In this document: piece by piece, positions 1 to 64,000 of the stretch | Numbering within the stretch: the first letter of the stretch is position 1 | Layout: the number at the start of each line of letters is the position of its first letter | Origin: Anaerosoma tenue | GTDB lineage: Bacteria; Actinomycetota; Coriobacteriia; Anaerosomatales; Anaerosomataceae | Direction of reading: 5' to 3' | Length of the DNA stretch: 64,000 nt | Assembly (NCBI RefSeq): GCF_023161965.1 | Contig: NZ_JALNTY010000001.1 | Location: 434,001-498,000, forward strand | Position numbers and translations under genes: made by a program | The notes under the pieces: generated by a model | Seen by the model: the letters and a program-made list of their open reading frames with translations, nothing else | Databases searched by the model: none | Told to the model about the DNA's origin: nothing

Positions 1-668
1 CGCGACTTGAGGTCGGCCATCGCCTCCGAGGTGACCACGCGCCCCTTGTCGAGGATGGCGACGCGATCGCACACGCGCTCCACGTCGGCGAGGATGTGGG
101 TGGAGAAGAACACGGTGGTCCTCCCCCTGAGCGACGCGATCATGTCGAGCACCTCTTTGCGCCCGATCGGATCGAGCGCCGAGGTGGGTTCATCGAGCAT
201 CAGCAGCCGTGGAGCGTTGATGAGCGCCTGCGCAACGCCGAGCCGCTGCTTCATGCCCCGCGAGTAGCCGCCGATACGCGTCTTCACGCCGGTGAGACCA
301 GCGAGGTCGAGGAGCGCGTCCACGCGTCCGTCGAGCACCGACCCCTTCAGCCCGAAGAGGCCGCCCGCGAAGCGCAGGAACTCGGGTGCGGTCATCCACT
401 CGTAGTAGCCCGGGACGTCGGGCAGGAATCCGATCTCCGCCCGAACGGCCGAGGTCGACGTCACCACGTCGTGGCCGAAGACCTCCGCGCTGCCCGAGGT
501 TGGGTGCGCGAGTCCGGAGAGTATGCGGAGCGTGGTGGTCTTGCCCGCGCCGTTGGGGCCGAGGAAACCGAAGACCGATCCTTCCGGCACCGCGAGATCG
601 AAGCCGTCCAGCGCATTCGCCTCGCCATAGGTCTTCACGAGGCCGCTGATGGCGATCGCCTGCGTCAT
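1..668 (-). CDS. ABC transporter ATP-binding protein (3' end cut by window edge)
   Basis: The minus-strand frame opens with ATG at 668 and runs off the window edge, so about 222 N-terminal residues are visible. A Walker A loop (GPNGAGKTT) lies near residue 38. An LSGG-like signature (GYSRGMKQRL) follows, then a Walker B segment (LLMLDEPTSALDP) and the switch histidine (STHIL). It is a Ccm/Nod-type export or antibiotic-resistance style ATPase that would energise a permease encoded beyond the window. Its ATG overlaps the stop of the PLDc_N gene by 4 bp, so it belongs to the PadR cassette. The layout resembles the Bacillus yxlEFG genes. The transported substrate cannot be inferred. Confidence 0.9.
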   Translation of the reverse strand, partial: MTQAIAISGLVKTYGEANALDGFDLAVPEGSVFGFLGPNGAGKTTTLRILSGLAHPTSGSAEVFGHDVVTSTSAVRAEIGFLPDVPGYYEWMTAPEFLRFAGGLFGLKGSVLDGRVDALLDLAGLTGVKTRIGGYSRGMKQRLGVAQALINAPRLLMLDEPTSALDPIGRKEVLDMIASLRGRTTVFFSTHILADVERVCDRVAILDKGRVVTSEAMADLKS

Positions 669-1039
669 CGCGCATCACCCTCCGCGCCGGCCTGCCCTTC
701 GGGTGCGCTGCCGGCATCCTGGTCGCCGTAGAGCACGTCCATCGCCCGGTCGGCACGCTTGCGCGGCGGCGCCGCTGGCGCTGCAGCCGACGCAGCAAGC
801 GGATCGGCCGCCTTCGCTGGCTTGCGCCCAGCGGCGAGGAACACGATAGCGCCGATCAGGTTCACGAACAGGATGATGACCACCCACGGCCAGCGCTTCT
901 CGAAGACGAGCCGGTCCTCGGGGGTGCGCAACATCACCACCAGGGCATAGATCGCGAGGCCCAGTTGCACAGCCGCAAGCACGATGATCGCGGGGAGCGC
1001 CCATCCGGGCAGATCGCTCAGGGGGATGTTGGTCTGCAT
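665..1039 (-). CDS. PLDc_N-domain two-helix membrane protein
   Basis: A 124-residue protein. Hydrophobic helices at about residues 12-37 and 50-70 are joined by the short motif RTPEDRLVFEKRWPWVVIIL, typical of the phospholipase D nuclease N-terminal (PLDc_N) family, which has no catalytic HKD motif. The C-terminal 50 residues are Ala/Pro-rich and charged, probably cytoplasmic. It lies between the HAAS/DUF1648 gene (2 bp gap) and the ABC ATPase (4 bp overlap). This suggests an accessory membrane subunit of the transporter, as with YxlE-type proteins. Function is inferred from context only. Confidence 0.8.
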   Translation of the reverse strand: MQTNIPLSDLPGWALPAIIVLAAVQLGLAIYALVVMLRTPEDRLVFEKRWPWVVIILFVNLIGAIVFLAAGRKPAKAADPLAASAAAPAAPPRKRADRAMDVLYGDQDAGSAPEGQAGAEGDAR

Positions 1040-1041
1040 TG

Positions 1042-1956
1042 TCAGTCTCCTTCTCCGTCGGACGGAACGGCCTCACGCCACTCGGCATGAAGGCCCGCAC
1101 GCATCGGCACATACAACATGAAGAACGGCACCGCGAGAACACCCAGCACCACGAGCCACATCCAGTTGCCCGAGGCGGCGCCGTTGGCGTCTAGCACCGT
1201 GAGGACCGCGATGCCCAGCACGAGCACCGTTTCCATAGCAAGCGCCGCTGCCGACAGCAACCGCGAGCGGGCCGACGTGCGACGACGCAGGATCATCGAG
1301 TACGTAAGCGCCGCCGGTACGACCGCGAACGCCAGCAGGATGCTCAGCACGACGTCGCGCGATCCCCAGTCGTCGGGCGCGCCGGACACACCCCAGTGGG
1401 TGGGAACCTCCGCCGGGAGCATCGGCCACGCCACGAGAAGGACGGTTGCGGCGGCAACGGCGAGCAGCGCCGGAACGGCCACCGCCACGGCAAGCGCTAC
1501 GGGCGGGATGCGCTCGTACGACTCCTCCCCGACATCGTCGGGCCGGATCAGGCCGAGCTTCACGGCGATCGCGCCGAGATTGAACGTCCACCCCAGACCG
1601 AACATCCGCGGCATGAAGATGCGGGGGTCCGCCGGGTTCCACACACGGCTGCCGATGCGGTCGACCGACATGCCGCGGAAGTCGTAGGGCATGCCGAGGA
1701 CGGTGCCCTGCGGCGTGGGCTGACCTGCCGCTTCGGCCTCGTCCGCATCGTCGTGCAGCGCCTCGAGCACACCGGCGGCGTACGTTGCGGGATCGCCCAC
1801 AGCCTCAAGCGCGGCGGCCTCACCGGCGCGTTCGGCGTCGGCGCGCAGCAGCGACTCCAGCTCGGCGAGCACTTCATCCCGCTGCGAAGCGCTGAGCGGC
1901 GCCAGCTGCGCGCGCACCTCGGCGATGTATGCGTCTATGGTGCGGATATCACTCAT
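1042..1956 (-). CDS. HAAS-domain / DUF1648 membrane protein
   Basis: A 304-residue protein in three parts. Residues 1-70 form a helical HAAS-like (DUF1700-type) domain common in proteins encoded beside PadR regulators. Residues about 95-150 resemble DUF5808 (NPADPRIFMPRMFGLGWTFN). The C-terminal half has about four to five membrane helices with a DUF1648-like element (LPAEVPTHWGVSGAPDDWGS). The start overlaps the end of the PadR gene by 8 bp, so the pair is translationally coupled. It is likely a membrane sensor or transporter partner within the cassette. No catalytic residues are recognisable. Confidence 0.8.
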   Translation of the reverse strand: MSDIRTIDAYIAEVRAQLAPLSASQRDEVLAELESLLRADAERAGEAAALEAVGDPATYAAGVLEALHDDADEAEAAGQPTPQGTVLGMPYDFRGMSVDRIGSRVWNPADPRIFMPRMFGLGWTFNLGAIAVKLGLIRPDDVGEESYERIPPVALAVAVAVPALLAVAAATVLLVAWPMLPAEVPTHWGVSGAPDDWGSRDVVLSILLAFAVVPAALTYSMILRRRTSARSRLLSAAALAMETVLVLGIAVLTVLDANGAASGNWMWLVVLGVLAVPFFMLYVPMRAGLHAEWREAVPSDGEGD

Positions 1957-2299
1957 GCTCTGCGCCTCCGGTGAGCACGTCGTCGATGGCGTCCGCTATG
2001 TCGTGCCACGAGCGCGTCATCTCGGCAAGCTCGCGACGCCCCGCCGCGGACAGCCGATAGTACTTGCGCGGCGGCCCTACGGGAGACTCCCGCCACGTGG
2101 TGTCCACAACGCCCGCCTTCTTGAGTCGCGAGAGCAACGGATACACGGTGCCGGCGCTCGCCTCCAGGCCGGACCGCTCGGCGAGGCGGTCCACGATCTC
2201 CACGCCGTAGAGCTCGCCGCGGTCCAGGAGCGCGAGGATCACCAGCTCGAGCGCGCCCTTGCGGAACTGCGATGCCCTCTCGTCACGCGCCTGCGCCAT
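1949..2299 (-). CDS. PadR-family transcriptional repressor
   Basis: A 116-residue winged-helix protein. The core (FRKGALELVILALLDRGELY, then the recognition region ASAGTVYPLLSRLKKAGVV and the wing GPPRKYYRLSAAGRREL) is characteristic of PadR. The ATG at 2299 is preferred over an upstream in-frame start because a strong GGAGGAGG Shine-Dalgarno lies just upstream. It is the first gene of the cassette that also encodes the HAAS/DUF1648, PLDc_N and ABC proteins, and it probably represses its own operon. A 13-bp inverted repeat upstream (2336-2375) is the candidate operator. Confidence 0.92.
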   Translation of the reverse strand: MAQARDERASQFRKGALELVILALLDRGELYGVEIVDRLAERSGLEASAGTVYPLLSRLKKAGVVDTTWRESPVGPPRKYYRLSAAGRRELAEMTRSWHDIADAIDDVLTGGAEHE

Positions 2300-2335
2300 C
2301 GATCCTCCTCCGCCCGCCTGATGTTTGTCGTACCT

Positions 2336-2375
2336 GCTACCTTGTACCACATACTAGTTTGCGGTGCAAGGTAGC
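2336..2375. promoter_or_regulatory. Candidate PadR operator (inverted repeat)
   Basis: Arms of 13 bases, GCTACCTTGTACC (2336-2348) and GGTGCAAGGTAGC (2363-2375), are complementary at 12 of 13 positions with a 14-base spacer. The repeat lies 36-76 bases upstream of the padR ATG, where an autorepressor would bind. PadR dimers are known to bind inverted repeats in their own promoters. Binding here is inferred. Confidence 0.5.
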
Positions 2376-2551
2376 TAACGCACGAGTAGCGCCAGGTGGT
2401 TATGGCTGCCCTCTAGGAACAGCATGCCGCAGCATGCGGAACCGGGAGATCAGACACCGCGTCGACGAGCGTGGTCATGGTCGACGATATCCGCGACACG
2501 GACCACCCCTACCCCCTCATATGCCATCTGATCCAACACGTGAGGTGACCG

Positions 2552-2845
2552 CTAAGCTGGCTCATCTGGGATCTGCGCGTCGTGCCACACGCCAACGACC
2601 CAGACCGCGTCCCCCTGAAGCCTGTAGAAGAAGCGGTACTTGCCGACGAGCACCTCACGGAACCCGAGGTCGGGAAACTCAGGGATCACTCGACCAGACT
2701 CCGGGAAGCGAATGAGGTTCCTGAGCGCCTCCATGGAACGATTGCGAAACGCGCGTGCGGCCATCGGACGCTCAGCGTGCATGTACTCGACGGCAGCAAG
2801 AAACTGACTGCGCGCCCGTGGCGTGAAGCCGATCCTGCGCGTCAC
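2552..2845 (-). CDS. RelE/ParE-family toxin
   Basis: A 97-residue protein starting at GTG 2845. The fold signature of the ParE/RelE superfamily is visible: an N-terminal FTPRARSQFLAAVEYM helix pair, a central region RFPESGRVIPEFPDLGFREV, then the strand pair KYRFFYRLQGDAVWVVGVWH ending in a conserved histidine. Toxins of this superfamily cleave ribosome-associated mRNA or poison gyrase; the sequence alone does not decide which. The GTG overlaps the antitoxin stop codon by 4 bp (GTGA), the usual antitoxin-first arrangement. Confidence 0.9.
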   Translation of the reverse strand: MTRRIGFTPRARSQFLAAVEYMHAERPMAARAFRNRSMEALRNLIRFPESGRVIPEFPDLGFREVLVGKYRFFYRLQGDAVWVVGVWHDAQIPDEPA

Positions 2846-3117
2846 GGCCGCTCCAGCAACGCATCCGCCTCAGCCATGATGGCGTCGATGTCGTAGCCGA
2901 TCCCAGCCTGGATCTCGACCTCTCCCTGCACGAGGATGCGCAGGATCTCGAGCTCACGCTGCGTCCGTTCGTAGGTACCAGCGCTCATGAGGACCGCTGA
3001 GGCACGACCATGCTGGGTTATGAAGACTGGATCGCCTGTGACCGACGCCTCCCGCACGATCGAAGACGCATCCTGTCGGAGTTCGCTGATAGGAACGATG
3101 TTGGGCATTGCACTCAT
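2842..3117 (-). CDS. Phd/YefM-family antitoxin
   Basis: A 91-residue antitoxin. The N-terminal part (NIVPISELRQDASSIVREA, then DPVFITQHGRASAVLMSAGTYE) is the typical Phd/YefM DNA-binding and dimerisation fold. The C-terminal part (about residues 55-91) is an acidic helix expected to wrap the toxin. The ATG at 3117 has an AGGAGG ribosome site 9 bases upstream; a second in-frame ATG three codons later is possible. The gene is coupled by overlap to the RelE/ParE toxin downstream and probably autorepresses through the inverted repeat at 3133-3152. Confidence 0.9.
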   Translation of the reverse strand: MSAMPNIVPISELRQDASSIVREASVTGDPVFITQHGRASAVLMSAGTYERTQRELEILRILVQGEVEIQAGIGYDIDAIMAEADALLERP

Positions 3118-3132
3118 TTTCGGTACCTCCTC

Positions 3133-3152
3133 TGGTAGTACCTACACTACCA
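3133..3152. promoter_or_regulatory. Candidate autoregulatory operator of the Phd/RelE pair
   Basis: TGGTAG (3133-3138) and CTACCA (3147-3152) form a 6-bp perfect inverted repeat around an 8-base centre, ending 15 bases upstream of the antitoxin ATG. Phd/YefM antitoxins repress their operons by binding short palindromes in this position. Assignment rests on position and symmetry. Confidence 0.45.
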
Positions 3153-3299
3153 CAGGAGACTCCAATTCAGTACATACAGCATACCGCGCCTCAGATGCGC
3201 AATCACCCATGAGTAGTACTTGCCGATAGTCGCCGCGAGCGCGCCGGGTCACCGGAAGGGCATGGACGATCGCAGTGCCTCCCGCGTGCCGCTGGTGGC

Positions 3300-3635
3300 T
3301 CAGTAGATGCACGCGTCGAGTATCGACAGCGCCTCGTCGACAACGGACGCAGGCGCATTCGTGATCAACTTCGCTCCCCGAGAACGGAAGTCGATGGACT
3401 TCACCTGTTCCACCATGACCACGCCGCTCACACGCAGGCCCTCGGGGATCGTGACATGGAAGGGATAGTGCCGTTGTGTGTTGGTGACCGGACAGACGAT
3501 GCACATGCCCGTGTGCCTGTTGAAGAGCTCGTTGCTGAGCACAAGAGCAGGCCGCCGAGCACGCTGCTCGTGGCCGGCCTGCGGGTCGAACGTGAGAGCG
3601 ACGAAGTCGCCCTTCCTGGGAATGTAGGCTGCCAT
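3300..3635 (-). CDS. mazF: MazF/PemK-family endoribonuclease toxin
   Basis: A 111-residue toxin of normal MazF length. Family landmarks are the N-terminal PRKGDFVALTFDPQAGHEQ, the RRPALVLS strand with the conserved arginine, the CPVTNTQRHYPFHV segment with the catalytic-site Thr, and the late VEQVKSIDFRSRGA strand. MazF enzymes cleave single-stranded mRNA at short sequences. The ATG directly abuts the TAG of the antitoxin gene upstream, so translation is likely coupled. Cleavage specificity cannot be read from the sequence. Confidence 0.93.
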   Translation of the reverse strand: MAAYIPRKGDFVALTFDPQAGHEQRARRPALVLSNELFNRHTGMCIVCPVTNTQRHYPFHVTIPEGLRVSGVVMVEQVKSIDFRSRGAKLITNAPASVVDEALSILDACIY

Positions 3636-3884
3636 CTACCAGACCTCACGCCCTGCCGGAGGGCCCCAATCGAACTCACCGGGCTTGTAGTCGGCCGGAA
3701 TCTCCCGAACCAGCTCTTCCAGATCGAGCCGGCCCCTGACGCGGCGGACAGGCGTGACGACGAGACTCCCGTCACGCTCGGAGACGTCAACGGTATCCCC
3801 TACCTCGATATCGACATCAGCAAGCAGGTCCTTGCTCAACCGCAGACCCTGGCTGTTGCCCCACTTCTGGATCTTCGTGATCAT
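3636..3884 (-). CDS. mazE: MazE/AbrB-type antitoxin
   Basis: An 82-residue antitoxin. The N-terminal swapped-hairpin DNA-binding domain is clear (KIQKWGNSQGLRLSKDLL, then VGDTVDVSERDGSLVVTPV). It is followed by a linker and a toxin-binding tail ending GEFDWGPPAGREVW. The ATG at 3884 is chosen because an AGGGGG ribosome site lies 8 bases upstream; an in-frame GTG at 3893 would sit directly on that site. Its stop abuts the mazF start. A promoter-like pair lies upstream at 3911-3940. Confidence 0.92.
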   Translation of the reverse strand: MITKIQKWGNSQGLRLSKDLLADVDIEVGDTVDVSERDGSLVVTPVRRVRGRLDLEELVREIPADYKPGEFDWGPPAGREVW

Positions 3885-3910
3885 CACAAGCACCCCCTAT
3901 GGCTAGCCGA

Positions 3911-3940
3911 AGTATATCCATGAGAGCAGTGCCAACGCAA
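3911..3940 (-). promoter_or_regulatory. Putative mazEF promoter
   Basis: Minus-strand TTGCGT (3935-3940) and TATACT (3911-3916) are separated by 18 bases, close to the sigma-70-type consensus. The -10 element lies 27 bases upstream of the mazE ATG. Confidence 0.5.
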
Positions 3941-3986
3941 GACCAACGACACTCCCCCCTGCGCAGGGCACGAGTGGCCGAGTGGC

Positions 3987-4298
3987 CTACCGTCCGCCAC
4001 CAACGCCATCACGCTTCGGTGCCGCAGAACCGCTGCCGAGACCGCCGACCGCAACCAGCACAACGGGGATGGTGCCGACGCCAAGGAGCAGGGCCGACCA
4101 CAGCGGCGCGCCAACGAGCCAGAGGAAGAGCGCTACCGAGCAGGCAACACATCCGCCCGCGACCCACACCGCCCGGCGGAGCGATAGCCGCAAACGCATC
4201 GCAACCACCGTCACGATGGCGATGACAGCGACGATCCCGGCCAGGTATGCCGCAGTGAACCACGCCCAGCCCTCAACCGCGATACGCGGTTCCCACAT
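3987..4298 (-). CDS. Small three-helix membrane protein, unknown
   Basis: A 103-residue protein starting MWEPRIAVEGWAW. The ATG at 4298 is chosen for an AGGAGGG ribosome site 6 bases upstream, which decides against the upstream ATG at 4316. Three hydrophobic segments are visible at about residues 10-33, 45-63 and 65-85, with a Gly/Ser-rich basic tail. No family is recognised. It lies between the mazEF pair and another small membrane protein inside the accessory island. An orphan immunity protein of a polymorphic toxin is one possibility; the sequence does not settle it. Confidence 0.6.
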   Translation of the reverse strand: MWEPRIAVEGWAWFTAAYLAGIVAVIAIVTVVAMRLRLSLRRAVWVAGGCVACSVALFLWLVGAPLWSALLLGVGTIPVVLVAVGGLGSGSAAPKRDGVGGGR

Positions 4299-4400
4299 CC
4301 CGGACCCTCCTATCATCGAGCACCGGTACCTCGACCCACTCCCGAACGCCTGTGTGACGTTCTAGTGTCGGAATGTCCACGAGACCGGGCTGACTTCATA

Positions 4401-4748
4401 TCATCTCCCAGCGCGGCGCTTGACCCTCCTCACCGTCCGCCAGTAGAAGAACCACGCAGTCCACACGCCGCCCAGGACGGATGCGATCAACACAGTAGCT
4501 AGCGCCAACCCATGCTGTTGCGACCACCCGAGCTCACAGGCAGACTGCGCAACCACGAGAGCGAAGAAGGCGCCCAGGACAAGGGACAAGCCGATTCCAG
4601 ATCCGAGACTCCATCTGCGTATTGCCCTGATTGTATCCGTTACCTCAGCATGCTCTGCGATACCGAGTACACGCTTGTAGCCAAGAATGCCCGTTACTGC
4701 CAGGAGCAGACCACCGAGGACTGCCACGGCTTGAGTCAGAATCCACAT
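4401..4748 (-). CDS. Small three-helix membrane protein, possible immunity protein
   Basis: A 115-residue protein starting MWILTQAVAVLGGLL at ATG 4748, with an AAGGAG site 6 bases upstream. Hydrophobic helices lie at about residues 2-22, 50-73 and 82-102, and a strongly basic tail (RTVRRVKRRAGR) is probably cytoplasmic. No family is recognised. A broken reading frame ends 10 bases upstream (stop at 4759). That mirrors the toxin-then-immunity order seen on the other side of the IS element, so an immunity role is a reasonable guess but unproven. Confidence 0.6.
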   Translation of the reverse strand: MWILTQAVAVLGGLLLAVTGILGYKRVLGIAEHAEVTDTIRAIRRWSLGSGIGLSLVLGAFFALVVAQSACELGWSQQHGLALATVLIASVLGGVWTAWFFYWRTVRRVKRRAGR

Positions 4749-4758
4749 GCAAGACTCC

Positions 4759-4924
4759 TTAGTCTCCCGGTAAGAGCTGGTGCGCCTCACGTGGTTGTGC
4801 CCAGGGAATCAGCTCGTATCCACCTGCGTAGGCCACGGTTGACACAGTACTGAGAGCTGGCGCGGCAGCGAGTGCTGTGAAGATCACATTCCCTAGGGTC
4901 GTTTCCCCCTCAGTCCACTGCGGG
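4759..4924 (-). pseudogene. Remnant of a coding frame cut by the IS element
   Basis: Reading away from the IS left end on the minus strand, an open frame continues for about 54 codons to a stop at 4759. It includes the Ala-rich stretch TLGNVIFTALAAAPALS. It has no start of its own outside the IS, and the gene for a small membrane protein begins 10 bases after the stop. It may be the 3' end of a second toxin gene. The family is not recognisable and it could also be chance coding. Confidence 0.3.
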
Positions 4925-4950
4925 TGTACCGCGTCAAGATTCTTGGACAC
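4925..4950 (+). repeat. IS3 left terminal inverted repeat
   Basis: This end contains GCGTCAAG followed by TTCTTGGACAC. It matches the reverse complement of the right end with one single-base indel and a few mismatches in the outer bases. It begins with TGT, as expected for IS3-family tips. Confidence 0.75.
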
Positions 4951-5836
4951 TTCGGGCCCGAAATAGGTGTGATGCCGCGTGCACTTCGATGGGCCTGAGG
5001 TTCCCGATCGTCTCGTGTGGGCGAACGTCGTTGTACAGCTCGAGGAAGATCGCGACCTCGTCCATGAGCTCGGCCACATCGTCGATCTCGAGCCGGTAGA
5101 GGTGCTCGTACTTGAGCGTGCGGTTGAACCGCTCGACCACGCCGTTCTGGCCCGGGGAGTAATGGCGCGTGCGGATATGCTGCAGCCAAGGACGGGCGGC
5201 CATGAAGCGCATGAAGGCCGTGGACTTGAACGCGCTGCCGTTGTCCGTCACCACCTTGAGAGGTGTGATCTCCCCCGTGTCAGGATCGGTGCACGCCTCA
5301 GCGAGGCTCAGCCCGGCGATGAGCTCGGCTTCTGCGATGGCAGCCTCCAGCGCCGCGATCGCATCGCGCTGCGTCGCCGTGCCGGTCACCGGCGCCGCGA
5401 GCGCGTACTTGCTCACGTAGTCGACGACCGGGCAGATCCGCCACGTGCCTCCCTGCCGGGTCTCGAACTCGGTGAAGTCCATCTGCCAGACCTGGTTCGG
5501 CCGCGTCGGGGCCTCCATGAACGCCGCCTTGCGCGCGGTCGCGAGCTCACGCCGCTCTTTGAGGTGCCGTTCGGGGAGCACAAGGTCGAGCCGCCTCATC
5601 GCACGCAGTACACTCGATGCGGACACATCGACCCCGTCGGCGCGCATCATCGCGCAGATCTTCCGGTGGCCCCATGCTGACCACTTGTGCGCATACTCGC
5701 CTGCGACCGCCTCGACCTCGTCGACGACCGGCGCAGGCCAGCGTCTCGCCGGCGTGCCCGACAGGTCACACGCCCGCCAGTAGTACCACGTCGAGTGCGG
5801 GATCCCGAGGCGGACGAGCAGCCTCGAGACCGGCAC
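4934..5836 (-). CDS. IS3-family transposase OrfB (integrase core)
   Basis: A 300-residue DDE transposase. An HTH_21-like region (residues about 40-95) precedes the rve integrase core, which starts WQMDFTEFE with the first catalytic Asp. The second Asp lies in KVVTDNGSAF and the Glu in GQNGVVERFNRTLKYE. The frame is open upstream of the ATG as far as the orfA overlap, so the active product is probably an OrfAB fusion made by -1 frameshifting. The C-terminus (after RPHETIGNLRPIEV) runs into the terminal repeat. It appears intact. Confidence 0.92.
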   Translation of the reverse strand: MPVSRLLVRLGIPHSTWYYWRACDLSGTPARRWPAPVVDEVEAVAGEYAHKWSAWGHRKICAMMRADGVDVSASSVLRAMRRLDLVLPERHLKERRELATARKAAFMEAPTRPNQVWQMDFTEFETRQGGTWRICPVVDYVSKYALAAPVTGTATQRDAIAALEAAIAEAELIAGLSLAEACTDPDTGEITPLKVVTDNGSAFKSTAFMRFMAARPWLQHIRTRHYSPGQNGVVERFNRTLKYEHLYRLEIDDVAELMDEVAIFLELYNDVRPHETIGNLRPIEVHAASHLFRARSVQES

Positions 5837-5859
5837 TCCGGCCTCCGCGCGGATGGCCT

Positions 5860-6177
5860 CTATCGCTTCGTACGGGGGTAGAGAGCCCCCCCTTTACGCC
5901 ACACGCGGAGCTCCACGTAGGCCTCACCGAGGGCGGTGGTGAGCTCGTCGACCTGCATCTCGAGCTCCTCCTCGCGTTTGGAGGAGGGCGGCCGGGCGTT
6001 CTCTCCGCGGGTGAGCGCCTCGATGCCTCCTTGCAGAAACTGCTTCTGCCACTTGGCGATCGTCGTCTGGCTCATCTGCAGGCGTCTGGCGATGTCGGAC
6101 TGGGTGGTCTCTCCGCGGAGCACCGACAGCACGATTTGCATCTTGTCCTCAGGGCTGTAGATCGGCTTCCGTCCCAC
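5860..6177 (-). CDS. IS3-family transposase OrfA (helix-turn-helix)
   Basis: A 105-residue OrfA. The N-terminal helix-turn-helix (YSPEDKMQIVLSVLRGETTQ, then ARRLQMSQTTIAKWQKQFLQ) binds the IS ends. A C-terminal leucine-zipper-like coiled coil (about residues 65-95: REEELEMQVDELTTALGEAY) mediates multimerisation. The frame terminates just after an A3G7 run that lies in the overlap with the orfB frame. Length and layout are normal for the family. Confidence 0.9.
   Translation of the reverse strand: MGRKPIYSPEDKMQIVLSVLRGETTQSDIARRLQMSQTTIAKWQKQFLQGGIEALTRGENARPPSSKREEELEMQVDELTTALGEAYVELRVWRKGGALYPRTKR
5886..5895 (-). other. Candidate -1 programmed frameshift site (A3G7)
   Basis: On the coding strand AAAGGGGGGG falls at codons 95-97 of OrfA (read AAA GGG GGG). 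The orfB frame is -1 relative to orfA and is open from just after this run. IS3 elements usually make OrfAB by -1 slippage on such runs. No downstream pseudoknot was verified. Confidence 0.5.
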
Positions 6178-6218
6178 TATTGGCTCCTCTCAGGCACCGC
6201 TTCAGGTATGAATAATCG

Positions 6219-6245
6219 GTGTCCAAGAAAGCTTGACGCAAGACA
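6219..6245 (-). repeat. IS3 right terminal inverted repeat
   Basis: Read on the minus strand this end begins TGTCTTGCGTCAAG and continues to CTTGGACAC. It mirrors the left end at 4925-4950 with one indel and a few mismatches. Confidence 0.75.
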
Positions 6246-7185
6246 GGTGACCTACGCGTATCACACCGACGCGCTCGGGAGCGTGGTCGCGATCACCTCG
6301 CCTTCAGGCGCCGTCGTCGCCACCTACGCCTACGACCCCTACGGGGGCGTGACGCAGGTGGGCGGGAGCGACGCGGCGCTCGCCGAGCGCAACCCCCTGC
6401 GCTACCGCGCCTACTACCACGACACCACCACTGGGCACTACTACCTGCCCGCCCGCTACTACGACCCGGACACCATGCGCTTCTTATCACCCGACCCGGC
6501 TCCCCCGAGCGCCGGAGACCCGCTTACGCTCAACCGCTACGCGTGCTGCGTGGGGGACCCGGTGGATATGAGCGACCCGAGCGGGGCGGTGATCGATGTG
6601 GATGGGGATGGCACGCTGGACGTAGAGGACACGTGGAGCCAAAGCTACCTGCGTACATCTCCGTCAGCGAGCAGGAGAAACCAGCATATCAAGGCAGCAC
6701 GTCGAGCCGGGATGGTCAGTGCTGTCGGCGACTCTAGTGCTCGCAGGATGAGTGCGCGAGGTGTCTCCCAGATGGCGATTTGGGAGTATCGCGCGGCGAT
6801 TGCGAACACACCTGCCGATCATGTATGGCGAGACGAGACCATGTTCGTCCATACGCGAGCCAACATAGGTGTGTGGTCGTTCGGATGGACCGTCCGGGAG
6901 ACTGCGCGCAACTGGATGACATACACCTCGGCTGACTCCTTGTCTTTCACGTATGATCCGATATCTTGGCCTGATCTTGGCGTCACACAGTCCAGATCCA
7001 CACGACCCCCGACGCTCGGCGTATCAGTTGAGGGTCCCAGCGCGACTCTTCTCTCCGGGTGGCCCGCTCCCGAAGGCGGGAGTCTGGGAGGTACACCGAG
7101 CACATCTCTCTGCGGTGTGACCTACTGCATGTACGCCAACACGTCTCCACTCTATGGTGCAGATGGGGTGCCCAGCAACCGATGA
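6246..7185 (+). pseudogene. 5'-truncated Rhs/YD-repeat polymorphic toxin (core end plus C-terminal toxin)
   Basis: The frame enters from the IS end and reads the closing Rhs-repeat core: YHTDALGSVVAIT, YAYDPYGGV and the hallmark ARYYDPDTMRFLSPDP, followed by DPVDMSDPSG. In Rhs proteins this motif marks the junction after which a variable C-terminal toxin begins. Here about 200 further residues follow with no recognisable family. The large N-terminal shell and repeats are missing, removed or separated by the IS3 element. An in-frame ATG at 6208 inside the IS end could still permit a 325-residue product, but with no good ribosome site. The stop overlaps the next gene by 4 bp (ATGA). Confidence 0.8.
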
Positions 7186-7412
7186 ATCTACCGCTACAGA
7201 TCACTCTGATAGCCATCCTGGCATGGCTTCTGGCCCCACTTGAAGCATGGGTGCTGTTGAACTCTGTGGTCTCTCTCCTCATAGGCCAACAATCCGACGA
7301 TCCTGAAGAGCGATCACGGCGCCTGAAGGCAATGACTCTCACCCTAAGGCGCACCGCGGTTCTTGCCTGGATCGGGTTCCTTGTTCTCTGGTTGCTGAGC
7401 CCAAGGCAGTAG
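7182..7412 (+). CDS. Two-helix membrane protein, likely immunity protein of the Rhs toxin
   Basis: A 76-residue protein starting MNLPLQITLIAILAWLL. Hydrophobic segments lie at about residues 5-35 and 52-72, with a charged loop (DDPEERSRRLK) between them. Its ATG overlaps the Rhs stop codon (ATGA). Polymorphic toxins are routinely followed by a small cognate immunity gene in this coupled arrangement. A membrane-embedded immunity protein would fit a toxin that acts at the membrane. No named immunity family is recognised, so the role rests on position. Confidence 0.6.
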   Translation: MNLPLQITLIAILAWLLAPLEAWVLLNSVVSLLIGQQSDDPEERSRRLKAMTLTLRRTAVLAWIGFLVLWLLSPRQ

Positions 7413-7570
7413 ACGAGAATGCCTGACTCTGCGATCCCGCTCTTTGCGCTTCCGCAAAGCTGGCCTTGCACATTGTCGCTTGCGCCTCCGCTCGGGGTGC
7501 GACGACTTCGTGCTGCCACCCAATGGCCTCGCAGTGCTCACGACCCGCGGACCCACCCAAGCAAACTCCC

Positions 7571-8740
7571 CTACCGCTTCGCCACCCGCCGGAAGACCTC
7601 GGTGTACCGCGGGACAAGCCGCTCGAACGTGTACGGCTCGGCGATCGCCCTGGCCGTGCCGGGAGCGGGGCGCTCGGCGATCAGGCTCCGCAACCTGGCC
7701 ACAAGCTGCTCCTGCGTCCCGTACCGCATGTCCGCCGGATAGAGCTCCGGATACGCCAGCCGGTCCGGTACGAGCGGTGCACACCCGGCATAGGCCGCCT
7801 CGAGCATCGCCAGGCCAAAGAACTCGTTGCGCGCAGTGGAGACGGCGATGTCTGCGCTGGCGAGCAAGCGCGCGTACTCGGCACGCGATCCGGGCTCCCC
7901 CACGTGCACCAGGCGATCACCGAGCGATGAGGCCGCCTCCACCACGAGCGCCTCGGTCTCCCGGAACGACTGGCCCGCGATCGCCACCTCGAACTCCAGA
8001 CCCTCGGCCGCAAGCGCACCCACCGCCGCGAAGAACGCCTCCGGGTCCTTGTCGTGCTCCCAGCGGTGCGGCCACACGATGCGCGGACGCGGGCCTCGGG
8101 TGACTGGCGCACCATCGAACGGCGCCGGGTCGAACGGCGGCGGCACCACCTCCGAGCGCGCGGCGATGCGCTCGGCCACGCCCTGCGGCCGGTGGTCGGG
8201 GAACTCGCGCAGGAAGCCGGGGATCTCGGCGAGGAAACCGTCGAGGTTGTAGCGGGTGTTGAAGAGGCAGCGTTCAGCGGTAAGAGCGCTCGTGATGTTG
8301 GTGAGCGCGAACTGGTAGTCCCACTCGGCGGTGTGGCGGTTGGGGTACAGCAGTTGGTTCTCGTGGAAGTACACAATGCGCGGCACATCCGCCACCGCCT
8401 CGCCCGCGAGCGCCACGAACTCCGCCAGGTTCACGAAGGTGGATGCGTAGATGACGTCCCAGGCGCGATCGGGATGCAGGCGCCCTGCCTCTCCGCCCGG
8501 GTGCGCCTCGCGCCACGCTGCAGCGAGCGCGCGGGCTTCCTCGGCCATGGTGATCGCCGAGCCTCGCATGCGCCACTTCCACTTCCGTGGCGGCAGGGTG
8601 AGTACATCGAACGCGAAGCCGAGGGGCTCCATGCGCCCGATCAGGCCGTCGAGCACTGCGCGATGCGAGCCGCCGTAGTAGGGCTCGAGCGCCAGCACGC
8701 GGATGGGGGCGTCTGTGGAGCGCGCTGCGGGGTCGCTCAT
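7571..8740 (-). CDS. Glycosyltransferase, tRNA-queuosine alpha-mannosyltransferase-like (DUF3524)
   Basis: A 389-residue protein. The N-terminus carries the DUF3524 signature ALEPYYGGSHRAVLDGL followed by LTLPPRKWKWRMRGSA, found in the vertebrate GTDC1/QTMAN enzyme that mannosylates queuosine in tRNA-Asp. A central YFHENQLLYP motif is also conserved. The C-terminal half is a GT4-type Rossmann domain with the donor-binding region TARNEFFGLAMLEAAYAGC. The ATG overlaps the thiI stop by 4 bp, tying it to another tRNA-modifying enzyme. Family membership is solid; the bacterial substrate is inferred. A plain sugar transferase is the alternative. Confidence 0.8.
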   Translation of the reverse strand: MSDPAARSTDAPIRVLALEPYYGGSHRAVLDGLIGRMEPLGFAFDVLTLPPRKWKWRMRGSAITMAEEARALAAAWREAHPGGEAGRLHPDRAWDVIYASTFVNLAEFVALAGEAVADVPRIVYFHENQLLYPNRHTAEWDYQFALTNITSALTAERCLFNTRYNLDGFLAEIPGFLREFPDHRPQGVAERIAARSEVVPPPFDPAPFDGAPVTRGPRPRIVWPHRWEHDKDPEAFFAAVGALAAEGLEFEVAIAGQSFRETEALVVEAASSLGDRLVHVGEPGSRAEYARLLASADIAVSTARNEFFGLAMLEAAYAGCAPLVPDRLAYPELYPADMRYGTQEQLVARLRSLIAERPAPGTARAIAEPYTFERLVPRYTEVFRRVAKR

Positions 8741-9939
8741 CCTCGGCCCCTCCCTCGCCTGCCGGCGGTGGGGAAGCTCTCGGAGGTGGCGCCGTAAAGC
8801 GCCTCGGCCACCAGACCGTCGACGTCGAGACCAGCCTCGGCCTCCTCCAGCTCCTTGGCGCGCGCATGAGTCTCCGGGCGCCGCGGCATGAAGAGCGTGC
8901 AGCAGTCGTCGTCGCATGCGATCGAGAGGTCGTACGTGCCGATGGCGCGCGCCTCGGCCACGATCTCCTGCTTGTCCGAGCCGATGAGCGGCCGCAACAC
9001 AGGCAGGGTGGCCACGGCGTCGATGGCCCCGATGTTGTCGAGCGTCTGCGACGCCACCTGACCCAGGCTCTCCCCCGTCACGAGCGCCTTGGCGCGCTCG
9101 GCCTCGGCGATCCGCTCGGCGACCCTCACCATGAACCTGCGGTAGAGGAGCACCCTGAGGTCGTCGGGGGCGTCGAGCGCGATGCGCCGCTGCACCTCGC
9201 CGAACGGCACCGTGTACAGGCGCTCCATCCCGCCGCCGCGTGCGAGCACGCGTGCGATCTCGGCAGCGTAGTGCTCTGAGCGCCCGGTAGTCTGCGGACG
9301 GCCCGAGAAGTGCACACCCACCACGAACGCCCCGCGCCGCATGATGCGCCACGCGGCCACGGGCGAGTCGATGCCCGAGGACAGGAGCGCCACCACGCCT
9401 CCCGAGGTGCCCACCGGCAGTCCCCCGATGCCCTCGCAGCGCTGCGTCCACACATACGCCGCCGACTGCACCACCGCAATCCACACCGTGATGTCGGGCG
9501 AGTCCAGGTCTACCGTGAGCCCCGTCTGCATGCGCACGATCTCGCCCACGCGACGGTTCATCTCCATGCTGGTCTCGTCGTGGTCGGTGGCCGACCGCCG
9601 GGCGTCGATCGCGAACGTGCCGGCCGAGCCGCCCAGCCGGGCGACGGCCCCGTGTGCCTCAGCGAGCGCGGCCTCGGCTATCGCCTCGGGTGTGCGCTCG
9701 ACCTCCCGGCCGTACGCCACGTACGCCACGCCCGGCGTGCCGGCGATGGTGTCGAGCACGGATGAGGGATCTGTGTCACGCGGGATATGCACGGCAACGC
9801 GGCTCGCCACGCGGGCCACCTCAACGCCAGGGACGCCCCGCAGCGCCCAGCGCAGGTTCGATTCGAGCCTGCGTTCGAACTGCCCCCTGTTGCGGCCCTT
9901 GAGGCCGATCTCGTGGTAGTGCACCAAGGCCGTCCGCAC
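8737..9939 (-). CDS. thiI: tRNA 4-thiouridine synthase ThiI
   Basis: A 400-residue ThiI without a rhodanese extension. An N-terminal ferredoxin-like domain (MRTALVHYHEIGLKGRNRGQ) and THUMP domain precede the PP-loop ATPase motif SSGIDSPVAAWRIMRRG. The C-terminal ACDDDCCTLFMPRRPETHA motif is typical of the family. ThiI adenylates U8 of tRNA for sulfur transfer; lacking a rhodanese domain, this type takes sulfur from a partner such as a cysteine desulfurase. The GTG at 9939 is the only suitable start near the conserved N-terminus. It is followed by the coupled mannosyltransferase-like gene. Confidence 0.95.
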   Translation of the reverse strand: MRTALVHYHEIGLKGRNRGQFERRLESNLRWALRGVPGVEVARVASRVAVHIPRDTDPSSVLDTIAGTPGVAYVAYGREVERTPEAIAEAALAEAHGAVARLGGSAGTFAIDARRSATDHDETSMEMNRRVGEIVRMQTGLTVDLDSPDITVWIAVVQSAAYVWTQRCEGIGGLPVGTSGGVVALLSSGIDSPVAAWRIMRRGAFVVGVHFSGRPQTTGRSEHYAAEIARVLARGGGMERLYTVPFGEVQRRIALDAPDDLRVLLYRRFMVRVAERIAEAERAKALVTGESLGQVASQTLDNIGAIDAVATLPVLRPLIGSDKQEIVAEARAIGTYDLSIACDDDCCTLFMPRRPETHARAKELEEAEAGLDVDGLVAEALYGATSESFPTAGRRGRGRG

Positions 9940-9974
9940 CCGCGCTCACGCCCCCTTTGCCGCACTCGTACCTG

Positions 9975-10018
9975 AACAAGAAGATGCCCCGACACCGCCT
10001 GCGCGGCACCGGGGCATC
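9975..10018 (-). terminator. Terminator after rpoZ
   Basis: GATGCCCCG (9983-9991) pairs perfectly with CGGGGCATC (10010-10018), with further GC pairing inside. On the minus strand the stem is followed by TTCTTGTTC. It lies between the rpoZ stop and the thiI start and closes the mihF-gmk-rpoZ unit. Confidence 0.75.
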
Positions 10019-10040
10019 GGCACTGCTTGCTGGTGCGCCG

Positions 10041-10289
10041 CTACTTGTAGCTCTCCGTGACGCGCTCGTAGCTCACGTCGCCGTTGGCGATCTCGTCGAG
10101 CGCGAGCGTGAGCGGCTTGGTGCTCGTGATCTGCGCGATCTGCGGCGCCTGCATGGTGAGCAGAGCCTGGTCGCGCACGCCATGGATCATGTCGTTGATC
10201 TGCCGCGCGCGCTTGGCGGCCACGATGCAGAGCGTGTACTTGGAATCGACCTTCTCGAGCAACTGGTCGATCTCGGGCTTGATGACCAT
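10041..10289 (-). CDS. rpoZ: RNA polymerase omega subunit
   Basis: An 82-residue omega subunit. Conserved parts are VIKPEIDQLLEKVDSKYTLC, then VAAKRARQINDM and the C-terminal KPLTLALDEIANGDVSYE. It promotes assembly and stability of RNA polymerase through the beta-prime subunit. The ATG at 10289 is chosen because an AAGGA site lies 10 bases upstream and the frame follows the gmk stop by a single base (TGATATG). Longer in-frame starts at 10307 and 10364 lack a ribosome site. It is the last gene of the unit before the terminator. Confidence 0.93.
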   Translation of the reverse strand: MVIKPEIDQLLEKVDSKYTLCIVAAKRARQINDMIHGVRDQALLTMQAPQIAQITSTKPLTLALDEIANGDVSYERVTESYK

Positions 10290-10290
10290 A

Positions 10291-10866
10291 TCAGCGACAT
10301 CCTTCATAGGGTCGGTGGGATTCGACGATGCCGGCCAACCGTTCCGTGGCCATGACAACATCATCGTTTTCTACCACATGATCGTATGTCCCCACAAGGC
10401 GGAGTTCCCTCTCGGCGGTCTCCAGACGGGTCCTGACCTGCTCGTCCGTCTCGGCGCCACGATGCCTGATCCGCCGCTCGAGTTCGCCGAGCGAAGGCGC
10501 GGTGATGAACACCAGCACCGACTCGGGCATCTGCTCCTTCACCTGGAACGCTCCCTGCGGGTCGATCTCGAGGATGACGTCCACCCCTTCGGCCAGGCGC
10601 TCCTCCACGGTGGACCGCAGCGTGCCGTAACGGTTGCCGTGGACCTCGGCCCACTCGAGGAACTCCCCCGCCTCCACCCGGCGCTCGAACTCCCCGGGCG
10701 TGAGGAACACGTAGTCCACGCCGTCCACCTCGCCAGGGCGCGGCAAGCGCGTGGTGGCCGAGACGGACACCCACAGACGCGGAACCCTGGCCACCAGACG
10801 GTCGACCAGAGTTCCTTTGCCGGCCCCCGAGGGGCCCGAGATGATGAACAGCGAGCCCGGCTGCAT
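10291..10866 (-). CDS. gmk: Guanylate kinase
   Basis: A 191-residue enzyme phosphorylating GMP to GDP with ATP. The P-loop is SGPSGAGKGTL. The GMP-binding region carries SATTRLPRPGEVDGVDYVF and EWAEVHGNRYGT, and the lid carries RIRHRGAETDEQVRTRL. Length is normal. ATG 10866 is preferred to the TTG three bases upstream. The neighbours mihF and rpoZ are in the same order as in Mycobacterium. Confidence 0.96.
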   Translation of the reverse strand: MQPGSLFIISGPSGAGKGTLVDRLVARVPRLWVSVSATTRLPRPGEVDGVDYVFLTPGEFERRVEAGEFLEWAEVHGNRYGTLRSTVEERLAEGVDVILEIDPQGAFQVKEQMPESVLVFITAPSLGELERRIRHRGAETDEQVRTRLETAERELRLVGTYDHVVENDDVVMATERLAGIVESHRPYEGCR

Positions 10867-10882
10867 CAACAGCGGTACCGGG

Positions 10883-11191
10883 CTAGCCGAGACGCTTCAT
10901 GAGCTGCTCGCGCTGCCGCGCGCCAAGACCCTGCACACGGCGGCTCTCGGAGATCTCGAGCTCACCCATGATCTTGGCGGCCTTGGCCTTGCCGAAACCG
11001 GGCAGGCTCTCGAGCAACGTGGACACCTTCATGCGGGCAACGATGGGGTCGTCCGACTTGGCCATCACATCGGCGAACGACATCGAGCCGCTCTTGATCT
11101 TCTGGCGGAGCTCCGCGCGCGCCTGGCGGGCCTGGGCAGCCTTTTCCAGAGCCTTCTTGCGGTCGGCCTCGGACAGGTTCGGTAGAGCCAT
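10883..11191 (-). CDS. mihF: Actinobacterial integration host factor (mIHF)
   Basis: A 102-residue nucleoid protein. The helix-rich N-terminus (ADRKKALEKAAQARQARAEL) precedes the H2TH-like core (STLLESLPGFGKAKAAKIM, then ESRRVQGLG) characteristic of actinobacterial IHF, which is unrelated to the IhfA/B family. It bends and bridges DNA in the nucleoid. ATG 11191 has an AAGGAGG site 5 bases upstream. A promoter-like pair lies at 11276-11304, so mihF-gmk-rpoZ can be expressed apart from the pyr operon. Confidence 0.95.
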   Translation of the reverse strand: MALPNLSEADRKKALEKAAQARQARAELRQKIKSGSMSFADVMAKSDDPIVARMKVSTLLESLPGFGKAKAAKIMGELEISESRRVQGLGARQREQLMKRLG

Positions 11192-11275
11192 GGTCCCTCC
11201 TTGCGGTTCGGTGCGGTTCCCCACAACGTATCACGTGTCCCACGGCCGACGACACTCACGACCGCAGCGTGCTTG

Positions 11276-11304
11276 ATGTTACCCCTGACCTGCGGCGATG
11301 CCAA
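11276..11304 (-). promoter_or_regulatory. Putative mihF promoter
   Basis: Minus-strand TTGGCA (11299-11304) and TAACAT (11276-11281) are exactly 17 bases apart, in the 120-bp gap between the pyrE stop and mihF. Confidence 0.55.
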
Positions 11305-11311
11305 GTGGAAA

Positions 11312-11890
11312 CTAGCCGAGCCTCCGGCTGCCGGGCGAGTCGATGGGCGTTCCGGCGGCGCACTGGGCGCATCCGGCCGGCTCCACAGACTCGACTTCGA
11401 GTCGAAGGAGAGGCAGATACCGCTCGCCGAACGCCTTCTCCCCACCACGGTCGATGATCGAGGTCACGGCCGCCACTTCGCCGCCGGCCGCCTTCACGAG
11501 GGCGACCACCTCGGCCACGCTGCCACCCGTGGTGACCACGTCTTCAACCACCAGCACGCGCTGTCCGGGCTCGATGGAGAAGCTGCGACGGAACACCATC
11601 TCCCCGTTCTGCCGCTCGCTGAAGATGAACTTGACCCCCAGGGCCTGCGCCACAGCGAACCCGATGATGATCCCGCCCACCGCCGGGGCCGCCACCACAT
11701 CGATCCGCTCGTCGGCCATCTTGGCGGCCATCGCCCCGGCGAGCCGGGTGGTGAGCGCGGGATCCTCGAGCACCCGCGCGCACTGCACGTACGTATCGGA
11801 GTGCCGTCCGCTCGTGAGCTGGAAGTGGCCGTGCAGGATGGCCCCAGCGTCCTTCAGGGCTTCGAGCACGCCCTCCTCGGTGATCGTCAT
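11312..11890 (-). CDS. pyrE: Orotate phosphoribosyltransferase
   Basis: A 192-residue enzyme converting orotate and PRPP to OMP. The PRPP-binding motif is VLVVEDVVTTGGSV, preceded by VAAPAVGGIIIGFAVAQ and the flexible-loop region FSERQNGEMVFRR. The C-terminus has a CAQC pair of unknown purpose. The ATG overlaps the pyrF stop by 4 bp. It is the last gene of the pyrimidine operon. Confidence 0.96.
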   Translation of the reverse strand: MTITEEGVLEALKDAGAILHGHFQLTSGRHSDTYVQCARVLEDPALTTRLAGAMAAKMADERIDVVAAPAVGGIIIGFAVAQALGVKFIFSERQNGEMVFRRSFSIEPGQRVLVVEDVVTTGGSVAEVVALVKAAGGEVAAVTSIIDRGGEKAFGERYLPLLRLEVESVEPAGCAQCAAGTPIDSPGSRRLG

Positions 11891-12678
11891 GCGCTCATCT
11901 CCTTCACGATGGCCTTCGCGGCCGCCGCGGGATCGGCGGCGCCCGTGATCGGCCTGCCGATCACGAGGTGCGACGCGCCGGCGCCGATCGCCTCGGCCGG
12001 TGTGGCCGTACGCGCCTGGTCGCCTGCGTCCTCCCCTGCCGGGCGTACGCCGGGTGTGACGATGAGCGCTTCGGCGCCGAGCATCTCGCGCATCCCGGCC
12101 GCCTCCCGGGGCGAGCACACCACGCCGTCGCACCCTGCGTCGCGTGCGATGGTGGCAAGCAGGCCCACCCGCTCGGCCGCGGGCATCGCGATGCCGAGCG
12201 AGGCGAGGGCCGCGTCGTCGAGGCTCGTGAGCACGGTGACCGCCACCACTTTGGGGCGCGGCACGCCGAACTTCACGGCCGACGCGGTGACGCTGGCCAC
12301 CGCGGCCTCGAGCATCGCGGTGCCGCCCGAGGCGTGCACGGTGAACATATCCGCCCCGGCGCGGGTGAGCGTGCGGCACGCGCCCTCCACCTGGTGCGGG
12401 ATGTCGTGGAGTTTGAGGTCTACGAACACCTTGAAGCCCAGTGCGCGCAGGTCGCGCACGATCGAGGGTCCCTCGGCGTAGTAGAGGGTCATCCCCACCT
12501 TCACCCATCCCACCGTGCTCACGAGCGAACGCGCTATCTCGAGAGCACGCGCCGCGTCGGGCTGGTCGAGAGCCACGATCACGCGATCACGCATCGCGCC
12601 CGCGCCGGACCCATCGCTGTCTCCTCGCGACCCCGTCCTCGTGCGCGGCGAGCCTACGATCCCTTCAGGTATCTCCAT
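11887..12678 (-). CDS. pyrF: Orotidine 5'-phosphate decarboxylase
   Basis: A 263-residue TIM-barrel enzyme making UMP from OMP. It shows VIVALDQPDAARAL, the catalytic FVDLKLHDIPHQV with its Lys and Asp residues, the HASGG segment and the phosphate-binding VIGRPIT. The ATG at 12678 has AAGGGG 5 bases upstream and overlaps the pyrD stop (TGATG). It adds about 28 residues before the usual MRDRVIVALDQ start (12594), which has no good ribosome site. Whether the extension is translated is uncertain. Confidence 0.94.
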   Translation of the reverse strand: MEIPEGIVGSPRTRTGSRGDSDGSGAGAMRDRVIVALDQPDAARALEIARSLVSTVGWVKVGMTLYYAEGPSIVRDLRALGFKVFVDLKLHDIPHQVEGACRTLTRAGADMFTVHASGGTAMLEAAVASVTASAVKFGVPRPKVVAVTVLTSLDDAALASLGIAMPAAERVGLLATIARDAGCDGVVCSPREAAGMREMLGAEALIVTPGVRPAGEDAGDQARTATPAEAIGAGASHLVIGRPITGAADPAAAAKAIVKEMSA

Positions 12679-13610
12679 CACAACCCCTTCTCAGGCCATG
12701 CGGCGCCGACCAGGTGAGCCACCCGCTCGATCCCGTGCGCCTCACAGTACCGTTCCAGCCCAACGACCACACCCACCGTGGAGGTGGGATCCATGAAGTT
12801 CGCGGTGCCCACAGCCACGGCGGTGGCGCCCGCAAGCATGAACTCGGCCGCATCGCGCGCGTCCGTGATGCCGCCCATCCCGATCACCGGCACATCCACG
12901 GCGCGGGCCACCTGCCACACCATGCGTACCGCGACAGGCCTGATGGCCGGACCGGAGAGCCCGCCGAACCCGCGTGCGAGCACGGGCCGGCGCGTGCGTG
13001 TGTCGATCGCCATGCCGAGCAGGGTGTTCACCAGGCTGATGGCGTCAGCGCCCTGGGCCTCCACCGCACGCGCGATCTCGGCGATGTCGGTCACGTTGGG
13101 GCTCAACTTCACGATGAGGGTCTTGCGGGTGGCCCGGCGCACCGCGCGCACCACCTCGGCGGCGGCGGGACATGAGGTGCCGAACACCATCCCGCCGGCA
13201 TCCACATTGGGGCACGAGATGTTCACCTCGAGCGCGCTCACCGCGGCCTCGGCGTCCAGACGTTCGGTCACCGCCACGTACTCGTCCACGCTGTGGCCCA
13301 CAACATTCACCACAACGGGCACGTCTTGCCCGGCCAGCCACGCGAGATCGTTCTCGCAGAACTGCTCCACGCCCGGGTTCTGCAGCCCGATCGAGTTCAG
13401 CATGCCCGAGGGAGTCTCGACGATCCGCGGCCCCTCGTTCCCGGCCCATGAATCGACCGACACGCCCTTGGTCACCACGGCGCCCAGGCGCGAGAGGTCC
13501 ACGAACTGCGCGTACTCCCGGCCCGAACCGAACGTGCCCGACGCGGTCATCACCGGATTGCGGAGCTCGAGCTCCCCGATGCGCACGCCCATGTCCACGC
13601 GTCCGCTCAT
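12678..13610 (-). CDS. pyrD: Dihydroorotate dehydrogenase, class 1B catalytic subunit
   Basis: A 310-residue FMN enzyme oxidising dihydroorotate to orotate. Class 1 features are MTASGTFGSGREYAQF, the substrate loop NSIGLQNPGVEQF, the active-site cysteine in EVNISCPNVDAGGMVFG and the FMN-binding VIGMGGITDARDAAEF. The adjacent overlapping pyrK shows it is the NAD-linked 1B type, in which electrons pass to NAD through the PyrK FAD and iron-sulfur cluster. ATG 13610 overlaps the pyrK stop by 4 bp. Confidence 0.96.
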   Translation of the reverse strand: MSGRVDMGVRIGELELRNPVMTASGTFGSGREYAQFVDLSRLGAVVTKGVSVDSWAGNEGPRIVETPSGMLNSIGLQNPGVEQFCENDLAWLAGQDVPVVVNVVGHSVDEYVAVTERLDAEAAVSALEVNISCPNVDAGGMVFGTSCPAAAEVVRAVRRATRKTLIVKLSPNVTDIAEIARAVEAQGADAISLVNTLLGMAIDTRTRRPVLARGFGGLSGPAIRPVAVRMVWQVARAVDVPVIGMGGITDARDAAEFMLAGATAVAVGTANFMDPTSTVGVVVGLERYCEAHGIERVAHLVGAAWPEKGL

Positions 13611-14418
13611 CCGGCCACCTCCGCATCGCCGGAAGGTTCCCACGCGATCGTCGCCGCATCGAACACGGGGCCGTCCACGCATGCGCGCTTCAGCCCGTCG
13701 CTCGTGGCCACCACGCACGACAGGCACGCTCCCACTCCGCACGCCATGAGGCGCTCGAGCGACACCTGGCAGGCCACGCCGGCCTCCGCGCACTGCGCCG
13801 CCACGATCCGCTGCATCGGCTCGGGGCCGCACACATACACCACGTCGGGGCGCTCGCGTTCCAGCGCCTCGGGCGTGAGCACGGTGACGAACCCGCATGT
13901 GCCCGCCGAGCCGTCGTCGGTGGCCACGAGGGTGCGCCGGCAGAGCGACTCGAAGAGCTGCCGGGCGACCAGGCGTCCTGCCGAGGGAGCGCCGAGCGCG
14001 AACGTCACGTCCACCTCGCGCGCCGCCAGCTCCTCGACGAGCATCCCCATCGGCGCCGCGCCCAGCCCGCCGGCCACCACCAGCGCCCTGGTGGCGTCCC
14101 CGGGCACGGACCACCCGGCGCCGAGCGGCCCGATCACGTCCATCACGTCTCCCGGGATCGCCTCGGCGAGCACCTTCGTGCCCCGCCCCACCACCTGGTA
14201 GAGGATCTCGAGACGCCCGTCGTAAGCGCGGTGCACCGAGAACGGACGGCGCAGGATGAAGTCGGCGCCCCGGGCTATGCGCAGGTGCACGAACTGCCCG
14301 GGCGCGATCGACGCGGCCGTGCGGGGCGCATCGAAGACCACGCGGCCCACGTCGTCGGCCACGCGCTCGTTGGAGACCACCGCCACCGGCTCGATGGCGG
14401 CGCCGCGCTCATCACACA

Positions 14419-14419
<1 letters not shown>
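13607..14419 (-). CDS. pyrK: Dihydroorotate dehydrogenase electron transfer subunit
   Basis: A 270-residue FAD and 2Fe-2S protein. The flavin-binding domain has the RRPFSVHRAY motif. The NAD-binding domain has VVAGGLGAAPMGMLVEEL and YVCGPEPMQ. The C-terminus gives the four cluster cysteines in CGVGACLSCV followed by RACVDGPVF. It carries electrons from PyrD to NAD. The ATG overlaps the carB stop by one base (TGATG). Confidence 0.95.
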
Positions 14420-17637
<3,218 letters not shown>

Positions 17638-17679
17638 AGGCTCCCTGTTCTCCTCAAACGCGGCTGGTGCGGCGGTGCG

Positions 17680-18531
17680 TCACGGCACGATCAACACGGG
17701 GCAGCTGGCCTGTCGCATCAGCGTCATGGAGACGCTCCCCATCAGCATCTCCTGCACGGCGTTCCGCCCGCGTGTGCCCACGATCACCCCGCTGGCACGG
17801 CGCTCGCCGATCTCGTCCAGCACGGCGTGGACCGGCGTGTCGACGCGGATCGACACGCTTGATGGCATCTTCTGCTGTGTGCACATGGCCTGCAGGTTCT
17901 TCAGGTGGAACTCAGCGCCTTCCTCGGCCCGGCGCAGCTTCTCCCCGGTGAGCGCCGGATCGATGGCGTGAAGGAGCGTGAGGTGCTTCACCGCGCCCGG
18001 GGGCAGGTCCACCGTGAAGGTGAACGCATGGGCCGCCGAGAGCGAGAAGTCGGTGGCCAGCACGAGCTTCTCGCCGAAGCGCCGCAACAGCACCGCCGGG
18101 TCGGCCTGGTTGCGGAGCAGGTCGAACCTCACCACCAGGTGCGGGATGGTGGCCTCGCGCATGAGCCGGTCGGAGACGGAGCCCACGAACAGCTGGCCGG
18201 CCACCGACTTGGCGTGCGAGCCGTACACCGCGGCATCCACGTGCGTCTCGGCGGCAAGGGCGCTCAGTTCCTCCACGGGGTCGCCGGTCACCACCTGCAC
18301 CTCCACGCTCAGACCAGCGGCCGAGAGCTCCGACGCATGCTTCAGCAGCTGGTCGCGCGCCTCGTCGACCTTGCGCGCGATCAGCGGACCCTCCAGCCCC
18401 GAAGCCTCCACCACATGCCCGAGGATCACGTGCCGCACCCCGAGCGACGGAAGACCCCGCGCGAATGCGAGGATCAACGGATTGTCATCACTGAAATCGA
18501 CCGGTAGCAGGACCGTACGCACCACTGTCAC
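17680..18531 (-). CDS. Tandem universal stress protein, inserted between carA and carB
   Basis: About 283 residues forming two UspA domains. The first (residues about 1-150) has TVLLPVDFSDDNP and a nucleotide-loop-like GSHAKSVAGQLFVGSVSDRL. The second has LVLATDFS and the classical ATP-binding GTRGRNAVQEMLMGS. Family members bind ATP or other ligands and act in stress physiology. The GTG at 18531 overlaps the carA stop by 4 bp; GTG 18525 is spaced better from the GGGGAG site. It is co-transcribed with the pyrimidine genes, which is not a usual place for usp. A link to ATP or carbamoyl phosphate status is speculation. Confidence 0.9.
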   Translation of the reverse strand: MTVVRTVLLPVDFSDDNPLILAFARGLPSLGVRHVILGHVVEASGLEGPLIARKVDEARDQLLKHASELSAAGLSVEVQVVTGDPVEELSALAAETHVDAAVYGSHAKSVAGQLFVGSVSDRLMREATIPHLVVRFDLLRNQADPAVLLRRFGEKLVLATDFSLSAAHAFTFTVDLPPGAVKHLTLLHAIDPALTGEKLRRAEEGAEFHLKNLQAMCTQQKMPSSVSIRVDTPVHAVLDEIGERRASGVIVGTRGRNAVQEMLMGSVSMTLMRQASCPVLIVP

Positions 18532-19814
18532 TCCCCGTCTCTCGTCGTGTAGATGTCGTCGTCTCCGTCCATGAGGCGGGTGAAGGCGCCGAACAGATAC
18601 CGCGCATCGTGCGGACCCGGAGCCGCCTCGGGGTGGTACTGCACCGAGAAGGCCGGGATCTCGAGGGCGCGAACGCCTTCCACCGTCATGTCGTTGAGGT
18701 TCACGTGCGTGAGCTGCACCGGCCCGAACCGCTCCGAACGCACCACCGGTGCCACACCTGCCCGGACCCACGCCCCCAGGTCGCCGGGATCGTGAGTGAG
18801 ACCCTCGCTCATCTCCGGCGCCAGCGGGCCGATCGAACCGTAGTCCACACAGAACCCGTGGTTCTGACTGGTCACCTCCACACGGCCGGTGAGCAGGTTC
18901 ATCACCGGCTGGTTCCCTCCCCTGTGTCCGTACTTGAGCTTGAAGGTGGAGCATCCGAGCGCGAGCGAGAGCATCTGGTGTCCCAGGCAGATACCGAAGA
19001 CCGGCCGTTGCCCCAGTATCTCGCGGAGCGTCTCGTACAGATACGTCACCGCAGCGGGGTCGCCCGGACCATTGGCGAAGAACACGCCGTCCGGCTCGAG
19101 CGCCAGCGCCTCGGCGGCGCTCATCGTGGGCGGGACCACCGTGACCTCGCACCCCGCCTCGGAAAGTCGCCGCAGGATGTTGAACTTGATGCCCGAGTCG
19201 AACGCCACCACCCGGTAGCGCGGCCTCACCGGCAGCACGCCGGTGTCCACCGGCACGCCACCGCCGGCGCACGGTCCTCCGACGCCCCACACGTACGGCT
19301 CCGTGACCGCCACCTCGGCGACGAGGTCGCGCCCCACCAGTCCCGGCGCCGCCGCGGCCTTGGCGGACAGCGACCCGGGATCGAGGTCCTCGGTTGAGAG
19401 CACCGCCCGCATCGCACCGCGCTCGCGCACATGGCGGGTGAGCCGTCTGGTGTCCACGCCGTCGATCGCCACCACGCCGTGCCGCACGAAGAACTCGCCG
19501 AGCGTCTCCTCCGAGCGCCAGTTGGACGCGGTCTCCGACATGCTGCGCATCACGAAGCCGGCCGCGAACACCCCGCGCGACTCCATGTCGGCGGCGTTGG
19601 TGCCGTATACGCCGATGTGCGGCGCGGTCATCGTCACGATCTGCCCCGCATACGAGGGATCGGTCATGACCTCCTGGTAGCCGGCGAGCGACGTGTTGAA
19701 CACGATCTCGCCCGTGCTCTCGCCCGCCACCCCGCAGCTCCAACCATGGAAGGCCGTGCCGTCTTCGAACGCCAGGAGCGCCGGCTTCCGCGCCTGTTCC
19801 GGCTGTTGTGCCAC
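18528..19814 (-). CDS. carA: Carbamoyl phosphate synthase small (glutaminase) subunit
   Basis: A 428-residue subunit with the CPSase_sm_chain domain (ALLAFEDGTAFHGWS, later FNTSLAGYQEVMTDPSYAGQ). The class I glutaminase follows, with nucleophile Cys in FGICLGHQMLSLALG and the His/Glu pair in SVQYHPEAAPGP. GTG 19814 is chosen because it overlaps the pyrC stop (TAGTG) and has an AAGGTGG site 7 bases upstream; the frame is open further upstream but overlaps pyrC deeply. It supplies ammonia to CarB. Confidence 0.95.
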   Translation of the reverse strand: MAQQPEQARKPALLAFEDGTAFHGWSCGVAGESTGEIVFNTSLAGYQEVMTDPSYAGQIVTMTAPHIGVYGTNAADMESRGVFAAGFVMRSMSETASNWRSEETLGEFFVRHGVVAIDGVDTRRLTRHVRERGAMRAVLSTEDLDPGSLSAKAAAAPGLVGRDLVAEVAVTEPYVWGVGGPCAGGGVPVDTGVLPVRPRYRVVAFDSGIKFNILRRLSEAGCEVTVVPPTMSAAEALALEPDGVFFANGPGDPAAVTYLYETLREILGQRPVFGICLGHQMLSLALGCSTFKLKYGHRGGNQPVMNLLTGRVEVTSQNHGFCVDYGSIGPLAPEMSEGLTHDPGDLGAWVRAGVAPVVRSERFGPVQLTHVNLNDMTVEGVRALEIPAFSVQYHPEAAPGPHDARYLFGAFTRLMDGDDDIYTTRDGE

Positions 19815-21103
19815 TACACGACCACCTTCCCTTTGCGGACCACCCACGAGCCGCCCACGAGCACGTCGCTCGCCCGGCCGAGCAGACTCGCACCGGTGAA
19901 CGCCGAGTTGCGCGACCTGGAGACGAACCATCCGGGCGTCACGTCGACGCGCGCCTCGGGGTCCACCACGGTGATGTCGGCCGGGAAGCCGGCCTCCAGA
20001 CGCATCTCGGGAAGGTTCGCCGCTGAGCGTGGGTTGTGACACATCACACGGCACACGCCCGCCCAGTCGAGCTTGCCGGTCGCCACCAGATGGGTGTTCA
20101 CCAACGACAGCGCCGTCTCGAGACCGGTGGTGCCGTTGGGGGCCAGCTCGAACTCGAGCTCCTTCTCATGCACCGCGTGGGGCGCATGGTCGGTGGCGAT
20201 GCAGTCCACCGTGCCGTCGAGCAGACCCTCCACCATCGCCTCGCGATCGGCCGGCGTCCTGAGCGGTGGATTCATCTTGAGGTCGGTGTCGTAGGTGACC
20301 AGGCTGTCCTCGTCGAGGAACAGGTGATGCGGGGTGACCTCGCAGGTCACCGCGACTCCGCGCGCCTTGGCGCGGCGCACGAGCTCCAGCGAACCTGCGG
20401 TGGAGAGATGCGCGAGGTGCAACCTGCAGCCGGTGAGCTCGGCAAGCGCGATGTCTCGCGCCACCATCGTCTCCTCGGCCTCGGCGGGAATGCCCGGCAG
20501 ACCCATGCGCGTGGACACCGCGCCCTCGTTCACCACACCGCCGCCGGCGAGCGACTCGTCCTCGCAGTGGGCTATCAGCGGCACGTCGAAACGCTTGATG
20601 TAGTCCATCGCCACACGCGTCATCCCGGCGCTCTGGATACCATGGCCGTCATCCGAGAAGGCCACCGCCCCCTCGGCCACCATGTCGCCGACCTCCGCGA
20701 GCTGCTCGCCCGCCTGTCCCGCGGTCACCGCGCCGATCGGGTACACACGGACCACGCCGGTCTCCTCAGCGCGCTCGATCACGAACCGCACCGTCGAGCC
20801 GCTGTCGCACACAGGCGCGGTGTTGGGCATGCAGGCGACGGCTGTGAACCCTCCGTGAGCAGCGGCCCGCGTGCCGCTCGCGATCGTCTCCTTGTACTCC
20901 TGTCCCGGCTCGCGCAGGTGCACGTGGATGTCGGCCAGCCCGGGAAGCAGCACCTTCTCGGCGCAGTCGACCACCTCGGCGCCCGGCGCCTCGAGATCCT
21001 CGCCCACGCCGGCGATGACACCGTTCTCCACCAGAACGTCGAGCACCCCGTCCACGCCGGCAGCGGGATCCACGACCCGTCCTCCCTTAAGCAGCAGCGC
21101 CAC
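19814..21103 (-). CDS. pyrC: Dihydroorotase
   Basis: A 429-residue type I dihydroorotase, closing carbamoyl aspartate to dihydroorotate. Metal ligands are in DIHVHLREPGQEYKE; further motifs are GGFTAVACMPNTAPV, LHLAHLSTAG and the catalytic Asp in CIATDHAPH. The GTG at 21103 gives the usual start VALLLKGGRVVDPA and overlaps pyrB by 17 bases; GTG 21112 is an alternative. Its stop overlaps the carA start. Confidence 0.95.
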   Translation of the reverse strand: MALLLKGGRVVDPAAGVDGVLDVLVENGVIAGVGEDLEAPGAEVVDCAEKVLLPGLADIHVHLREPGQEYKETIASGTRAAAHGGFTAVACMPNTAPVCDSGSTVRFVIERAEETGVVRVYPIGAVTAGQAGEQLAEVGDMVAEGAVAFSDDGHGIQSAGMTRVAMDYIKRFDVPLIAHCEDESLAGGGVVNEGAVSTRMGLPGIPAEAEETMVARDIALAELTGCRLHLAHLSTAGSLELVRRAKARGVAVTCEVTPHHLFLDEDSLVTYDTDLKMNPPLRTPADREAMVEGLLDGTVDCIATDHAPHAVHEKELEFELAPNGTTGLETALSLVNTHLVATGKLDWAGVCRVMCHNPRSAANLPEMRLEAGFPADITVVDPEARVDVTPGWFVSRSRNSAFTGASLLGRASDVLVGGSWVVRKGKVVV

Positions 21104-22022
21104 TCTCAGCACCCCCCAGCAGCAGATACATCGCGGCCATGCGCACGGCCACACCGGACTCCACCTGGCCGAGGATGACGCTCCTCGGCGAATCGGCCAC
21201 ATCCGCCGAGATCTCCACGCCACGGTTCATCGGCCCGGGATGCATGACGATCGCGTGTGACGGCATCGCGGCCAGCCGGTCAGCGTTCATGCCGTACAGC
21301 ATGGCGTACTCCCGGTTGCTCGGGAACGGCATGCGGGTCGCGCGCTCGAACTGCACCCGTAGCAGATACGCGACGTCGAGGGTGGGCAGCACCTCGTCGA
21401 GGTCGTAGCACACTTCGGCGCCCAGAACGTCGGGGCGCGCGGGCATCAGCGTGGGCGGACCGATGATCACAGGGGTGGCGCCCATCATCCGCAGCGCGGG
21501 CACCAGCGACCCCGCCACACGCGAGTGGCAGACATCCCCCACGATGCCCACCCGAAGCCCCTCGAGCCTGCCGAGCGACTGCCGCATCGTATAGAGGTCG
21601 AGCAGCGCTTGCGTGGGGTGCTGGTGGATGCCGTCGCCGCCGTTGATGACCGAGCAGTCCATCACCTCGGCGAGCATCTGCGGCGCTCCCGCATACTTGT
21701 GACGCACCACCACGAGGTCGCACGACATCGCCGCGAGCGTCCTGGCGGTGTCGCGCAGCGTCTCGCCCTTGGCGGTGGCCGAGGCCGAGGCGGTGAAGTT
21801 GATACCGTCTGCCGAGAGGCGCTTGGCGGCGATCTCGAATGAGGTGCGCGTGCGCGTGGACGGCTCGAAGAAGAGGTTCACGATCGTACGGCCGCGCAGT
21901 GTGGGGACCTTCTTGATGCGCCGCTGGTTGACCTCGGCGAGCGACTCGGCCGTGTCGAGGATCAGAGTGACCTCGTTGGAGGTGAGGTCATCCATCGTCA
22001 TGATGTGTCTGTTGGAGAGCAT
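21087..22022 (-). CDS. pyrB: Aspartate carbamoyltransferase catalytic subunit
   Basis: A 311-residue ATCase. The carbamoyl phosphate loop is FFEPSTRTRTSFE, the HPTQALLDLYT segment binds substrate, and DVCHSRVAGSLVPAL and the aspartate-binding LLRVQFER follow. It commits carbamoyl phosphate to pyrimidines. No pyrI regulatory subunit is present, so control probably comes from PyrR and from CarB allostery. It starts 7 bases after the pyrR stop. Confidence 0.96.
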   Translation of the reverse strand: MLSNRHIMTMDDLTSNEVTLILDTAESLAEVNQRRIKKVPTLRGRTIVNLFFEPSTRTRTSFEIAAKRLSADGINFTASASATAKGETLRDTARTLAAMSCDLVVVRHKYAGAPQMLAEVMDCSVINGGDGIHQHPTQALLDLYTMRQSLGRLEGLRVGIVGDVCHSRVAGSLVPALRMMGATPVIIGPPTLMPARPDVLGAEVCYDLDEVLPTLDVAYLLRVQFERATRMPFPSNREYAMLYGMNADRLAAMPSHAIVMHPGPMNRGVEISADVADSPRSVILGQVESGVAVRMAAMYLLLGGAESGAAA

Positions 22023-22028
22023 AGCGGC

Positions 22029-22595
<567 letters not shown>

Positions 22596-22622
22596 TCATC
22601 GTCGTGACCGGCTCCGCGGAGG

Positions 22623-22658
22623 GAACGAAAACGCCCTCTCGCGGCGGGCAAGAAGGCG
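22623..22658 (-). terminator. pyr leader attenuator terminator
   Basis: On the minus strand CGCCTTCT pairs over 8 bp (one G-U) with AGAGGGCG around an 11-base loop and is followed by TTTTCGTTC. It sits between the PyrR-binding loop and pyrR, as expected of a transcription attenuator. Confidence 0.75.
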
Positions 22659-22723
22659 GCTGCTTCGACTGCGCACACCCCATGTGGCGAGGTGTTGCGG
22701 GCTATGCGATTGGCTTCCTTGCC

Positions 22724-22737
22724 GGCCTCACGGGACC
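22724..22737 (-). promoter_or_regulatory. PyrR-binding RNA loop in the pyr leader
   Basis: The RNA reads GGUCCCGUGAGGCC, matching the Bacillus consensus ARUCCNGNGAGGYU at 12 of 14 positions. It lies about 20 bases into the transcript and upstream of the attenuator hairpin, the expected anti-antiterminator position. Confidence 0.75.
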
Positions 22738-22756
22738 GGTATTAAAGGTCGCACCG

Positions 22757-22785
22757 AGAGTACCAGGAGACCGGACGCGGGACAA
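22757..22785 (-). promoter_or_regulatory. pyr operon promoter
   Basis: Minus-strand TTGTCC (22780-22785) and TACTCT (22757-22762) are 17 bases apart. The -35 element starts 2 bases beyond the stop codon of the histidine kinase gene, so the intergenic space is fully used by promoter and leader. Confidence 0.65.
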
Positions 22786-22787
22786 CC

Positions 22788-24149
22788 CTACCGTTCGTCA
22801 CCGGACAGCGGCAGCCGCACCACGAAGGCCGCGCCGCCCAGATCGCTGGGATGAGCGCCCACCCGGCCGCCGTGACGCTCCACGATCTCGCGCACCACCG
22901 CCAGGCCGATGCCGAGGCCACCGCTCGCGCGGGTGCGGGCCGGATCCGCGCGCCAGAAGCGCGTGAATACCTTGTCGCGGTCGTCCTCGGCCACACCGAT
23001 GCCCGAGTCGGCCACCTCTATCACGGCCTCCGCGCCCTCGCGGAGCAGACGTACGCGCACCACACCGCCTTCGGGCGTGTACCGGGCCGCGTTGGAGAGC
23101 AGGTTGCCCACCGCCTGGATGAGGCGATCCGCGTCGCCGTGGGCGCGCAGACCGGGAGCCACCGACTCCTCGAGCCGGTGGCCGGTAGACTCCATCAGCG
23201 CGCGCGAGTTCTCCACGGCGAGCGCCACCGTGGCCGAGAGGTCGATCGGCGAGAGGGTGAACGGCGCCGCACCCGTCTCCAGACGCGACAGCTCGAGGAT
23301 CGACTGCGTGAGACGGCCGAGCCTCACGGTCTCGTCGTGGATGAGGGACAGCCGCTCCTCGTCGGTGGGCAGCACGCCGTCCTGCATGGCTTCCACGGTG
23401 GCCTGGATCGCCTGGAGCGGCGTCCGAAGCTCGTGGGCCACGTCGGCGGTGAGCTGCTGCTCGAACCGCCGCTCGGCCTCCACCGCGTCGGCCATCTGAT
23501 CGAAGGTCGCCCCGAGATCCGCCACCGGATCGCCGCCGCTCATGCCCGTGCGTGCCGAGCGGTCGCCGGCCCTGATGCGCTCGGCGGTCCGCGTGACCGC
23601 TTCGATGGGGCGTGCGATGCCGCGTGAGTAGAGCGCGCCGGCCACCGACGCAAGCGCCACGGCGATCGCGGCAGCGAGCCCCAGCGCCCAGAGCGACGTC
23701 TGACGCAGCCACTCGTCGCGCTCGGTGAAGATGCCGCCGCGGGTACGCTGCGTCACGATCGCGGTGCCCACGACCTCGCCGCTCACCACGATGTCCGCCT
23801 CGGCCGTGACCTCGGTCCAACCGGCCGACGGCTCCTCCTCGGCAGACCCGTCCACTGTGCGCGCGATCAGCTCACCCGTGTCGTCGAACAGCTGCACCCG
23901 CAGGTCCGCCGAGACGGCCACGTGCAGCAACCCCGTGCTCGCGGCGGTGTCCCAGTCGCCCGCCCTCTCGTACTGCACCGCGAAGTAGTCGGCGATCTCG
24001 GCGGCGCGGTCCTGCAATCCGCGCTCGATATAGCGCTCGAACTGGCGCTGCCAGGTGACGGTGAGCACCACCGCCGCGATCACCGCTGTGGCAACGGCCA
24101 CGGCGGCGAACGCCACCGCCAATCGGAACGGCAGGCTCCTGTGCCTCAT
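22788..24149 (-). CDS. Two-component sensor histidine kinase
   Basis: A 453-residue membrane kinase. Transmembrane helices lie at about residues 10-32 and 152-174 and flank a roughly 115-residue extracytoplasmic sensor. A HAMP domain (about 175-228) follows. The HisKA phospho-acceptor is His239 in TADVAHELRTPLQ, and the ATPase domain has NLLSNAARYTPEGG, DSGIGV and GGLGIGLAVV. The ATG overlaps the response regulator stop by one base (TGATG). The signal is not deducible; the sensor region has no named domain I recognise. Confidence 0.94.
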   Translation of the reverse strand: MRHRSLPFRLAVAFAAVAVATAVIAAVVLTVTWQRQFERYIERGLQDRAAEIADYFAVQYERAGDWDTAASTGLLHVAVSADLRVQLFDDTGELIARTVDGSAEEEPSAGWTEVTAEADIVVSGEVVGTAIVTQRTRGGIFTERDEWLRQTSLWALGLAAAIAVALASVAGALYSRGIARPIEAVTRTAERIRAGDRSARTGMSGGDPVADLGATFDQMADAVEAERRFEQQLTADVAHELRTPLQAIQATVEAMQDGVLPTDEERLSLIHDETVRLGRLTQSILELSRLETGAAPFTLSPIDLSATVALAVENSRALMESTGHRLEESVAPGLRAHGDADRLIQAVGNLLSNAARYTPEGGVVRVRLLREGAEAVIEVADSGIGVAEDDRDKVFTRFWRADPARTRASGGLGIGLAVVREIVERHGGRVGAHPSDLGGAAFVVRLPLSGDER

Positions 24150-24853
24150 CACGCCAGCGCCGGAGGCTCGAAGCGATACCCCACGCCGAAGACGGTGTGG
24201 ATGAACCGCGGTTCCTTGGGATCGTCGCCGAGCTTGGCCCGGAGGTTCTTCACGTGGGAGTCTATGGCCCGCTCATACCCCTCGAAGTCATAGCCGAGGA
24301 CCTTCTCCACCAGCTCCATGCGCGAGTAGACCCGGCCCGGGTAGCGTGAGAGCGTCACCAGCAGCTTGTACTCGCTCGCGGTGAGATCGATCTCGGCGCC
24401 GTCCACGAACACCTTGTGTCCAGCGAGATCGATGTCGAGCGGGCCGTACTCCAACCGCGAACGCTGCGGCTCCACGTCGGCCTTCGCGCGTCGCAAGAGC
24501 GCCCGCAGACGGGCCACCAGCTCGCGGGGCGAGAACGGCTTCACGAGGTAGTCGTCGGCTCCGAGGTCGAGACCGGCGATCCGCTCCTCCTCGGCGCCCT
24601 TCGCGGTGAGCATGATGATCGGCACGTCCGACACGTCGCGGATCCGGCGGCAGACCTCCTCACCGGGCACCCTCGGCAGGTTCAGGTCGAGCACGACGCC
24701 CTCATAGACGTGCGCGGCGAACGCCTCGAGCGCGGCCGCGCCGTCGGCCACTGCGGTGACCCAGTACCCCTCGCGTTCGAGGTAGGCCTCCACCACCGAG
24801 CGCGTCTGCGCCTCATCCTCCACAACGAGTATCCTGCGGGTGTCCGCTGCCAT
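24149..24853 (-). CDS. OmpR/PhoB-family response regulator
   Basis: A 234-residue regulator. The receiver domain (residues 1-120) has the acidic pair Glu12/Asp13, the phospho-acceptor Asp56 in VVLDLNLP, Thr83 and Lys105 in DDYLVKPFS. The C-terminal winged helix (about 135-230) has LTASEYKLLVTLSRYPGRVY and RAIDSHVKNLRAKLGDDP. ATG 24853 has GGAGG 5 bases upstream. Co-transcribed with the histidine kinase; targets unknown. Confidence 0.95.
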   Translation of the reverse strand: MAADTRRILVVEDEAQTRSVVEAYLEREGYWVTAVADGAAALEAFAAHVYEGVVLDLNLPRVPGEEVCRRIRDVSDVPIIMLTAKGAEEERIAGLDLGADDYLVKPFSPRELVARLRALLRRAKADVEPQRSRLEYGPLDIDLAGHKVFVDGAEIDLTASEYKLLVTLSRYPGRVYSRMELVEKVLGYDFEGYERAIDSHVKNLRAKLGDDPKEPRFIHTVFGVGYRFEPPALA

Positions 24854-24938
24854 CACGCCTCCTCCATATCACCCACACGATAGCACCGCCCTGCGGGTGC
24901 GGCGCGCAGCGGATGTGGAGGTCCCGTGGAGAGTGAGG

Positions 24939-25940
24939 CTATCCTCCCGGCAGGACGAGCGGCATGACCTCGTCACCCGCCGCGGTCCGTCCCATCGACT
25001 CCGGCTGCAACCGGGAGAGCGGCTCGGCCAGGTCGGCGGGCAGCGGATCGAGCAGGTCGATCGTCTCGCCGGTGGCGGGGTGCTCGAACGCTATCCGGTA
25101 TGCGTGCAGGAACTGCCGCTCCAGGCCGAGGTCGGCCTTCGGCCTTCTCCGCCCGTACATCGGGTCGCCCACCACGGGGTGGTCGATGTAGAGCATGTGC
25201 ACTCTGATCTGGTGCGTCCGGCCGGTGTAGAGCTTGCATTCCACCAGCGTATAGCCGTCGTCGTGCGTGCCCGCCATGTACCGGTCGAGCACCCGGAAGG
25301 TGGTCACCGACTGCTTGGCGTCCGGATGGTCGCTCACCGCCATCCGCAAGCGGTCCTTGGGGTGGCGGGCCAGCGGCGCGTCGATGATGCCGGTATCGGG
25401 CGCGATGTAGCCGTGCACCAGGGTCACGTAGCGGCGCTCCACCGAGCGGATCTTGAGCGCCTCGGAAAGCGCGATCTGCGTCTCGTCGGTCTTGGCCACC
25501 ATCATCAGCCCCGACGTGTCCTTGTCGAGCCGGTGGACGATGCCGGGACGCTCCTCGCCCGCCTGTGTGCCGAGGTCGTCGGTGTGCGCGAGCAACGCGT
25601 GCACGAGCGTCCCCGACGTATGGCCGCGAGCGGGATGCACCACGAGCCCCGCGGGCTTCGACAGCACGAGGAGGTGCGCGTCCTCGTACCGGATGTCCAG
25701 CGGGATGTCTTCGGCCTCGAGAACGGTCTCTTCCTCAGTCATCACGAAGACCTCGATGCGCTCGCCCGCCCGCACGAGATGGCGCTTGGTGGCGACGTCG
25801 CCGTTGACCCGCACGGCTCCCTCGGCCAGAAGACGCTGCGCGGCGGAGCGCGAGTGTGCGAGATCGGCCTGCGCCATCAAGACGTCAAGCCGGGTGCCGG
25901 CCTCCTCGGCACGGACGTTATGCGTCAGGCGTTCCGGCAT
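24939..25940 (-). CDS. RluA/RluD-family pseudouridine synthase
   Basis: A 333-residue RNA-modifying enzyme. An S4 RNA-binding domain (TRLDVLMAQADLAHSRSAAQ) precedes the catalytic domain with the catalytic aspartate in VHRLDKDTSGLMM. YTGRTHQIRVHMLYIDHPVVGD is the other family signature. It probably isomerises uridines of 23S rRNA (RluD-like), but the exact site cannot be assigned. The start ATG 25940 gives MPERLTHNVRAEEAG and overlaps lspA by 23 bases, the usual lspA-rluD pairing. Confidence 0.93.
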   Translation of the reverse strand: MPERLTHNVRAEEAGTRLDVLMAQADLAHSRSAAQRLLAEGAVRVNGDVATKRHLVRAGERIEVFVMTEEETVLEAEDIPLDIRYEDAHLLVLSKPAGLVVHPARGHTSGTLVHALLAHTDDLGTQAGEERPGIVHRLDKDTSGLMMVAKTDETQIALSEALKIRSVERRYVTLVHGYIAPDTGIIDAPLARHPKDRLRMAVSDHPDAKQSVTTFRVLDRYMAGTHDDGYTLVECKLYTGRTHQIRVHMLYIDHPVVGDPMYGRRRPKADLGLERQFLHAYRIAFEHPATGETIDLLDPLPADLAEPLSRLQPESMGRTAAGDEVMPLVLPGG

Positions 25941-26466
25941 CGTTGCCGAGCACCTCCCGCGACATGTCGGCGCCCGGGACGCTGTCTTCGGTGGCCGCAG
26001 CGGACACGGAGAGCGGCCCACGGCCGAACAACAGGACCCCTACGAGGATGGCCACACCCACGTCGAGCGCGATGTCCGCCACGTTGAAGACCGGGAACCA
26101 GCCGAGGTCGAAGAAGTCGGTGACCGCACCGGCGCCCGCGCGATCGATCAGGTTGCCGATGGCGCCTCCCGATACGAGAGCGAGCGCGATGCGCGCCCAC
26201 CCGCTTTCGAGCCGCACGGTCAGCACCACGTAGGCCACGACCGCAAGCATCGCCACCGCGGTGGCGATCAGGAACCACTGCTGGCCCCGGAGCATGCCGA
26301 AGGCGGCTCCGGTGTTCTCGATGTGCGTGAGCCAGAGCACACCGTCGATGACCGGGATCTGCTCGTAGACGTCCATGGACGCGCGCACGACCGCTTTGGT
26401 CGCCTGGTCGATCGCCACGACAGCCGCGACGATAGCGGCGAACGCCAGCCCCCGACGGACCGTCAC
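25918..26466 (-). CDS. lspA: Lipoprotein signal peptidase
   Basis: A 182-residue membrane aspartic protease with four helices. Conserved regions are VAIDQATKAVVRAS, HIENTGAAFGML, GNLIDRAGAGAVTDFFD and the catalytic FNVADIALDVG. It cleaves prolipoproteins before the lipidated cysteine; likely clients in this window are the PstS, BMP and DUF4349 lipoproteins. GTG 26466 overlaps the stop of the TraR gene (TAGTG) with an AGGAG site 8 bases upstream. The C-terminal 30 residues are a variable acidic tail. Confidence 0.95.
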   Translation of the reverse strand: MTVRRGLAFAAIVAAVVAIDQATKAVVRASMDVYEQIPVIDGVLWLTHIENTGAAFGMLRGQQWFLIATAVAMLAVVAYVVLTVRLESGWARIALALVSGGAIGNLIDRAGAGAVTDFFDLGWFPVFNVADIALDVGVAILVGVLLFGRGPLSVSAAATEDSVPGADMSREVLGNDAGTPDA

Positions 26467-26831
26467 TACGCGTTCTCCTCGCGTTCCTTGCAGGCGATGC
26501 ACAGGTCCGCCTCGGGCATGGCCTCGAGGCGCGCCGGCGCTATCGGCTCGCCGCAGCGGACGCAGATGCCGTACGTCCCGTCCTCGATGCGGGCAAGCGC
26601 CCGATCGATCTGCGCGAGCCCCTCGCGTGCCTGGTGCTCGAGGCTCAGATCGAGCTCACGCGAGAAGGTCGCCGAACCCTGGTCGGCCATGTGATCGCGA
26701 TAGTTGTTCTCGCCGGAGACGTCCGAGAGCGTCTCCGAGTCAGAGCGCTCATACTCGGCGATCTCCTCGAGCACCCGTTCGCGCTCGCGCTCCAGCGACT
26801 CCTTCAGCGCGGCGATATCAAGCGCCTTCAT
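26466..26831 (-). CDS. TraR/DksA-family zinc-finger protein
   Basis: A 121-residue protein with a long N-terminal coiled coil (ALKESLERERERVLEEIAEYERSD) and a C-terminal four-cysteine zinc finger, CVRCGEPI...LCIAC. Family members bind the RNA polymerase secondary channel; short ones like this are often called YteA/TraR-type. GGGAGGA lies 6 bases upstream of the ATG. It is the first gene of the traR-lspA-rluD group; a TATAAC-type -10 lies just upstream. Confidence 0.9.
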   Translation of the reverse strand: MKALDIAALKESLERERERVLEEIAEYERSDSETLSDVSGENNYRDHMADQGSATFSRELDLSLEHQAREGLAQIDRALARIEDGTYGICVRCGEPIAPARLEAMPEADLCIACKEREENA

Positions 26832-26864
26832 CGTCTATCCTCCCTGCGTGCGGGGGTTATACTA

Positions 26865-26889
26865 CGGCGCCTCCCCGCAGGAGGCGCCG
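26865..26889 (-). terminator. Hairpin after ileS
   Basis: CGGCGCCTCC (26865-26874) pairs perfectly over 10 bp with GGAGGCGCCG (26880-26889) around a 5-base loop, between the ileS stop and the traR-like start. There is no clear U-run, so it may be a weak or factor-dependent terminator. Confidence 0.55.
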
Positions 26890-26948
26890 GTCAGGTCCAC
26901 GTTCCCGAGTATATACCACGGGGCTGTGACGCGCCCCGCGCCCGCGGC

Positions 26949-29720
26949 TCAGCCGAGCTCCGCGACCACTTCCGAGCAGCGCCCACACAACCCGTCCGGA
27001 CCGAGCGCGCGCAGGTTCCAGCACCGCGGACACTTCTCCCCGGACGCACGCTCCACCCGTACGGAGATCTCCGACGACTCGGCGCCGAGGGCGACCTCTG
27101 AGACGATGAAGAGCTCCGCGAGCACGCCGCTGTGACGCGCGCCCAGCACCTCGAGCACCTCGGCCGGGGCGTCGACGACGAGCCGCGCCTCCTGGCTCTT
27201 GCCCACCGTCCCGGCGTTCCGCGCTTCCTCGAGCGCCTTGGTGGCAACGTCGCGCACCGCTAGCACGACACCGTACTGCTCCCGCAGGACCGCCGCATCA
27301 TCGGCAGGAACGTCCACGGCAGGCCAGCCCGCGAGCTGCACGCTCACCACGTCGCCGCGCAGCGCTTCGGGCATGAACTGCCATACCTCCTCGGTGGTGA
27401 ACGTCAGCACCGGCGCGATCAGGCGCACCAGCGTGGTGAGGATGGTCGCGAGCACCGTCTGCGCGCTCCTGCGGCCCGTGGAGTCGGCGGCGTCGGCGTA
27501 CAGCCGGTCCTTGAGCACGTCCAGGTAGTACGAGGACAGCTCTGTCACGCAGTAACCATGCACCGCGTGGAACACCTGATGGAACCGCCATCCGTCGTAC
27601 GCGGCCGTCACTTTGGCCGTGAGGTCCGCGAGCTGCACCAGCGCGAACCGGTCCATCTCCTCCATCTCGCTCCATGCCACCTCGTGCTCCGGGCTGTAGT
27701 CGTAGAGGTTCGACAGCAGGAACCGGAAGGTGTTGCGGATGCGGCGATACGCCTCGCCGGTCCTGTCGAGGATCTCGTTGGAGACGTTGATGTCCTGGCC
27801 ATAGTCTGCCGAGGCGACCCACAGCCTGATGATATCGGCGCCTGACTTCTCGATGACATCGAGCGGCGAGATGGTGTTGCCGAGCGACTTGGACATCTTG
27901 CGGCCCTCGCCGTCCACGATGAACCCGTGGGTGAGCACGCGCTCGTAGGGAGCGATACCGTACGCTCCCACGCTCGTGAGCAGCGCCGACTGGAACCATC
28001 CGCGGTGCTGGTCGGACCCCTCGAGGTACAGCTCGGCCGGGCGGTGCAACTCATCACGGGCCTCAAGCACCGCGGTGTGCGACACACCCGACTCCCACCA
28101 CACGTCCACGATATCGTCCTCGGGCTTGAGGTCGTCCACACCCGCGCCGCATCGGCCGCAGACCGTGTCCTGCGGCAGGTAGTCGGCCGGCTTGTGCGTG
28201 AACCACGCGTCCGCGCCTTCGGTGCGGAACAGGTCGATCACCGCGTCGAACGTCGCCTCCGTGGCCACGGTCTCTCCGCACTTGGCGCAGGTGAACACGG
28301 GTATCGGCACCCCCCATGCGCGCTGGCGGCTGATGCACCAGTCGGGCCGGTCGGCCACCATCGAGGACATCCGGTTGACGCTCCACCCGGGGATCCATTG
28401 CACCTCGCCGATCGCACGCATGGCGTTCTCGCGAAGACCGGTCTTCTCCATGCTCACGAACCACTGCTCCGTGGCGCGGAAGATCACCGGCTGCTTGCAT
28501 CGCCAGCAGTGCGGATAGCTGTGTGAGATCCTCGCCGACGCGACGAGCGTCCCGCGCTCGCCGAGCCATTCGATGATCCTGGGATTGGCGTCCCACACGC
28601 GCATCCCCTCGAAGGGACCCCCGCCTGCGTCGAACGTGCCGTCGTCCTGCACGGGCATCGGCATCGGCAGTCCGTGCCGGACGCCCATGATGTAGTCCTC
28701 GTCGCCATGGCCCGGCGCGGTATGGACGGCGCCGGTACCTGTGGAGAGCTCCACGTGCTCGCCCGTCACCACAACACCGCTCACGCCCTCGTGGACCGGC
28801 TGGGCATAGTGCAGTCCGGCGAGATCGCGCCCTTTCACCCGCGTGTCGAGCACCTCGTAGGACTCCCAACCCGCGGCCCCGGCCACCGATGGCACGAGCA
28901 CCTCGGCCATCACGAGAACGCGCCCGTCGGGCGTTCTCACGCCCACGTAGTCGGCGTCGTCGGCAAGCGTGACGGCGACGTTGGCCGGAAGCGTCCACGG
29001 CGTTGTGGTCCAGATCAGCAGCGACACCGGGCCGGCCGCGTCCCACGGCGTCTCATCCGTGAAGGCGAACGCCACGTAGATGGAGTCCGACGTCTCGTCC
29101 GCGTACTCGATCTCCGCCTCGGCGAGAGCGGTGTGGCAACGCACGCACCAGTGGATCGGCTTGGCGCCCTTGTGTATGGCGCCGTCGAGGTACATCGTCT
29201 TGAAGATCTCCACGTTGCCGGCCTCGTACTCGTGCGCGAGCGTCAGGTACGGGTCGTCCCAATCCCCGCGCACGCCGAGCCGCTTGAACTCCTCGCGCTG
29301 CACGTCCACGAACTTGAGCGCGTAGTCGCGGCACAGTTCGCGCAGCTTGGCCTGACTGATGGCGGCCATCTTCTCCGGGCCGAGGTTCTTCTCCACCTGG
29401 TGCTCGATCGGCTGACCGTGGCAGTCCCAGCCCGGCACGTACGGCGAGTAGCAGCCACGCATGCTCTTGTACTTGACGATGAGGTCCTTCAGCACCTTGT
29501 TGTAGGCGGTGCCCATGTGGATGTGGCCGTTCGCGTACGGGGGGCCGTCGTGCAGCACGAAGGGCTCGCCATCACGGGTCGCCTCAAGCGAGCGCCGGTA
29601 GATGTCGTTCTCCTCCCAGAACCGCAGCCAATCAGGCTCTCGGGTACTGAGGTTCGCGCGCATCGGGAACTCCGTGCGCGGGAGGTTCATCGTGCTCTTG
29701 AAGTCCTGCTTCTCGCCCAT
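26949..29720 (-). CDS. ileS: Isoleucyl-tRNA synthetase
   Basis: A 923-residue class I synthetase. The HIGH-type motif is GPPYANGHIHMG and the KMSKS loop is GRKMSKSLGN. An editing (CP1) domain occupies about residues 190-420, and the C-terminus has a zinc ribbon CPRCWNLRALGPDGLCGRC. ATG 29720 (MGEKQDFKSTMNLP) is chosen to match the family N-terminus; longer in-frame starts are less likely. Expression is controlled by the T-box leader at 29767-29975. Confidence 0.96.
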   Translation of the reverse strand: MGEKQDFKSTMNLPRTEFPMRANLSTREPDWLRFWEENDIYRRSLEATRDGEPFVLHDGPPYANGHIHMGTAYNKVLKDLIVKYKSMRGCYSPYVPGWDCHGQPIEHQVEKNLGPEKMAAISQAKLRELCRDYALKFVDVQREEFKRLGVRGDWDDPYLTLAHEYEAGNVEIFKTMYLDGAIHKGAKPIHWCVRCHTALAEAEIEYADETSDSIYVAFAFTDETPWDAAGPVSLLIWTTTPWTLPANVAVTLADDADYVGVRTPDGRVLVMAEVLVPSVAGAAGWESYEVLDTRVKGRDLAGLHYAQPVHEGVSGVVVTGEHVELSTGTGAVHTAPGHGDEDYIMGVRHGLPMPMPVQDDGTFDAGGGPFEGMRVWDANPRIIEWLGERGTLVASARISHSYPHCWRCKQPVIFRATEQWFVSMEKTGLRENAMRAIGEVQWIPGWSVNRMSSMVADRPDWCISRQRAWGVPIPVFTCAKCGETVATEATFDAVIDLFRTEGADAWFTHKPADYLPQDTVCGRCGAGVDDLKPEDDIVDVWWESGVSHTAVLEARDELHRPAELYLEGSDQHRGWFQSALLTSVGAYGIAPYERVLTHGFIVDGEGRKMSKSLGNTISPLDVIEKSGADIIRLWVASADYGQDINVSNEILDRTGEAYRRIRNTFRFLLSNLYDYSPEHEVAWSEMEEMDRFALVQLADLTAKVTAAYDGWRFHQVFHAVHGYCVTELSSYYLDVLKDRLYADAADSTGRRSAQTVLATILTTLVRLIAPVLTFTTEEVWQFMPEALRGDVVSVQLAGWPAVDVPADDAAVLREQYGVVLAVRDVATKALEEARNAGTVGKSQEARLVVDAPAEVLEVLGARHSGVLAELFIVSEVALGAESSEISVRVERASGEKCPRCWNLRALGPDGLCGRCSEVVAELG

Positions 29721-29766
29721 CCCACCGGTCCTCTCACCGTTGACCATCCATGCCGCGCAACGCAAA

Positions 29767-29975
29767 GGCGCGCCCGTCCGCGTCTGGGACGAAGCGCGCC
29801 TCCATGAGGTCTACTCCGCGGTACCACCCAGCTTGCGCACCTCGGATGAGGCCGCGCCACTCGGTCGCCCGATAACGGGGGCTGCCGTCGACGTCTACTT
29901 GTCCCTGCCGGGCCGTTCGGGCCGAGGCTCTAGGGTGATCTTCGGAACCGCCGCGCCACGCGGGCTCCCACTGTC
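29767..29975 (-). promoter_or_regulatory. T-box riboswitch of ileS (short Stem I type)
   Basis: The leader contains the canonical T-box bulge sequence TGGGTGGTACCGCGG (29816-29830), which pairs with the tRNA acceptor end. About 105 bases upstream, GGTTC and GAGCC form a short stem whose loop holds ATC (29937-29939), an isoleucine codon fitting the specifier. A GGCC-CGAAC-GGCC hairpin follows (Stem II) and CCGTTATCGGG lies in the Stem III position. Downstream GGCGCGC and GCGCGCC form a hairpin (29767-29800). Uncharged tRNA-Ile would switch on ileS; whether control is on termination or translation is not resolved. The 5' part overlaps the upstream coding region. Confidence 0.85.
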
Positions 29976-30685
29976 CCCGCTCGCTTGATGAGGCCGGTAT
30001 CGGTCCTACTCGTCCCTGTCGTCGCCATGGTCGTGCCGGCGAGCCTCCCGGCTCGCGTAGCTGCGATGGTATCCCCCTCGGGCGCGGGGGTCAACGCACG
30101 CACGTACTCCTCACGCTCGAAGAACGCGGTGAGCACCTCTACGCATTCGGCGGCCTGCGCTCCCGTCATCCCGGCCCCCAGCCGTATGGCCGAGCGCCAT
30201 GCGCTGATCTCGATGCGCGGATGCGGACGGCCTTTGGGATGCGCTGGCAACGATCTCGCGCTCTCGATGGCATGGCGGGGGATGTGAAGCCCGATCGGCA
30301 CCCTGCCCGCCTGACGGCGGACGGTGATCCGGGCCGGATCGATGGTGAGCGTCTCCACACCGCTCCGGGCGTACACCGTGCCCCAGAACGTGAGGAACGC
30401 GATGGCGTGCAGCGCGGCAGTCAACAGCATCAGGACCACCCAGATGAGCAGGCGATACCAGAAGCCGTCAGGGAACCCCCAGCCCAGATACCACACGCTC
30501 GCGACCACTACGGCCGCCGTCCATGGGGCGCCATACAGGATAGCGGCCGTCCGCCAGCCCGTGTGCGCCGGTGCGGGTGCCACGATGGTGAGCACGTCCT
30601 CGCCCACGGTGACCACCGGCCGATCCGGACGGGTGCACCCCGAGTCGTCGCGCTGGACGGTCACCGGACGATGCTTCGCCGACAT
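29930..30685 (-). CDS. Membrane protein with PH-like cytoplasmic domain, unknown
   Basis: A 251-residue protein. Two hydrophobic helices (about residues 45-72 and 78-110) are followed by a strand-rich domain (YARSGVETLTIDPARITVRR to HPRIEISAWRSAI) resembling bacterial PH-like membrane proteins. The basic tail ends VARRFRRSP. ATG 30685 lies one base after the DUF167 stop. The last about 20 codons and the stop (29930-29932) overlap Stem I of the ileS T-box. Function unknown. Confidence 0.7.
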   Translation of the reverse strand: MSAKHRPVTVQRDDSGCTRPDRPVVTVGEDVLTIVAPAPAHTGWRTAAILYGAPWTAAVVVASVWYLGWGFPDGFWYRLLIWVVLMLLTAALHAIAFLTFWGTVYARSGVETLTIDPARITVRRQAGRVPIGLHIPRHAIESARSLPAHPKGRPHPRIEISAWRSAIRLGAGMTGAQAAECVEVLTAFFEREEYVRALTPAPEGDTIAATRAGRLAGTTMATTGTSRTDTGLIKRAGTVGARVARRFRRSP

Positions 30686-30686
30686 C

Positions 30687-30962
30687 TCAGCCGGACCCTT
30701 CCGGCGGCCGCCCGAACACCCGGACGACGTCGGCGTCCGTGACACCCTCCACCTCGACCTGCTTGTGACGGCTCGCGCCCCCGCGAATGACGTCCACCGC
30801 CGACTTGGGGACTCCTAGTGCCTTGGCGACGGCCGTGCACACCGCCGTGTTCGCCTTGCCGTCTTCCGGCACCGCCCGCACCCGTACAAACAACTCACCC
30901 CCACGCCAGCCCGCGACCTCGTCGCGAGCGGACCTGGGGGTGACATGGACCGCGATACGCAT
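30687..30962 (-). CDS. DUF167/YggU-family protein
   Basis: A 91-residue protein starting MRIAVHVTPRSARDEVAGW. The family core VRAVPEDGKANTAVCTAVAKALG followed by VDVIRGGASRHKQVEVEGV is clear. Biochemical function is unknown. It lies between divIVA (10-base gap) and the membrane protein gene, matching the frequent YggT-YggU neighbourhood in bacterial genomes. Confidence 0.92.
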   Translation of the reverse strand: MRIAVHVTPRSARDEVAGWRGGELFVRVRAVPEDGKANTAVCTAVAKALGVPKSAVDVIRGGASRHKQVEVEGVTDADVVRVFGRPPEGSG

Positions 30963-30972
30963 GATCCGGCGC

Positions 30973-31743
30973 CTAGTCGATCTCCTCGATGTCGGTATCG
31001 TCCTCGCGTTCACCGAAGCCGAACTCGGCCACGTCGAACTCCACGGTCGCATCGGGCTCGATCTCGGCCTCGCCAAGATCGCCGAGGTGCAGGCTTGCCA
31101 CGAAACCGCTGCTCGGGGGCTCAGGCGACTCGTCGACGGCGCGCTCCGTCGGCGCGGGCGCCTGTGATGCGGGGGCAACGGCCGGGGCCTCCGGTTCCCG
31201 GACCGGAGAGGCCGGGATGTCCCACGACTCCTGCCGGGGTGCGCCGCCCGTCTGGACGTCCTCGGCCGCCTCTTCCACGACAGCCTGGACGTCATCGGGC
31301 AAGCCTACCTCGGCAAGCGTGGCAAGGTGCTTCTCGAGCAACGCCCTGAACGACGAACGGAACTCCTCCTCGGCCTGTTTGATGCGGCCGAGCTCGGCTG
31401 TCGCCTTCTGCTTGTTGGTGAGCGCCGAGTGGATGATGTCCTTGCCCTTGACCTCGGCTTCCTTGAGTACGGCATCCGCTTCGCGCTGCGCCTTCTGCGT
31501 GATCTCGTCTGCCGACTTCTGCGCCGAGAGCAGGGTGTTGTGGAGCGTGCGCTCCATGTCCTGATAGGTGCGCACCTTCTCCTCGAGCGCTTCGATCCTC
31601 TCCGAGAGGTCGATGTTCTCCTTGAACAGCCGCTCGAGCTCGTCGGCCACCTGGTCGAGGAACTCGTCGACCTCCGCCTCGTTGTAGCCGCGGAGGGCGT
31701 GGTTGAACTCCTTGTGATGTATGTCGAGAGGTGTGAGTCTCAT
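30973..31743 (-). CDS. divIVA: DivIVA cell pole/division site protein
   Basis: A 256-residue protein. The N-terminal membrane-binding domain reads LTPLDIHHKEFNHALRGYNE and EVDEFLDQVADELERLF. A long coiled coil covers about residues 30-155. The C-terminus is Pro/Ala-rich, then acidic (EREDDTDIEEID). DivIVA recognises negative membrane curvature and recruits cell-wall machinery; in Actinomycetota it organises growth sites. It lies in the common sepF-proC-yggT-divIVA cluster. Confidence 0.94.
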   Translation of the reverse strand: MRLTPLDIHHKEFNHALRGYNEAEVDEFLDQVADELERLFKENIDLSERIEALEEKVRTYQDMERTLHNTLLSAQKSADEITQKAQREADAVLKEAEVKGKDIIHSALTNKQKATAELGRIKQAEEEFRSSFRALLEKHLATLAEVGLPDDVQAVVEEAAEDVQTGGAPRQESWDIPASPVREPEAPAVAPASQAPAPTERAVDESPEPPSSGFVASLHLGDLGEAEIEPDATVEFDVAEFGFGEREDDTDIEEID

Positions 31744-31791
31744 GAAACGATCCTTCCTCGAGACCCGTCTGGTCTACTCCGGCATTCTAAC

Positions 31792-32055
31792 CTAAAGCGT
31801 GGTCATCACACGTATCAGGGCGTTGGCGACGAGCCGCAGGACCAGCAACGCCACGATCGGTGAGAAGTCGATCCCGCCCATCGGCGGGATGAACCGCCGG
31901 AATATCCCCAGCCACGGCTCGGTGATCGTGCCGAGCACACGGTAGATGTCCAGCAGCATGCCGCTGCTCGGACGGAACCACGACATCAGGATGTAGGCGA
32001 TGATGAGGATCTCGTAGAACCTCACGAGCTGGCTGAGAAGGGCGGCGAGCGTCAC
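31792..32055 (-). CDS. YggT-family membrane protein
   Basis: An 87-residue protein with two YggT-type hydrophobic segments (VRFYEILIIAYILMSWF and FSPIVALLVLRLVANAL) and the motif RVLGTITEPWLGIFRRFIPP. The family is linked to division clusters and osmotic tolerance, but its activity is not established. Its ATG overlaps the proC stop by 4 bp. Confidence 0.92.
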   Translation of the reverse strand: MTLAALLSQLVRFYEILIIAYILMSWFRPSSGMLLDIYRVLGTITEPWLGIFRRFIPPMGGIDFSPIVALLVLRLVANALIRVMTTL

Positions 32056-32861
32056 GAGCCCAGCTCCTCGGAGCGGGCCACCGCGGCCGCCACCGCGTCA
32101 TCGATCGCCGCGCGGAACCCGCCCGACTCGAGCGCCGCGAGGGCGGCGATCGTGGTGCCTCCCGGACTCGCGACCCAGTCGACGAGCTCCTCGGCGTGCA
32201 TCTCCGTGCGGGAGAAGAGGTCCATCGTGCCCCTGATCGTCTGGACGGCAAGCGCCTGCGCCACGTCATGCGAGAGACCCTGCCGTACTCCGGCACGGGC
32301 GAGCGCGCCCACGAACATGGCGGCGTAGGCCGGCCCGGAACCGGAGATCGCCCCGGCCGCATCCTGGGCCTGCTCGGCGATCACCACGGCTTCACCCACC
32401 GCCTGGAACACCCCGCGCACGCGCTCCACGTGTTCGTCGGTCGCGGCGGAGCCGCCGCTGATCGCGGCCATACCCTGTCCCACCATCGTGGGGGTGTTCG
32501 GCATCACGCGCACCACCGGCGTGCCGGTGGGAAGCAGCGCTTCGAGCCGCGCGGTGGGGACGCCAACGGCGATGGAAACGACCACCGTGCCCTCGCCCAC
32601 CTCATCGGCGATGTGCGCCACCACGGCATCGATGATCTGCGGCTTCACGGCGAGAAGGAGCATCTCCGCCCGCGACGCCACCTCGTGGCCGTCCACGACC
32701 GTGGCGATCCCCTGCCGCTCGAACACCTCGCGCCGCTTCGCCGAGGGCTCGGCCACCACGATCTCATCGGCGGCGAGCTCACCGGCGGCGATGAGACCTG
32801 CGGCGATGGCTTCTCCCATCCGCCCGCCACCCACGATGGCGAGCGTGTATGTATCGCTCAT
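32052..32861 (-). CDS. proC: Pyrroline-5-carboxylate reductase
   Basis: A 269-residue NAD(P)H enzyme making proline. The Rossmann loop is AIVGGGRMGEAIAAGL. The C-terminal dimer domain has the signature SGSGPAYAAMFVGAL and SPGGTTIAALAALESGGFR. It is embedded in the sepF-yggT-divIVA cell-division group, a conserved but functionally unexplained location. Confidence 0.95.
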   Translation of the reverse strand: MSDTYTLAIVGGGRMGEAIAAGLIAAGELAADEIVVAEPSAKRREVFERQGIATVVDGHEVASRAEMLLLAVKPQIIDAVVAHIADEVGEGTVVVSIAVGVPTARLEALLPTGTPVVRVMPNTPTMVGQGMAAISGGSAATDEHVERVRGVFQAVGEAVVIAEQAQDAAGAISGSGPAYAAMFVGALARAGVRQGLSHDVAQALAVQTIRGTMDLFSRTEMHAEELVDWVASPGGTTIAALAALESGGFRAAIDDAVAAAVARSEELGS

Positions 32862-32869
32862 CGGCTACC

Positions 32870-33391
32870 TCACCTCTCGATCCCGAAGAGACCCCTGTCG
32901 CGAAGCGCGGCACGCTGAGCGTCACTCACGTCCACGTTGGCCGGAGTGAGCATGAAGACCTTCTCGGACACCTTCTGAAGGCCGCCGTTGAGGCCGTACG
33001 TGAGCCCGGACGCGAAGTCGATGAAGCGCTTGGCGAGCTCGGGGTCGGTCATCGTGAGGTTCATGATGACCGGCATCCCGCTCTTGAACTTGTCGGCGAT
33101 CGACTGAACCTCGGCGTACGCCCGGGGCTCCACGATCTGCATCTTCACCTGAGGGACGGCCTGCACGCCGGGTCCCGGAACCACCGAACCGGCACGCGCT
33201 GCGTCGCGCGCACGGTCGACATCGGGCTCGCGCGCCACGCGCCGCACCGACGTCGGCTCTTCATCGTACGGACTGCGGTACTGCGGACGCGCATCGAACT
33301 CCGCGCCCTCGTCGACGTCATCGTAATCGTCGTAGTCGTCGTAGTCGTCGCCGAACCCGAGCCTCGCCTTGATGTCACGCCACACGCTCAC
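32870..33391 (-). CDS. sepF: SepF cell division protein
   Basis: A 173-residue protein starting at GTG 33391. An N-terminal amphipathic helix (SVWRDIKARLGF) for membrane binding is followed by an acidic DYDDYDDYDD repeat and a disordered linker. The SepF core begins near residue 82 (VKMQIVEPRAYAEVQSIADKF) and ends VFMLTPANVDV. It anchors FtsZ to the membrane, so it works with ftsZ at 39974-41065; no ftsA was seen in this window. Confidence 0.95.
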   Translation of the reverse strand: MSVWRDIKARLGFGDDYDDYDDYDDVDEGAEFDARPQYRSPYDEEPTSVRRVAREPDVDRARDAARAGSVVPGPGVQAVPQVKMQIVEPRAYAEVQSIADKFKSGMPVIMNLTMTDPELAKRFIDFASGLTYGLNGGLQKVSEKVFMLTPANVDVSDAQRAALRDRGLFGIER

Positions 33392-33421
33392 GGTCTGCTC
33401 CTTGCATCGGGTACGCGGGTC

Positions 33422-34099
33422 CTATCTGCCGAAGATCGCCCGACCGATACGCACGATCGTGGCACCCTCCTCGATGGCGACCTCGAAGTCGTTCGTCATG
33501 CCCATCGAGAGCTCGGTCAACTCTACGCCATTGAAACGCATACCGCCGAGGGATTCAAACAGCGTGCGCATGTCGCGGAACACCCAGCGCACGCCCTCGG
33601 CGCGCTGCAGCGGTGCGATCGTCATCAACCCCTTCACGCGCACGTTGGGCAGCTCGATCGAGGCGGTGAGCATCTCCTCCACCTCCGAGCGGTCGATACC
33701 GTGCTTGGAGGCTTCGTGCGAGATATTCACCTGGAGGAGCACCGGCTGCACGACCCCGCGCGTGCCGGCGATGCGATCTATGCGCTCCAGCAGGCTCAGG
33801 GAGTCCACCGAGTGGATCAGCGCCGCCGACCCTACCACGTGCTGCGCCTTGTTGGATTGAAGCGTGCCGATGAAATGCCAGCGCACGTCCGGGAACAACC
33901 CGCGCTTGGCAACGAACTCCTGCACGCGGTTCTCGCCGAAGTCGGTCACCCCGGCCGCGATGGCCGCGCGCACCTCGGGCGGACCCACCGTCTTGGCCAC
34001 GGCGACGATGGTGATATCGTCGGCGTCGCGCCCGGCGCAGTCGGCCGCGTCACGGACGCGGCGGCGGACCGCCTCGTATCGCTCGGCGATCTGGCTCAC
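33422..34099 (-). CDS. YggS/YlmE-family PLP-binding protein
   Basis: A 225-residue single-domain TIM-barrel protein. The PLP lysine lies in ITIVAVAKTVGPPEV; other marks are DFGENRVQEFVAKR, WHFIGTLQSNKA and the phosphate-binding SMGMTNDFEVAIEEGATIVRIG. It is involved in PLP homeostasis rather than a known catalysis. The GTG start overlaps the phoU stop by 4 bp, joining the phosphate and division groups. Confidence 0.94.
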   Translation of the reverse strand: MSQIAERYEAVRRRVRDAADCAGRDADDITIVAVAKTVGPPEVRAAIAAGVTDFGENRVQEFVAKRGLFPDVRWHFIGTLQSNKAQHVVGSAALIHSVDSLSLLERIDRIAGTRGVVQPVLLQVNISHEASKHGIDRSEVEEMLTASIELPNVRVKGLMTIAPLQRAEGVRWVFRDMRTLFESLGGMRFNGVELTELSMGMTNDFEVAIEEGATIVRIGRAIFGR

Positions 34100-34779
34100 G
34101 CCTCTGGCGACCCCGATTCGTCCCCGAAACCGTCTTCGAACACCTCGAACTCTCCGGTGACCATATACACCAGCCGCTCACCGATATCCACTGCGTGGTC
34201 GGCGATCCGCTCCAGATACCGTGAAGCGAGCACCATGCTGCTCACCCACTCGATCTCTTCCTCGTCCTGCAACCTGCTGAGCTCCCGGAAGAACTGCTTG
34301 AACAGGTGATCGATGGGTTCGTCCATCTCCTTGAGCTTGTACGCGAGCTCCAGATCCTTCGTCTCGAGCGCCTCCAACATGGCCTCGAGCACGCGGTGCA
34401 CGAGATTGCCCTGCGCCCGGATCAGGTCGTACATCGTACGGGGGCCCGTGCGGGCCGCCGTGCGGCGGGTCGCCTTGGAAATGTTGACCGCCAGGTCGCC
34501 CATACGCTCCATGTGCATGTTGATGTGGCCGAGCGAGTACAGCAGCCGCAGGTCACGACCCACCGGGAACTGCGTGGCGATCGTCTCGATCATCCGCTCC
34601 TCGAGCTGGATCGTGCGGCTGTCGAGTTCATCATCGGTGGCGATCACCCGCTCGGCGAGATCGACGTCGCCTTCCACGAGGGACACGGTGGAGTCGCGCG
34701 TCATCTCGATGACGAGGCGGCCGATGTCCACGACCTCGGCTTTGATGGCCTTGAGTTCGTTGCGATAGGTCTCACGCAT
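34096..34779 (-). CDS. phoU: Phosphate transport regulator PhoU
   Basis: A 227-residue all-helical protein with two three-helix PhoU repeats (about residues 8-100 and 112-205); the metal-binding style motif EVVDIGRLVIEM and RYLERIADHAVDIGERLVYM mark them. It couples the Pst transporter to Pho signalling. ATG 34779 (MRETYRNELKAIK) is chosen to match the family start. It follows pstB after a 135-base gap that holds its own -10-like element. Confidence 0.94.
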   Translation of the reverse strand: MRETYRNELKAIKAEVVDIGRLVIEMTRDSTVSLVEGDVDLAERVIATDDELDSRTIQLEERMIETIATQFPVGRDLRLLYSLGHINMHMERMGDLAVNISKATRRTAARTGPRTMYDLIRAQGNLVHRVLEAMLEALETKDLELAYKLKEMDEPIDHLFKQFFRELSRLQDEEEIEWVSSMVLASRYLERIADHAVDIGERLVYMVTGEFEVFEDGFGDESGSPEA

Positions 34780-34822
34780 GGTGATCGTCGTCTCCTTCGA
34801 TGGCCGCCGCGAGCGTGCAGCC

Positions 34823-34860
34823 AGTATAGCCGTCCCGTACCGGCACACATGTGACGTGTC
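34823..34860 (-). promoter_or_regulatory. Putative phoU promoter with upstream palindrome
   Basis: A minus-strand TATACT (34823-34828) is a consensus-like -10 in the pstB-phoU gap. Just upstream is the palindrome-rich stretch CACACATGTGACGTGT (34843-34858), which could be an activator or repressor site. No good -35 is evident, which fits an activator-dependent promoter. Confidence 0.4.
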
Positions 34861-34914
34861 CGTTACACCGTGCCTACCCGTCTCCCGCCTCGCTCACCCG
34901 CGCGTGGACGGACC

Positions 34915-35730
34915 CTAGCCGAACCGTCCGGTGATGTAATCCTCGGTCCGCCGGTCGTGCGGGCTGGTGAAGATCTCGGCGGTCCGCCCGAACTCGATCA
35001 ACTCGGCTGGCTCGCCCTGCCTCTCCTGCAGGAAGAACGCGGTCTCATCGGAGACGCGCGCAGCCTGCTGCATGTTGTGCGTGACGATGATGATCGTCAC
35101 CGAGCTCTTCAGGTCGGCCATGAGGTCTTCGACCTTCTGCACGCTCGTGGGGTCGATCGCCGAGCACGGTTCGTCCATCAGGAGCACGTCGGGCTGCACC
35201 GCGAGCACACGTGCGATGCACAGCCGCTGCTGCTGGCCGCCGGAGAGCGTGAGCCCGCCGCGTCCCATGATGTCCTTGACCTCTTTCCACAGGTTCGCGC
35301 GCACGAGCGCCTGCTCCACGATCTCATCCAGCTGCCCCTTGTTCTTGATGCCGTGCAAGCGCGGGCCGAATGCGACGTTGTCGTAGATGGACATCGGGAA
35401 CGGGTTGGGCTGCTGGAAGATCATCCCCACGCGTCGCCGAAGGTCCACCGGATCGACGCCGGGGCCGTAGATGTCCTCATCGTCGAGGGTGATCGTCCCG
35501 TCGATGCGCGTTCCCGGAATGAGGTCGTTCATGCGGTTAAGGCACCGCAGGAACGTCGACTTGCCGCAACCCGACGGGCCGATGAACGCGGTGACGGCGT
35601 TCTCGCGCACGTCGATAGTGATGCCGGTGAGCGCGTGGAAGTCACCGTAGTAGAAGTCGAGGTCGCGAACGCTGAACTTCGCGGCTCCCGTGAGGGCATC
35701 GGTGTGCGCGGGAGCGGGCATTGCTGTCAT
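34915..35730 (-). CDS. pstB: Phosphate ABC transporter ATP-binding protein
   Basis: A 271-residue ATPase. Walker A is [20 protein letters not shown], the signature is [16 protein letters not shown] and Walker B is [13 protein letters not shown], with the switch His in IIIVTHNM. It powers PstCA-mediated phosphate uptake. ATG 35730 has GGAGG about 8 bases upstream and overlaps the pstA stop by 4 bp. Confidence 0.96.
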
Positions 35731-36557
35731 CCCTTGAGCCTCCTGTTCCGGGCGGCGAGCCACCGGGCGGACAAGTTGAAGATGAGGATCATGACCATCA
35801 ACAGCAACGCGGTCCCGTAGGCCGCATCCATGTTGATGCCCTCCATCGCAAGCGTGTACAGGTGGACCGTCATGGAGCGACCGGGGTCGAGCGGCACCAG
35901 CGGCATGTAGATGGCCTGGCCCATGGTGAAGATCACGACCGCCGTCTCACCAACGGCACGGCCCATCGCAAGGATGAGGCCTGTGAGGATGCGCGGCAGC
36001 GCGGCGGGCAGCACGATCCTGCTCACCGTCTGCCACTTGCTGGCGCCGAGTCCGTAGCTGCCCCAGCGGATGAACCGCGGCACTGCGCGGATGGCCTCCT
36101 CGGTCGCGCGCATAACGATGGGCAGCATCAGGAACGAGAGCGCCAGCGCGCCCGAGAGCACCGAGAACCCGAGTCCCATCGCCTCGATGAACAGCGCGAA
36201 GCCGAAGAGGCCCATAACGATCGACGGCACGCTCGCCAGGGTGTCGGCGGCGAACCGTATCGTGTTCACGAGGCGTCCTTGCACCGCATACTCGGCAAGG
36301 TAGACAGCCGCCAACACCGCCACCGGCGTCACGATGAGCATCGCAAGACCCGTCACGTAGATCGTGGCCACGATCGTAGGCCCGATGCCCCCCTCGGCGT
36401 TCACACCATGCGGCGCCGTGAAGATGAACTCCGGCGTGATCTGCCCAATTCCCTGCACGAACACATAGACGATCACGGCGCCCAGGACGAGCACGGTGGT
36501 GAGGCCGCACAGCCACAGCACCCCTACCGCGATCCTGTTGGTCAACCGCTTTCCCAT
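35727..36557 (-). CDS. pstA: Phosphate ABC transporter permease PstA
   Basis: A 276-residue permease with six predicted helices and the cytoplasmic EAA-type loop [29 protein letters not shown]. Family features [14 protein letters not shown] and [11 protein letters not shown] are present. It forms the membrane channel with PstC. It starts 6 bases after the pstC stop. Confidence 0.95.
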
Positions 36558-36563
36558 GACCGC

Positions 36564-37505
36564 CTACGCCTTCTTCGCGTTCAGCCGGGACAGCGCGCGA
36601 ACGAGCGCGACGAGCCCCATCGATATCAGGAACAGGATGATCGCAAGACCGAAGAGCGCGGTCTTGTGGGTACCGGTGGCATAACTCATGTCGATGACGA
36701 TCTGGCTCGTGAGGGTGGCGATCGGCGCCCCGAGACCCTTGAAGAACTGTGGCGCGTTGCCGGCCACCATGACGACCGCCATCGTCTCCCCGATGGCGCG
36801 TCCCATGCCCAGGATCGTGGCGTCGATGATGCCGATCTTGGCCGCGGGCAGGAGCACCTTGTAGATGGTCTGCCAGGTGGTGGCCCCCATCGCGTAGCTC
36901 GCCTCGCGGATGCCCGGAGGCACCGAGCCCAGCGCATCTTCCGTGAGCGTCGCGATCGTCGGCACGATCATCACCGCCAGGATGATCGAGGCGGTGAGCG
37001 TGCCAAAGCCCATACCCCCGGTCATCTCGGCCACGATGGGCCGCAGGATCACGAGCCCGAAGAAGCCGTATACCACCGAGGGCACGCCTGCCAGCATCTC
37101 CACGGCCGGACGCACGATCGCCCGCATCCTCGGCGATGCGATCTCCGAGAGGAAGACCGCTGTACCGATGGCGAGCGGAGCGCCCAGCACGAGCGACCCG
37201 ATGGTGATGGCGAGCGTGCCCACCACCAGCGGCATGATGCCGAACCGCCCGAGCGTGGCCGACCACTCGCTCCCGCCGAGGAACGCGACCAGACCGGGGT
37301 CCTTCACGACCTCCCACCCGCGGGCCATGGTGAAGACGAAGATGAGCGCCACGGCGGCCACGGCCACCACGGCGCAGACCAGGAACAGGTTCTTGAGGAG
37401 CGCCTCCCGGAGGTAAGTGGCACGGGACATCATCTTCAGGCCGCTGGCCGCGGCCGGTGCGTCCGTGCCCCTCCCGGCGTCAGGGGTCTGTCCGGGCTCA
37501 GCCAC
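36564..37505 (-). CDS. pstC: Phosphate ABC transporter permease PstC
   Basis: A 313-residue permease with six helices after a roughly 35-residue hydrophilic N-terminus. The EAA loop ASYAMGATTWQTIYKVLLPAAKIGIIDATILG and GVPSVVYGFFGLVIL are characteristic, as is AIGETMAVVMVAGN. GTG 37505 with GGAGGG upstream overlaps the pstS stop by 8 bases. Confidence 0.95.
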   Translation of the reverse strand: MAEPGQTPDAGRGTDAPAAASGLKMMSRATYLREALLKNLFLVCAVVAVAAVALIFVFTMARGWEVVKDPGLVAFLGGSEWSATLGRFGIMPLVVGTLAITIGSLVLGAPLAIGTAVFLSEIASPRMRAIVRPAVEMLAGVPSVVYGFFGLVILRPIVAEMTGGMGFGTLTASIILAVMIVPTIATLTEDALGSVPPGIREASYAMGATTWQTIYKVLLPAAKIGIIDATILGMGRAIGETMAVVMVAGNAPQFFKGLGAPIATLTSQIVIDMSYATGTHKTALFGLAIILFLISMGLVALVRALSRLNAKKA

Positions 37506-38418
37506 CGAGACCCTCCTTCGCCGTGATCGGGATGAAACCGGCTTCGCGCACTATCGTATCCTGCACCGCCGGGGACAGCACATAGTCGATGTACTCCCGC
37601 GCCACGCCCTCAGGCTCTCCGTCGGTGAAGAAGTGCAGCACGCGCTGCACGGGATAGTCGCCCGAGACGACCGTCTCCTCGGTGGGCTCTACACCATCGA
37701 TGGCCACGGCCCGCACGTCGTCGGTCACGAAGCCGAGCGAGATGTACCCCACGGCGCCTTTCACATCGGCGATGACCGACCGGACCTGACCGGTGCCTGG
37801 AAGCACCACCGCACCCCGGTCGAACTGCGCGTCGTCCATGACGATCTTCAGGAACGCCTCACGGGTCCCGGATGCTTCGTCGCGGTTCACGATGCCGATC
37901 TCAAGGTCAGGACCACCCACCTCGCTCCAGTTCGTGATCACGCCGGCGAATATCGCGCGCACCTCCATCGTGGTGAGATCGCGGACCGGATTGTCAGGAT
38001 GCACGATCACCGCGATGGCGTCGTAGGCCACCGGGGTATCCACGAGCCCCAGCTCGAACTCGTTCTCTTTAAGCTCGCGCGATGACGTCCCGATATCGGA
38101 GGAGCCGGTGGACACGCTCTCGATACCTGCCGAGGAGCCCATGCCCGAGACGAGCACCGTCGTGCCCTCGTGCTCCTCGGAGAACATCTCCCCTGAGACC
38201 TCGGTGATGGGCAGCAGCGTAGTCGATCCCGTGACGATCACCTCGGTGCGCCCCGTTCCCCCACCGGTGCACCCCGACGCGGTCAGCGCCATCATGAACG
38301 ACAACACAAGAAGGGTCAGATGATGACCGCGAGCGCGCCGTGCCGTCCGGTCGGGCCTTCGGCGCGGTGCGAGTAGAAGCGATCCGTGTTGTGTGCGGTG
38401 CAGATACCCAGGTGCCAC
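37498..38418 (-). CDS. pstS: Phosphate-binding lipoprotein PstS
   Basis: A periplasmic-type substrate-binding protein. A lipobox-like TASGC follows a hydrophobic segment LTLLVLSFMMAL. The mature part has the phosphate-binding VTGSTTLLPITEV, GSSDIGTSSREL and NRDEASGTREAF segments. It captures phosphate for PstCAB. The start is uncertain: ATG 38418 overlaps pgeF by 103 bases and gives a long N-region, while GTG 38307 gives a very short signal peptide. The core is unambiguous. Confidence 0.9.
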   Translation of the reverse strand: MAPGYLHRTQHGSLLLAPRRRPDRTARRARGHHLTLLVLSFMMALTASGCTGGGTGRTEVIVTGSTTLLPITEVSGEMFSEEHEGTTVLVSGMGSSAGIESVSTGSSDIGTSSRELKENEFELGLVDTPVAYDAIAVIVHPDNPVRDLTTMEVRAIFAGVITNWSEVGGPDLEIGIVNRDEASGTREAFLKIVMDDAQFDRGAVVLPGTGQVRSVIADVKGAVGYISLGFVTDDVRAVAIDGVEPTEETVVSGDYPVQRVLHFFTDGEPEGVAREYIDYVLSPAVQDTIVREAGFIPITAKEGLGG

Positions 38419-39110
38419 TGGCGCCCTTCCGGGATTCCTGATCGCTCGAGCGCGTCCGCGATGACCGCCCCCAGGTCCAGGCGGCTAGAAGCCGCGGTAA
38501 TCGTAACAAACGAGTTATCGAAATGCGACACGCAGTCGGCCCCGACTTCGTAACAACACCCGCCGATATGGGGACCCACGAACGCCTCCATGTCGTCCGG
38601 CCCCGGCAGCGCATCCAAAGCGGCCACCGCCGACTCGACCACGCCGGCGGCGGCGCCGCGCCATCCCGCGTGCACCACAGCGACAGCGGGAACCGACGGC
38701 CGCACCAGCACCACAGGCACGCAGTCGGCGAACATCAGCAGCAGCGGGATGCCTCGCTCGCGCGTCAAGAGCGCGTCGGCTCCGGGCACGGGTCCCGCTC
38801 CACCCGTGACGAAAGCTCCCGATCCGCTCTCGGCTGTCGTCACCTCGCTGACGACAGCGCCGTGTACCTGTTCCGCGGTCGTCAGCGCACTCCGGAGCGC
38901 ATCGATGCCTATCGAGCCGAGCAGACGGGTCCGGTTCATGTCCACGAGCGCCGGCTCGTCCCCCACGTGGCCGGCGAGGTCGAGTGACGCGTACGCCCCC
39001 TTGCTCACGCCTCCGCCGCGCTCGGAGAAGGCGATGCCGACCCCGCACCGGGCGAACAGGTCTGGCACCGTATGGATCGCGATACCGTCCCGTTCGACGC
39101 GTTCGAACAC
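38316..39110 (-). CDS. pgeF: Laccase-domain purine nucleoside phosphorylase-like protein (PgeF/YfiH)
   Basis: A 264-residue Cu-oxidase_4 family protein. Metal/active-site residues lie in TTAEQVHGAVV, FADCVPVVLV, VVHAGWRGAAAGVV and VGPHIGGCCYEVG. Family members act as purine nucleoside phosphorylases or adenosine deaminases and in peptidoglycan editing. GTG 39110 is preferred for an AAGGGG site 8 bases upstream; an in-frame TTG start lies at 39176. It overlaps the pstS frame and heads the pst operon. Confidence 0.92.
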   Translation of the reverse strand: MFERVERDGIAIHTVPDLFARCGVGIAFSERGGGVSKGAYASLDLAGHVGDEPALVDMNRTRLLGSIGIDALRSALTTAEQVHGAVVSEVTTAESGSGAFVTGGAGPVPGADALLTRERGIPLLLMFADCVPVVLVRPSVPAVAVVHAGWRGAAAGVVESAVAALDALPGPDDMEAFVGPHIGGCCYEVGADCVSHFDNSFVTITAASSRLDLGAVIADALERSGIPEGRQWHLGICTAHNTDRFYSHRAEGPTGRHGALAVII

Positions 39111-39273
39111 CGTTCGTACCCCTTCCCGGCCGCACGTCGGTCGCACAGCCCCGCGCGACCCTTTTCGGCTAGTCAAACCGTCACCTATCCGTCACACTCT
39201 ATCGCAGGACGCGGGCCGCACACCCGTCTCCTGCACGATAGTCTATGACTGCTCGCCGAGGGGGGTGATGCAT

Positions 39274-39771
39274 ATGAAGCGGTCATTCTCGTTTTCCGCG
39301 GCACTTGGAACCGCTGCCTACGTTCTCACTATGGCGGCACCGGCTCTCGCACAGGACTACTACAGCAGCGGTGAGGACGCGGCCGCAGGCGCTGTCGCGT
39401 GCGGTATCTGGGCATGCATCATGATCCCGGCGGTCCTTCTTGGCGTCTTCAACATCTGGATGCTCATCGACGCCATCCTCCGCCAGGAGCACGAGTACCC
39501 CAACTCCACCGGCAACTCCAAGCTGATCTGGATCCTGCTGCTCGTGTTCGTCGGCTTCATCGCGGCCGTCGTCTACTACTTCATGGTCTTCAAGAAGATC
39601 AAGCGTGGTAAGGGCGGACAGCCTCCTATGGCAGGGCCCACCGGCGGCTACCAGCCCCCGGCTCCCCCCGCGGCACCTCCGGCGCCTCCGGCGGCTCCCA
39701 CGCCGCCCCCGGCGCCAGCGCCCCCCGCTCCGCCGGCGCCTCCCGCGCCGCCAGCACCTCCCGCGGAGTAA
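39274..39771 (+). CDS. PLDc_N-type membrane protein with Pro/Ala-rich tail
   Basis: A 165-residue protein. A signal peptide (MKRSFSFSAALGTAAYVLTMAAPALAQ, cleavage after ALA) is followed by two helices at about residues 43-68 and 84-108. These flank a loop (LRQEHEYPNSTGNSK) with PLDc_N character. The last 35 residues are almost only Pro and Ala. ATG 39274 is chosen over 39268 because of spacing from the GGGGGG site. It is the only plus-strand gene between thiI and mraZ, divergent from pgeF and convergent with ftsZ. Function unknown. Confidence 0.75.
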   Translation: MKRSFSFSAALGTAAYVLTMAAPALAQDYYSSGEDAAAGAVACGIWACIMIPAVLLGVFNIWMLIDAILRQEHEYPNSTGNSKLIWILLLVFVGFIAAVVYYFMVFKKIKRGKGGQPPMAGPTGGYQPPAPPAAPPAPPAAPTPPPAPAPPAPPAPPAPPAPPAE

Positions 39772-39820
39772 GGGACGAACGTCGTCTCCCGTCCGGCACG
39801 GACTCGCGCCGGACGAGCGA

Positions 39821-39850
39821 AGGCCCCGCCCGGCATCGGGCGGGGCCTTC
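39821..39850. terminator. Strong hairpin between convergent genes
   Basis: AAGGCCCCGCCCG pairs perfectly (13 bp) with CGGGCGGGGCCTT around GCAT, 50 bases after the plus-strand stop at 39771 and beyond the ftsZ stop on the other strand. Symmetric A/T ends suggest bidirectional use. Confidence 0.7.
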
Positions 39851-39895
39851 GACGTAGACGGCAGCATGACCACCCTCGTCGCCTGTAACGGGGGC

Positions 39896-39931
39896 CGCCG
39901 TGTGACGAGCGCTCGACTCGTCACACGGCGG
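39896..39931 (-). terminator. Hairpin downstream of ftsZ
   Basis: TGTGACGAG (39901-39909) pairs with CTCGTCACA (39917-39925). The stem is extended by CCGCC/GGCGG with one bulged base. It lies 43 bases beyond the ftsZ stop; no U-run follows. Confidence 0.5.
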
Positions 39932-39973
39932 CCTGAACATCACGGGTCGTGCTCGTGCACGGCCCGGGTGTCT

Positions 39974-41065
39974 CTAGTAACTCCGGCGCTTCAGGAACGC
40001 GGGGATATCGAGATCGTCCTCCTGTGCGCTCGCGGGCAGGTCGAACGTCGGGATGCGTGGTCCTTCATCCTCGGTCAGCGCGTTCTCGAACTCCATCGTC
40101 TCCTGCTTCTTGCGCTGGCCGAAGCCGGTGGCGATGACCGTCACTCGGATCTCATCCATCATCGAGTCGTCGATCACGGCGCCGAAGATGATGTTCGCAT
40201 CAGGGTGCGCCGCGGCCTGCACGACCTCGGCCGCCTCGTTGACCTCGAACAGTCCAAGGTCGCTGCCGCCCGAGATGGACAGAAGCACGCCGTTCGCTCC
40301 CTCGATGCTCGACTCCAGGAGCGGGCTGGCGATGGCCGCCTTCGCGGCCTCGTGAGCTCGGTTGTCCCCAGTGGCCACTCCGATGCCCATGAGCGCCGTC
40401 CCGGCATCCTTCATGATGGTCCGAACATCAGCGAAGTCGAGGTTGATCAGACCGGGAACCGTGATCAGGTCGGTGATGCCCTGGCAGCCCTGACGGAGGA
40501 CGTCGTCCGCGATCCGGAACGCATCCAGGATGGACGTCTTCTTCTCCGCAACCTGGAGCAGCCGGTCGTTGGGGATGATGATCAGCGTGTCTACGTGATC
40601 CCGGAGGCGCTTGATGCCTTCCTCGGCCTGGATCGCACGCTTGCGGCCCTCGAACGCGAACGGCCTCGTCACAACGGCCACGGTGAGGGCGCCGATCTCC
40701 TCCTTGGCGATCTCGGCGATCACCGGCGCCGCACCCGTACCCGTACCGCCACCTTCACCAGCGGTGATGAAGACCATGTCGGCGCCCTGCAGCGCTTCCT
40801 TGATCTCCCCGCGATTCTCCTCCGCGGCGTTGAGGCCCACGTCGGGATCCGCTCCGGCGCCCAGCCCCTTGGTGAGGCCCACACCCACGTGAACGGTGTA
40901 GTCGGCATCGGACATCAACAGGGCCTGCATGTCAGTGTTCACCGCGATGAACTCGACACCCTTGACCCCGGCCTCGACCATCCGGTTGACGGCGTTCGTC
41001 CCGCCACCACCCACGCCGACGACCTTGATGACCGCCAGGTAGTTCGCCCCCGTCTCAAGCATCAT
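39974..41065 (-). CDS. ftsZ: Cell division protein FtsZ
   Basis: A 363-residue tubulin homologue. The nucleotide loop is [13 protein letters not shown], the tubulin signature is [19 protein letters not shown], and the T7 catalytic loop is INLDFADVR. The C-terminal peptide [14 protein letters not shown] is the expected docking tail for SepF and other anchors. It starts with two ATGs after an AGGAGG site. A promoter-like pair lies upstream at 41152-41180, apart from dcw read-through. Confidence 0.97.
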
Positions 41066-41151
41066 GAGCCTCCTGAGCTGCCCGTTCTTCCTATAGCCTA
41101 AGCCTATACTTGACGTTTACTGTATCTGGGCAAAGGTCAATCTTCACACGA

Positions 41152-41180
41152 ACCTTATACTAAACGCAAGGGGTTTGCAA
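41152..41180 (-). promoter_or_regulatory. Putative ftsZ promoter
   Basis: Minus-strand TTGCAA (41175-41180) and TAAGGT (41152-41157) are 17 bases apart in the 184-base AT-rich gap between ftsQ and ftsZ. A TATAAG shifted by two bases is an alternative -10. Confidence 0.5.
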
Positions 41181-41249
41181 CGAGAATCTTCGTCATCTCG
41201 GGCCGCATCCCGCACGCGGACAGGATCTCGCCAACCCACGCTCGTACGC

Positions 41250-42245
41250 TCAGTCGGTGATGCCCCGTGAGATCGGACGCTCGAGCGAACGGACATCGAT
41301 GAACACCACGCCGCTCCCCTGCTCTCGCATGATCTGCAGAGCGAGCGCCGACTTCTCGGTGAGCTGTTCGGCCCGCCCCAGCATCACCTCCACGTTCGCC
41401 TCCGTGAGCAGCGCGGTCTCCTCGGGGCTGGGGGCCGAGACCATGGCCGTCATCTCGAGCAGCTCCGGCGATATGCCCTTCAAGATCGCGAGTGCGTTCT
41501 TCACCGCTTCGGAGCCGGTCACCTCACCGGCAACCGGCTCGAACTGCACCACGTCGCGTATCACCGGCAACGACGTTCCGGTGTCCGGGATAGACTCGCC
41601 CAGCACTCGCCCCGCGCGATCGACCGACCAGAACGTCACGCCTGCGTCCACCATGGCGAACCGCTCGCGCTCCTCTACGCTGATCAGGAGCGTCGAGGGA
41701 AAGAGCCGCATGATATCCGCCTCGGCTACCCATGGCACCTGTCTCAGTCGCTCTATGACACCGTCCGCGTCGATGTTCAGGAGTGTCGCGTCCTCATCCA
41801 CAGCGGCGATGGCGACCACCTCCTGCTCGGAGAGCTCGCTGATCCCCTCGACCCGGATCTCCTCGATGGTGAAGGATGGCGAGTTGAGCAAAGCCACCCA
41901 CGATCCGACCACCACGACGAGTGCCGCCGCCACCAGCGCGGCGCGCTTCAGAGCGGAGCGCTGACGCGCGATCTTCCGCCGCTCCCGCTCCACCTTCTTC
42001 GCGTTGACGTGCGGCGGTAACGCAGAATCACGCACCCGCCCACCGCGCTGCCCTGCGTCTCGCTTCGACTTCGAATCCCGAGCAGGTCCTCGTGCTTTGG
42101 TGGAGGCTTTGCGTGACTTAGTCTCAGCATCTACTTTAGGGTGAGTGCTTGTCACTCGGCGCGCCGACTCCTGCCCGAGCACCACTCGCTTACGGGGTTT
42201 CGAAGTCTCCGAGGAGTCTGATCTCTGGTGTGAGTTCGATGCCAT
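41250..42245 (-). CDS. ftsQ: Cell division protein FtsQ/DivIB
   Basis: A 331-residue bitopic protein. The cytoplasmic N-terminus (about 100 residues) is unusually long and strongly basic. One helix follows (RAALVAAALVVVVGSWVALL), then the POTRA domain (FTIEEIRVEGISELSEQEV) and the FtsQ beta domain (VPWVAEADIMRLFPSTLLISVEERE). It links the divisome with FtsL and FtsB. The start ATG 42245 overlaps murB by 56 bases. Confidence 0.92.
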   Translation of the reverse strand: MASNSHQRSDSSETSKPRKRVVLGQESARRVTSTHPKVDAETKSRKASTKARGPARDSKSKRDAGQRGGRVRDSALPPHVNAKKVERERRKIARQRSALKRAALVAAALVVVVGSWVALLNSPSFTIEEIRVEGISELSEQEVVAIAAVDEDATLLNIDADGVIERLRQVPWVAEADIMRLFPSTLLISVEERERFAMVDAGVTFWSVDRAGRVLGESIPDTGTSLPVIRDVVQFEPVAGEVTGSEAVKNALAILKGISPELLEMTAMVSAPSPEETALLTEANVEVMLGRAEQLTEKSALALQIMREQGSGVVFIDVRSLERPISRGITD

Positions 42246-43107
42246 GTATGTCCCTGATCGTCATCTGGATCTTCCGCACCAGTCCGAGCACGTCGGCAGC
42301 GGTCGCATCCCCTTCGTTCACGATAAAGTTCGCATGTACCTGTGATACCCGCGCGCCGCCGAGGCGCGTCCCCTTCAGCCCTGCGGATTCGATCAACCGT
42401 CCCGCCGACTCCCCTGGCGGGTTCTTGAACACGCTTCCCGCGCATGGCACGCCCATCGGCTGACTGCGCTTCCGGCGCTCCAGGCTGTCGTCCATCGCCC
42501 GGCGGATCGTGTCCTGGTCCGCGTCTTTCAGGCGCAACACGGTCTCCACGACGATCGCGCCAGCTGGCAGCCCCGCCGCGCGATACCTCCAGTCGATCTC
42601 GTCGCCCCGTAACCGCTCAAGGCCGACACCGGGAAGATGCATCGTCACCGATGCGGCCACCGACTGCATCCATGTCTCGCCCGTGCCCGCGTTCATCGCG
42701 ATAGCCCCGCCGACGGTGCCAGGTATGCCCACGGCGAACTCCATGCCGCCGAGGCCACGCGAATACGCGTCTCTCACCACATAGGCGAGCGCGCACGCCG
42801 CCCCGGTCTCTATGTCGCGTCCGTGCACCCGATGCCTCTTGAACTCCTCGCCGAGGACCACGATCGCCCCACGGTAACCGGTATCTGCCACCAGCAGGTT
42901 CGAGCCCTTGCCGATGACGGTCCAGTCCACGCCGTCCTCCTCGCAGATGCGCACGGCCTCCGCGAGATCCGCAATGGTATCGCACGTCACGAAGAGGTCT
43001 GCGGGACCCCCGATCCGATAGGTCGTGTGCTTCGCCAGCGGTTCGCGTGCACGGACCTCCCCCTTCAGGGCCGAGCGCAGACGGCGCTCTGTGGAAGAGC
43101 CTGGCAT
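42190..43107 (-). CDS. murB: UDP-N-acetylenolpyruvoylglucosamine reductase
   Basis: A 305-residue FAD enzyme reducing UDP-GlcNAc-enolpyruvate to UDP-MurNAc. The FAD domain has TYRIGGPADLFV, IGKGSNLLVADTGYRG and GMEFAVGIPGTVGGAIAMNAG. The catalytic Ser is in CAGSVFKNP, and IHGIELTPEIRLLG ends the protein. The ATG overlaps the murC stop by one base (TGATG). Confidence 0.96.
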   Translation of the reverse strand: MPGSSTERRLRSALKGEVRAREPLAKHTTYRIGGPADLFVTCDTIADLAEAVRICEEDGVDWTVIGKGSNLLVADTGYRGAIVVLGEEFKRHRVHGRDIETGAACALAYVVRDAYSRGLGGMEFAVGIPGTVGGAIAMNAGTGETWMQSVAASVTMHLPGVGLERLRGDEIDWRYRAAGLPAGAIVVETVLRLKDADQDTIRRAMDDSLERRKRSQPMGVPCAGSVFKNPPGESAGRLIESAGLKGTRLGGARVSQVHANFIVNEGDATAADVLGLVRKIQMTIRDIHGIELTPEIRLLGDFETP

Positions 43108-44498
43108 CAGGCGGTCACCCCGTGCCGCTCACCGATCGCGCGCACGATACCCGGGCCGAGCGTCGTGACGTCCCCCGCCCCCATCGTCATCACCAGGTCG
43201 CCGTCCCTCACACGATCGGCGATGTATGCGTCGATATCGTCGCGGTGCGGGAAGTAGGCGAGATGGGTGCGCGGGGCGCTCCGCAGCGTCTCGGTCACCA
43301 CGGTCTTGCCGGAGACCCCGGGGATCGGCGGCTCGCCGGCGCTGTACACGTCCATCAGCACCACATGATCGGCGTCACGGAACGCCTCGCCGAACTCGCG
43401 GCCCAGCGCGGCAGTCCTGCTGTAGCGGTGTGGCTGGAACACCACCCACACCCGCCGGAACCCGGCGCCGCGGGCGGCTGCGAGCGTCGCCTTTATCTCC
43501 GTGGGATGGTGCGCGTAGTCATCGACCACCGTGATGCCGGCCACTTCGCCCACGCGGTCGAACCGCCGACGGACGCCTTTGAATGACGTGAGCGCTGAGG
43601 CGGCGCGGCCGGTATCCAGAGCAAGCCCCCATGCGGCCGCAAGCACTCCGGTCGCATTGATCACGTTATGGACCCCGGGCACCGTGATGGTCACTGGACT
43701 CACGGAACCGTCGGGGAACGTCACAGAGAACCGGTGACCGAGGCCGACACGCTCCAGGTCGTCACAGCGGACATCGGCCGCCTCAACGGCCCCGTACGTC
43801 ACCACCCTGGCCCGCGACCGCTCTTTGGCGAGACGTACGAGCGCCTCATCGTCGGCACAGACCACCACCGCGCCCTCGGGCGGCACGCTCTCGATGAACC
43901 GCCCGAAGGTCTCCACCACCGCCTCGAACGATCCGTAGTGATCCAGGTGGTCGGCCTCCACGTTCGTGATGATCGCCACCGTAGGCGTGAGGTGCAGGAA
44001 CGACCCGTCGCTCTCGTCCGCCTCCACCACGCAGTAGCCGCCGCCGCCGCATCGCGCGTTCGCGCCCATGTCGTTGAGCTCTCCGCCGATGAGGAACGTC
44101 GGGTCCAGCCCGATGCCGTCCAGCACCGTGGTCATCATCGAACTGGTGGTCGTCTTTCCATGCGTGCCAGCCACCGCCACTCCGATGTCCTGGCCGACGA
44201 TGTGCGCCAGCATCTTCGCGCGCGGCCACACCGGGATGCCGCGCTCTCGTGCGGCGGCGAGTTCGGGGTTCATCTCAGGTATGGCGGACGACACCACGAC
44301 CACCTCGGGATCGCCGAGGTTGTCGGCCGCATGTCCCACGTGGACGAGGATCCCCGCCTCCTGCAGAGCCGTCGCGTACCGCGACGCCTTCAGGTCGGAC
44401 CCCGTCACGACGATGCCGCGGTCGTGCAGGACGCGGGCGAGACCGCTCATCCCGGCGCCACCGATACCTATGAAGTGTGCGTACGCGGCAGATGTCAC
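43107..44498 (-). CDS. murC: UDP-N-acetylmuramate--L-alanine ligase
   Basis: A 463-residue Mur ligase adding L-Ala to UDP-MurNAc. The N-terminus is HFIGIGGAGMSGLARVL; the ATP loop is VAGTHGKTTTSSMM; the DDYAHHPTEI motif marks MurC. GTG 44498 overlaps the murG stop by 4 bp. Confidence 0.97.
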   Translation of the reverse strand: MTSAAYAHFIGIGGAGMSGLARVLHDRGIVVTGSDLKASRYATALQEAGILVHVGHAADNLGDPEVVVVSSAIPEMNPELAAARERGIPVWPRAKMLAHIVGQDIGVAVAGTHGKTTTSSMMTTVLDGIGLDPTFLIGGELNDMGANARCGGGGYCVVEADESDGSFLHLTPTVAIITNVEADHLDHYGSFEAVVETFGRFIESVPPEGAVVVCADDEALVRLAKERSRARVVTYGAVEAADVRCDDLERVGLGHRFSVTFPDGSVSPVTITVPGVHNVINATGVLAAAWGLALDTGRAASALTSFKGVRRRFDRVGEVAGITVVDDYAHHPTEIKATLAAARGAGFRRVWVVFQPHRYSRTAALGREFGEAFRDADHVVLMDVYSAGEPPIPGVSGKTVVTETLRSAPRTHLAYFPHRDDIDAYIADRVRDGDLVMTMGAGDVTTLGPGIVRAIGERHGVTA

Positions 44499-45601
44499 CG
44501 CTTCTCCTCTCCTGCCGCGACCGCAAGGGCGGCGACCCGTACATCGGCATCACGCCGCCCCAGCGAAGCGGCAGAGGATGCCATCGCCGTCCGGCGGGGC
44601 TCATCCTCAAGCAATTCCAGCACGGACGCCACGAACGCCTCGTCGTCGAGCGCGGCGTCGGGCACCACCACCGCGCCACCGGCCTCGGCCACCGCACGGG
44701 CGTTGAGCGTCTGGTGATCGTCTGTCGCATACGGATACGGCACGAGGATCGAGGCCCGCCCGATGGTGGTGATCTCAGCGATCGACGTGGCGCCAGCCCG
44801 GGCGACCACCAGGTCCGCCGCCGCGATCGCATCGCCCATCTCGTCGATGTAGTCGAGTACGTTGTACCCCTGCCACGATCCATCCACCGTCGAGGCCACT
44901 CGCTCGGCCACTGAAGCGGCCTCAATCCTACCCGCCACATGCACCACCTGCAACGCAGCGACGGTCGACAGTCTGGGCGCAAGCGACGCGAACGTGTCAT
45001 TCAGGTGCCGCGCGCCCCTGCTCCCGCCGAACACCAACAGCACGACGGCGTCCGGGTCGAGGCCGAGCATCCGGCGCCCGCGTTCCCGGTCGGCTTCAAG
45101 GACGGCCCCGCGAACCGGATTACCGGTCACAACGGCGCGCCCGGGGTTGCGCAGGTGGTCCGCCGAGCCCTCGTAGGTCACCCCTACCGAAACGGCCCAG
45201 CGGGACAACACCCTGTTCGCGAGACCGGGAACGGAGTTCTGCTCGTGCAGCACGAGCGGTACGCGCCGGGTGCGCGCCGCAAGACCCACCGGGAGCGAGA
45301 CGTACCCACCGAACCCGAGCACCACGTCGGGTCTCCACGAACCGATCAGACGACGCGCCCTGAGCGTCGACCCGGCCATCAGGAGCGACGAGGTCACCAG
45401 CGTGTGCGGCCGCGCCCGATCGAACCCCCGGGCCGGCACGCCGAAGAACACGACGCCCGCCTCTGCCGCCAGTCGGGCCTCGAGTCCGTCAGGCGTTCCG
45501 ACGAACGCTACCTCATGCCCCTCGGCGCGCAGTCGGTCGGCCACCGTCAACGCCGGATAGATGTGTCCGGCCGTCCCGCCGCCGCTCAACAGAACCCGCA
45601 C
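44495..45601 (-). CDS. murG: UDP-GlcNAc transferase MurG (lipid II synthesis)
   Basis: A 368-residue GT28 enzyme making lipid II from lipid I at the inner face of the membrane. The N-terminal acceptor domain starts VRVLLSGGGTAGHIYPALT. The donor domain has FGGSRGARHLN and ARAGATSIAEITTIGRASIL with YPYATDDHQTLNA. GTG 45601 has AGGGGG 7 bases upstream and lies 89 bases inside ftsW. Confidence 0.96.
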   Translation of the reverse strand: MRVLLSGGGTAGHIYPALTVADRLRAEGHEVAFVGTPDGLEARLAAEAGVVFFGVPARGFDRARPHTLVTSSLLMAGSTLRARRLIGSWRPDVVLGFGGYVSLPVGLAARTRRVPLVLHEQNSVPGLANRVLSRWAVSVGVTYEGSADHLRNPGRAVVTGNPVRGAVLEADRERGRRMLGLDPDAVVLLVFGGSRGARHLNDTFASLAPRLSTVAALQVVHVAGRIEAASVAERVASTVDGSWQGYNVLDYIDEMGDAIAAADLVVARAGATSIAEITTIGRASILVPYPYATDDHQTLNARAVAEAGGAVVVPDAALDDEAFVASVLELLEDEPRRTAMASSAASLGRRDADVRVAALAVAAGEEKR

Positions 45602-46775
45602 TCTTCGACCCCCTGGTCCTCCCGGGGCGGACCAGCCGCACCCGTGCTTGTCCTCCATAACGCGACACCGCCAATATCAACCCTACGCACGCGAGCGTGA
45701 GCGTGAGGGAAGAACCACCGGCGCTCACCAACGGCAGCGGGATGCCGGTGATCGGCATGAGCCCTGTCACCGCCGCCATGTTCATCAACGCCTGCACGAC
45801 GATCATCGCGGTCAGGCCACCTGCAAGGAGCTTGCCGAACAGGTCACGGCTCTCCCACGCGACCCGGAATCCCGCGTACGCGAAGATCCCGAAGGCGATG
45901 ACGATTGCGAGCGATCCGATCAGCCCCATCTCCTCGCCGATGACCGCGAAGATGAAGTCGGTGTGCGCGGCGGGCAGATAGAAGTACTTCTGCCGCGAGA
46001 GACCCAGCCCGATGCCATCGATCCCGCCGCTGCCGAACGCATACAGCGACTGGATGATCTGGTAGCCGCCGTCGCTGGGATCCGCCCACGGATCGAGGAA
46101 GGACGTCACGCGCTCCATCCGGTAGCCGGCAGCCCACACAAGCGCGAATGCGACCGTGGCTCCCCCGACCGCCGATGGAACGAGCCACCGCGCCGGCAGA
46201 CCGCCCAGCACCAACAGAAGGAACACGCCCACCACGAGCGAGACGGTGGTGCCCATGTCGGGCTGCATCATGATCAGAACCACAGTGGGAACGACGGCGG
46301 CGGCCAACCACCCGAGGAACGGCCCGGTGTCGAGCGCCCCCTTGCGCCAGGCCACCACCAACACCGCGGTTACCAGCAAGCACCCGAGCTTGGCGTACTC
46401 GGACGGTTGGACGTACGCGAACCCGAGGTCGATCGAGCGCGTCGCGCCCCATTTGCCCACACCCATGATCTCCACCATGAGCAGCCCCACGAAGGCGACC
46501 GCCCACACGCCCCAGGCGACGACATCAGGACGTCGTGGATCGAGTTCGCCCCGACGCGAACGGAAGTCCCAGAACGATGCGATGAGAAGCGCAACGAAGC
46601 CGATCGCGGCGAACAACGCCTGCTTCTTCAGGTGGAAGGCGCTGTCCCCGTATGCCACGTAGTCGGCCACCGAAGATGCCGAGTACACCATCAGTATGCC
46701 TGCGAGCACCAGGGCGACGGTCGACCCCAGCAGCCAATATCCCGATCGTGTGAGCGTTCTGGGACGACGGGTCAT
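45513..46775 (-). CDS. ftsW: Peptidoglycan polymerase FtsW (SEDS family)
   Basis: A 420-residue SEDS protein with about ten helices. Family motifs are YVQPSEYAKLG, the catalytic-region AAHTDFIFAVIGEEMGLIGS and MPITGIPLPLVSAGGSS. It polymerises septal peptidoglycan with the class B transpeptidase FtsI encoded at 52104. The hydrophilic basic tail of about 45 residues overlaps the murG start region by 89 bases. Confidence 0.95.
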   Translation of the reverse strand: MTRRPRTLTRSGYWLLGSTVALVLAGILMVYSASSVADYVAYGDSAFHLKKQALFAAIGFVALLIASFWDFRSRRGELDPRRPDVVAWGVWAVAFVGLLMVEIMGVGKWGATRSIDLGFAYVQPSEYAKLGCLLVTAVLVVAWRKGALDTGPFLGWLAAAVVPTVVLIMMQPDMGTTVSLVVGVFLLLVLGGLPARWLVPSAVGGATVAFALVWAAGYRMERVTSFLDPWADPSDGGYQIIQSLYAFGSGGIDGIGLGLSRQKYFYLPAAHTDFIFAVIGEEMGLIGSLAIVIAFGIFAYAGFRVAWESRDLFGKLLAGGLTAMIVVQALMNMAAVTGLMPITGIPLPLVSAGGSSLTLTLACVGLILAVSRYGGQARVRLVRPGRTRGSKSAGSVERRRDGRTHLSGVDGGRPTARRGA

Positions 46776-48145
46776 GCGCTCTCCACCATCCGTCCCACGA
46801 TCTCCTTGAACCTGCGGCCGCGCTCCTCGTAGCCGATGAACTCATCGAACGATGTGCAGCCCGGCGAGAGCAGCACCACCCCACCCGGGCGTGCGAGGGT
46901 TCGCGCGGCATCCACCGCCTCCTCGAGCCCACGCGCGGACACGACGTGAAGAGCGACCTCATGGAACGCGTCAGCGATCTCAGCGGCCGCCTCACCGAAC
47001 ACCACGACCGAGTCCGTACGAACCTTCACGGCGGCAGCCAGTGGCCTCATGTCGACGCCCTTGTTCCGTCCGCCCAGGAGCACCACCAGCGGTCGTTCAC
47101 CGAAAGCGGTGAGCGCCTTGAGCACGGCGTCCGGATTGGTGGCCTTCGAATCATTGAAGTACTCGGCGCCGTCCACGGTGCGGACCGGCTCGAGGCGATG
47201 CTCGATCGGCCTGAACGACATCAGCCCGCTCCGGATCGCTTCGATCCCCGCACCGGCGGCGCGAGCGCAGGCGGCGGCGGCGAGGGCGTTGCTCACGTTG
47301 TGCTCGCCCATGATGCGCAGGTCGGAGACGTCCACCAGTGGATGCTCCACGCCACGCTCCTCGAGCACCAATGTCGTACCGTGGAGGTATGCGCCATCGG
47401 CAGGCGTGCTTGTCCGGCTCACGCGACAGACCGTCACGCCCCGCTCGGCCACCGGGTCCGCAAGGGCGCGCGACCCTTCGTCATCAACGTCGATGATCGC
47501 GGTGTCGCCTGAGACCTGCCTGGCGAACACCTTGGCCTTCTCGGCCGCGTACGCTTCGAGCGAGCCATGGTAGTCGATGTGGTCGGGAGTGATGTTGAGG
47601 AGCGCGGCCACCCGGGGGTGGAAGGTGTCCGTCAGGGACAGCTGGAAACTCGAGACCTCGGCGACGATGATCCCCGCCTCGCCCACCTCACCGGCGACAC
47701 GCACGGCGGCGGGCCCGATGTTGCCCGCGGGCTCGGCAACGAACCCGGCTTCGCGCAACAGATGGGTCACGAGAGCGGTGGTGGTCGTCTTGCCGTTGGT
47801 GCCGGTGATGGCGATCCACGGCGCACGGGAGATGCGGTACGCCAGTTCGATCTCCGAGATGACCGGGGCCCCCAAGGCACGTGCGCTGAGCATCAGCGGA
47901 GCGGTCGGGCGTATACCCGGGGACGCGACGACGATATCGCCGCTCTTGACGTGATCCACGCCGAAGCGCACCTCCGCGCCACGCTCCCGAAGCGACTCCG
48001 CACATTCGACGACCGCGTCGCCGGTGCCCGAGTCGAGCACCGTCACCCGCACGCCGTCGCGCGCACGCGACAGGCCCCACTCGGCGGCCGCGCGACCCGA
48101 GGCGCCGAGGCCGAGCACCACGAGGTGTCCGGTCCAGTCGCGCAC
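46772..48145 (-). CDS. murD: UDP-N-acetylmuramoylalanine--D-glutamate ligase
   Basis: A 457-residue Mur ligase adding D-Glu. The N-terminus is VVLGLGASGRAAAEWG, the ATP loop AITGTNGKTTTTALV, and YFNDSKATNPDAVLKAL is diagnostic of MurD. GTG 48145 starts one base after the mraY stop; an upstream in-frame ATG would overlap mraY by 50 bases. Its stop overlaps the ftsW ATG by 4 bp. Confidence 0.96.
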   Translation of the reverse strand: MRDWTGHLVVLGLGASGRAAAEWGLSRARDGVRVTVLDSGTGDAVVECAESLRERGAEVRFGVDHVKSGDIVVASPGIRPTAPLMLSARALGAPVISEIELAYRISRAPWIAITGTNGKTTTTALVTHLLREAGFVAEPAGNIGPAAVRVAGEVGEAGIIVAEVSSFQLSLTDTFHPRVAALLNITPDHIDYHGSLEAYAAEKAKVFARQVSGDTAIIDVDDEGSRALADPVAERGVTVCRVSRTSTPADGAYLHGTTLVLEERGVEHPLVDVSDLRIMGEHNVSNALAAAACARAAGAGIEAIRSGLMSFRPIEHRLEPVRTVDGAEYFNDSKATNPDAVLKALTAFGERPLVVLLGGRNKGVDMRPLAAAVKVRTDSVVVFGEAAAEIADAFHEVALHVVSARGLEEAVDAARTLARPGGVVLLSPGCTSFDEFIGYEERGRRFKEIVGRMVESA

Positions 48146-48146
48146 C

Positions 48147-49199
48147 TCAGAACCTCGCTCTCGTGACGAACCAGAGGGCGAAGCCCACGCCCGCAAGCGC
48201 GCCGGTCACGATCCAGAAGCGGACCATCACCTTCGTCTCGCTCCAGCCCTTCATCTCGAAGTGGTGATGAAGCGGGGCCATCCGGAAGATGCGCTTGCCT
48301 GTCAGCTTGAACGAGGTCACCTGCAGGATGACCGACAGACCCTCGGCCACGTAGATGCCGCCGAGGATCGGGGCGAGCAGCTCGGTCTTGGTCACCACGG
48401 CCAGCGCCGCTATGACCGCACCCAGGCCGAGCGACCCCGTGTCGCCCATGAAGATGTCCGCGGGATAGCTGTTGTACCAGAGGAAGCCGAGGCACGCCCC
48501 GGCGACAGCGGCGGCGAACAGAGCGAGCTCCAGGTTGTCCTGCGCGAACGCGATCGCCACGAACGCAAGCATCACGATCATCACGGTGCCCGCGGCCAGA
48601 CCATCCAGCCCATCTGTGAGGTTCACGGTGTTCGAGAACGACAACACCATGAAGAACACGAGACCCAGATAGAGCCAGGGCAGCTCGAGGGAGAATCCCC
48701 CCACCGAGACCGACGACTGCCATACACCGAGGTCGATCGTCCCCACGAAGGGGATCACCACTTCCGGGCTCACGTGCGCCCAGTTGACCGCGAGCACGCC
48801 GACGGTGCTCGCCACCACGGCCTGACCAGCGATCTTCATCTTCGCCGTCAGTCCGAGCGACCGCGCCTTCATGACCTTGGCGTAGTCATCGATGAAGCCG
48901 AGCATGCCACAGCCGAGCAGCGCGACGAGCGATATGACGCCGGCGCGTCCCACCTCGCCCAGACTGAGGTACACCAAGGACACTACGAGCAGGATGAGCA
49001 CGCCACCCATCGTGGGCGTCCCTTGCTTCACCAGGTGCCCCTGCGGACCGTCGGCACGCACCTGCTGCCCGATGTTCCGGAACTTCAGAAGTCTGATCCA
49101 TACGGGGAACAGCACGATGGCAAGCAGCAGCGCCAGAACCATGGCGACAAGGATCTGGTAAGTGGGATAGCGAGCTATCTCAGGAAGCAGGCTGAACAC
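48147..49199 (-). CDS. mraY: Phospho-N-acetylmuramoyl-pentapeptide transferase
   Basis: A 350-residue enzyme with about ten helices forming lipid I from UDP-MurNAc-pentapeptide and undecaprenyl phosphate. Motifs are GTPTMGGVLIL, GFIDDYAKV, NLTDGLDGLAAGTVMI and the HHHFEMKGWSETKV active-site segment. GTG 49199 lies 20 bases inside murF. Confidence 0.96.
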   Translation of the reverse strand: MFSLLPEIARYPTYQILVAMVLALLLAIVLFPVWIRLLKFRNIGQQVRADGPQGHLVKQGTPTMGGVLILLVVSLVYLSLGEVGRAGVISLVALLGCGMLGFIDDYAKVMKARSLGLTAKMKIAGQAVVASTVGVLAVNWAHVSPEVVIPFVGTIDLGVWQSSVSVGGFSLELPWLYLGLVFFMVLSFSNTVNLTDGLDGLAAGTVMIVMLAFVAIAFAQDNLELALFAAAVAGACLGFLWYNSYPADIFMGDTGSLGLGAVIAALAVVTKTELLAPILGGIYVAEGLSVILQVTSFKLTGKRIFRMAPLHHHFEMKGWSETKVMVRFWIVTGALAGVGFALWFVTRARF

Positions 49200-50604
49200 G
49201 CGGGTCCATCATCCCCTCGACTACCGTCTCCAACCCCATGACGCGCGACGCCTTCACGAGCACGGTGTCACCGGGCTCGACGACGTCGTCTATCACTTCC
49301 GACGCCTCGTCGGCGTTCGCGCAGGGACGCACCACGTCTTCCGGCATCCCGGCCGCCTTCGCTCCGTCGGCGATGCGTCTGCCGAGCTCCCCCACGCTCA
49401 CGAGGACATCGACCGCAGACCGCGCGACCTCTTCGCCCAACTCGAAGTGGGCCAGCTCGGTGAGCGTGCCCAGCTCGGCCATGTCGCCCAGCACCGCTAT
49501 GCGGCGGCCGCGCGTTGGAAGGTCCTGCAGCGCCCCGATGGCGGCGCGCATGGATGTCGGATTCGCGTTGTACGCGTCGTTGATCACCGTCACACCGCTC
49601 GCCGACACGAACGTCTCCATCCGCCAGCGGGAGAACGTGGCTCCCTCGAGCCCTCTCACGATCTCGATGAGCGGAACGCCCAGATAGCGACCTACCGCGG
49701 CCGCCGCGAGCGCATTGTAGACGTTGTGCTTGCCCGGCACCGCAAGCGTGACCCCGGCGGCGCCCTCGGGCATGGCCAGCGTGAACGACGGCATCCCCGC
49801 CGGCGTGACGACGACATCGCACGCCGTGATGTCGGCATCGCTTCCGAGCCCGTAGGTGATGACCTCGGCGGAAGCGGTCGCGGCGAGGGTGGCCGACCAG
49901 GCATCGTCGCCGTTCACGAACACCTGCCCGTCAGCCGGGATCGCCTGCACCAACTCGCCCTTCGCCGACGCGATGGCTTCCTGGCTCCCGAGCACCTCCA
50001 TGTGACTCACGCCCACGTTGGTCACGAGGCCCGCGGTGGGGCGCGCCACGTCGCAGAGGTGTGCGATCTGGCCAGCGCCGCGCATCGCCATCTCCACCAC
50101 CAGAGCCTCCGTGTCGGCGCCAGCATCCATGACGGTGAGAGGCACACCCAGCTCATTGTTCCTGTTGCCGCTGGTGGCGACGACCCGCATCGTCGTGCCG
50201 AGCACGCTCCGCACGAAGTCCTTCGTGGTGGTCTTGCCGGTGGATCCCGTGATACCGATGACCGGACAGGTGAGCCTGTCCCGGTGCCACGCCGCCAACG
50301 CCTCGATCGCCGCATATGCATCATCGACCGCCACCAGGGCGGTCTCCCCGCGACCATGGGCGGCGACCGCCTCACGGACCTCATCCGCGTCCCTGGTCAC
50401 CACGACCACCCGTGCGCCCCTGTCGAGCGCGTCGGGGACGAAGCGATGGCCGTCGGTGCGCTCCCCCACGAAGGCCACGAACGCCGACCCGGGTTCCACC
50501 TCGCGGGAGTCGATCGCGAGACCGTTGATCATCGTCTCCGGCGTACCGCTGATCAGCTCGCCGCCCGTGAGTTCCACCAGTGTCTCGACCGAGAGCCTCA
50601 GCAT
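49180..50604 (-). CDS. murF: UDP-MurNAc-tripeptide--D-alanyl-D-alanine ligase
   Basis: A 474-residue Mur ligase adding D-Ala-D-Ala. The ATP loop is GITGSTGKTTTKDFV. MurF marks are VVEMAMRGAGQIAHLCDVA and INDAYNANPTSMRAAI. Its ATG overlaps the murE stop by 7 bases. Confidence 0.96.
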   Translation of the reverse strand: MLRLSVETLVELTGGELISGTPETMINGLAIDSREVEPGSAFVAFVGERTDGHRFVPDALDRGARVVVVTRDADEVREAVAAHGRGETALVAVDDAYAAIEALAAWHRDRLTCPVIGITGSTGKTTTKDFVRSVLGTTMRVVATSGNRNNELGVPLTVMDAGADTEALVVEMAMRGAGQIAHLCDVARPTAGLVTNVGVSHMEVLGSQEAIASAKGELVQAIPADGQVFVNGDDAWSATLAATASAEVITYGLGSDADITACDVVVTPAGMPSFTLAMPEGAAGVTLAVPGKHNVYNALAAAAVGRYLGVPLIEIVRGLEGATFSRWRMETFVSASGVTVINDAYNANPTSMRAAIGALQDLPTRGRRIAVLGDMAELGTLTELAHFELGEEVARSAVDVLVSVGELGRRIADGAKAAGMPEDVVRPCANADEASEVIDDVVEPGDTVLVKASRVMGLETVVEGMMDPRVQPAS

Positions 50605-52049
50605 CGTGCTCTCAGCTCCTCACGAGCGACCTCTCGATCGTCGAAGTGGATCGTGCGGTCGGCGAATATCTGGTAGTCCTCGTGCCCTTTTCCGGCGATC
50701 AGGACGGCGTCCCCTTCACGCGCGATGGCGAACGCGCGCGCGATGGCGGTGCGGCGATCCACTTCCACCTCATACTCGCACGGCGTCCCCTTGAGACCGT
50801 CCTCCGTGCGCAGGATGATCCCCACAGGATCCTCGCTCCTCGGGTTGTCGCTCGTCACCACCGCTATGTCCGAGTTCTCCCCGGCGGCCTTGCCCATTAG
50901 CGGCCGCTTCTCCGGGTCCCGGTCGCCACCGCAACCGAACACGGTGATCACCCGCCCCGGCGTGATGTCGCGCACGGCGGCGATCGCCTTGGCGAGACTG
51001 TCCGGTGTGTGCGCGTAGTCCACGAGCACCACGAACGGTTGCCCTTCGTCGATCCCCTCGAGGCGACCGGGAACCTGAGGCGCCGACTCCAGACCGCGCA
51101 CGACGATATCCAACCCGATACCCATCGCAAGCGCGCTTCCGGCGGCAACCAACGCGTTGCTCACGTTGTACGCACCCGCAAGCGGGAGCGTGACCTCGGC
51201 TTCGCCCTCAGGCGTCACGAGGTGGAAGGTCGTCGAATCCGCGGCCGGCCGCTCGTTCTCTGCCCGCACCATCGCCCCGGCGGCCCGCCCCACGGTCCAG
51301 ACATCGTCGAGCGCGGCACCCAGCCCCGCTCCACGCGGGTCGTCGATGTTCACAACGCGCGCACCCACTTCAAGGTCGGTGAAGAGTCGTCGCTTGACCG
51401 ACCAGTACTCGTCGAGCGTCCGGTGATAATCGAGATGGTCCTGCGTGAGGTTCGTGAATGCAGCGACGGCGAACCGCAGCGCATCTACCCGGTGAAGGTC
51501 GATGGCGTGCGACGAGACCTCCATGGAGACCGCCTCGACGCCCGCCTCCACCATGCGCGCGAGCAGGGCCTGCAGGTCCGCCGACTCGGGTGTCGTACGC
51601 GACGATGACTGACGCTCGCCGGCGACACGCGTCTCCACGGTGCCGATGAGGCCGGTCGTCCGACCCGCCTGTCTCAAGATGCTGTCCATGATGTAGGTCG
51701 TGGTGGTCTTGCCGTTGGTGCCGGTGATCCCCACGACATCCATGCGGCCCGACGGGTGGTCGTGGAACGCAGCTGAAGCGAGCGCGAGAGCGCGCCTCGC
51801 GTCGTCCACCACGATCTCCCACGCGGCAGTGCCGAGCGGCCGTTCGCAGACGATGGCCACCGCACCCCGCGACAGCGCATCGGCCGCGAAATCGTGCCCG
51901 TCGTGACGGTGTCCCGGTATGCAGAAGAAGACGTCTCCCGGACGCACCGCGTCGGAGCGATACGCGATCCCGGAGACGTCTGTGCCGGCGTGTCCATCCA
52001 TCGACCCCGCCGCACCGCCTACAAGCTGTGAAAGCGTCCTCGTATCCAC
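50598..52049 (-). CDS. murE: UDP-MurNAc-dipeptide--meso-diaminopimelate ligase
   Basis: A 483-residue Mur ligase. The ATP loop is GITGTNGKTTTTYIM. The specificity motif reads SDNPRSEDP, and DNPR is the version associated with meso-diaminopimelate rather than lysine. GTG 52049 is the start. This predicts a DAP-type peptidoglycan. Confidence 0.96.
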   Translation of the reverse strand: MDTRTLSQLVGGAAGSMDGHAGTDVSGIAYRSDAVRPGDVFFCIPGHRHDGHDFAADALSRGAVAIVCERPLGTAAWEIVVDDARRALALASAAFHDHPSGRMDVVGITGTNGKTTTTYIMDSILRQAGRTTGLIGTVETRVAGERQSSSRTTPESADLQALLARMVEAGVEAVSMEVSSHAIDLHRVDALRFAVAAFTNLTQDHLDYHRTLDEYWSVKRRLFTDLEVGARVVNIDDPRGAGLGAALDDVWTVGRAAGAMVRAENERPAADSTTFHLVTPEGEAEVTLPLAGAYNVSNALVAAGSALAMGIGLDIVVRGLESAPQVPGRLEGIDEGQPFVVLVDYAHTPDSLAKAIAAVRDITPGRVITVFGCGGDRDPEKRPLMGKAAGENSDIAVVTSDNPRSEDPVGIILRTEDGLKGTPCEYEVEVDRRTAIARAFAIAREGDAVLIAGKGHEDYQIFADRTIHFDDREVAREELRARC

Positions 52050-52103
52050 CGGTTCCCGTCGTCTCTCCGTCGAGTCATTCTACCATCGGACATGCGGTCG
52101 GCC

Positions 52104-53861
52104 TCACTGGCCATCCCCCTGTGACGCACCCGTTACCGGGCTTCCCGGGGGTATCTTCAGGTGGTCGACACAGTAAGCCGCGATGCGTGCGAACGTGGGC
52201 GCTGCTACCGTTCCGCCGTAGATCGCCTCACTCGGCTCATCGATGTTCACGATGATCAGCACGCGGGGGTCATCGGCAGGCAGAAAGCCCGAGAACGACG
52301 CGACGTACTTGCCCTTGGCGTAGCCTGCGACCCCGTCCGTGCGCGCCTTCTGCGCCGTCCCCGTCTTGCCCGCCACCTGATAACCAGGCACCGCAGCCGC
52401 CGCGCCTGTGCCCTCGTTCACCACGTCGGCGAGCACCACGCGCATGGCCTCAGCGGTCTCCGCGTTGATCGCGCGCTCGGTCTCCAGGACAGGACCTTCC
52501 TCCACCTCACCGCGCGTCTCCTTCAGGAAGTGCGGCGTCACGAGATAGCCGTCGTTCGCGATCGCGCTCAGCGCCCGCGCAAGTTGCAGCGGAGTCACTG
52601 AGATACCCTGGCCGAAGGTGATCGTCGCGAGCGAGGATGGCGACCACTGGTCGGTCGTGGGCAGCCATCCCTTGACCTCGCCCGGGTAGTCGACCCCTGT
52701 GACAGCGGTGAGACCGAAACGGGCGAAGTAGTCGTATAGCCCGTCTTCACCAAGGGTGAGACCGAGCTTGACGGCGCCCACGTTGGATGACTGCGTGACG
52801 ATGTCGGTGAGCGACCACGTGACCGTCTCGCGTTCGTGCGATTCGTGTATCGTCCGCCCTCCCGCCTCGATGGTGGGCGGCAACTCGAAGGTGGAGTCTG
52901 GACTGTGTAGGCCCGCATCGATGACCGCCGCCGCGGTGAGCGACTTGATTGTGGAGCCCGGCTCGTACGTGTCGACGATCGAACGCGCGCGGTAGGCCTC
53001 TCCCGCCGCCTCGCTGAAGCGGTTGGGGTTGAACTGAGGGACCGAGGCCATCGCCAAGATCTCGCCGTTGCGCGGGTCCATCACGATCACGGACCCGGCC
53101 TTCGCGCCCCACTCCTCTACCGCCTCGGCGAGCGCCACCTGCGCCTGGTACTGGATGTCCTTGTCGATGGTGAGCACGATGTCCTGCCCGTCCACCGCCT
53201 CTTCCTCGTACGTGACGCCTCCCGGTATGGGGCGGCCCCTGTTGTCGCGCTCGGCGATCAACCGACCGGGCGTGCCCGCCAGGAGGTCGTCGTAGTAGAG
53301 CTCCAGGCCGGAGAGACCCTCGTCGTCGACACCGACGAACCCGAGGACCTGGCAGGCCAGCTCGTTGCTCGGGTAGACGCGCCGCGAGTCCTCGATGAAC
53401 CCGAGACCCTCGACCTCATGCTCTCTCAGCGTATCCGCGAGCGCGACATCCACCTTGCGCGCGATGTAGACGAAACCCGTGTCCCGGGAGAGCTTCTCTT
53501 CGTACGACGCCGGGTCACCACCGATCGCCGATGCGATCATCTCTGCAGCCCCCGCCTTGTCGGCAACCGCGTCGGGAACGGCATAGATGGTGCGCGCCTC
53601 CATCGACTCGGCCAGGACCTCGCCTTCCCGGTCGAAGATGAAGCCGCGCTCGGGGCTGATGGTGATGTCCCGCGTGCGCTGCTCGGTAGCCGCGGCAGCA
53701 TACTCGGGACCCTTGACGACCTGGATGTAGATGAGTCGGCCACCCACTGCCACGAGCATCGCCAACAGGAGGCTCAGAAGCCACAAGAAGCGCCCGGCAG
53801 ATAGCGGGCGCTCCGGGCCGGCTCCGCGTCGCCGACGTCCTGTGGCGGGCGGCGCACTCAT
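52104..53861 (-). CDS. ftsI: Class B penicillin-binding protein FtsI (PBP3-type)
   Basis: A 585-residue transpeptidase. An N-terminal helix (FLWLLSLLLAMLVAVGGRLIYIQ) anchors it; a pedestal domain precedes the catalytic domain with SxxK (EPGSTIKSLT), SxN (TQSSNVGAVKLG) and KTGT (VAGKTGTAQKA). No PASTA domain is visible. It crosslinks septal wall made by FtsW. The ATG overlaps the ftsL-like stop by 4 bp. Confidence 0.96.
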   Translation of the reverse strand: MSAPPATGRRRRGAGPERPLSAGRFLWLLSLLLAMLVAVGGRLIYIQVVKGPEYAAAATEQRTRDITISPERGFIFDREGEVLAESMEARTIYAVPDAVADKAGAAEMIASAIGGDPASYEEKLSRDTGFVYIARKVDVALADTLREHEVEGLGFIEDSRRVYPSNELACQVLGFVGVDDEGLSGLELYYDDLLAGTPGRLIAERDNRGRPIPGGVTYEEEAVDGQDIVLTIDKDIQYQAQVALAEAVEEWGAKAGSVIVMDPRNGEILAMASVPQFNPNRFSEAAGEAYRARSIVDTYEPGSTIKSLTAAAVIDAGLHSPDSTFELPPTIEAGGRTIHESHERETVTWSLTDIVTQSSNVGAVKLGLTLGEDGLYDYFARFGLTAVTGVDYPGEVKGWLPTTDQWSPSSLATITFGQGISVTPLQLARALSAIANDGYLVTPHFLKETRGEVEEGPVLETERAINAETAEAMRVVLADVVNEGTGAAAAVPGYQVAGKTGTAQKARTDGVAGYAKGKYVASFSGFLPADDPRVLIIVNIDEPSEAIYGGTVAAPTFARIAAYCVDHLKIPPGSPVTGASQGDGQ

Positions 53862-54397
53862 CGCAACGTACCAAGCCCCATGTCGCCGACGAGCAGCACC
53901 TCGGCCTCGCTGGCCGCAAGATCCGCCAGCGTAGCGACCACACGCTGAGCCGCCTCACGCACCGGCGCGGGCTCGGTGTCGACATCGTCGACCAGCGCGT
54001 CCTCTCCCGGGGACGCCGCAACGGCGGCCGCGGGCATCTCCAGGTAGCACACCTGGGCGGGTCTGGTCATGTTGAGCGTCTGACAGGCGAGATCCTCGAT
54101 GCGCGACGGCGATGCCAGGGCGCTCCTGTCGGCTTCGAGCGTCCTGCCGACCTGGCGCTCGGCCTTCACCTCGCTCCGCAGTTCCCATGCGTCGATCGAC
54201 GCCTCGGCGGCGCTCGCCGCAAGCGAGACCCGAACGACTCCTGCCGTCATGAGGATCACCATGCACGTGGCGACCAGCCTGAACGTGCCGATGGCCGCTG
54301 CACGCGTGCGGGTACGACGAGACCCACCGCGCACGACCTTGAGTGCCGGTCGCGCCGGTGCCGCGGTGCGCGTGATCTTGCGTGCCGCTGCGCCCAC
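53858..54397 (-). CDS. ftsL: FtsL-like divisome membrane protein
   Basis: A 179-residue bitopic protein in the ftsL position. A basic N-terminus (about 40 residues) is followed by one helix (FRLVATCMVILMTAGVVRVSL) and a short coiled-coil-like stretch (IDAWELRSEVKAERQVGRTL). After the FtsL-like SRIEDLACQTLNMTRP there is an Ala-rich acidic extension of about 65 residues. FtsL is poorly conserved, so the call rests on topology and location. Starts at GTG 54397 with AAGGAGG upstream. Confidence 0.75.
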   Translation of the reverse strand: MGAAARKITRTAAPARPALKVVRGGSRRTRTRAAAIGTFRLVATCMVILMTAGVVRVSLAASAAEASIDAWELRSEVKAERQVGRTLEADRSALASPSRIEDLACQTLNMTRPAQVCYLEMPAAAVAASPGEDALVDDVDTEPAPVREAAQRVVATLADLAASEAEVLLVGDMGLGTLR

Positions 54398-54454
54398 GGA
54401 GGTGGGCCTCCTTCCCGCTCGTCTTCCCGCCCGCAGGCGGGACCCCTTGGTGCC

Positions 54455-55402
54455 TTAGCGCTTCTCCGCGATCCTGAGCTTCGCGCTCCGAGACCGCGGG
54501 TTACGATCGATCTCCTCGGCCGAAGGCGTGATCGGCCGCTTGGTGACTATCCGGACTACCGGCTCCCTGCCGCACCTGCACACCGGCAGGTCTGGCGGAC
54601 AGATACACCCCTGAGCGCTGTCGCGGAACACATCGCGGACGATTCCGTCCTCGAGCGAGTGGTAGCTGATGACCGCGATGCGCCCTTTCGGCGCGAGCCA
54701 TGCGATCGCGCTACGGACGCCTCGCTCGAGCTGCTCCAGCTCGTGGTTGACCTCGATGCGCAGCGCCTGGAAGGTGCGCCGTGCGGGATGGCCCCCGGTC
54801 CGCCGTGCGGAAGCCGGGATGGCCGCCTTGACCACCTCCACCAGCTTGCTCGTGCTGGTGATCGGATGGGCGCCCCGCGCGGCTACGATGAAGGCTGCGA
54901 TGCGCGAGGCCCACCGCTCCTCGCCGTACTCGCGGATGATGCGCGCGAGCTCGGCCTCGGAGTACGTATTGACGATGTCAGCCGCGGTAGGCTGCGACGA
55001 CGAGGGATCCATCCGCATGTCCAGCGGAGCATCCTCCTGGTAGGTGAAACCGCGGCCGACATGGTCGAGCTGGGGAGATGAGACGCCAAGATCCATCAGG
55101 AACCCGTCAACATACGGGACCCTCGCCTCGAGCAACAGCTCGTCGAGGTCCCCGAAGTTCCCCTTGAGGAGCACGATCGTGGGAAGTTCCTGCTGGCCGA
55201 GGCGGAGTGTGTCTGCTGCTGCGGTGAGTGCGGCGTCATCTTGATCGATGCCCACCAGTATCCCGGTGGGTGCTATAAGCTGTGCGATCCGCTTCGTGTG
55301 TCCTGCCCCGCCTAAGGTACAGTCAACGAAGATGGAGCCGTCGTGTAAGGTCAGCTGCTGCGTGACCTCGGCCAGCAAAACTGGGGTGTGCCGGTATTCC
55401 AT
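54455..55402 (-). CDS. rsmH: 16S rRNA (cytosine1402-N4)-methyltransferase
   Basis: A 315-residue SAM-dependent enzyme methylating C1402 of 16S rRNA. The N-terminus is MEYRHTPVLLAEV; the SAM loop is VDCTLGGAGHTKRIA with VGIDQDDAAL; GFLMDLGVSSPQLD and SYHSLEDGIVRDVF are family motifs. ATG 55402 is chosen over the TTG two codons upstream. It follows mraZ by 11 bases. Confidence 0.96.
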   Translation of the reverse strand: MEYRHTPVLLAEVTQQLTLHDGSIFVDCTLGGAGHTKRIAQLIAPTGILVGIDQDDAALTAAADTLRLGQQELPTIVLLKGNFGDLDELLLEARVPYVDGFLMDLGVSSPQLDHVGRGFTYQEDAPLDMRMDPSSSQPTAADIVNTYSEAELARIIREYGEERWASRIAAFIVAARGAHPITSTSKLVEVVKAAIPASARRTGGHPARRTFQALRIEVNHELEQLERGVRSAIAWLAPKGRIAVISYHSLEDGIVRDVFRDSAQGCICPPDLPVCRCGREPVVRIVTKRPITPSAEEIDRNPRSRSAKLRIAEKR

Positions 55403-55413
55403 TCTCAAGGACC

Positions 55414-55848
55414 TTAGAGAATGCCGAGTTCAGCGAGTGAACTCGTCACTTCCTCGATGCGCCCTTCCGCCTCGCCGTTGTAGTCCGCCCACGCCGACGA
55501 GTCCCAGATCTCTATACGGTCGCCGTTGCCGATGACCGTGACGTCGCGTTCGAGCTTGGCGTACTCGCGAAGGTTCGCGGGTATGCTGATGCGTCCTGCC
55601 GAGTCGAGATCGTCTTCCTTGGCGCCCGCCGTGAAGAAACGCCGCACCTGGCGGAAGTCCTTGCCGAAGTCCCCCCGCTCCATCAGCTGCGCGAGGAACG
55701 CCTCGAACTCGGCGGGAGAGAACACGTACAAGCACTTCTCGATGCCCTTGACGACGACGTAGCTGCCCGCCATCTGGCTTCGGAACTTGGCAGGGAGCGA
55801 CAGCCGCCCCTTGGCGTCCAGCGTGTGCTGGTGTTCGCCGAGAAACAT
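55414..55848 (-). CDS. mraZ: Transcriptional regulator MraZ
   Basis: A 144-residue protein of two AbrB-like halves, each with the DxxxR motif: TLDAKGRLSLPAKFR and DSAGRISIPANLRE. MraZ binds short GTG-containing repeats in its own promoter and controls the dcw cluster. Exactly such repeats lie upstream at 55912-55957. It is the first gene of the cluster running to ftsZ. Confidence 0.96.
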   Translation of the reverse strand: MFLGEHQHTLDAKGRLSLPAKFRSQMAGSYVVVKGIEKCLYVFSPAEFEAFLAQLMERGDFGKDFRQVRRFFTAGAKEDDLDSAGRISIPANLREYAKLERDVTVIGNGDRIEIWDSSAWADYNGEAEGRIEEVTSSLAELGIL

Positions 55849-55904
55849 CCGTCCTCCCCACTCCGCTGCTCATTCGGGCACCACGGTGGCGCTCCGATGT
55901 CACA

Positions 55905-55933
55905 ACTGTATGCCACACTATCCCACTTTGCAA
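55905..55933 (-). promoter_or_regulatory. Putative dcw cluster promoter
   Basis: Minus-strand TTGCAA (55928-55933) and TACAGT (55905-55910) are 17 bases apart, 57 bases upstream of the mraZ ATG. The MraZ boxes overlap the spacer and -35 element. Confidence 0.55.
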
Positions 55934-55957
55934 CACTTTTGTGGTCTTTTGCTCCAC
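55912..55957 (-). promoter_or_regulatory. MraZ-box array
   Basis: On the minus strand, GTGTT, GTGGG and GTGGC begin at 55936, 55926 and 55916, exactly 10 bases apart. A further GTGGA begins at 55957, 21 bases upstream of the first. Regularly spaced GTG boxes in the mraZ promoter are the known MraZ target type. Their overlap with the promoter suits repression. Confidence 0.65.
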
Positions 55958-56097
55958 TTGACACCTCTCACGCCACACACCGCTCCCCCGAACGCGCGCG
56001 AACCACACCGCCGCGGTATGCGTCTTAGTGGGTGACAGGCAGGATTCGGACCCTGACAGTGGAAGAACACGTGTGACGGGCACATCGCCCGTGCGTG

Positions 56098-56126
56098 TTG
56101 CCCGGTAAGGTGGGCAGCGCTAGAAT
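56098..56126 (+). promoter_or_regulatory. Putative promoter of the plus-strand unit
   Basis: TTGCCC (56098-56103) and TAGAAT (56121-56126) are 17 bases apart, 40 bases before the ATG at 56166. The stretch 55958-56097 between the divergent promoters shows no further coding or RNA signal that I can support. Confidence 0.6.
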
Positions 56127-56165
56127 CGAGGCAACACACAGGTGCGATGGAGGTGAACAGCCCCT

Positions 56166-56330
56166 ATGTACGGATGGTTCCTGCTCGGACACAACGTCCC
56201 CGGCACCTACTACAACGTGCTCATGATCTCGTTCATCCTGGTGATCGCTGTCGCGATCGGCTTCCTCGTCTATGCGGCGAAGCAGATGAAGAAAGAAGCT
56301 GAAGCTTCGGAGAACATCGACACGAAGTAG
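56166..56330 (+). CDS. 54-residue single-helix membrane peptide, unknown
   Basis: A short frame MYGWFLLGHNVPGTYYNVLM leads into a hydrophobic helix (about residues 18-37, ISFILVIAVAIGFLVY) and a charged tail AAKQMKKEAEASENIDTK. It has a GGAGGTG ribosome site and a near-consensus promoter upstream. Codon third positions are GC-rich like its neighbours. No family is recognised. It stands 105 bases before the DUF4349 lipoprotein gene and divergent from mraZ. Confidence 0.65.
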   Translation: MYGWFLLGHNVPGTYYNVLMISFILVIAVAIGFLVYAAKQMKKEAEASENIDTK

Positions 56331-56354
56331 CGCACCGCTTCCACTGTCTTGTCC

Positions 56355-56394
56355 GAACGCCCTGGATCCTGTCATAGCAGGTGAAAGGGCGTTC
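56355..56394 (+). terminator. Hairpin between the small peptide gene and DUF4349 gene
   Basis: GAACGCCCT (56355-56363) pairs with AGGGCGTTC (56386-56394), with an inner CCTG/CAGG pairing. No U-run follows, so it may be a partial terminator or processing structure. Confidence 0.4.
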
Positions 56395-56435
56395 GCGTCA
56401 TCACGGGTGCGAACGCGGATGAGAGGAGCTCGACG

Positions 56436-57413
56436 ATGATCACGCTCCACCACACACGTCGATGGATGACCGTCGGCGTCGCCCTGGCGGCCATCGCCCT
56501 GCTCGCCGCCGGCTGCGGCGGCGGATCCGACATGGCCGTGGAGGAATCGGTCCGCGGTGAGTACGCGGTGACCGACTCAGCGGCGGCGCCACCCGGGGCT
56601 GATGACGGCTACTACGCGGCCGAGCAGGAGGCCGCTGCGGGCAAGGACGTGGGGGCCGACAGCGAACGCATGATCATCCGCTCGAAGACCCTCAGGCTCG
56701 AGGTCGAGAGCACCACCGAGGCGATCGACGATCTTCGCGCGTTGGTCAAGACGCACAACGGCATGATCCAGGACCTTCAGGTGGCGACCGACACCGACGA
56801 CTGGCTCTACCGGTACGACGAATACGGCTCGGTCGCGGGTGACGGTGCGGCCCTCCGCGGCTGGGTCACCGTACGCATCCCCGCCGACTCGTTCGACGCC
56901 TTCATCGACCAGGCCATCGACCTCGGCGAGGTGAAGTTCCAGGCCGAGGACTCGCAGGATGTCACGCAACAGCATGTGGACATGTCGGCGCGTCTGACGA
57001 ACCTCCGCGCGGAAGAGGAGCGGCTGCGCGAGTTCTTCGACGCGGCGAAGGACGTGGAGGACATGCTCGCCATCGAGACCGAGCTCAACCGCGTGCGGCA
57101 GGAGATCGAAAGCCTCGACGCGCAGGTCAAGTACCTGGAGCGGCAGGCCGCCATGGCCACCGTGACGATCGAGCTCACCGAGCCGCGCCCGGTGGTGCGG
57201 CCGCAGGGCGATGACTGGGGTTTCGCCGACGCGATCACCTCGGGCATCCGAGGAGCAGCGGACGTGCTGACGTTCCTGATCGCATTCGTCATCGGTTCCG
57301 CCCCGCTGTGGATCGGCGGACTGATCGTCTTCTTCATCGTGCGCGCCATCATCAGGAGCCGGAAGAAGAAGCGGGTCGCCGCGCAGGCGCCGACGGACGA
57401 TCGGCAGGCGTGA
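56436..57413 (+). CDS. DUF4349-domain lipoprotein
   Basis: A 325-residue protein. A lipoprotein signal (RRWMTVGVALAAIALLAAGC) is followed by an acidic, low-complexity region. The DUF4349 core begins near residue 84 (MIIRSKTLRLEVESTTEAID) and includes AWVTVRIPADSFDAF-like GWVTVRIPADSFDAFIDQ. A coiled coil spans about 180-240 (ARLTNLRAEEERLREFFDAA). A C-terminal helix (DVLTFLIAFVIGSAPLWIGG) and basic tail end it. The family function is unknown. An AGAGGAG site precedes ATG 56436. Confidence 0.85.
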   Translation: MITLHHTRRWMTVGVALAAIALLAAGCGGGSDMAVEESVRGEYAVTDSAAAPPGADDGYYAAEQEAAAGKDVGADSERMIIRSKTLRLEVESTTEAIDDLRALVKTHNGMIQDLQVATDTDDWLYRYDEYGSVAGDGAALRGWVTVRIPADSFDAFIDQAIDLGEVKFQAEDSQDVTQQHVDMSARLTNLRAEEERLREFFDAAKDVEDMLAIETELNRVRQEIESLDAQVKYLERQAAMATVTIELTEPRPVVRPQGDDWGFADAITSGIRGAADVLTFLIAFVIGSAPLWIGGLIVFFIVRAIIRSRKKKRVAAQAPTDDRQA

Positions 57414-57423
57414 TCGACCCGTG

Positions 57424-57663
57424 ATGCCGCGCCTCCGGATCCCGCTGTGGGCGGCGGTCGCCATTCCGGCCGCCGCCTACGCGATCCGATCGATCGTGAG
57501 AGGTTCGCTCGCCCTCGATCTACCCGAGGACGCCGTCGTGGCCGTCGTCCTCGTCGCGCTCCTGTCGCTGGCGGCGCTTCGTCGCCGCACCTCGCACGAA
57601 CGCGGCGACGACTTGCCCCCCGAGATGCACGGCGGTGACGACCCCGAAGGCGGCAAGCGGTAG
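57424..57663 (+). CDS. Small two-helix membrane protein, unknown
   Basis: A 79-residue protein, MPRLRIPLWAAVAIPAAAYAI, with hydrophobic segments at about residues 8-22 and 36-52 and a charged C-terminus (HERGDDLPPEMHGGDDPEGG). It starts 10 bases after the DUF4349 stop and probably shares its transcript. Codon third positions are GC-rich along the frame. Its last 144 bases overlap the end of a minus-strand small gene; one of the two might not be real. Confidence 0.5.
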   Translation: MPRLRIPLWAAVAIPAAAYAIRSIVRGSLALDLPEDAVVAVVLVALLSLAALRRRTSHERGDDLPPEMHGGDDPEGGKR

Positions 57664-57837
57664 CGCGACGAGGTCGGATCCCGGCTCGAGCCCGCCGGTC
57701 CCGGGCGCCCCGGCTCCGCCCACGAGCGTCAGCCATCCCCCGAGCCCAACACCCAACGCGGCGCCAAGCCCCCATGAGACGGCCCAGAACAGGGCGTCGC
57801 CCGGATGTAGCCGACCGTCGTTCACCACGGGTCCCAT
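57520..57837 (-). CDS. Small membrane protein downstream of the nucleoside permease, unknown
   Basis: A 105-residue frame with two hydrophobic segments (ALFWAVSWGLGAALGVGLGGWLTLVGG and LVALPLAAFGVVTAVHLGGQVVAAF) and a very charged tail. The ATG lies 4 bases after the permease stop, with a GGGCTGATGGG context. Codon use fits the genome. The 3' part overlaps the convergent plus-strand gene at 57424-57663. No family is recognised. Confidence 0.5.
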   Translation of the reverse strand: MGPVVNDGRLHPGDALFWAVSWGLGAALGVGLGGWLTLVGGAGAPGTGGLEPGSDLVALPLAAFGVVTAVHLGGQVVAAFVRGAATKRRQRQERDEDDGHDGVLG

Positions 57838-57841
57838 CCCA

Positions 57842-58795
57842 TCAGCCCTTCTTGTACGGCACCCCTACGGCCGCCGGTCCGACCGCTCTGCCGATCACAC
57901 CCGCGAGCACCACCACCGTGACCACGTACGGCACCATCAGGAAGAACTCGGGCGGAAGGTCGATGACATCGCGGAACGGCTGCAGCTTGATCTGAAGCGC
58001 GTCCGCGAAGCCGAAGAGCAGAGAAGCGAGATACGAGCCCACCGGCGTCCAACGCCCGAAGATGTTGGCCGCGAGCGCGATATACCCTCGGCCATTCGTG
58101 AAACCTTCCTGGAACACCCCGACCTGCTCGATGCTCAGGTTCGCTCCCGCGAGACCGCCCAGCGCGCCGCTCATGAGCACGGCCACCCACCGGCCGCGCG
58201 CGACGCTCACGCCAGCGGTGTCCACGGCTCTCGGATGTTCCCCGAGCCCACGCAGACGCAATCCCCAACGCGTGTGATACATCGCCCACTGGGCGACGAG
58301 CGCTATGGCGATCGCAAGGTACACGAGCGGGGTGTGTGACAGGAACACCCCGTTGATCCATCTCCACACCTCACCGATGAACCCCTCGCCCATCGCCCCG
58401 AAGCTGAACACCGGCGGGAGCGTCTCGATAGGCTGGGTCGTCCCCGGGTGCCCGTACCAGAGTTCCATCAGGAACCCGGTCAGCCCCAACGCCAGCAGGT
58501 TGATGGCGGTGCCTGAGACCACCTGGTCGGCACGCAGGTTGACCGACGCGACGGCGTGCACCGCGGAGATCGCGACACCGCTGACCAGGGCGACGAGGAC
58601 ACCGAGCCACGGACTGCCTGTCGCCAGCACGGTGGCGGTCCCGAAGAACGCCCCCACCAGCATGATCCCCTCGAGCGCGATGTTCACGATGCCCGAGCGC
58701 TCGCAGATCGTCCCGCCTATGGCCGCGAGCGCCAACGGAGTGGCGATACGGAGTGCTGCCGCGAACAGGTCAGGCGTGATGACGTCACTCAGCAC
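57842..58795 (-). CDS. Nucleoside-type ABC transporter permease (BMP system, second subunit)
   Basis: A 317-residue BPD_transp_2 permease with about eight to ten helices. Family marks are ALAAIGGTICERSGIVNIALEGIMLVGAF, VVSGTAINLLALGLTGFL and a cytoplasmic GLRLRGLGEHPRAVDTAGVSV segment. It pairs with the permease upstream (11-base overlap) and the two-domain ATPase. Systems of this type import purine or pyrimidine nucleosides, or riboflavin in some species. Confidence 0.92.
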   Translation of the reverse strand: MLSDVITPDLFAAALRIATPLALAAIGGTICERSGIVNIALEGIMLVGAFFGTATVLATGSPWLGVLVALVSGVAISAVHAVASVNLRADQVVSGTAINLLALGLTGFLMELWYGHPGTTQPIETLPPVFSFGAMGEGFIGEVWRWINGVFLSHTPLVYLAIAIALVAQWAMYHTRWGLRLRGLGEHPRAVDTAGVSVARGRWVAVLMSGALGGLAGANLSIEQVGVFQEGFTNGRGYIALAANIFGRWTPVGSYLASLLFGFADALQIKLQPFRDVIDLPPEFFLMVPYVVTVVVLAGVIGRAVGPAAVGVPYKKG

Positions 58796-59912
58796 CGCCG
58801 GTCGCCTCCTTCTGACGCTTGCGGATGAACCAGTTCACGAGCCCCTCGGCGGCGACGAAGAAGATGACGAGCGCCTGGATGATCAGGATGATCTTCTGCG
58901 ACACGCCCGCTTCAAGCTGCATCGTCCCGCTCCCGGCCGACAACGCACCGAACAACAGAGCGGCCGGGATGATCCCGAGCGGATGATTCTTCGCCAGCAG
59001 CGCGACCGCGATCCCCGTGAAGCCCACGCCTGCGGAGAACTGGTCGAAGATCCGATGGTGGAGCCCCATGACCTCGACGGCCCCGGCAAGGCCGGCAAGC
59101 CCACCGGATATGCACAGCGCCTTGACCGTGGTCCACTGCACGGAGACGCCGGCCGTCTCGGCCGCCCACGGGCTCAGTCCGACCGCGCGGTTCTCGTACC
59201 CGAGCGTGGTGTATCGCAGCACCAACCACACACCCACGGCGACCACGATCGCGATCAGGATGCCGACATGCGCGCGTCCCATATCCAGGAAGGGCAACGC
59301 CTCGAGAACCCCCTCCGGGAAGATCGACTGGAACCTCGGGATCTGCGCTGACGTCGTGAGCGTCTCGGTCTGAGGTATCTGACCCGGCGCCTTGAGCGGA
59401 CCGGCAGTGAGCCACGAGACCACGTACCGCGCGACATGGGAGAGCATCATCGTGGTGATGACTTCGTGAGCGCCGACGCGTGCCTTGAGTATGGCCGGCA
59501 CGAAAGCCCACGCCGCGCCGGCGAACGAGGCGAAGACAAGCAACACCGGTACGGTGATCAGCGGCGAGACCCCGGCCATCTGGACGCCGAGCCAGGCGGT
59601 AAGAAGACCGCCCATCATCAACTGACCCTCTGCCCCGATATTGAAGAGACCTGCCCGGAAGCCGTAGCCAACCGCCAGCCCCGCGAGTATGAGCGGCGTC
59701 GCCCTCAGTACGGTCTCCCCGACCTGCTTCGGACCGCCGAAGGCTCCCTTGAACAAGGCTGCGAACGCGGCGACCGGATCGTATCCGGAGATCCAGATGA
59801 TGAGCGAGCCGACGGCGATGGCGAGGACGGCGGAGATGATCGGGGTGCCGATCTTCTGAACAGCCTCCATCCACGCACGTTGGGCGGTCACGGCATCCCT
59901 CGAGCCGCTCAT
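58785..59912 (-). CDS. Nucleoside-type ABC transporter permease (BMP system, first subunit)
   Basis: A 375-residue BPD_transp_2 permease. Typical stretches are GYGFRAGLFNIGAEGQLMMGG, VGAHEVITTMMLSHVARYVV, YENRAVGLSPWAAETAGVSV and GFTGIAVALLAKNHPLGII. The ATG overlaps the ATPase stop by 4 bp. Forms the membrane channel with the second permease. Confidence 0.92.
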   Translation of the reverse strand: MSGSRDAVTAQRAWMEAVQKIGTPIISAVLAIAVGSLIIWISGYDPVAAFAALFKGAFGGPKQVGETVLRATPLILAGLAVGYGFRAGLFNIGAEGQLMMGGLLTAWLGVQMAGVSPLITVPVLLVFASFAGAAWAFVPAILKARVGAHEVITTMMLSHVARYVVSWLTAGPLKAPGQIPQTETLTTSAQIPRFQSIFPEGVLEALPFLDMGRAHVGILIAIVVAVGVWLVLRYTTLGYENRAVGLSPWAAETAGVSVQWTTVKALCISGGLAGLAGAVEVMGLHHRIFDQFSAGVGFTGIAVALLAKNHPLGIIPAALLFGALSAGSGTMQLEAGVSQKIILIIQALVIFFVAAEGLVNWFIRKRQKEATGGAE

Positions 59913-61471
59913 GCGTCCGCCCCCGATCCGGCGGCCTGTGCGTCTCCGGCGTCATCCACCAGCTTCGCTCCTCCGCCTCCGGTCATGTAGTAGCCGAGCG
60001 TCTCCGCGTTGGCTTCATCGGCGCTGAACTCCTTGACTATCCGGCCCTCGTACATCACGAGCACGCGGTCGGCAAGCGATAAGACCTCCTCGAGCTCGAG
60101 GCTCACGAGAAGGATCCCCTTGCCTGCCTGACGCTCGGCGAGTATCTGTCTATGCACGAACTCGATCGCACCCACGTCCAGCCCGCGCGTCGGCTGAGCC
60201 GCGACCAGGAACTCGGGATCGCGACCTATCTCGCGAGCGACAACAACCTTCTGCTGGTTGCCTCCGGACAGGCTCGACGCGATGACCTTCTCCGATGGCG
60301 TACGGATGTCATAGTCGGCGATGCGCTTCTTCGCCATGGCCGTGATCTCCCGGGGGTGCATGATGCCCTTTGTGGCATAGGGCTCCACCCTATGATCGCC
60401 CAGCACCATGTTCTCGGCGAGGTTGAACGGAAGCACGAGCCCGCGCCGGTGCCTGTCTTCGGGGATGTGTGACACCCCCGCCTCGATCGTGGATCGGGCA
60501 TCGGACTTCGTCAGATCCGTGCCCTTGAGCGCTATGCTGCCCGACTCGGCGTCCCGCAGGCCCACCAGTGCCTCGACGAGTTCCGTCTGGCCGTTCCCGC
60601 TGACACCGGCGACGGCGACGATCTCTCCGCCGCAGACGTTGAAAGAGATGCCTGACACGGCCTTGAGGCCGCGGTCGTCCTTCACGGTCAGATCGCGGAC
60701 GTCGAGCACCGTGTCGCCGCACGAGACCGGCTCCTTGTCGATCCGAAGGACCACGTCACGGCCGACCATCATGCGTGCCAGACCGACCTCGTCGGTCTCC
60801 GACGGCCTCACCTCACCCACGACCGCGCCGCGGCGCATAACGACGATGCGATCGGCGACCGCCATGACCTCCTCGAGCTTGTGCGTGATGAAGACGACGG
60901 ACAAACCCTCGTCCACGAGGGATCGAACCACCGCGAAGAGCTCGCGGACCTCCTGCGGAGTAAGGACCGCGGTAGGCTCGTCGAGGATGAGCACGCGAGC
61001 ACCCTGGTAGAGCGCCTTGAGGATCTCGACCCTCTGCTGCAGCCCTACCTCGAGATCCATGACCCGGGCGTCAGGGTCGATATGCAAGCCGTAACGCTTC
61101 GAGATCTCGGCGACACGTGCCCGGGCCGCCTTCATATCGATGACCCCGAAACGTCCGGGCTCCCTGCCGAGCACGATGTTCTCGGTGACCGTCAGCGGTT
61201 CCACCAACATGAAGTGCTGATGCACCATGCCGATCCCGAGATCGATGGCCTGTCTGGAGGATCGGATCCTCACCGGCTCCCCGTCGACCAGGATCTCCCC
61301 TTCGTCCGCGGACAAGAGGCCGTACACGATGTTCATCAAGGTGGACTTGCCGGCGCCGTTCTCACCGAGCAATGCGACGATCTCGCGTTCCTCGAGCGCG
61401 AGCGACACGCTATCGTTGGCGACCACGCCCGGGAAGACCTTCGTGACGTCGCGCAACTCGAGCACCGGCAT
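59909..61471 (-). CDS. Nucleoside-type ABC transporter ATPase, two nucleotide-binding domains
   Basis: A 520-residue fused ATPase. Domain 1 has Walker A GENGAGKSTLMNIVYGLL and Walker B RVLILDEPTAVLTPQE. Domain 2 (from about residue 260) has a degenerate Walker A GVSGNGQTELVEALVGL, the signature LSGGNQQKVVVAREI and AAQPTRGLDVGAIEF. This layout is typical of BMP/nucleoside and sugar importers. ATG 61471 (MPVLELRDVTKVF) with AGAGGA upstream is chosen over an earlier in-frame ATG. Confidence 0.94.
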   Translation of the reverse strand: MPVLELRDVTKVFPGVVANDSVSLALEEREIVALLGENGAGKSTLMNIVYGLLSADEGEILVDGEPVRIRSSRQAIDLGIGMVHQHFMLVEPLTVTENIVLGREPGRFGVIDMKAARARVAEISKRYGLHIDPDARVMDLEVGLQQRVEILKALYQGARVLILDEPTAVLTPQEVRELFAVVRSLVDEGLSVVFITHKLEEVMAVADRIVVMRRGAVVGEVRPSETDEVGLARMMVGRDVVLRIDKEPVSCGDTVLDVRDLTVKDDRGLKAVSGISFNVCGGEIVAVAGVSGNGQTELVEALVGLRDAESGSIALKGTDLTKSDARSTIEAGVSHIPEDRHRRGLVLPFNLAENMVLGDHRVEPYATKGIMHPREITAMAKKRIADYDIRTPSEKVIASSLSGGNQQKVVVAREIGRDPEFLVAAQPTRGLDVGAIEFVHRQILAERQAGKGILLVSLELEEVLSLADRVLVMYEGRIVKEFSADEANAETLGYYMTGGGGAKLVDDAGDAQAAGSGADA

Positions 61472-61510
61472 CGGCGTTCCTCTCCAACGATCGGACACCT
61501 GGTACGCGGG

Positions 61511-61540
61511 AGGGGCGACCCGCTCTCGCCGGTCGCCCCT
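61511..61540 (-). terminator. Hairpin between the BMP lipoprotein gene and the ATPase gene
   Basis: AGGGGCGACC (61511-61520) pairs perfectly with GGTCGCCCCT (61531-61540) around a 10-base loop. Placed after the binding-protein gene and before the ATPase gene without a U-run, it more likely stabilises the upstream message or reduces read-through than ends the operon. Confidence 0.5.
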
Positions 61541-61597
61541 CAAGTGTAGCGTATCGGACACTGCGCGGGTCTCCCGTCGCAGGTCGGTAACGCCGTC

Positions 61598-62683
61598 CTA
61601 GAGCTCTTCCGGAACGACCACCGCACCGCTGATGATGTCGTCCGTGGCCTTCTCTACCGCATCCTTGATCGACTGCGGGACCTTGGACTCGAAATCGTGC
61701 CACGGCGCAAGGCCTACGCCGCCTTCCTCCAGGCCGAACGTCTGCATCGTCCCGGCCGGGAAGTCTCCGTCGACCGCGGCTTTAATGAGATCGAACACCA
61801 CGACGTCGATGTTCTTCATCATCGAGGTCAGCATGACGTCGCCGGAGTTCGCGATGGTGTTGTACTGGTCGGCGTCGACACCGATGAACAGTGCGCCCTT
61901 CTCCTGGCACGCACGCACCGTGCCCTCGCCGCATCCACCAGCGGCGGCGTAGATGACATCCGCGCCCTGCTCGATGAGAGACAGGCCGAGCTCCTTGCCC
62001 TTGGCTACGTCATCCCAGCTACCGGTGTACAGTCCGATGACCTCGATGTCCGGGTTCACCGACTTCGCGCCAGCCTCGAATCCTGCCTGGAACTTCCGGA
62101 TCAGCGGGACGTCCATACCGCCGACGAAGCCGATGACGTTCGCGTCGTTCAGGCGCTCATCGAAACTGTCCTGCGTCGCAAGACCCGCGACCACGCCCGC
62201 CAGGTAGCTGCCCTCGTGCTCCTTGAAGCCGACGCCCACCACGTTGTCGGGAACCGGATCGAAGAAGCCGTCGATGTTGATGAACATCGTATCGGGATAC
62301 TGTGGCGCGATCTTCGAAACGGTGTCGGTCAACAGGAACCCTGTGGCCACCAGCGGACTGTAGCCCGCCTGCGCCAATTGCTCGAGGTTCGGCTCGTAGT
62401 CGTTGATGGTCGCCGACTCGAGAGCCCTCACCTCGACGTTGAGCTCGGACTCGGCACGCTCGAAGCCCTGCCACGTCAGATCGTTGAACGACTTGTCGCC
62501 CAGGCCCGCCGTGTCGGTGATCATCGCGGTCTTCAGAGCGGGCTCTTCAGCGACCGGCTCCTCCTGCTCGCTCACCGGCTCGTCGGTCTCGGGCTCCTCC
62601 TCGGCCGCACAGCCGGGCACGAATGCCACCACGAGCATCAGTGCCAGGAGCAGGGTCAGGATCCTACTCGTCTTCCCGTTCAC
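61598..62683 (-). CDS. BMP-family nucleoside-binding lipoprotein
   Basis: A 361-residue lipoprotein. The signal (SRILTLLLALMLVVAFVPGC) ends in a lipobox-like cysteine, followed by an acidic Glu-rich linker. The Bmp domain has TAMITDTAGLGDKSFNDLTW, GVGFKEHEGSYLAGVVAG, VIGFVGGMDVPLIRKFQAG and AAAGGCGEGTVRACQE. It delivers substrate to the permease/ATPase encoded downstream. GTG 62683 has AAGGAGG upstream. Confidence 0.94.
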   Translation of the reverse strand: MNGKTSRILTLLLALMLVVAFVPGCAAEEEPETDEPVSEQEEPVAEEPALKTAMITDTAGLGDKSFNDLTWQGFERAESELNVEVRALESATINDYEPNLEQLAQAGYSPLVATGFLLTDTVSKIAPQYPDTMFINIDGFFDPVPDNVVGVGFKEHEGSYLAGVVAGLATQDSFDERLNDANVIGFVGGMDVPLIRKFQAGFEAGAKSVNPDIEVIGLYTGSWDDVAKGKELGLSLIEQGADVIYAAAGGCGEGTVRACQEKGALFIGVDADQYNTIANSGDVMLTSMMKNIDVVVFDLIKAAVDGDFPAGTMQTFGLEEGGVGLAPWHDFESKVPQSIKDAVEKATDDIISGAVVVPEEL

Positions 62684-62720
62684 GCTGCGATCCGCCTCCT
62701 TATGCAGAAACTGGGTACGC

Positions 62721-62784
62721 CAGATTCATTCTACCCTCCGGCAAGGCGCTCTACCATGCCAGCGGGGGCTATTTCCTGAATCTG
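62721..62784 (-). promoter_or_regulatory. Upstream region of the BMP operon: -10 element and inverted repeat
   Basis: A minus-strand TAGAAT (62728-62733) is a good -10 with only a weak -35. CAGATTCA (62721-62728) and TGAATCTG (62777-62784) form an 8-bp perfect inverted repeat spaced by 48 bases around the promoter. No purine riboswitch is seen. The rest of the 62684-62895 gap shows nothing I can support. Confidence 0.35.
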
Positions 62785-62895
62785 CGTGAACGGGACACAC
62801 GGGGGTGTGAGGTCATCGCGGGGTCACGCGGAGAACCCGGCGGGAGCCGCCGCATGCAGGGCAGCGCGCGGGAGTGGAATGCGTACGGAGTGGCG

Positions 62896-63801
62896 CTAGC
62901 GGAGCCGGGCGCGTGGGTGGGTCGTGAGATACTCCTCACGCACATGCGTACGGTCGACGTGCGTGTACACCTGCGTGGTGCTGATGTCCGCATGACCGAG
63001 CATCTCCTGGAGGGCCCGCAGTTCAGCTCCGCCCTGCAGCATGTGAGTGGCGAACGAGTGGCGCAGCGTGTGTGGATGCAGCTGCAACCCTACCCTGGCG
63101 CCGTAGTCGCGGACGATGCCGAAGACCGCCTGTCTTGTGAGGCGTCCACCCCGGACATTGAGGAACATCGCCGACGGATCCTGGCGCGTGCTGGCCTTCT
63201 TCGCCCGCAGGTACGGACGCCCGTGACGCAGATACTCCTCGATCGCCGTGACGGCCGCGCTCCCTACAGGCACGAGCCGCTCCTTGCTCCCCTTGCCGAA
63301 GACCCGCAGGAACCCTGCCTCGGTATCGATGTGCCCGAGGTCGAGCCCGGTCAGCTCGCTTACACGGAGACCACACCCGTAAAGCGTCTCCAGCACCGCA
63401 CGATCGCGGTGACCTACAGGTCCTTCAGGGAACGGCTGAGACAGCAGACGCTCGGCGTCCTCCACGGAGATCACGTCGGGAAGCCGCTCCGGCACCTTCG
63501 GCAACGTGACATCGAGGGTGGGGTGGTTGTCGGTGAGCCCCTCGCGGACGAGGTACGCATGGAAGCTCTTCACCGCGGCGACCTTGCGCTCGACGGTGCT
63601 CGCCGCCATCCCTTTCTCCTGGAGCATCGACATGAATGCGATCACGTCGTCCCGCGATGCCTCCAGCGGCTTTGTCGCGCGCCGCTCAAGATGAGCGAAG
63701 TATGCGTTCAGGTCGCCCCTATATGCGCTTATGGTGTGACTCGATGCACCTCGCTCAACCGCGAGGTAGCCGAGGAAGTCGTCGAGCAGCGTCGTATCCA
63801 T
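62896..63801 (-). CDS. xerD: Tyrosine recombinase XerD
   Basis: A 301-residue recombinase. The N-terminal SAM-like core-binding domain (LLDDFLGYLAVERGASSHTI to VAAVKSFHAYLV) precedes the catalytic domain with Arg in YGCGLRVSELTGLDL, HTLRHSFATHML, LGHADISTTQVYTHV and the nucleophile Tyr in the last. With XerC it resolves chromosome dimers at dif. ATG 63801 (MDTTLLDDFL) matches the family start. XerC cannot be excluded from sequence alone, but length and motifs favour XerD. Confidence 0.9.
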   Translation of the reverse strand: MDTTLLDDFLGYLAVERGASSHTISAYRGDLNAYFAHLERRATKPLEASRDDVIAFMSMLQEKGMAASTVERKVAAVKSFHAYLVREGLTDNHPTLDVTLPKVPERLPDVISVEDAERLLSQPFPEGPVGHRDRAVLETLYGCGLRVSELTGLDLGHIDTEAGFLRVFGKGSKERLVPVGSAAVTAIEEYLRHGRPYLRAKKASTRQDPSAMFLNVRGGRLTRQAVFGIVRDYGARVGLQLHPHTLRHSFATHMLQGGAELRALQEMLGHADISTTQVYTHVDRTHVREEYLTTHPRARLR

Positions 63802-63908
63802 GCGGGAACAATACCATACTTTCGGAGCGAACGGCCGCTGTATGAAGATGAGCGGAAGGTTCCCGTACGGGGGATTCGAGGGCGCCTCCACCACATCCAG
63901 GTCCGGCG

Positions 63909-64000
63909 TCAGGGGGTCCCGTACCCGCCGTCCGGATGCACGCCCACGACCCCCGCGGCCGCTGCGGCAAGGAAGAACGCGGGGTCGTCGTCGTACGCCC
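63909..64000 (-). CDS. 3' end of an unidentified gene (cut by window edge)
   Basis: The last 29 codons before a stop at 63909 read DDDPAFFLAAAAAGVVGVHP then DGGYGTP, in a frame with GC-rich third positions. The start lies beyond the window. It may be transcribed with xerD, 108 bases downstream. The piece is too short to identify. Confidence 0.35.
   Translation of the reverse strand, partial: AYDDDPAFFLAAAAAGVVGVHPDGGYGTP

Follow-up and report, generated by a model that had tools for sequence, protein, structure and literature searches.

The window, as we call the 64,000-nucleotide stretch of the Anaerosoma tenue genome analysed here (G000:C1:434001-498000), carries what is probably a displaced Rhs C-terminal toxin-immunity cassette, with a toxin that most likely acts on membranes and a present-day role as orphan immunity gene and donor cassette. 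That the locus is a toxin-immunity cassette can be stated with high confidence, and a membrane as the target of its toxin is, once this identity is accepted, favoured by the evidence. The system type is already well known, and it is the C-terminal domain of about 140 residues that, judged from its sequence, would represent a new candidate toxin-domain family.

The Rhs core model TIGR03696 (Rhs_assc_core, NCBIfam; a search with PF03527 gave no matches anywhere, positive controls included) matched residues 31-115 of the reading frame at 6241-7182 with an E-value of 1.4e-20. This frame is open to 7185, with its stop codon at 7183-7185, and the core match ends with ...ARYYDPDTMRFLSPDP...DPSG, after which a tail of 199 residues follows (6586-7182). 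Both the Rhs core end and the unrecognised tail of about 200 residues, as described in a first-pass annotation of this DNA, could thus be confirmed. The core remnant up to the DPSG motif covers 6246-6585 (plus strand); homology to Rhs sequences of other genomes begins at approximately 6244, at the edge of an IS, and an intact Rhs shell is absent at the locus. The genome carries only one Rhs core, namely the remnant studied here. Because of the missing shell, the locus was filed as a severed cassette and not as a complete Rhs toxin. An ATG at 6208, previously suggested to still give a product, is indeed in frame with the remnant and would lead to a protein of 325 aa; a promoter-like site near this ATG was looked for and none was seen. 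The GC content at the three codon positions was approximately 0.56/0.60/0.63 in the tail compared to 0.64/0.55/0.90 in the core. Such a drop in GC3 (0.63 versus 0.90) is usual in the order, where the median over 104 Rhs tails was 0.69 compared to 0.87 for the cores, and is expected for exchanged cassettes. No tRNA genes were found in the window.

About 60 residues at the N-terminus of the tail (AVIDVDGDGTLDVEDTWSQSYLRTSPS...) align with Rhs tails of the genomes G009 (55% identity over the aligned residues), G040 (63%) and G020 (36%), and more weakly with tails of G012, G018 and G022. Beyond this segment the matched tails turn unrelated, as seen for the hydrophobic helical C-terminal parts in G009 and G040. 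A common segment ahead of unrelated C-terminal parts indicates a linker (6586-6765, plus strand), which leaves the last approximately 140 residues as the variable part, swapped behind a common boundary in G009, G040, G020 and others. One linker ahead of differing C-terminal domains is a mark of polymorphic toxins. The original assignment of the whole tail as toxin therefore has to be narrowed to these last residues, which remained unmatched, and it is only for the first 60 or so that the tail proved to be common Rhs sequence. The linker contains a Ca-binding-like loop (DVDGDGTLDVED) with a sub-threshold match to EF-hand_5 (Pfam, E 0.07), apart from which the 199-residue tail gave no match in Pfam, NCBIfam, PADLOC and PHROGs.

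The candidate toxin domain itself comprises approximately 139 residues (6766-7185 including the stop, plus strand). No hydrophobic helix is predicted in the tail, the highest KD19 being 0.57, and neither an enzyme family nor a conserved catalytic motif was found in it with Pfam, NCBIfam and PDB sequences. It had been proposed to search for the same toxin tail in related genomes, and 69 genomes of the order yielded linker matches but no homologue of the C-terminal domain; one further weak match to the tail, in G014, has an internal stop. The same G014 match was the best (E 0.001) among 398 genomes of the class, where only noise was obtained, and 396 genomes of the phylum gave linker matches only. 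No homologue of the domain was detected in a GTDB peptide scan, IMG/VR and PDB sequences, nor in plasmids and phages, where a single match with E 0.4 was located in a relaxase. An AlphaFold model of the window tail reached a pLDDT of 34 and was discarded as unusable for a fold search.

The stop codon of the tail overlaps with the start codon of a second gene (7182-7412, plus strand) in an ATGA at 7182-7185, with the ATG of the partner at 7182. The encoded protein of 76 aa has two hydrophobic segments, with hydropathy peaks of 2.2 (residues 3-17) and 2.36 (residues 58-72) in a 15-residue window, the second peak falling slightly below the usual cut-off of 1.6 in a 19-residue window. Overlap and two-helix character are hence as initially annotated. 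No homologues of this protein were found in the genome sets searched, it showed no Pfam family at E<=1, and the profiles of Imm17 and Imm-CdiI do not match. With its location directly 3' of the tail the small gene occupies the immunity position, and this position alone makes it a candidate immunity gene.

Rhs cores were detected in 41 of the 69 genomes of the order, approximately 125 in total, many of them on short ORFs. The next ORFs behind 94 distinct complete Rhs tails were compared with those behind 137 non-Rhs genes of the same loci, with helix counting by hydropathy that is crude and an ORF rule that is mechanical, both applied identically to the two sets. At least one predicted membrane helix was present in 79/94 ORFs after Rhs tails, compared to 29/137 of the controls (Fisher p 5e-22), and at least two helices in 47/94 and 11/137 respectively (Fisher p 7e-13). 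With a small membrane gene tightly coupled to the tail at the place of an immunity gene, as noted before, the locus thus follows the rule in the order. Partners of up to 85 aa behave alike: six out of seven follow tails that, like the window tail, have no hydrophobic helix, and the combination of such a tail with a small membrane partner (50-79 aa) is a recurring pattern. Therefore, from the Rhs core, the unmatched tail and the enrichment of membrane partners, the identification of the locus as a toxin-immunity cassette is well supported. The proportion of 84% of genes directly 3' of Rhs tails with a predicted membrane helix is in itself an unusually strong bias for the order. A separate observation concerns L046 (G008:C1:765614-785481), where about a dozen Rhs_assc_core matches lie within 16 kb behind an Rhs ORF of 2342 aa and form a large orphan cassette array.

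The cassette is part of a block (4390-7564) that comprises one IS and the remnants of two Rhs cassettes and that two congeners lack at this site. In G002, the matches to window positions 4000-4389 and 7565-7714 (90% identity) are approximately 24 bp apart, and in G003 the block is likewise absent, so that the 3.2 kb are most simply explained as an insertion in this genome. The IS is an IS3-like element (approximately 4925-6245, minus strand) with terminal inverted repeats and the ends TGTaccGCGTCAAG and TGTcttGCGTCAAG, present as a single copy in the genome. It encodes IS3-like OrfB (4934-5836, minus strand) and OrfA (5860-6177, minus strand), with Pfam matches to rve, rve_3, HTH_28 and HTH_Tnp_1. 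At its other edge, and starting exactly there, are the last 54 residues and the stop of a second Rhs tail (4759-4923, minus strand), which match the C-terminus of the tail at G026:C9 (E 6e-5 with blastp and 7.6e-5 with phmmer, among 106 tails). Ten bp past this fragment, a hydrophobic membrane protein of 115 aa (4401-4748, minus strand) is the candidate immunity gene of the second cassette. No clear family was found for it, and a relationship to the partner at G026:C9 was rejected as not significant (1376/2000 block shuffles reach the score). Each Rhs remnant has its cut edge at the IS and reads outwards from it. The ends of the IS show no identical pair of 3-bp target duplications (flanks GGG and GGT), and these flanks speak more for a rearrangement across the IS than for its plain insertion into a single gene. 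The earlier proposal, in which the loss of the Rhs shell is ascribed to the IS3 element, gives an incomplete account, as two opposed cassette ends flank the IS, a matching 3-base duplication is missing and, compared with two congeners, all of the 3.2 kb are inserted. Close to this island, two toxin-antitoxin-like pairs (MazE/MazF-like and RelB/RelE-like) were seen by eye in the ORF list, at 3142-3893 and 2552-3117 (both minus strand).

For one family of Rhs tails in the order a structural model could be obtained. This alignment, A1, comprises four tails, one each from G009 (L048, G009:C6:228531-228974, minus strand) and G022 (L067, G022:C3:140881-141324, plus strand) and two from G020 (L065, G020:C26:2623-2976, and L066, G020:C46:2832-3209, both minus strand). 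Membrane partners follow three of them at +6, -4 and +7 bp and are 71, 72 and 79 aa long, and the partner of the fourth (G020:C46) is a membrane protein of 170 aa. The G022 tail belongs to a full-length Rhs ORF of 2452 aa. Between G009 and G022, which represent separate genera, the tails share 59% identity and the partner of 71-72 aa is conserved along with them; that these two partners are related was confirmed by 0/1000 block shuffles reaching their score. A related barrel-type tail (L040, G005:C59:50009-50726, minus strand) is split over two short reading frames, which points to either a damaged copy or a mistake in the assembly. AlphaFold2 analysis of A1 led to a model with eight strands, a pLDDT of 71 and a pTM of 0.65, and its top matches among solved structures were VapD, VapG and VapB of Rhodococcus equi (Z 9.5 to 8.5 over approximately 100 residues), after which the next match falls to Z 5.0. 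Foldseek alone gave E 0.07 and a probability of 0.92. As the alignment contains four sequences and these Z values are little above the 7-8 that are typical best values for unmatched models, we regard the Vap-like barrel as a lead. PF05526 (R_equi_Vir), the Vap model of Pfam, did not exceed its threshold anywhere in the order and did not match the A1 tails, so that only the predicted fold speaks for the Vap likeness. VapA permeabilises liposomes (PMC10100859), and the VapD barrel has a glycine-rich 'bald' face to which detergent binds (PMC4118825).

The window tail resembles the A1 tails in the kind of linker, the nearly equal length and the non-hydrophobic character, and three out of four A1 tails also have partners of 71-79 aa at -4 to +7 bp, but the C-terminal domains show no significant sequence similarity. 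Comparison of the window tail with A1 by hhalign led to E 0.15, pairwise tests against the A1 tails were negative, and about 500 of 4718 scored shuffles reach the A1-model score of its C-terminal part; homology to A1 is thus unproven. It is a doubtful idea that the window tail strongly diverged within a class of Rhs toxins in which a small Vap-like beta-barrel would make membranes permeable and a two-helix membrane protein would confer immunity. If true, it would link the Vap barrel of the R. equi virulence proteins to a weapon between bacteria. Should the A1 barrel prove toxic to bacteria, harmless laboratory systems could be used to study how the Vap fold works and where it came from.

According to the reading that we prefer, the cassette would have been acquired horizontally and later severed from its Rhs shell. 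The full Rhs protein would have delivered the linker and the domain of approximately 140 residues into a neighbouring cell, and the toxin most likely acts in or at the cytoplasmic membrane, with the 76-residue protein in the cytoplasmic membrane of the producer predicted to block it. As a second Rhs core is absent from the genome, no vehicle that could deliver the toxin is visible, and of the two genes it is likely the immunity gene that is still useful. The missing shell suggests that immunity may even be the only product of current use; probably the pair now serves for orphan immunity and, through recombination via the Rhs core, as a cassette donor. Counted against a cassette were the missing homologues of both genes, the weak codon-position bias of the tail and the low pLDDT of its model. 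A membrane target does not follow from a membrane partner, since two-helix immunity proteins may instead block toxin uptake, as suggested by Zhang et al. (PMC3482391) for immunity proteins with two TM regions. The toxin might hence be a soluble cytoplasmic enzyme and the two-helix protein might immunise at the membrane, for example by an import block, in agreement with a tail devoid of hydrophobic helices. We consider this unlikely, as neither an enzyme family nor a catalytic motif could be recognised and the one family of tails with small partners for which a model was obtained has a beta-barrel resembling the membrane-binding Vap proteins.

Similarly improbable is a decaying remnant, with both genes non-functional and the ORFs intact merely through recent insertion. 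The rearrangement around the IS, which cost the shell, the flat codon-position GC of the tail, the missing promoter-like site and the visibly broken related tail in G005 with its two short frames may be explained in this way, but both frames are intact, the coupled ATGA overlap is retained and a low GC3 is usual for Rhs tails of the order. The dissimilarity of the tail to known toxins would also be compatible with a non-toxic, structural or adhesive Rhs ending next to an unrelated small gene; given the variability of the cassettes, the linker common to switched C-terminal domains and the strong enrichment of membrane partners directly 3' of Rhs tails, this is very improbable. With a displaced toxin-immunity cassette as the preferred explanation, an unclassified candidate toxin domain and a candidate immunity protein are added to the Rhs repertoire, and the survey has shown that the Rhs cassettes of one bacterial order are mostly paired with membrane-protein partners and that one tail family models as a Vap-like barrel.

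Compared to known systems, the locus shares with Rhs polymorphic toxin cassettes the Rhs core end, the DPxG boundary, the variable C-terminal domain and the adjoining small gene in immunity position, and numerous short cassette ORFs of the same layout occur in the order, for example in G008:C1 at 768-785 kb. It differs from them in a toxin domain and an immunity protein outside the described families, in the missing shell and in the two cassette remnants back to back around an IS. Imm-CdiI and Imm17 are two-helix immunity families in the 2012 survey of Zhang et al. (PMC3482391) and, like the 76-aa protein, are small, have two hydrophobic helices and are encoded beside a toxin gene, but the latter matches neither profile and has no WxW motif between its helices. 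The window tail shows no sequence similarity to solved chains (PDB), and its maximum KD19 of 0.57 sets it apart from Tse5-CT of Pseudomonas aeruginosa, which has predicted membrane-inserting helices. Nevertheless, Tse5/Tsi5 is the closest experimentally studied analogue, as an Rhs C-terminal domain that depolarises membranes is combined there with a small immunity protein, Tsi5, with two predicted transmembrane regions (PMC9637101).

Follow-up and report, generated by a model that had tools for sequence, protein, structure and literature searches.

The ileS leader of Anaerosoma tenue is a genuine T-box of the ordinary full-length kind. By our estimate (probability about 0.86), it is a class I T-box that attenuates ileS from a promoter of its own at 30094-30066, with the ~54-codon tail by which the neighbouring gene overlaps it bearing no sign of maintenance as protein. 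Positions are those of the window, i.e. the whole 64,000-nucleotide stretch of A. tenue DNA that was analysed, and all features described in it lie on the minus strand, where the upstream gene (30745-29930) is followed by the T-box leader and then by ileS (29720-26949), which encodes an isoleucyl-tRNA synthetase of 923 aa from the ATG at 29720 (TIGR00392, 909.6 bits versus a cut-off of 621.4).

Identity and anatomy of the ileS leader

The Rfam covariance search that the original prediction had proposed was performed on 701 bases in E-value mode, and the T-box model RF00230 aligned end to end (model positions 1-219) at 30031-29782 with 66.8 bits and an E-value of 3e-14. This score is below the gathering score of 93; with gathering scores applied, Rfam returned zero matches to any family across the window, so E-value mode was required for the T-box to be seen. 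The match is beyond chance, given its E-value in 701 bases and the full-length matches recurring upstream of ileS in relatives; RF00230 was matched at E 0.001 or better in 41 of the 41 genomes searched, and above the gathering cut-off in 14 of them. Based on an exact match and the covariance alignment, the T-box sequence UGGGUGGUACCGCGG of the antiterminator lies at 29830-29816, its bulge TGGGTGGTACCGCGG being exact, just as had been noted from the sequence, and TGGNTGGTACCGCGG occurs a single time in the 2.1-Mb genome. Stem II, carrying AAGUAG (S-turn side), and the Stem IIA/B pseudoknot region with CCGUUA were aligned at 29926-29872. Folded in one piece, the leader, a GC-rich RNA, had a free energy no better than that of shuffles (z −0.12), and this fold was not taken as evidence.

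For comparison with relatives, an IleRS N-terminal search yielded matches in 114 of 119 genomes, and the upstream DNA of 90 ileS loci was examined; exact TGGNACCGCG was found in 54 and was absent from the other 36, and the genomes behind these 54 leaders are related and hence non-independent. The covariance alignment and the aligned leaders define a canonical Stem I of ~100 nt at 30025-29927, with K-turn, specifier loop, AG bulge and distal loop. In the alignment, Stem I is bounded by GC (30025-30024) and GC (29928-29927), the AGGG/CCCU helix adjoins the specifier loop, GGACCG/CGGUuCC makes up the mid-stem, and the tip reads AGCGAGCGGG..ACAGUGGGAG..CCCGC. The original prediction had instead described an ultrashort Stem I of 5 bp. 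It seemed short because the interval inspected started at 29975, inside Stem I, and so lost the 5′ half (30025-29976); with a long Stem I, the supposed likeness to ultrashort-Stem-I actinobacterial leaders and the apparent conflict between a short Stem I and a terminator both fall away.

The choice of specifier was right, since the covariance alignment and conservation place the codon AUC (Ile) at 29939-29937 in the setting GAA-G-AUC-A-CCC (GAA-G-AUC-A at 29943-29936). Conservation of this loop in relatives had been set beforehand as a test, and the GAA-N-AUC setting was found to precede the T-box sequence in 48 of the 54 motif-bearing ileS leaders, a count using one pattern whose misses may be divergent forms. 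Forty-five aligned Stem I leaders share the conserved AGCGAGCGGGG..GUG..AGCCCGC, corresponding to a long Stem I with the K-turn and the distal double T-loop region. Their specifier-proximal helix covaries (n = 45), being GGGG/CCCC in 25, GAGG/CCUC in 18, AGGG/CCCU in one (the A. tenue genome) and GGGG/CCCU in one. For the middle helix, the arms gave a mean of −9.1 kcal/mol with their own partners versus −6.1 kcal/mol with permuted ones, and 0 of 5000 permutations was as good; ranking of the arms among swapped partners was weak alone, the true partner coming among the top three in 11 of 45 cases.

Predicted terminator, promoter and mode of action

The terminator-like hairpin that had been recognized in the original prediction is present at 29800-29767 (GGCGCGC/GCGCGCC, inner CGUCC/GGACG), where it shares CGUCCC with the antiterminator, and its segment folds with −30.1 kcal/mol (z −1.96). 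Its U-tract UUUGCGUUGC (29766-29757) is weak, with 5 T in 10 in the A. tenue leader and 4 in its congener G002, so the strength of termination is uncertain, and a simple terminator scan detected none by its rule. At least 5 T in 10 follow the hairpin segment in 51 of 54 leaders, a count made without a control. The Shine-Dalgarno GAGAGGA (29735-29729) lies 3′ of the hairpin and outside it; relatives keep the terminator hairpin, with the ribosome-binding site outside it as well.

A promoter downstream of 29975 with a different Stem I had been named as a finding that would speak against the original prediction; across the 1.3 kb scanned, the sole promoter-like site was TTGACC-N17-TACCAT at 30094-30066, which lies inside the upstream gene, past the start of that gene and ahead of Stem I. 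Most relatives keep TTGACC-17/18-TAnnAT at the matching place, which in most cases is 246-312 nt 5′ of the T-box sequence. A promoter score of at least 8/12 was reached in 48 of 54 relatives, compared with 4.8% of shuffles of the same stretch and 4 of 207 windows further upstream, and a score of at least 9/12 in 39 of 54, compared with 0.8% and 0 of 207, respectively. Both the promoter and the termination are predicted from sequence. As the conserved promoter is situated between the start of the upstream gene and Stem I, the start codon of that gene should be missing from most leader transcripts, and few ribosomes would be expected on them.

By its anatomy and the established mechanism of the family, the leader would be a class I, long-Stem-I T-box that attenuates transcription, and it would bind tRNA as known family members do. 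Uncharged tRNA-Ile (anticodon GAU) would pair with AUC in the specifier loop of Stem I, the tRNA elbow would stack against the distal loop, and the UGGN bulge would pair with the NCCA end of the tRNA. This would hold the antiterminator so that RNA polymerase reads into ileS. Charged tRNA would be unable to hold the antiterminator, upon which the hairpin 29800-29767 would form and transcription would stop. The competition between antiterminator and terminator is predicted from their common CGUCCC.

The Bacillus ileS and tyrS leaders are examples of class I transcriptional T-boxes. The A. tenue leader resembles class I (RF00230) in the K-turn, specifier loop, AG bulge and distal loop of its Stem I, in its Stem II and pseudoknot, in its UGGN T-box sequence, in a terminator that, as read from the sequence, would compete for the same CGUCCC, and in a specifier, AUC, that matches the regulated gene ileS. 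It differs from class I leaders in being GC-rich, in the weak U-tract of A. tenue, and in that promoter and Stem I lie within an upstream coding frame in five genomes. In the parts of the published descriptions consulted, a long Stem I is expected of a transcriptional T-box (PMC7583486), and most class II translational actinobacterial ileS T-boxes have an intermediate or ultrashort Stem I and a hidden Shine-Dalgarno (PMC1262725, PMC7583486). Since actinobacterial ileS T-boxes are known from these sources to act on translation, an ultrashort-Stem-I leader hiding its Shine-Dalgarno, as in Mycobacterium and Nocardia, might be expected before an actinobacterial ileS, and the A. tenue leader does share with such class II leaders, as far as those parts describe them, the same gene and the presence of Stem II. 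We nevertheless consider this highly unlikely here, because the 45 aligned leaders conserve a full-length Stem I, including its K-turn, AG bulge and distal loop, GAGAGGA is outside the hairpin, and in most relatives the hairpin has a T-rich tract behind it; the long Stem I with its distal module and the free Shine-Dalgarno 3′ of the hairpin set the A. tenue leader apart from class II so described. Thus, with the class I reading, the Coriobacteriia studied here would use a long attenuating ileS T-box and so differ from the other Actinobacteria depicted in those sources, whose ileS T-boxes are translational.

The neighbouring frame across Stem I

The upstream gene was correctly described as reading through Stem I and the specifier. 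Its product, a predicted membrane protein, bears a weak similarity to DUF2244 that does not reach the Pfam cut-off (E 0.013). The frame of 271 codons (30745-29930) ends with TAG at 29932-29930, and the codons after ~217, a tail of ~54, overlap the promoter, the leader and Stem I. Relatives of the gene were found in 14 of 119 genomes, and its closest named records are from Coriobacteriia and Actinomycetota metagenome-assembled genomes. The frame crosses the promoter into Stem I in only five genomes, namely A. tenue (G000), G001 and G002 of one genus, and G016 and G041 of the sister genus, while the same gene stops before Stem I in five others (G006 and G020 of the sister genus, G008, G009 and G017).

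Differences at the three codon positions, counted over 10 non-independent pairs of the five overlapping genomes, were 0.33/0.24/0.49 in the gene body, 0.29/0.40/0.39 in the promoter plus linker and 0.17/0.28/0.18 in Stem I, so the third-position excess of the gene body is lacking in the overlap tail. The same frame is also stop-free in 23 of 42 leaders without an overlapping gene, and an open frame therefore needs no selection. Selection on the tail as protein is supported neither by codon positions nor by frame openness in other leaders. Within Stem I, the aligned frames show a compensatory change from a G-C pair in G002 to A30017-U29932 in A. tenue, which formed the neighbour's stop codon, U29932 being the first base of TAG. 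A leader peptide from ATG 30028 was rejected by eye, as this start shares the reading frame of the upstream gene and lacks a conserved Shine-Dalgarno in the aligned relatives.

Ribosomes finishing the upstream gene had been proposed to unfold the sensor and interfere with tRNA sensing, an idea weakened by the conserved promoter 5′ of Stem I and one that could still hold for read-through transcripts. In its strict form, the unfolding of Stem I would make the terminator fire and the overlap would have been selected to keep ileS operon-independent; this would suit the A. tenue frame, whose stop falls precisely on the 3′ strand of Stem I, and the three of five overlapping frames that stop further on, past Stem I. 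We hold it to be improbable, since the stop varies in position among the five genomes, G001 having its TGA just before the specifier loop triplet and the other four ending past the specifier, since the sister-genus G006 and G020 stop before Stem I, since the frame is open in relatives without any overlap, and since the tail has no codon-level constraint. A comparably small chance is assigned to dual control, whereby transcripts from the internal promoter would sense tRNA-Ile and those from the upstream gene would carry ribosomes through Stem I, blocking sensing and forcing termination, so that, if true, translation of one gene would insulate the next. A decaying upstream gene, the last 54 codons of whose long frame go untranslated in practice, would agree with a tail not conserved as protein and with a gene found in so few genomes, but in five genomes the gene body has an unbroken frame and still shows more changes at third positions; we rate decay the least probable of these explanations.

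For the separately transcribed class I leader that we favour, the overlap most probably reflects a lineage-specific tail of the neighbouring gene. In the A. tenue genus and part of the sister genus, the neighbour's frame has no stop before the promoter and runs on for ~54 codons through promoter, leader and Stem I, and the leader would work despite the overlap by being transcribed on its own, for which reason the overlap would be tolerated and the tail would probably be neutral. Overlap in five genomes and its absence in close relatives offer a natural series for testing the weight of translation across the sensor. In the part of the literature covered, PMC7583486, PMC1262725, PMC2494555 and PMC7778990 included, no description of a T-box inside an upstream coding frame was found. 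At thirty other T-box loci, two of which are ileS leaders, no clear gene lies across Stem I, as judged by length and codon composition.

Other T-box loci in the A. tenue genome

Outside the window, the ilvD leader (G000:C3, loci L139 and L152, also L153-L163) retains Stem I, Stem II and pseudoknot, with no UGGN discriminator up to ilvD. Of the 30 ilvD loci read, the 12 closest, A. tenue included, have such a discriminator-less leader, and G040 looks alike; 16 of the remaining 18 keep a GGGTGGTACCGCG. Specifiers in the 12 are CUC (6), AUC (2), CCC (2, A. tenue and G003) and GCC (2). In the ilvD leader, TGCCGCATG, downstream of the pseudoknot, and CATGCGGCA, ahead of ilvD, are complementary. A conserved CTGCCGCATGA follows the pseudoknot in 11 of 12 by exact pattern, and its complement CATGCGGC precedes ilvD in all 12, the G006 copy differing at one base. 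This leader may be a T-box that has been converted into a switch of a different kind.

Two further loci were recorded. At G000:C3:179248-179556 (L138), a T-box with the specifier AUG (Met) precedes a gene starting MAKTWEEINERIASG, which we take to be of the DUF39 homocysteine-biosynthesis type, and the same arrangement was seen in L026. At G000:C3:68893-69161 (L031), a T-box with the specifier UGG (Trp) precedes a gene that is presumably trpE.
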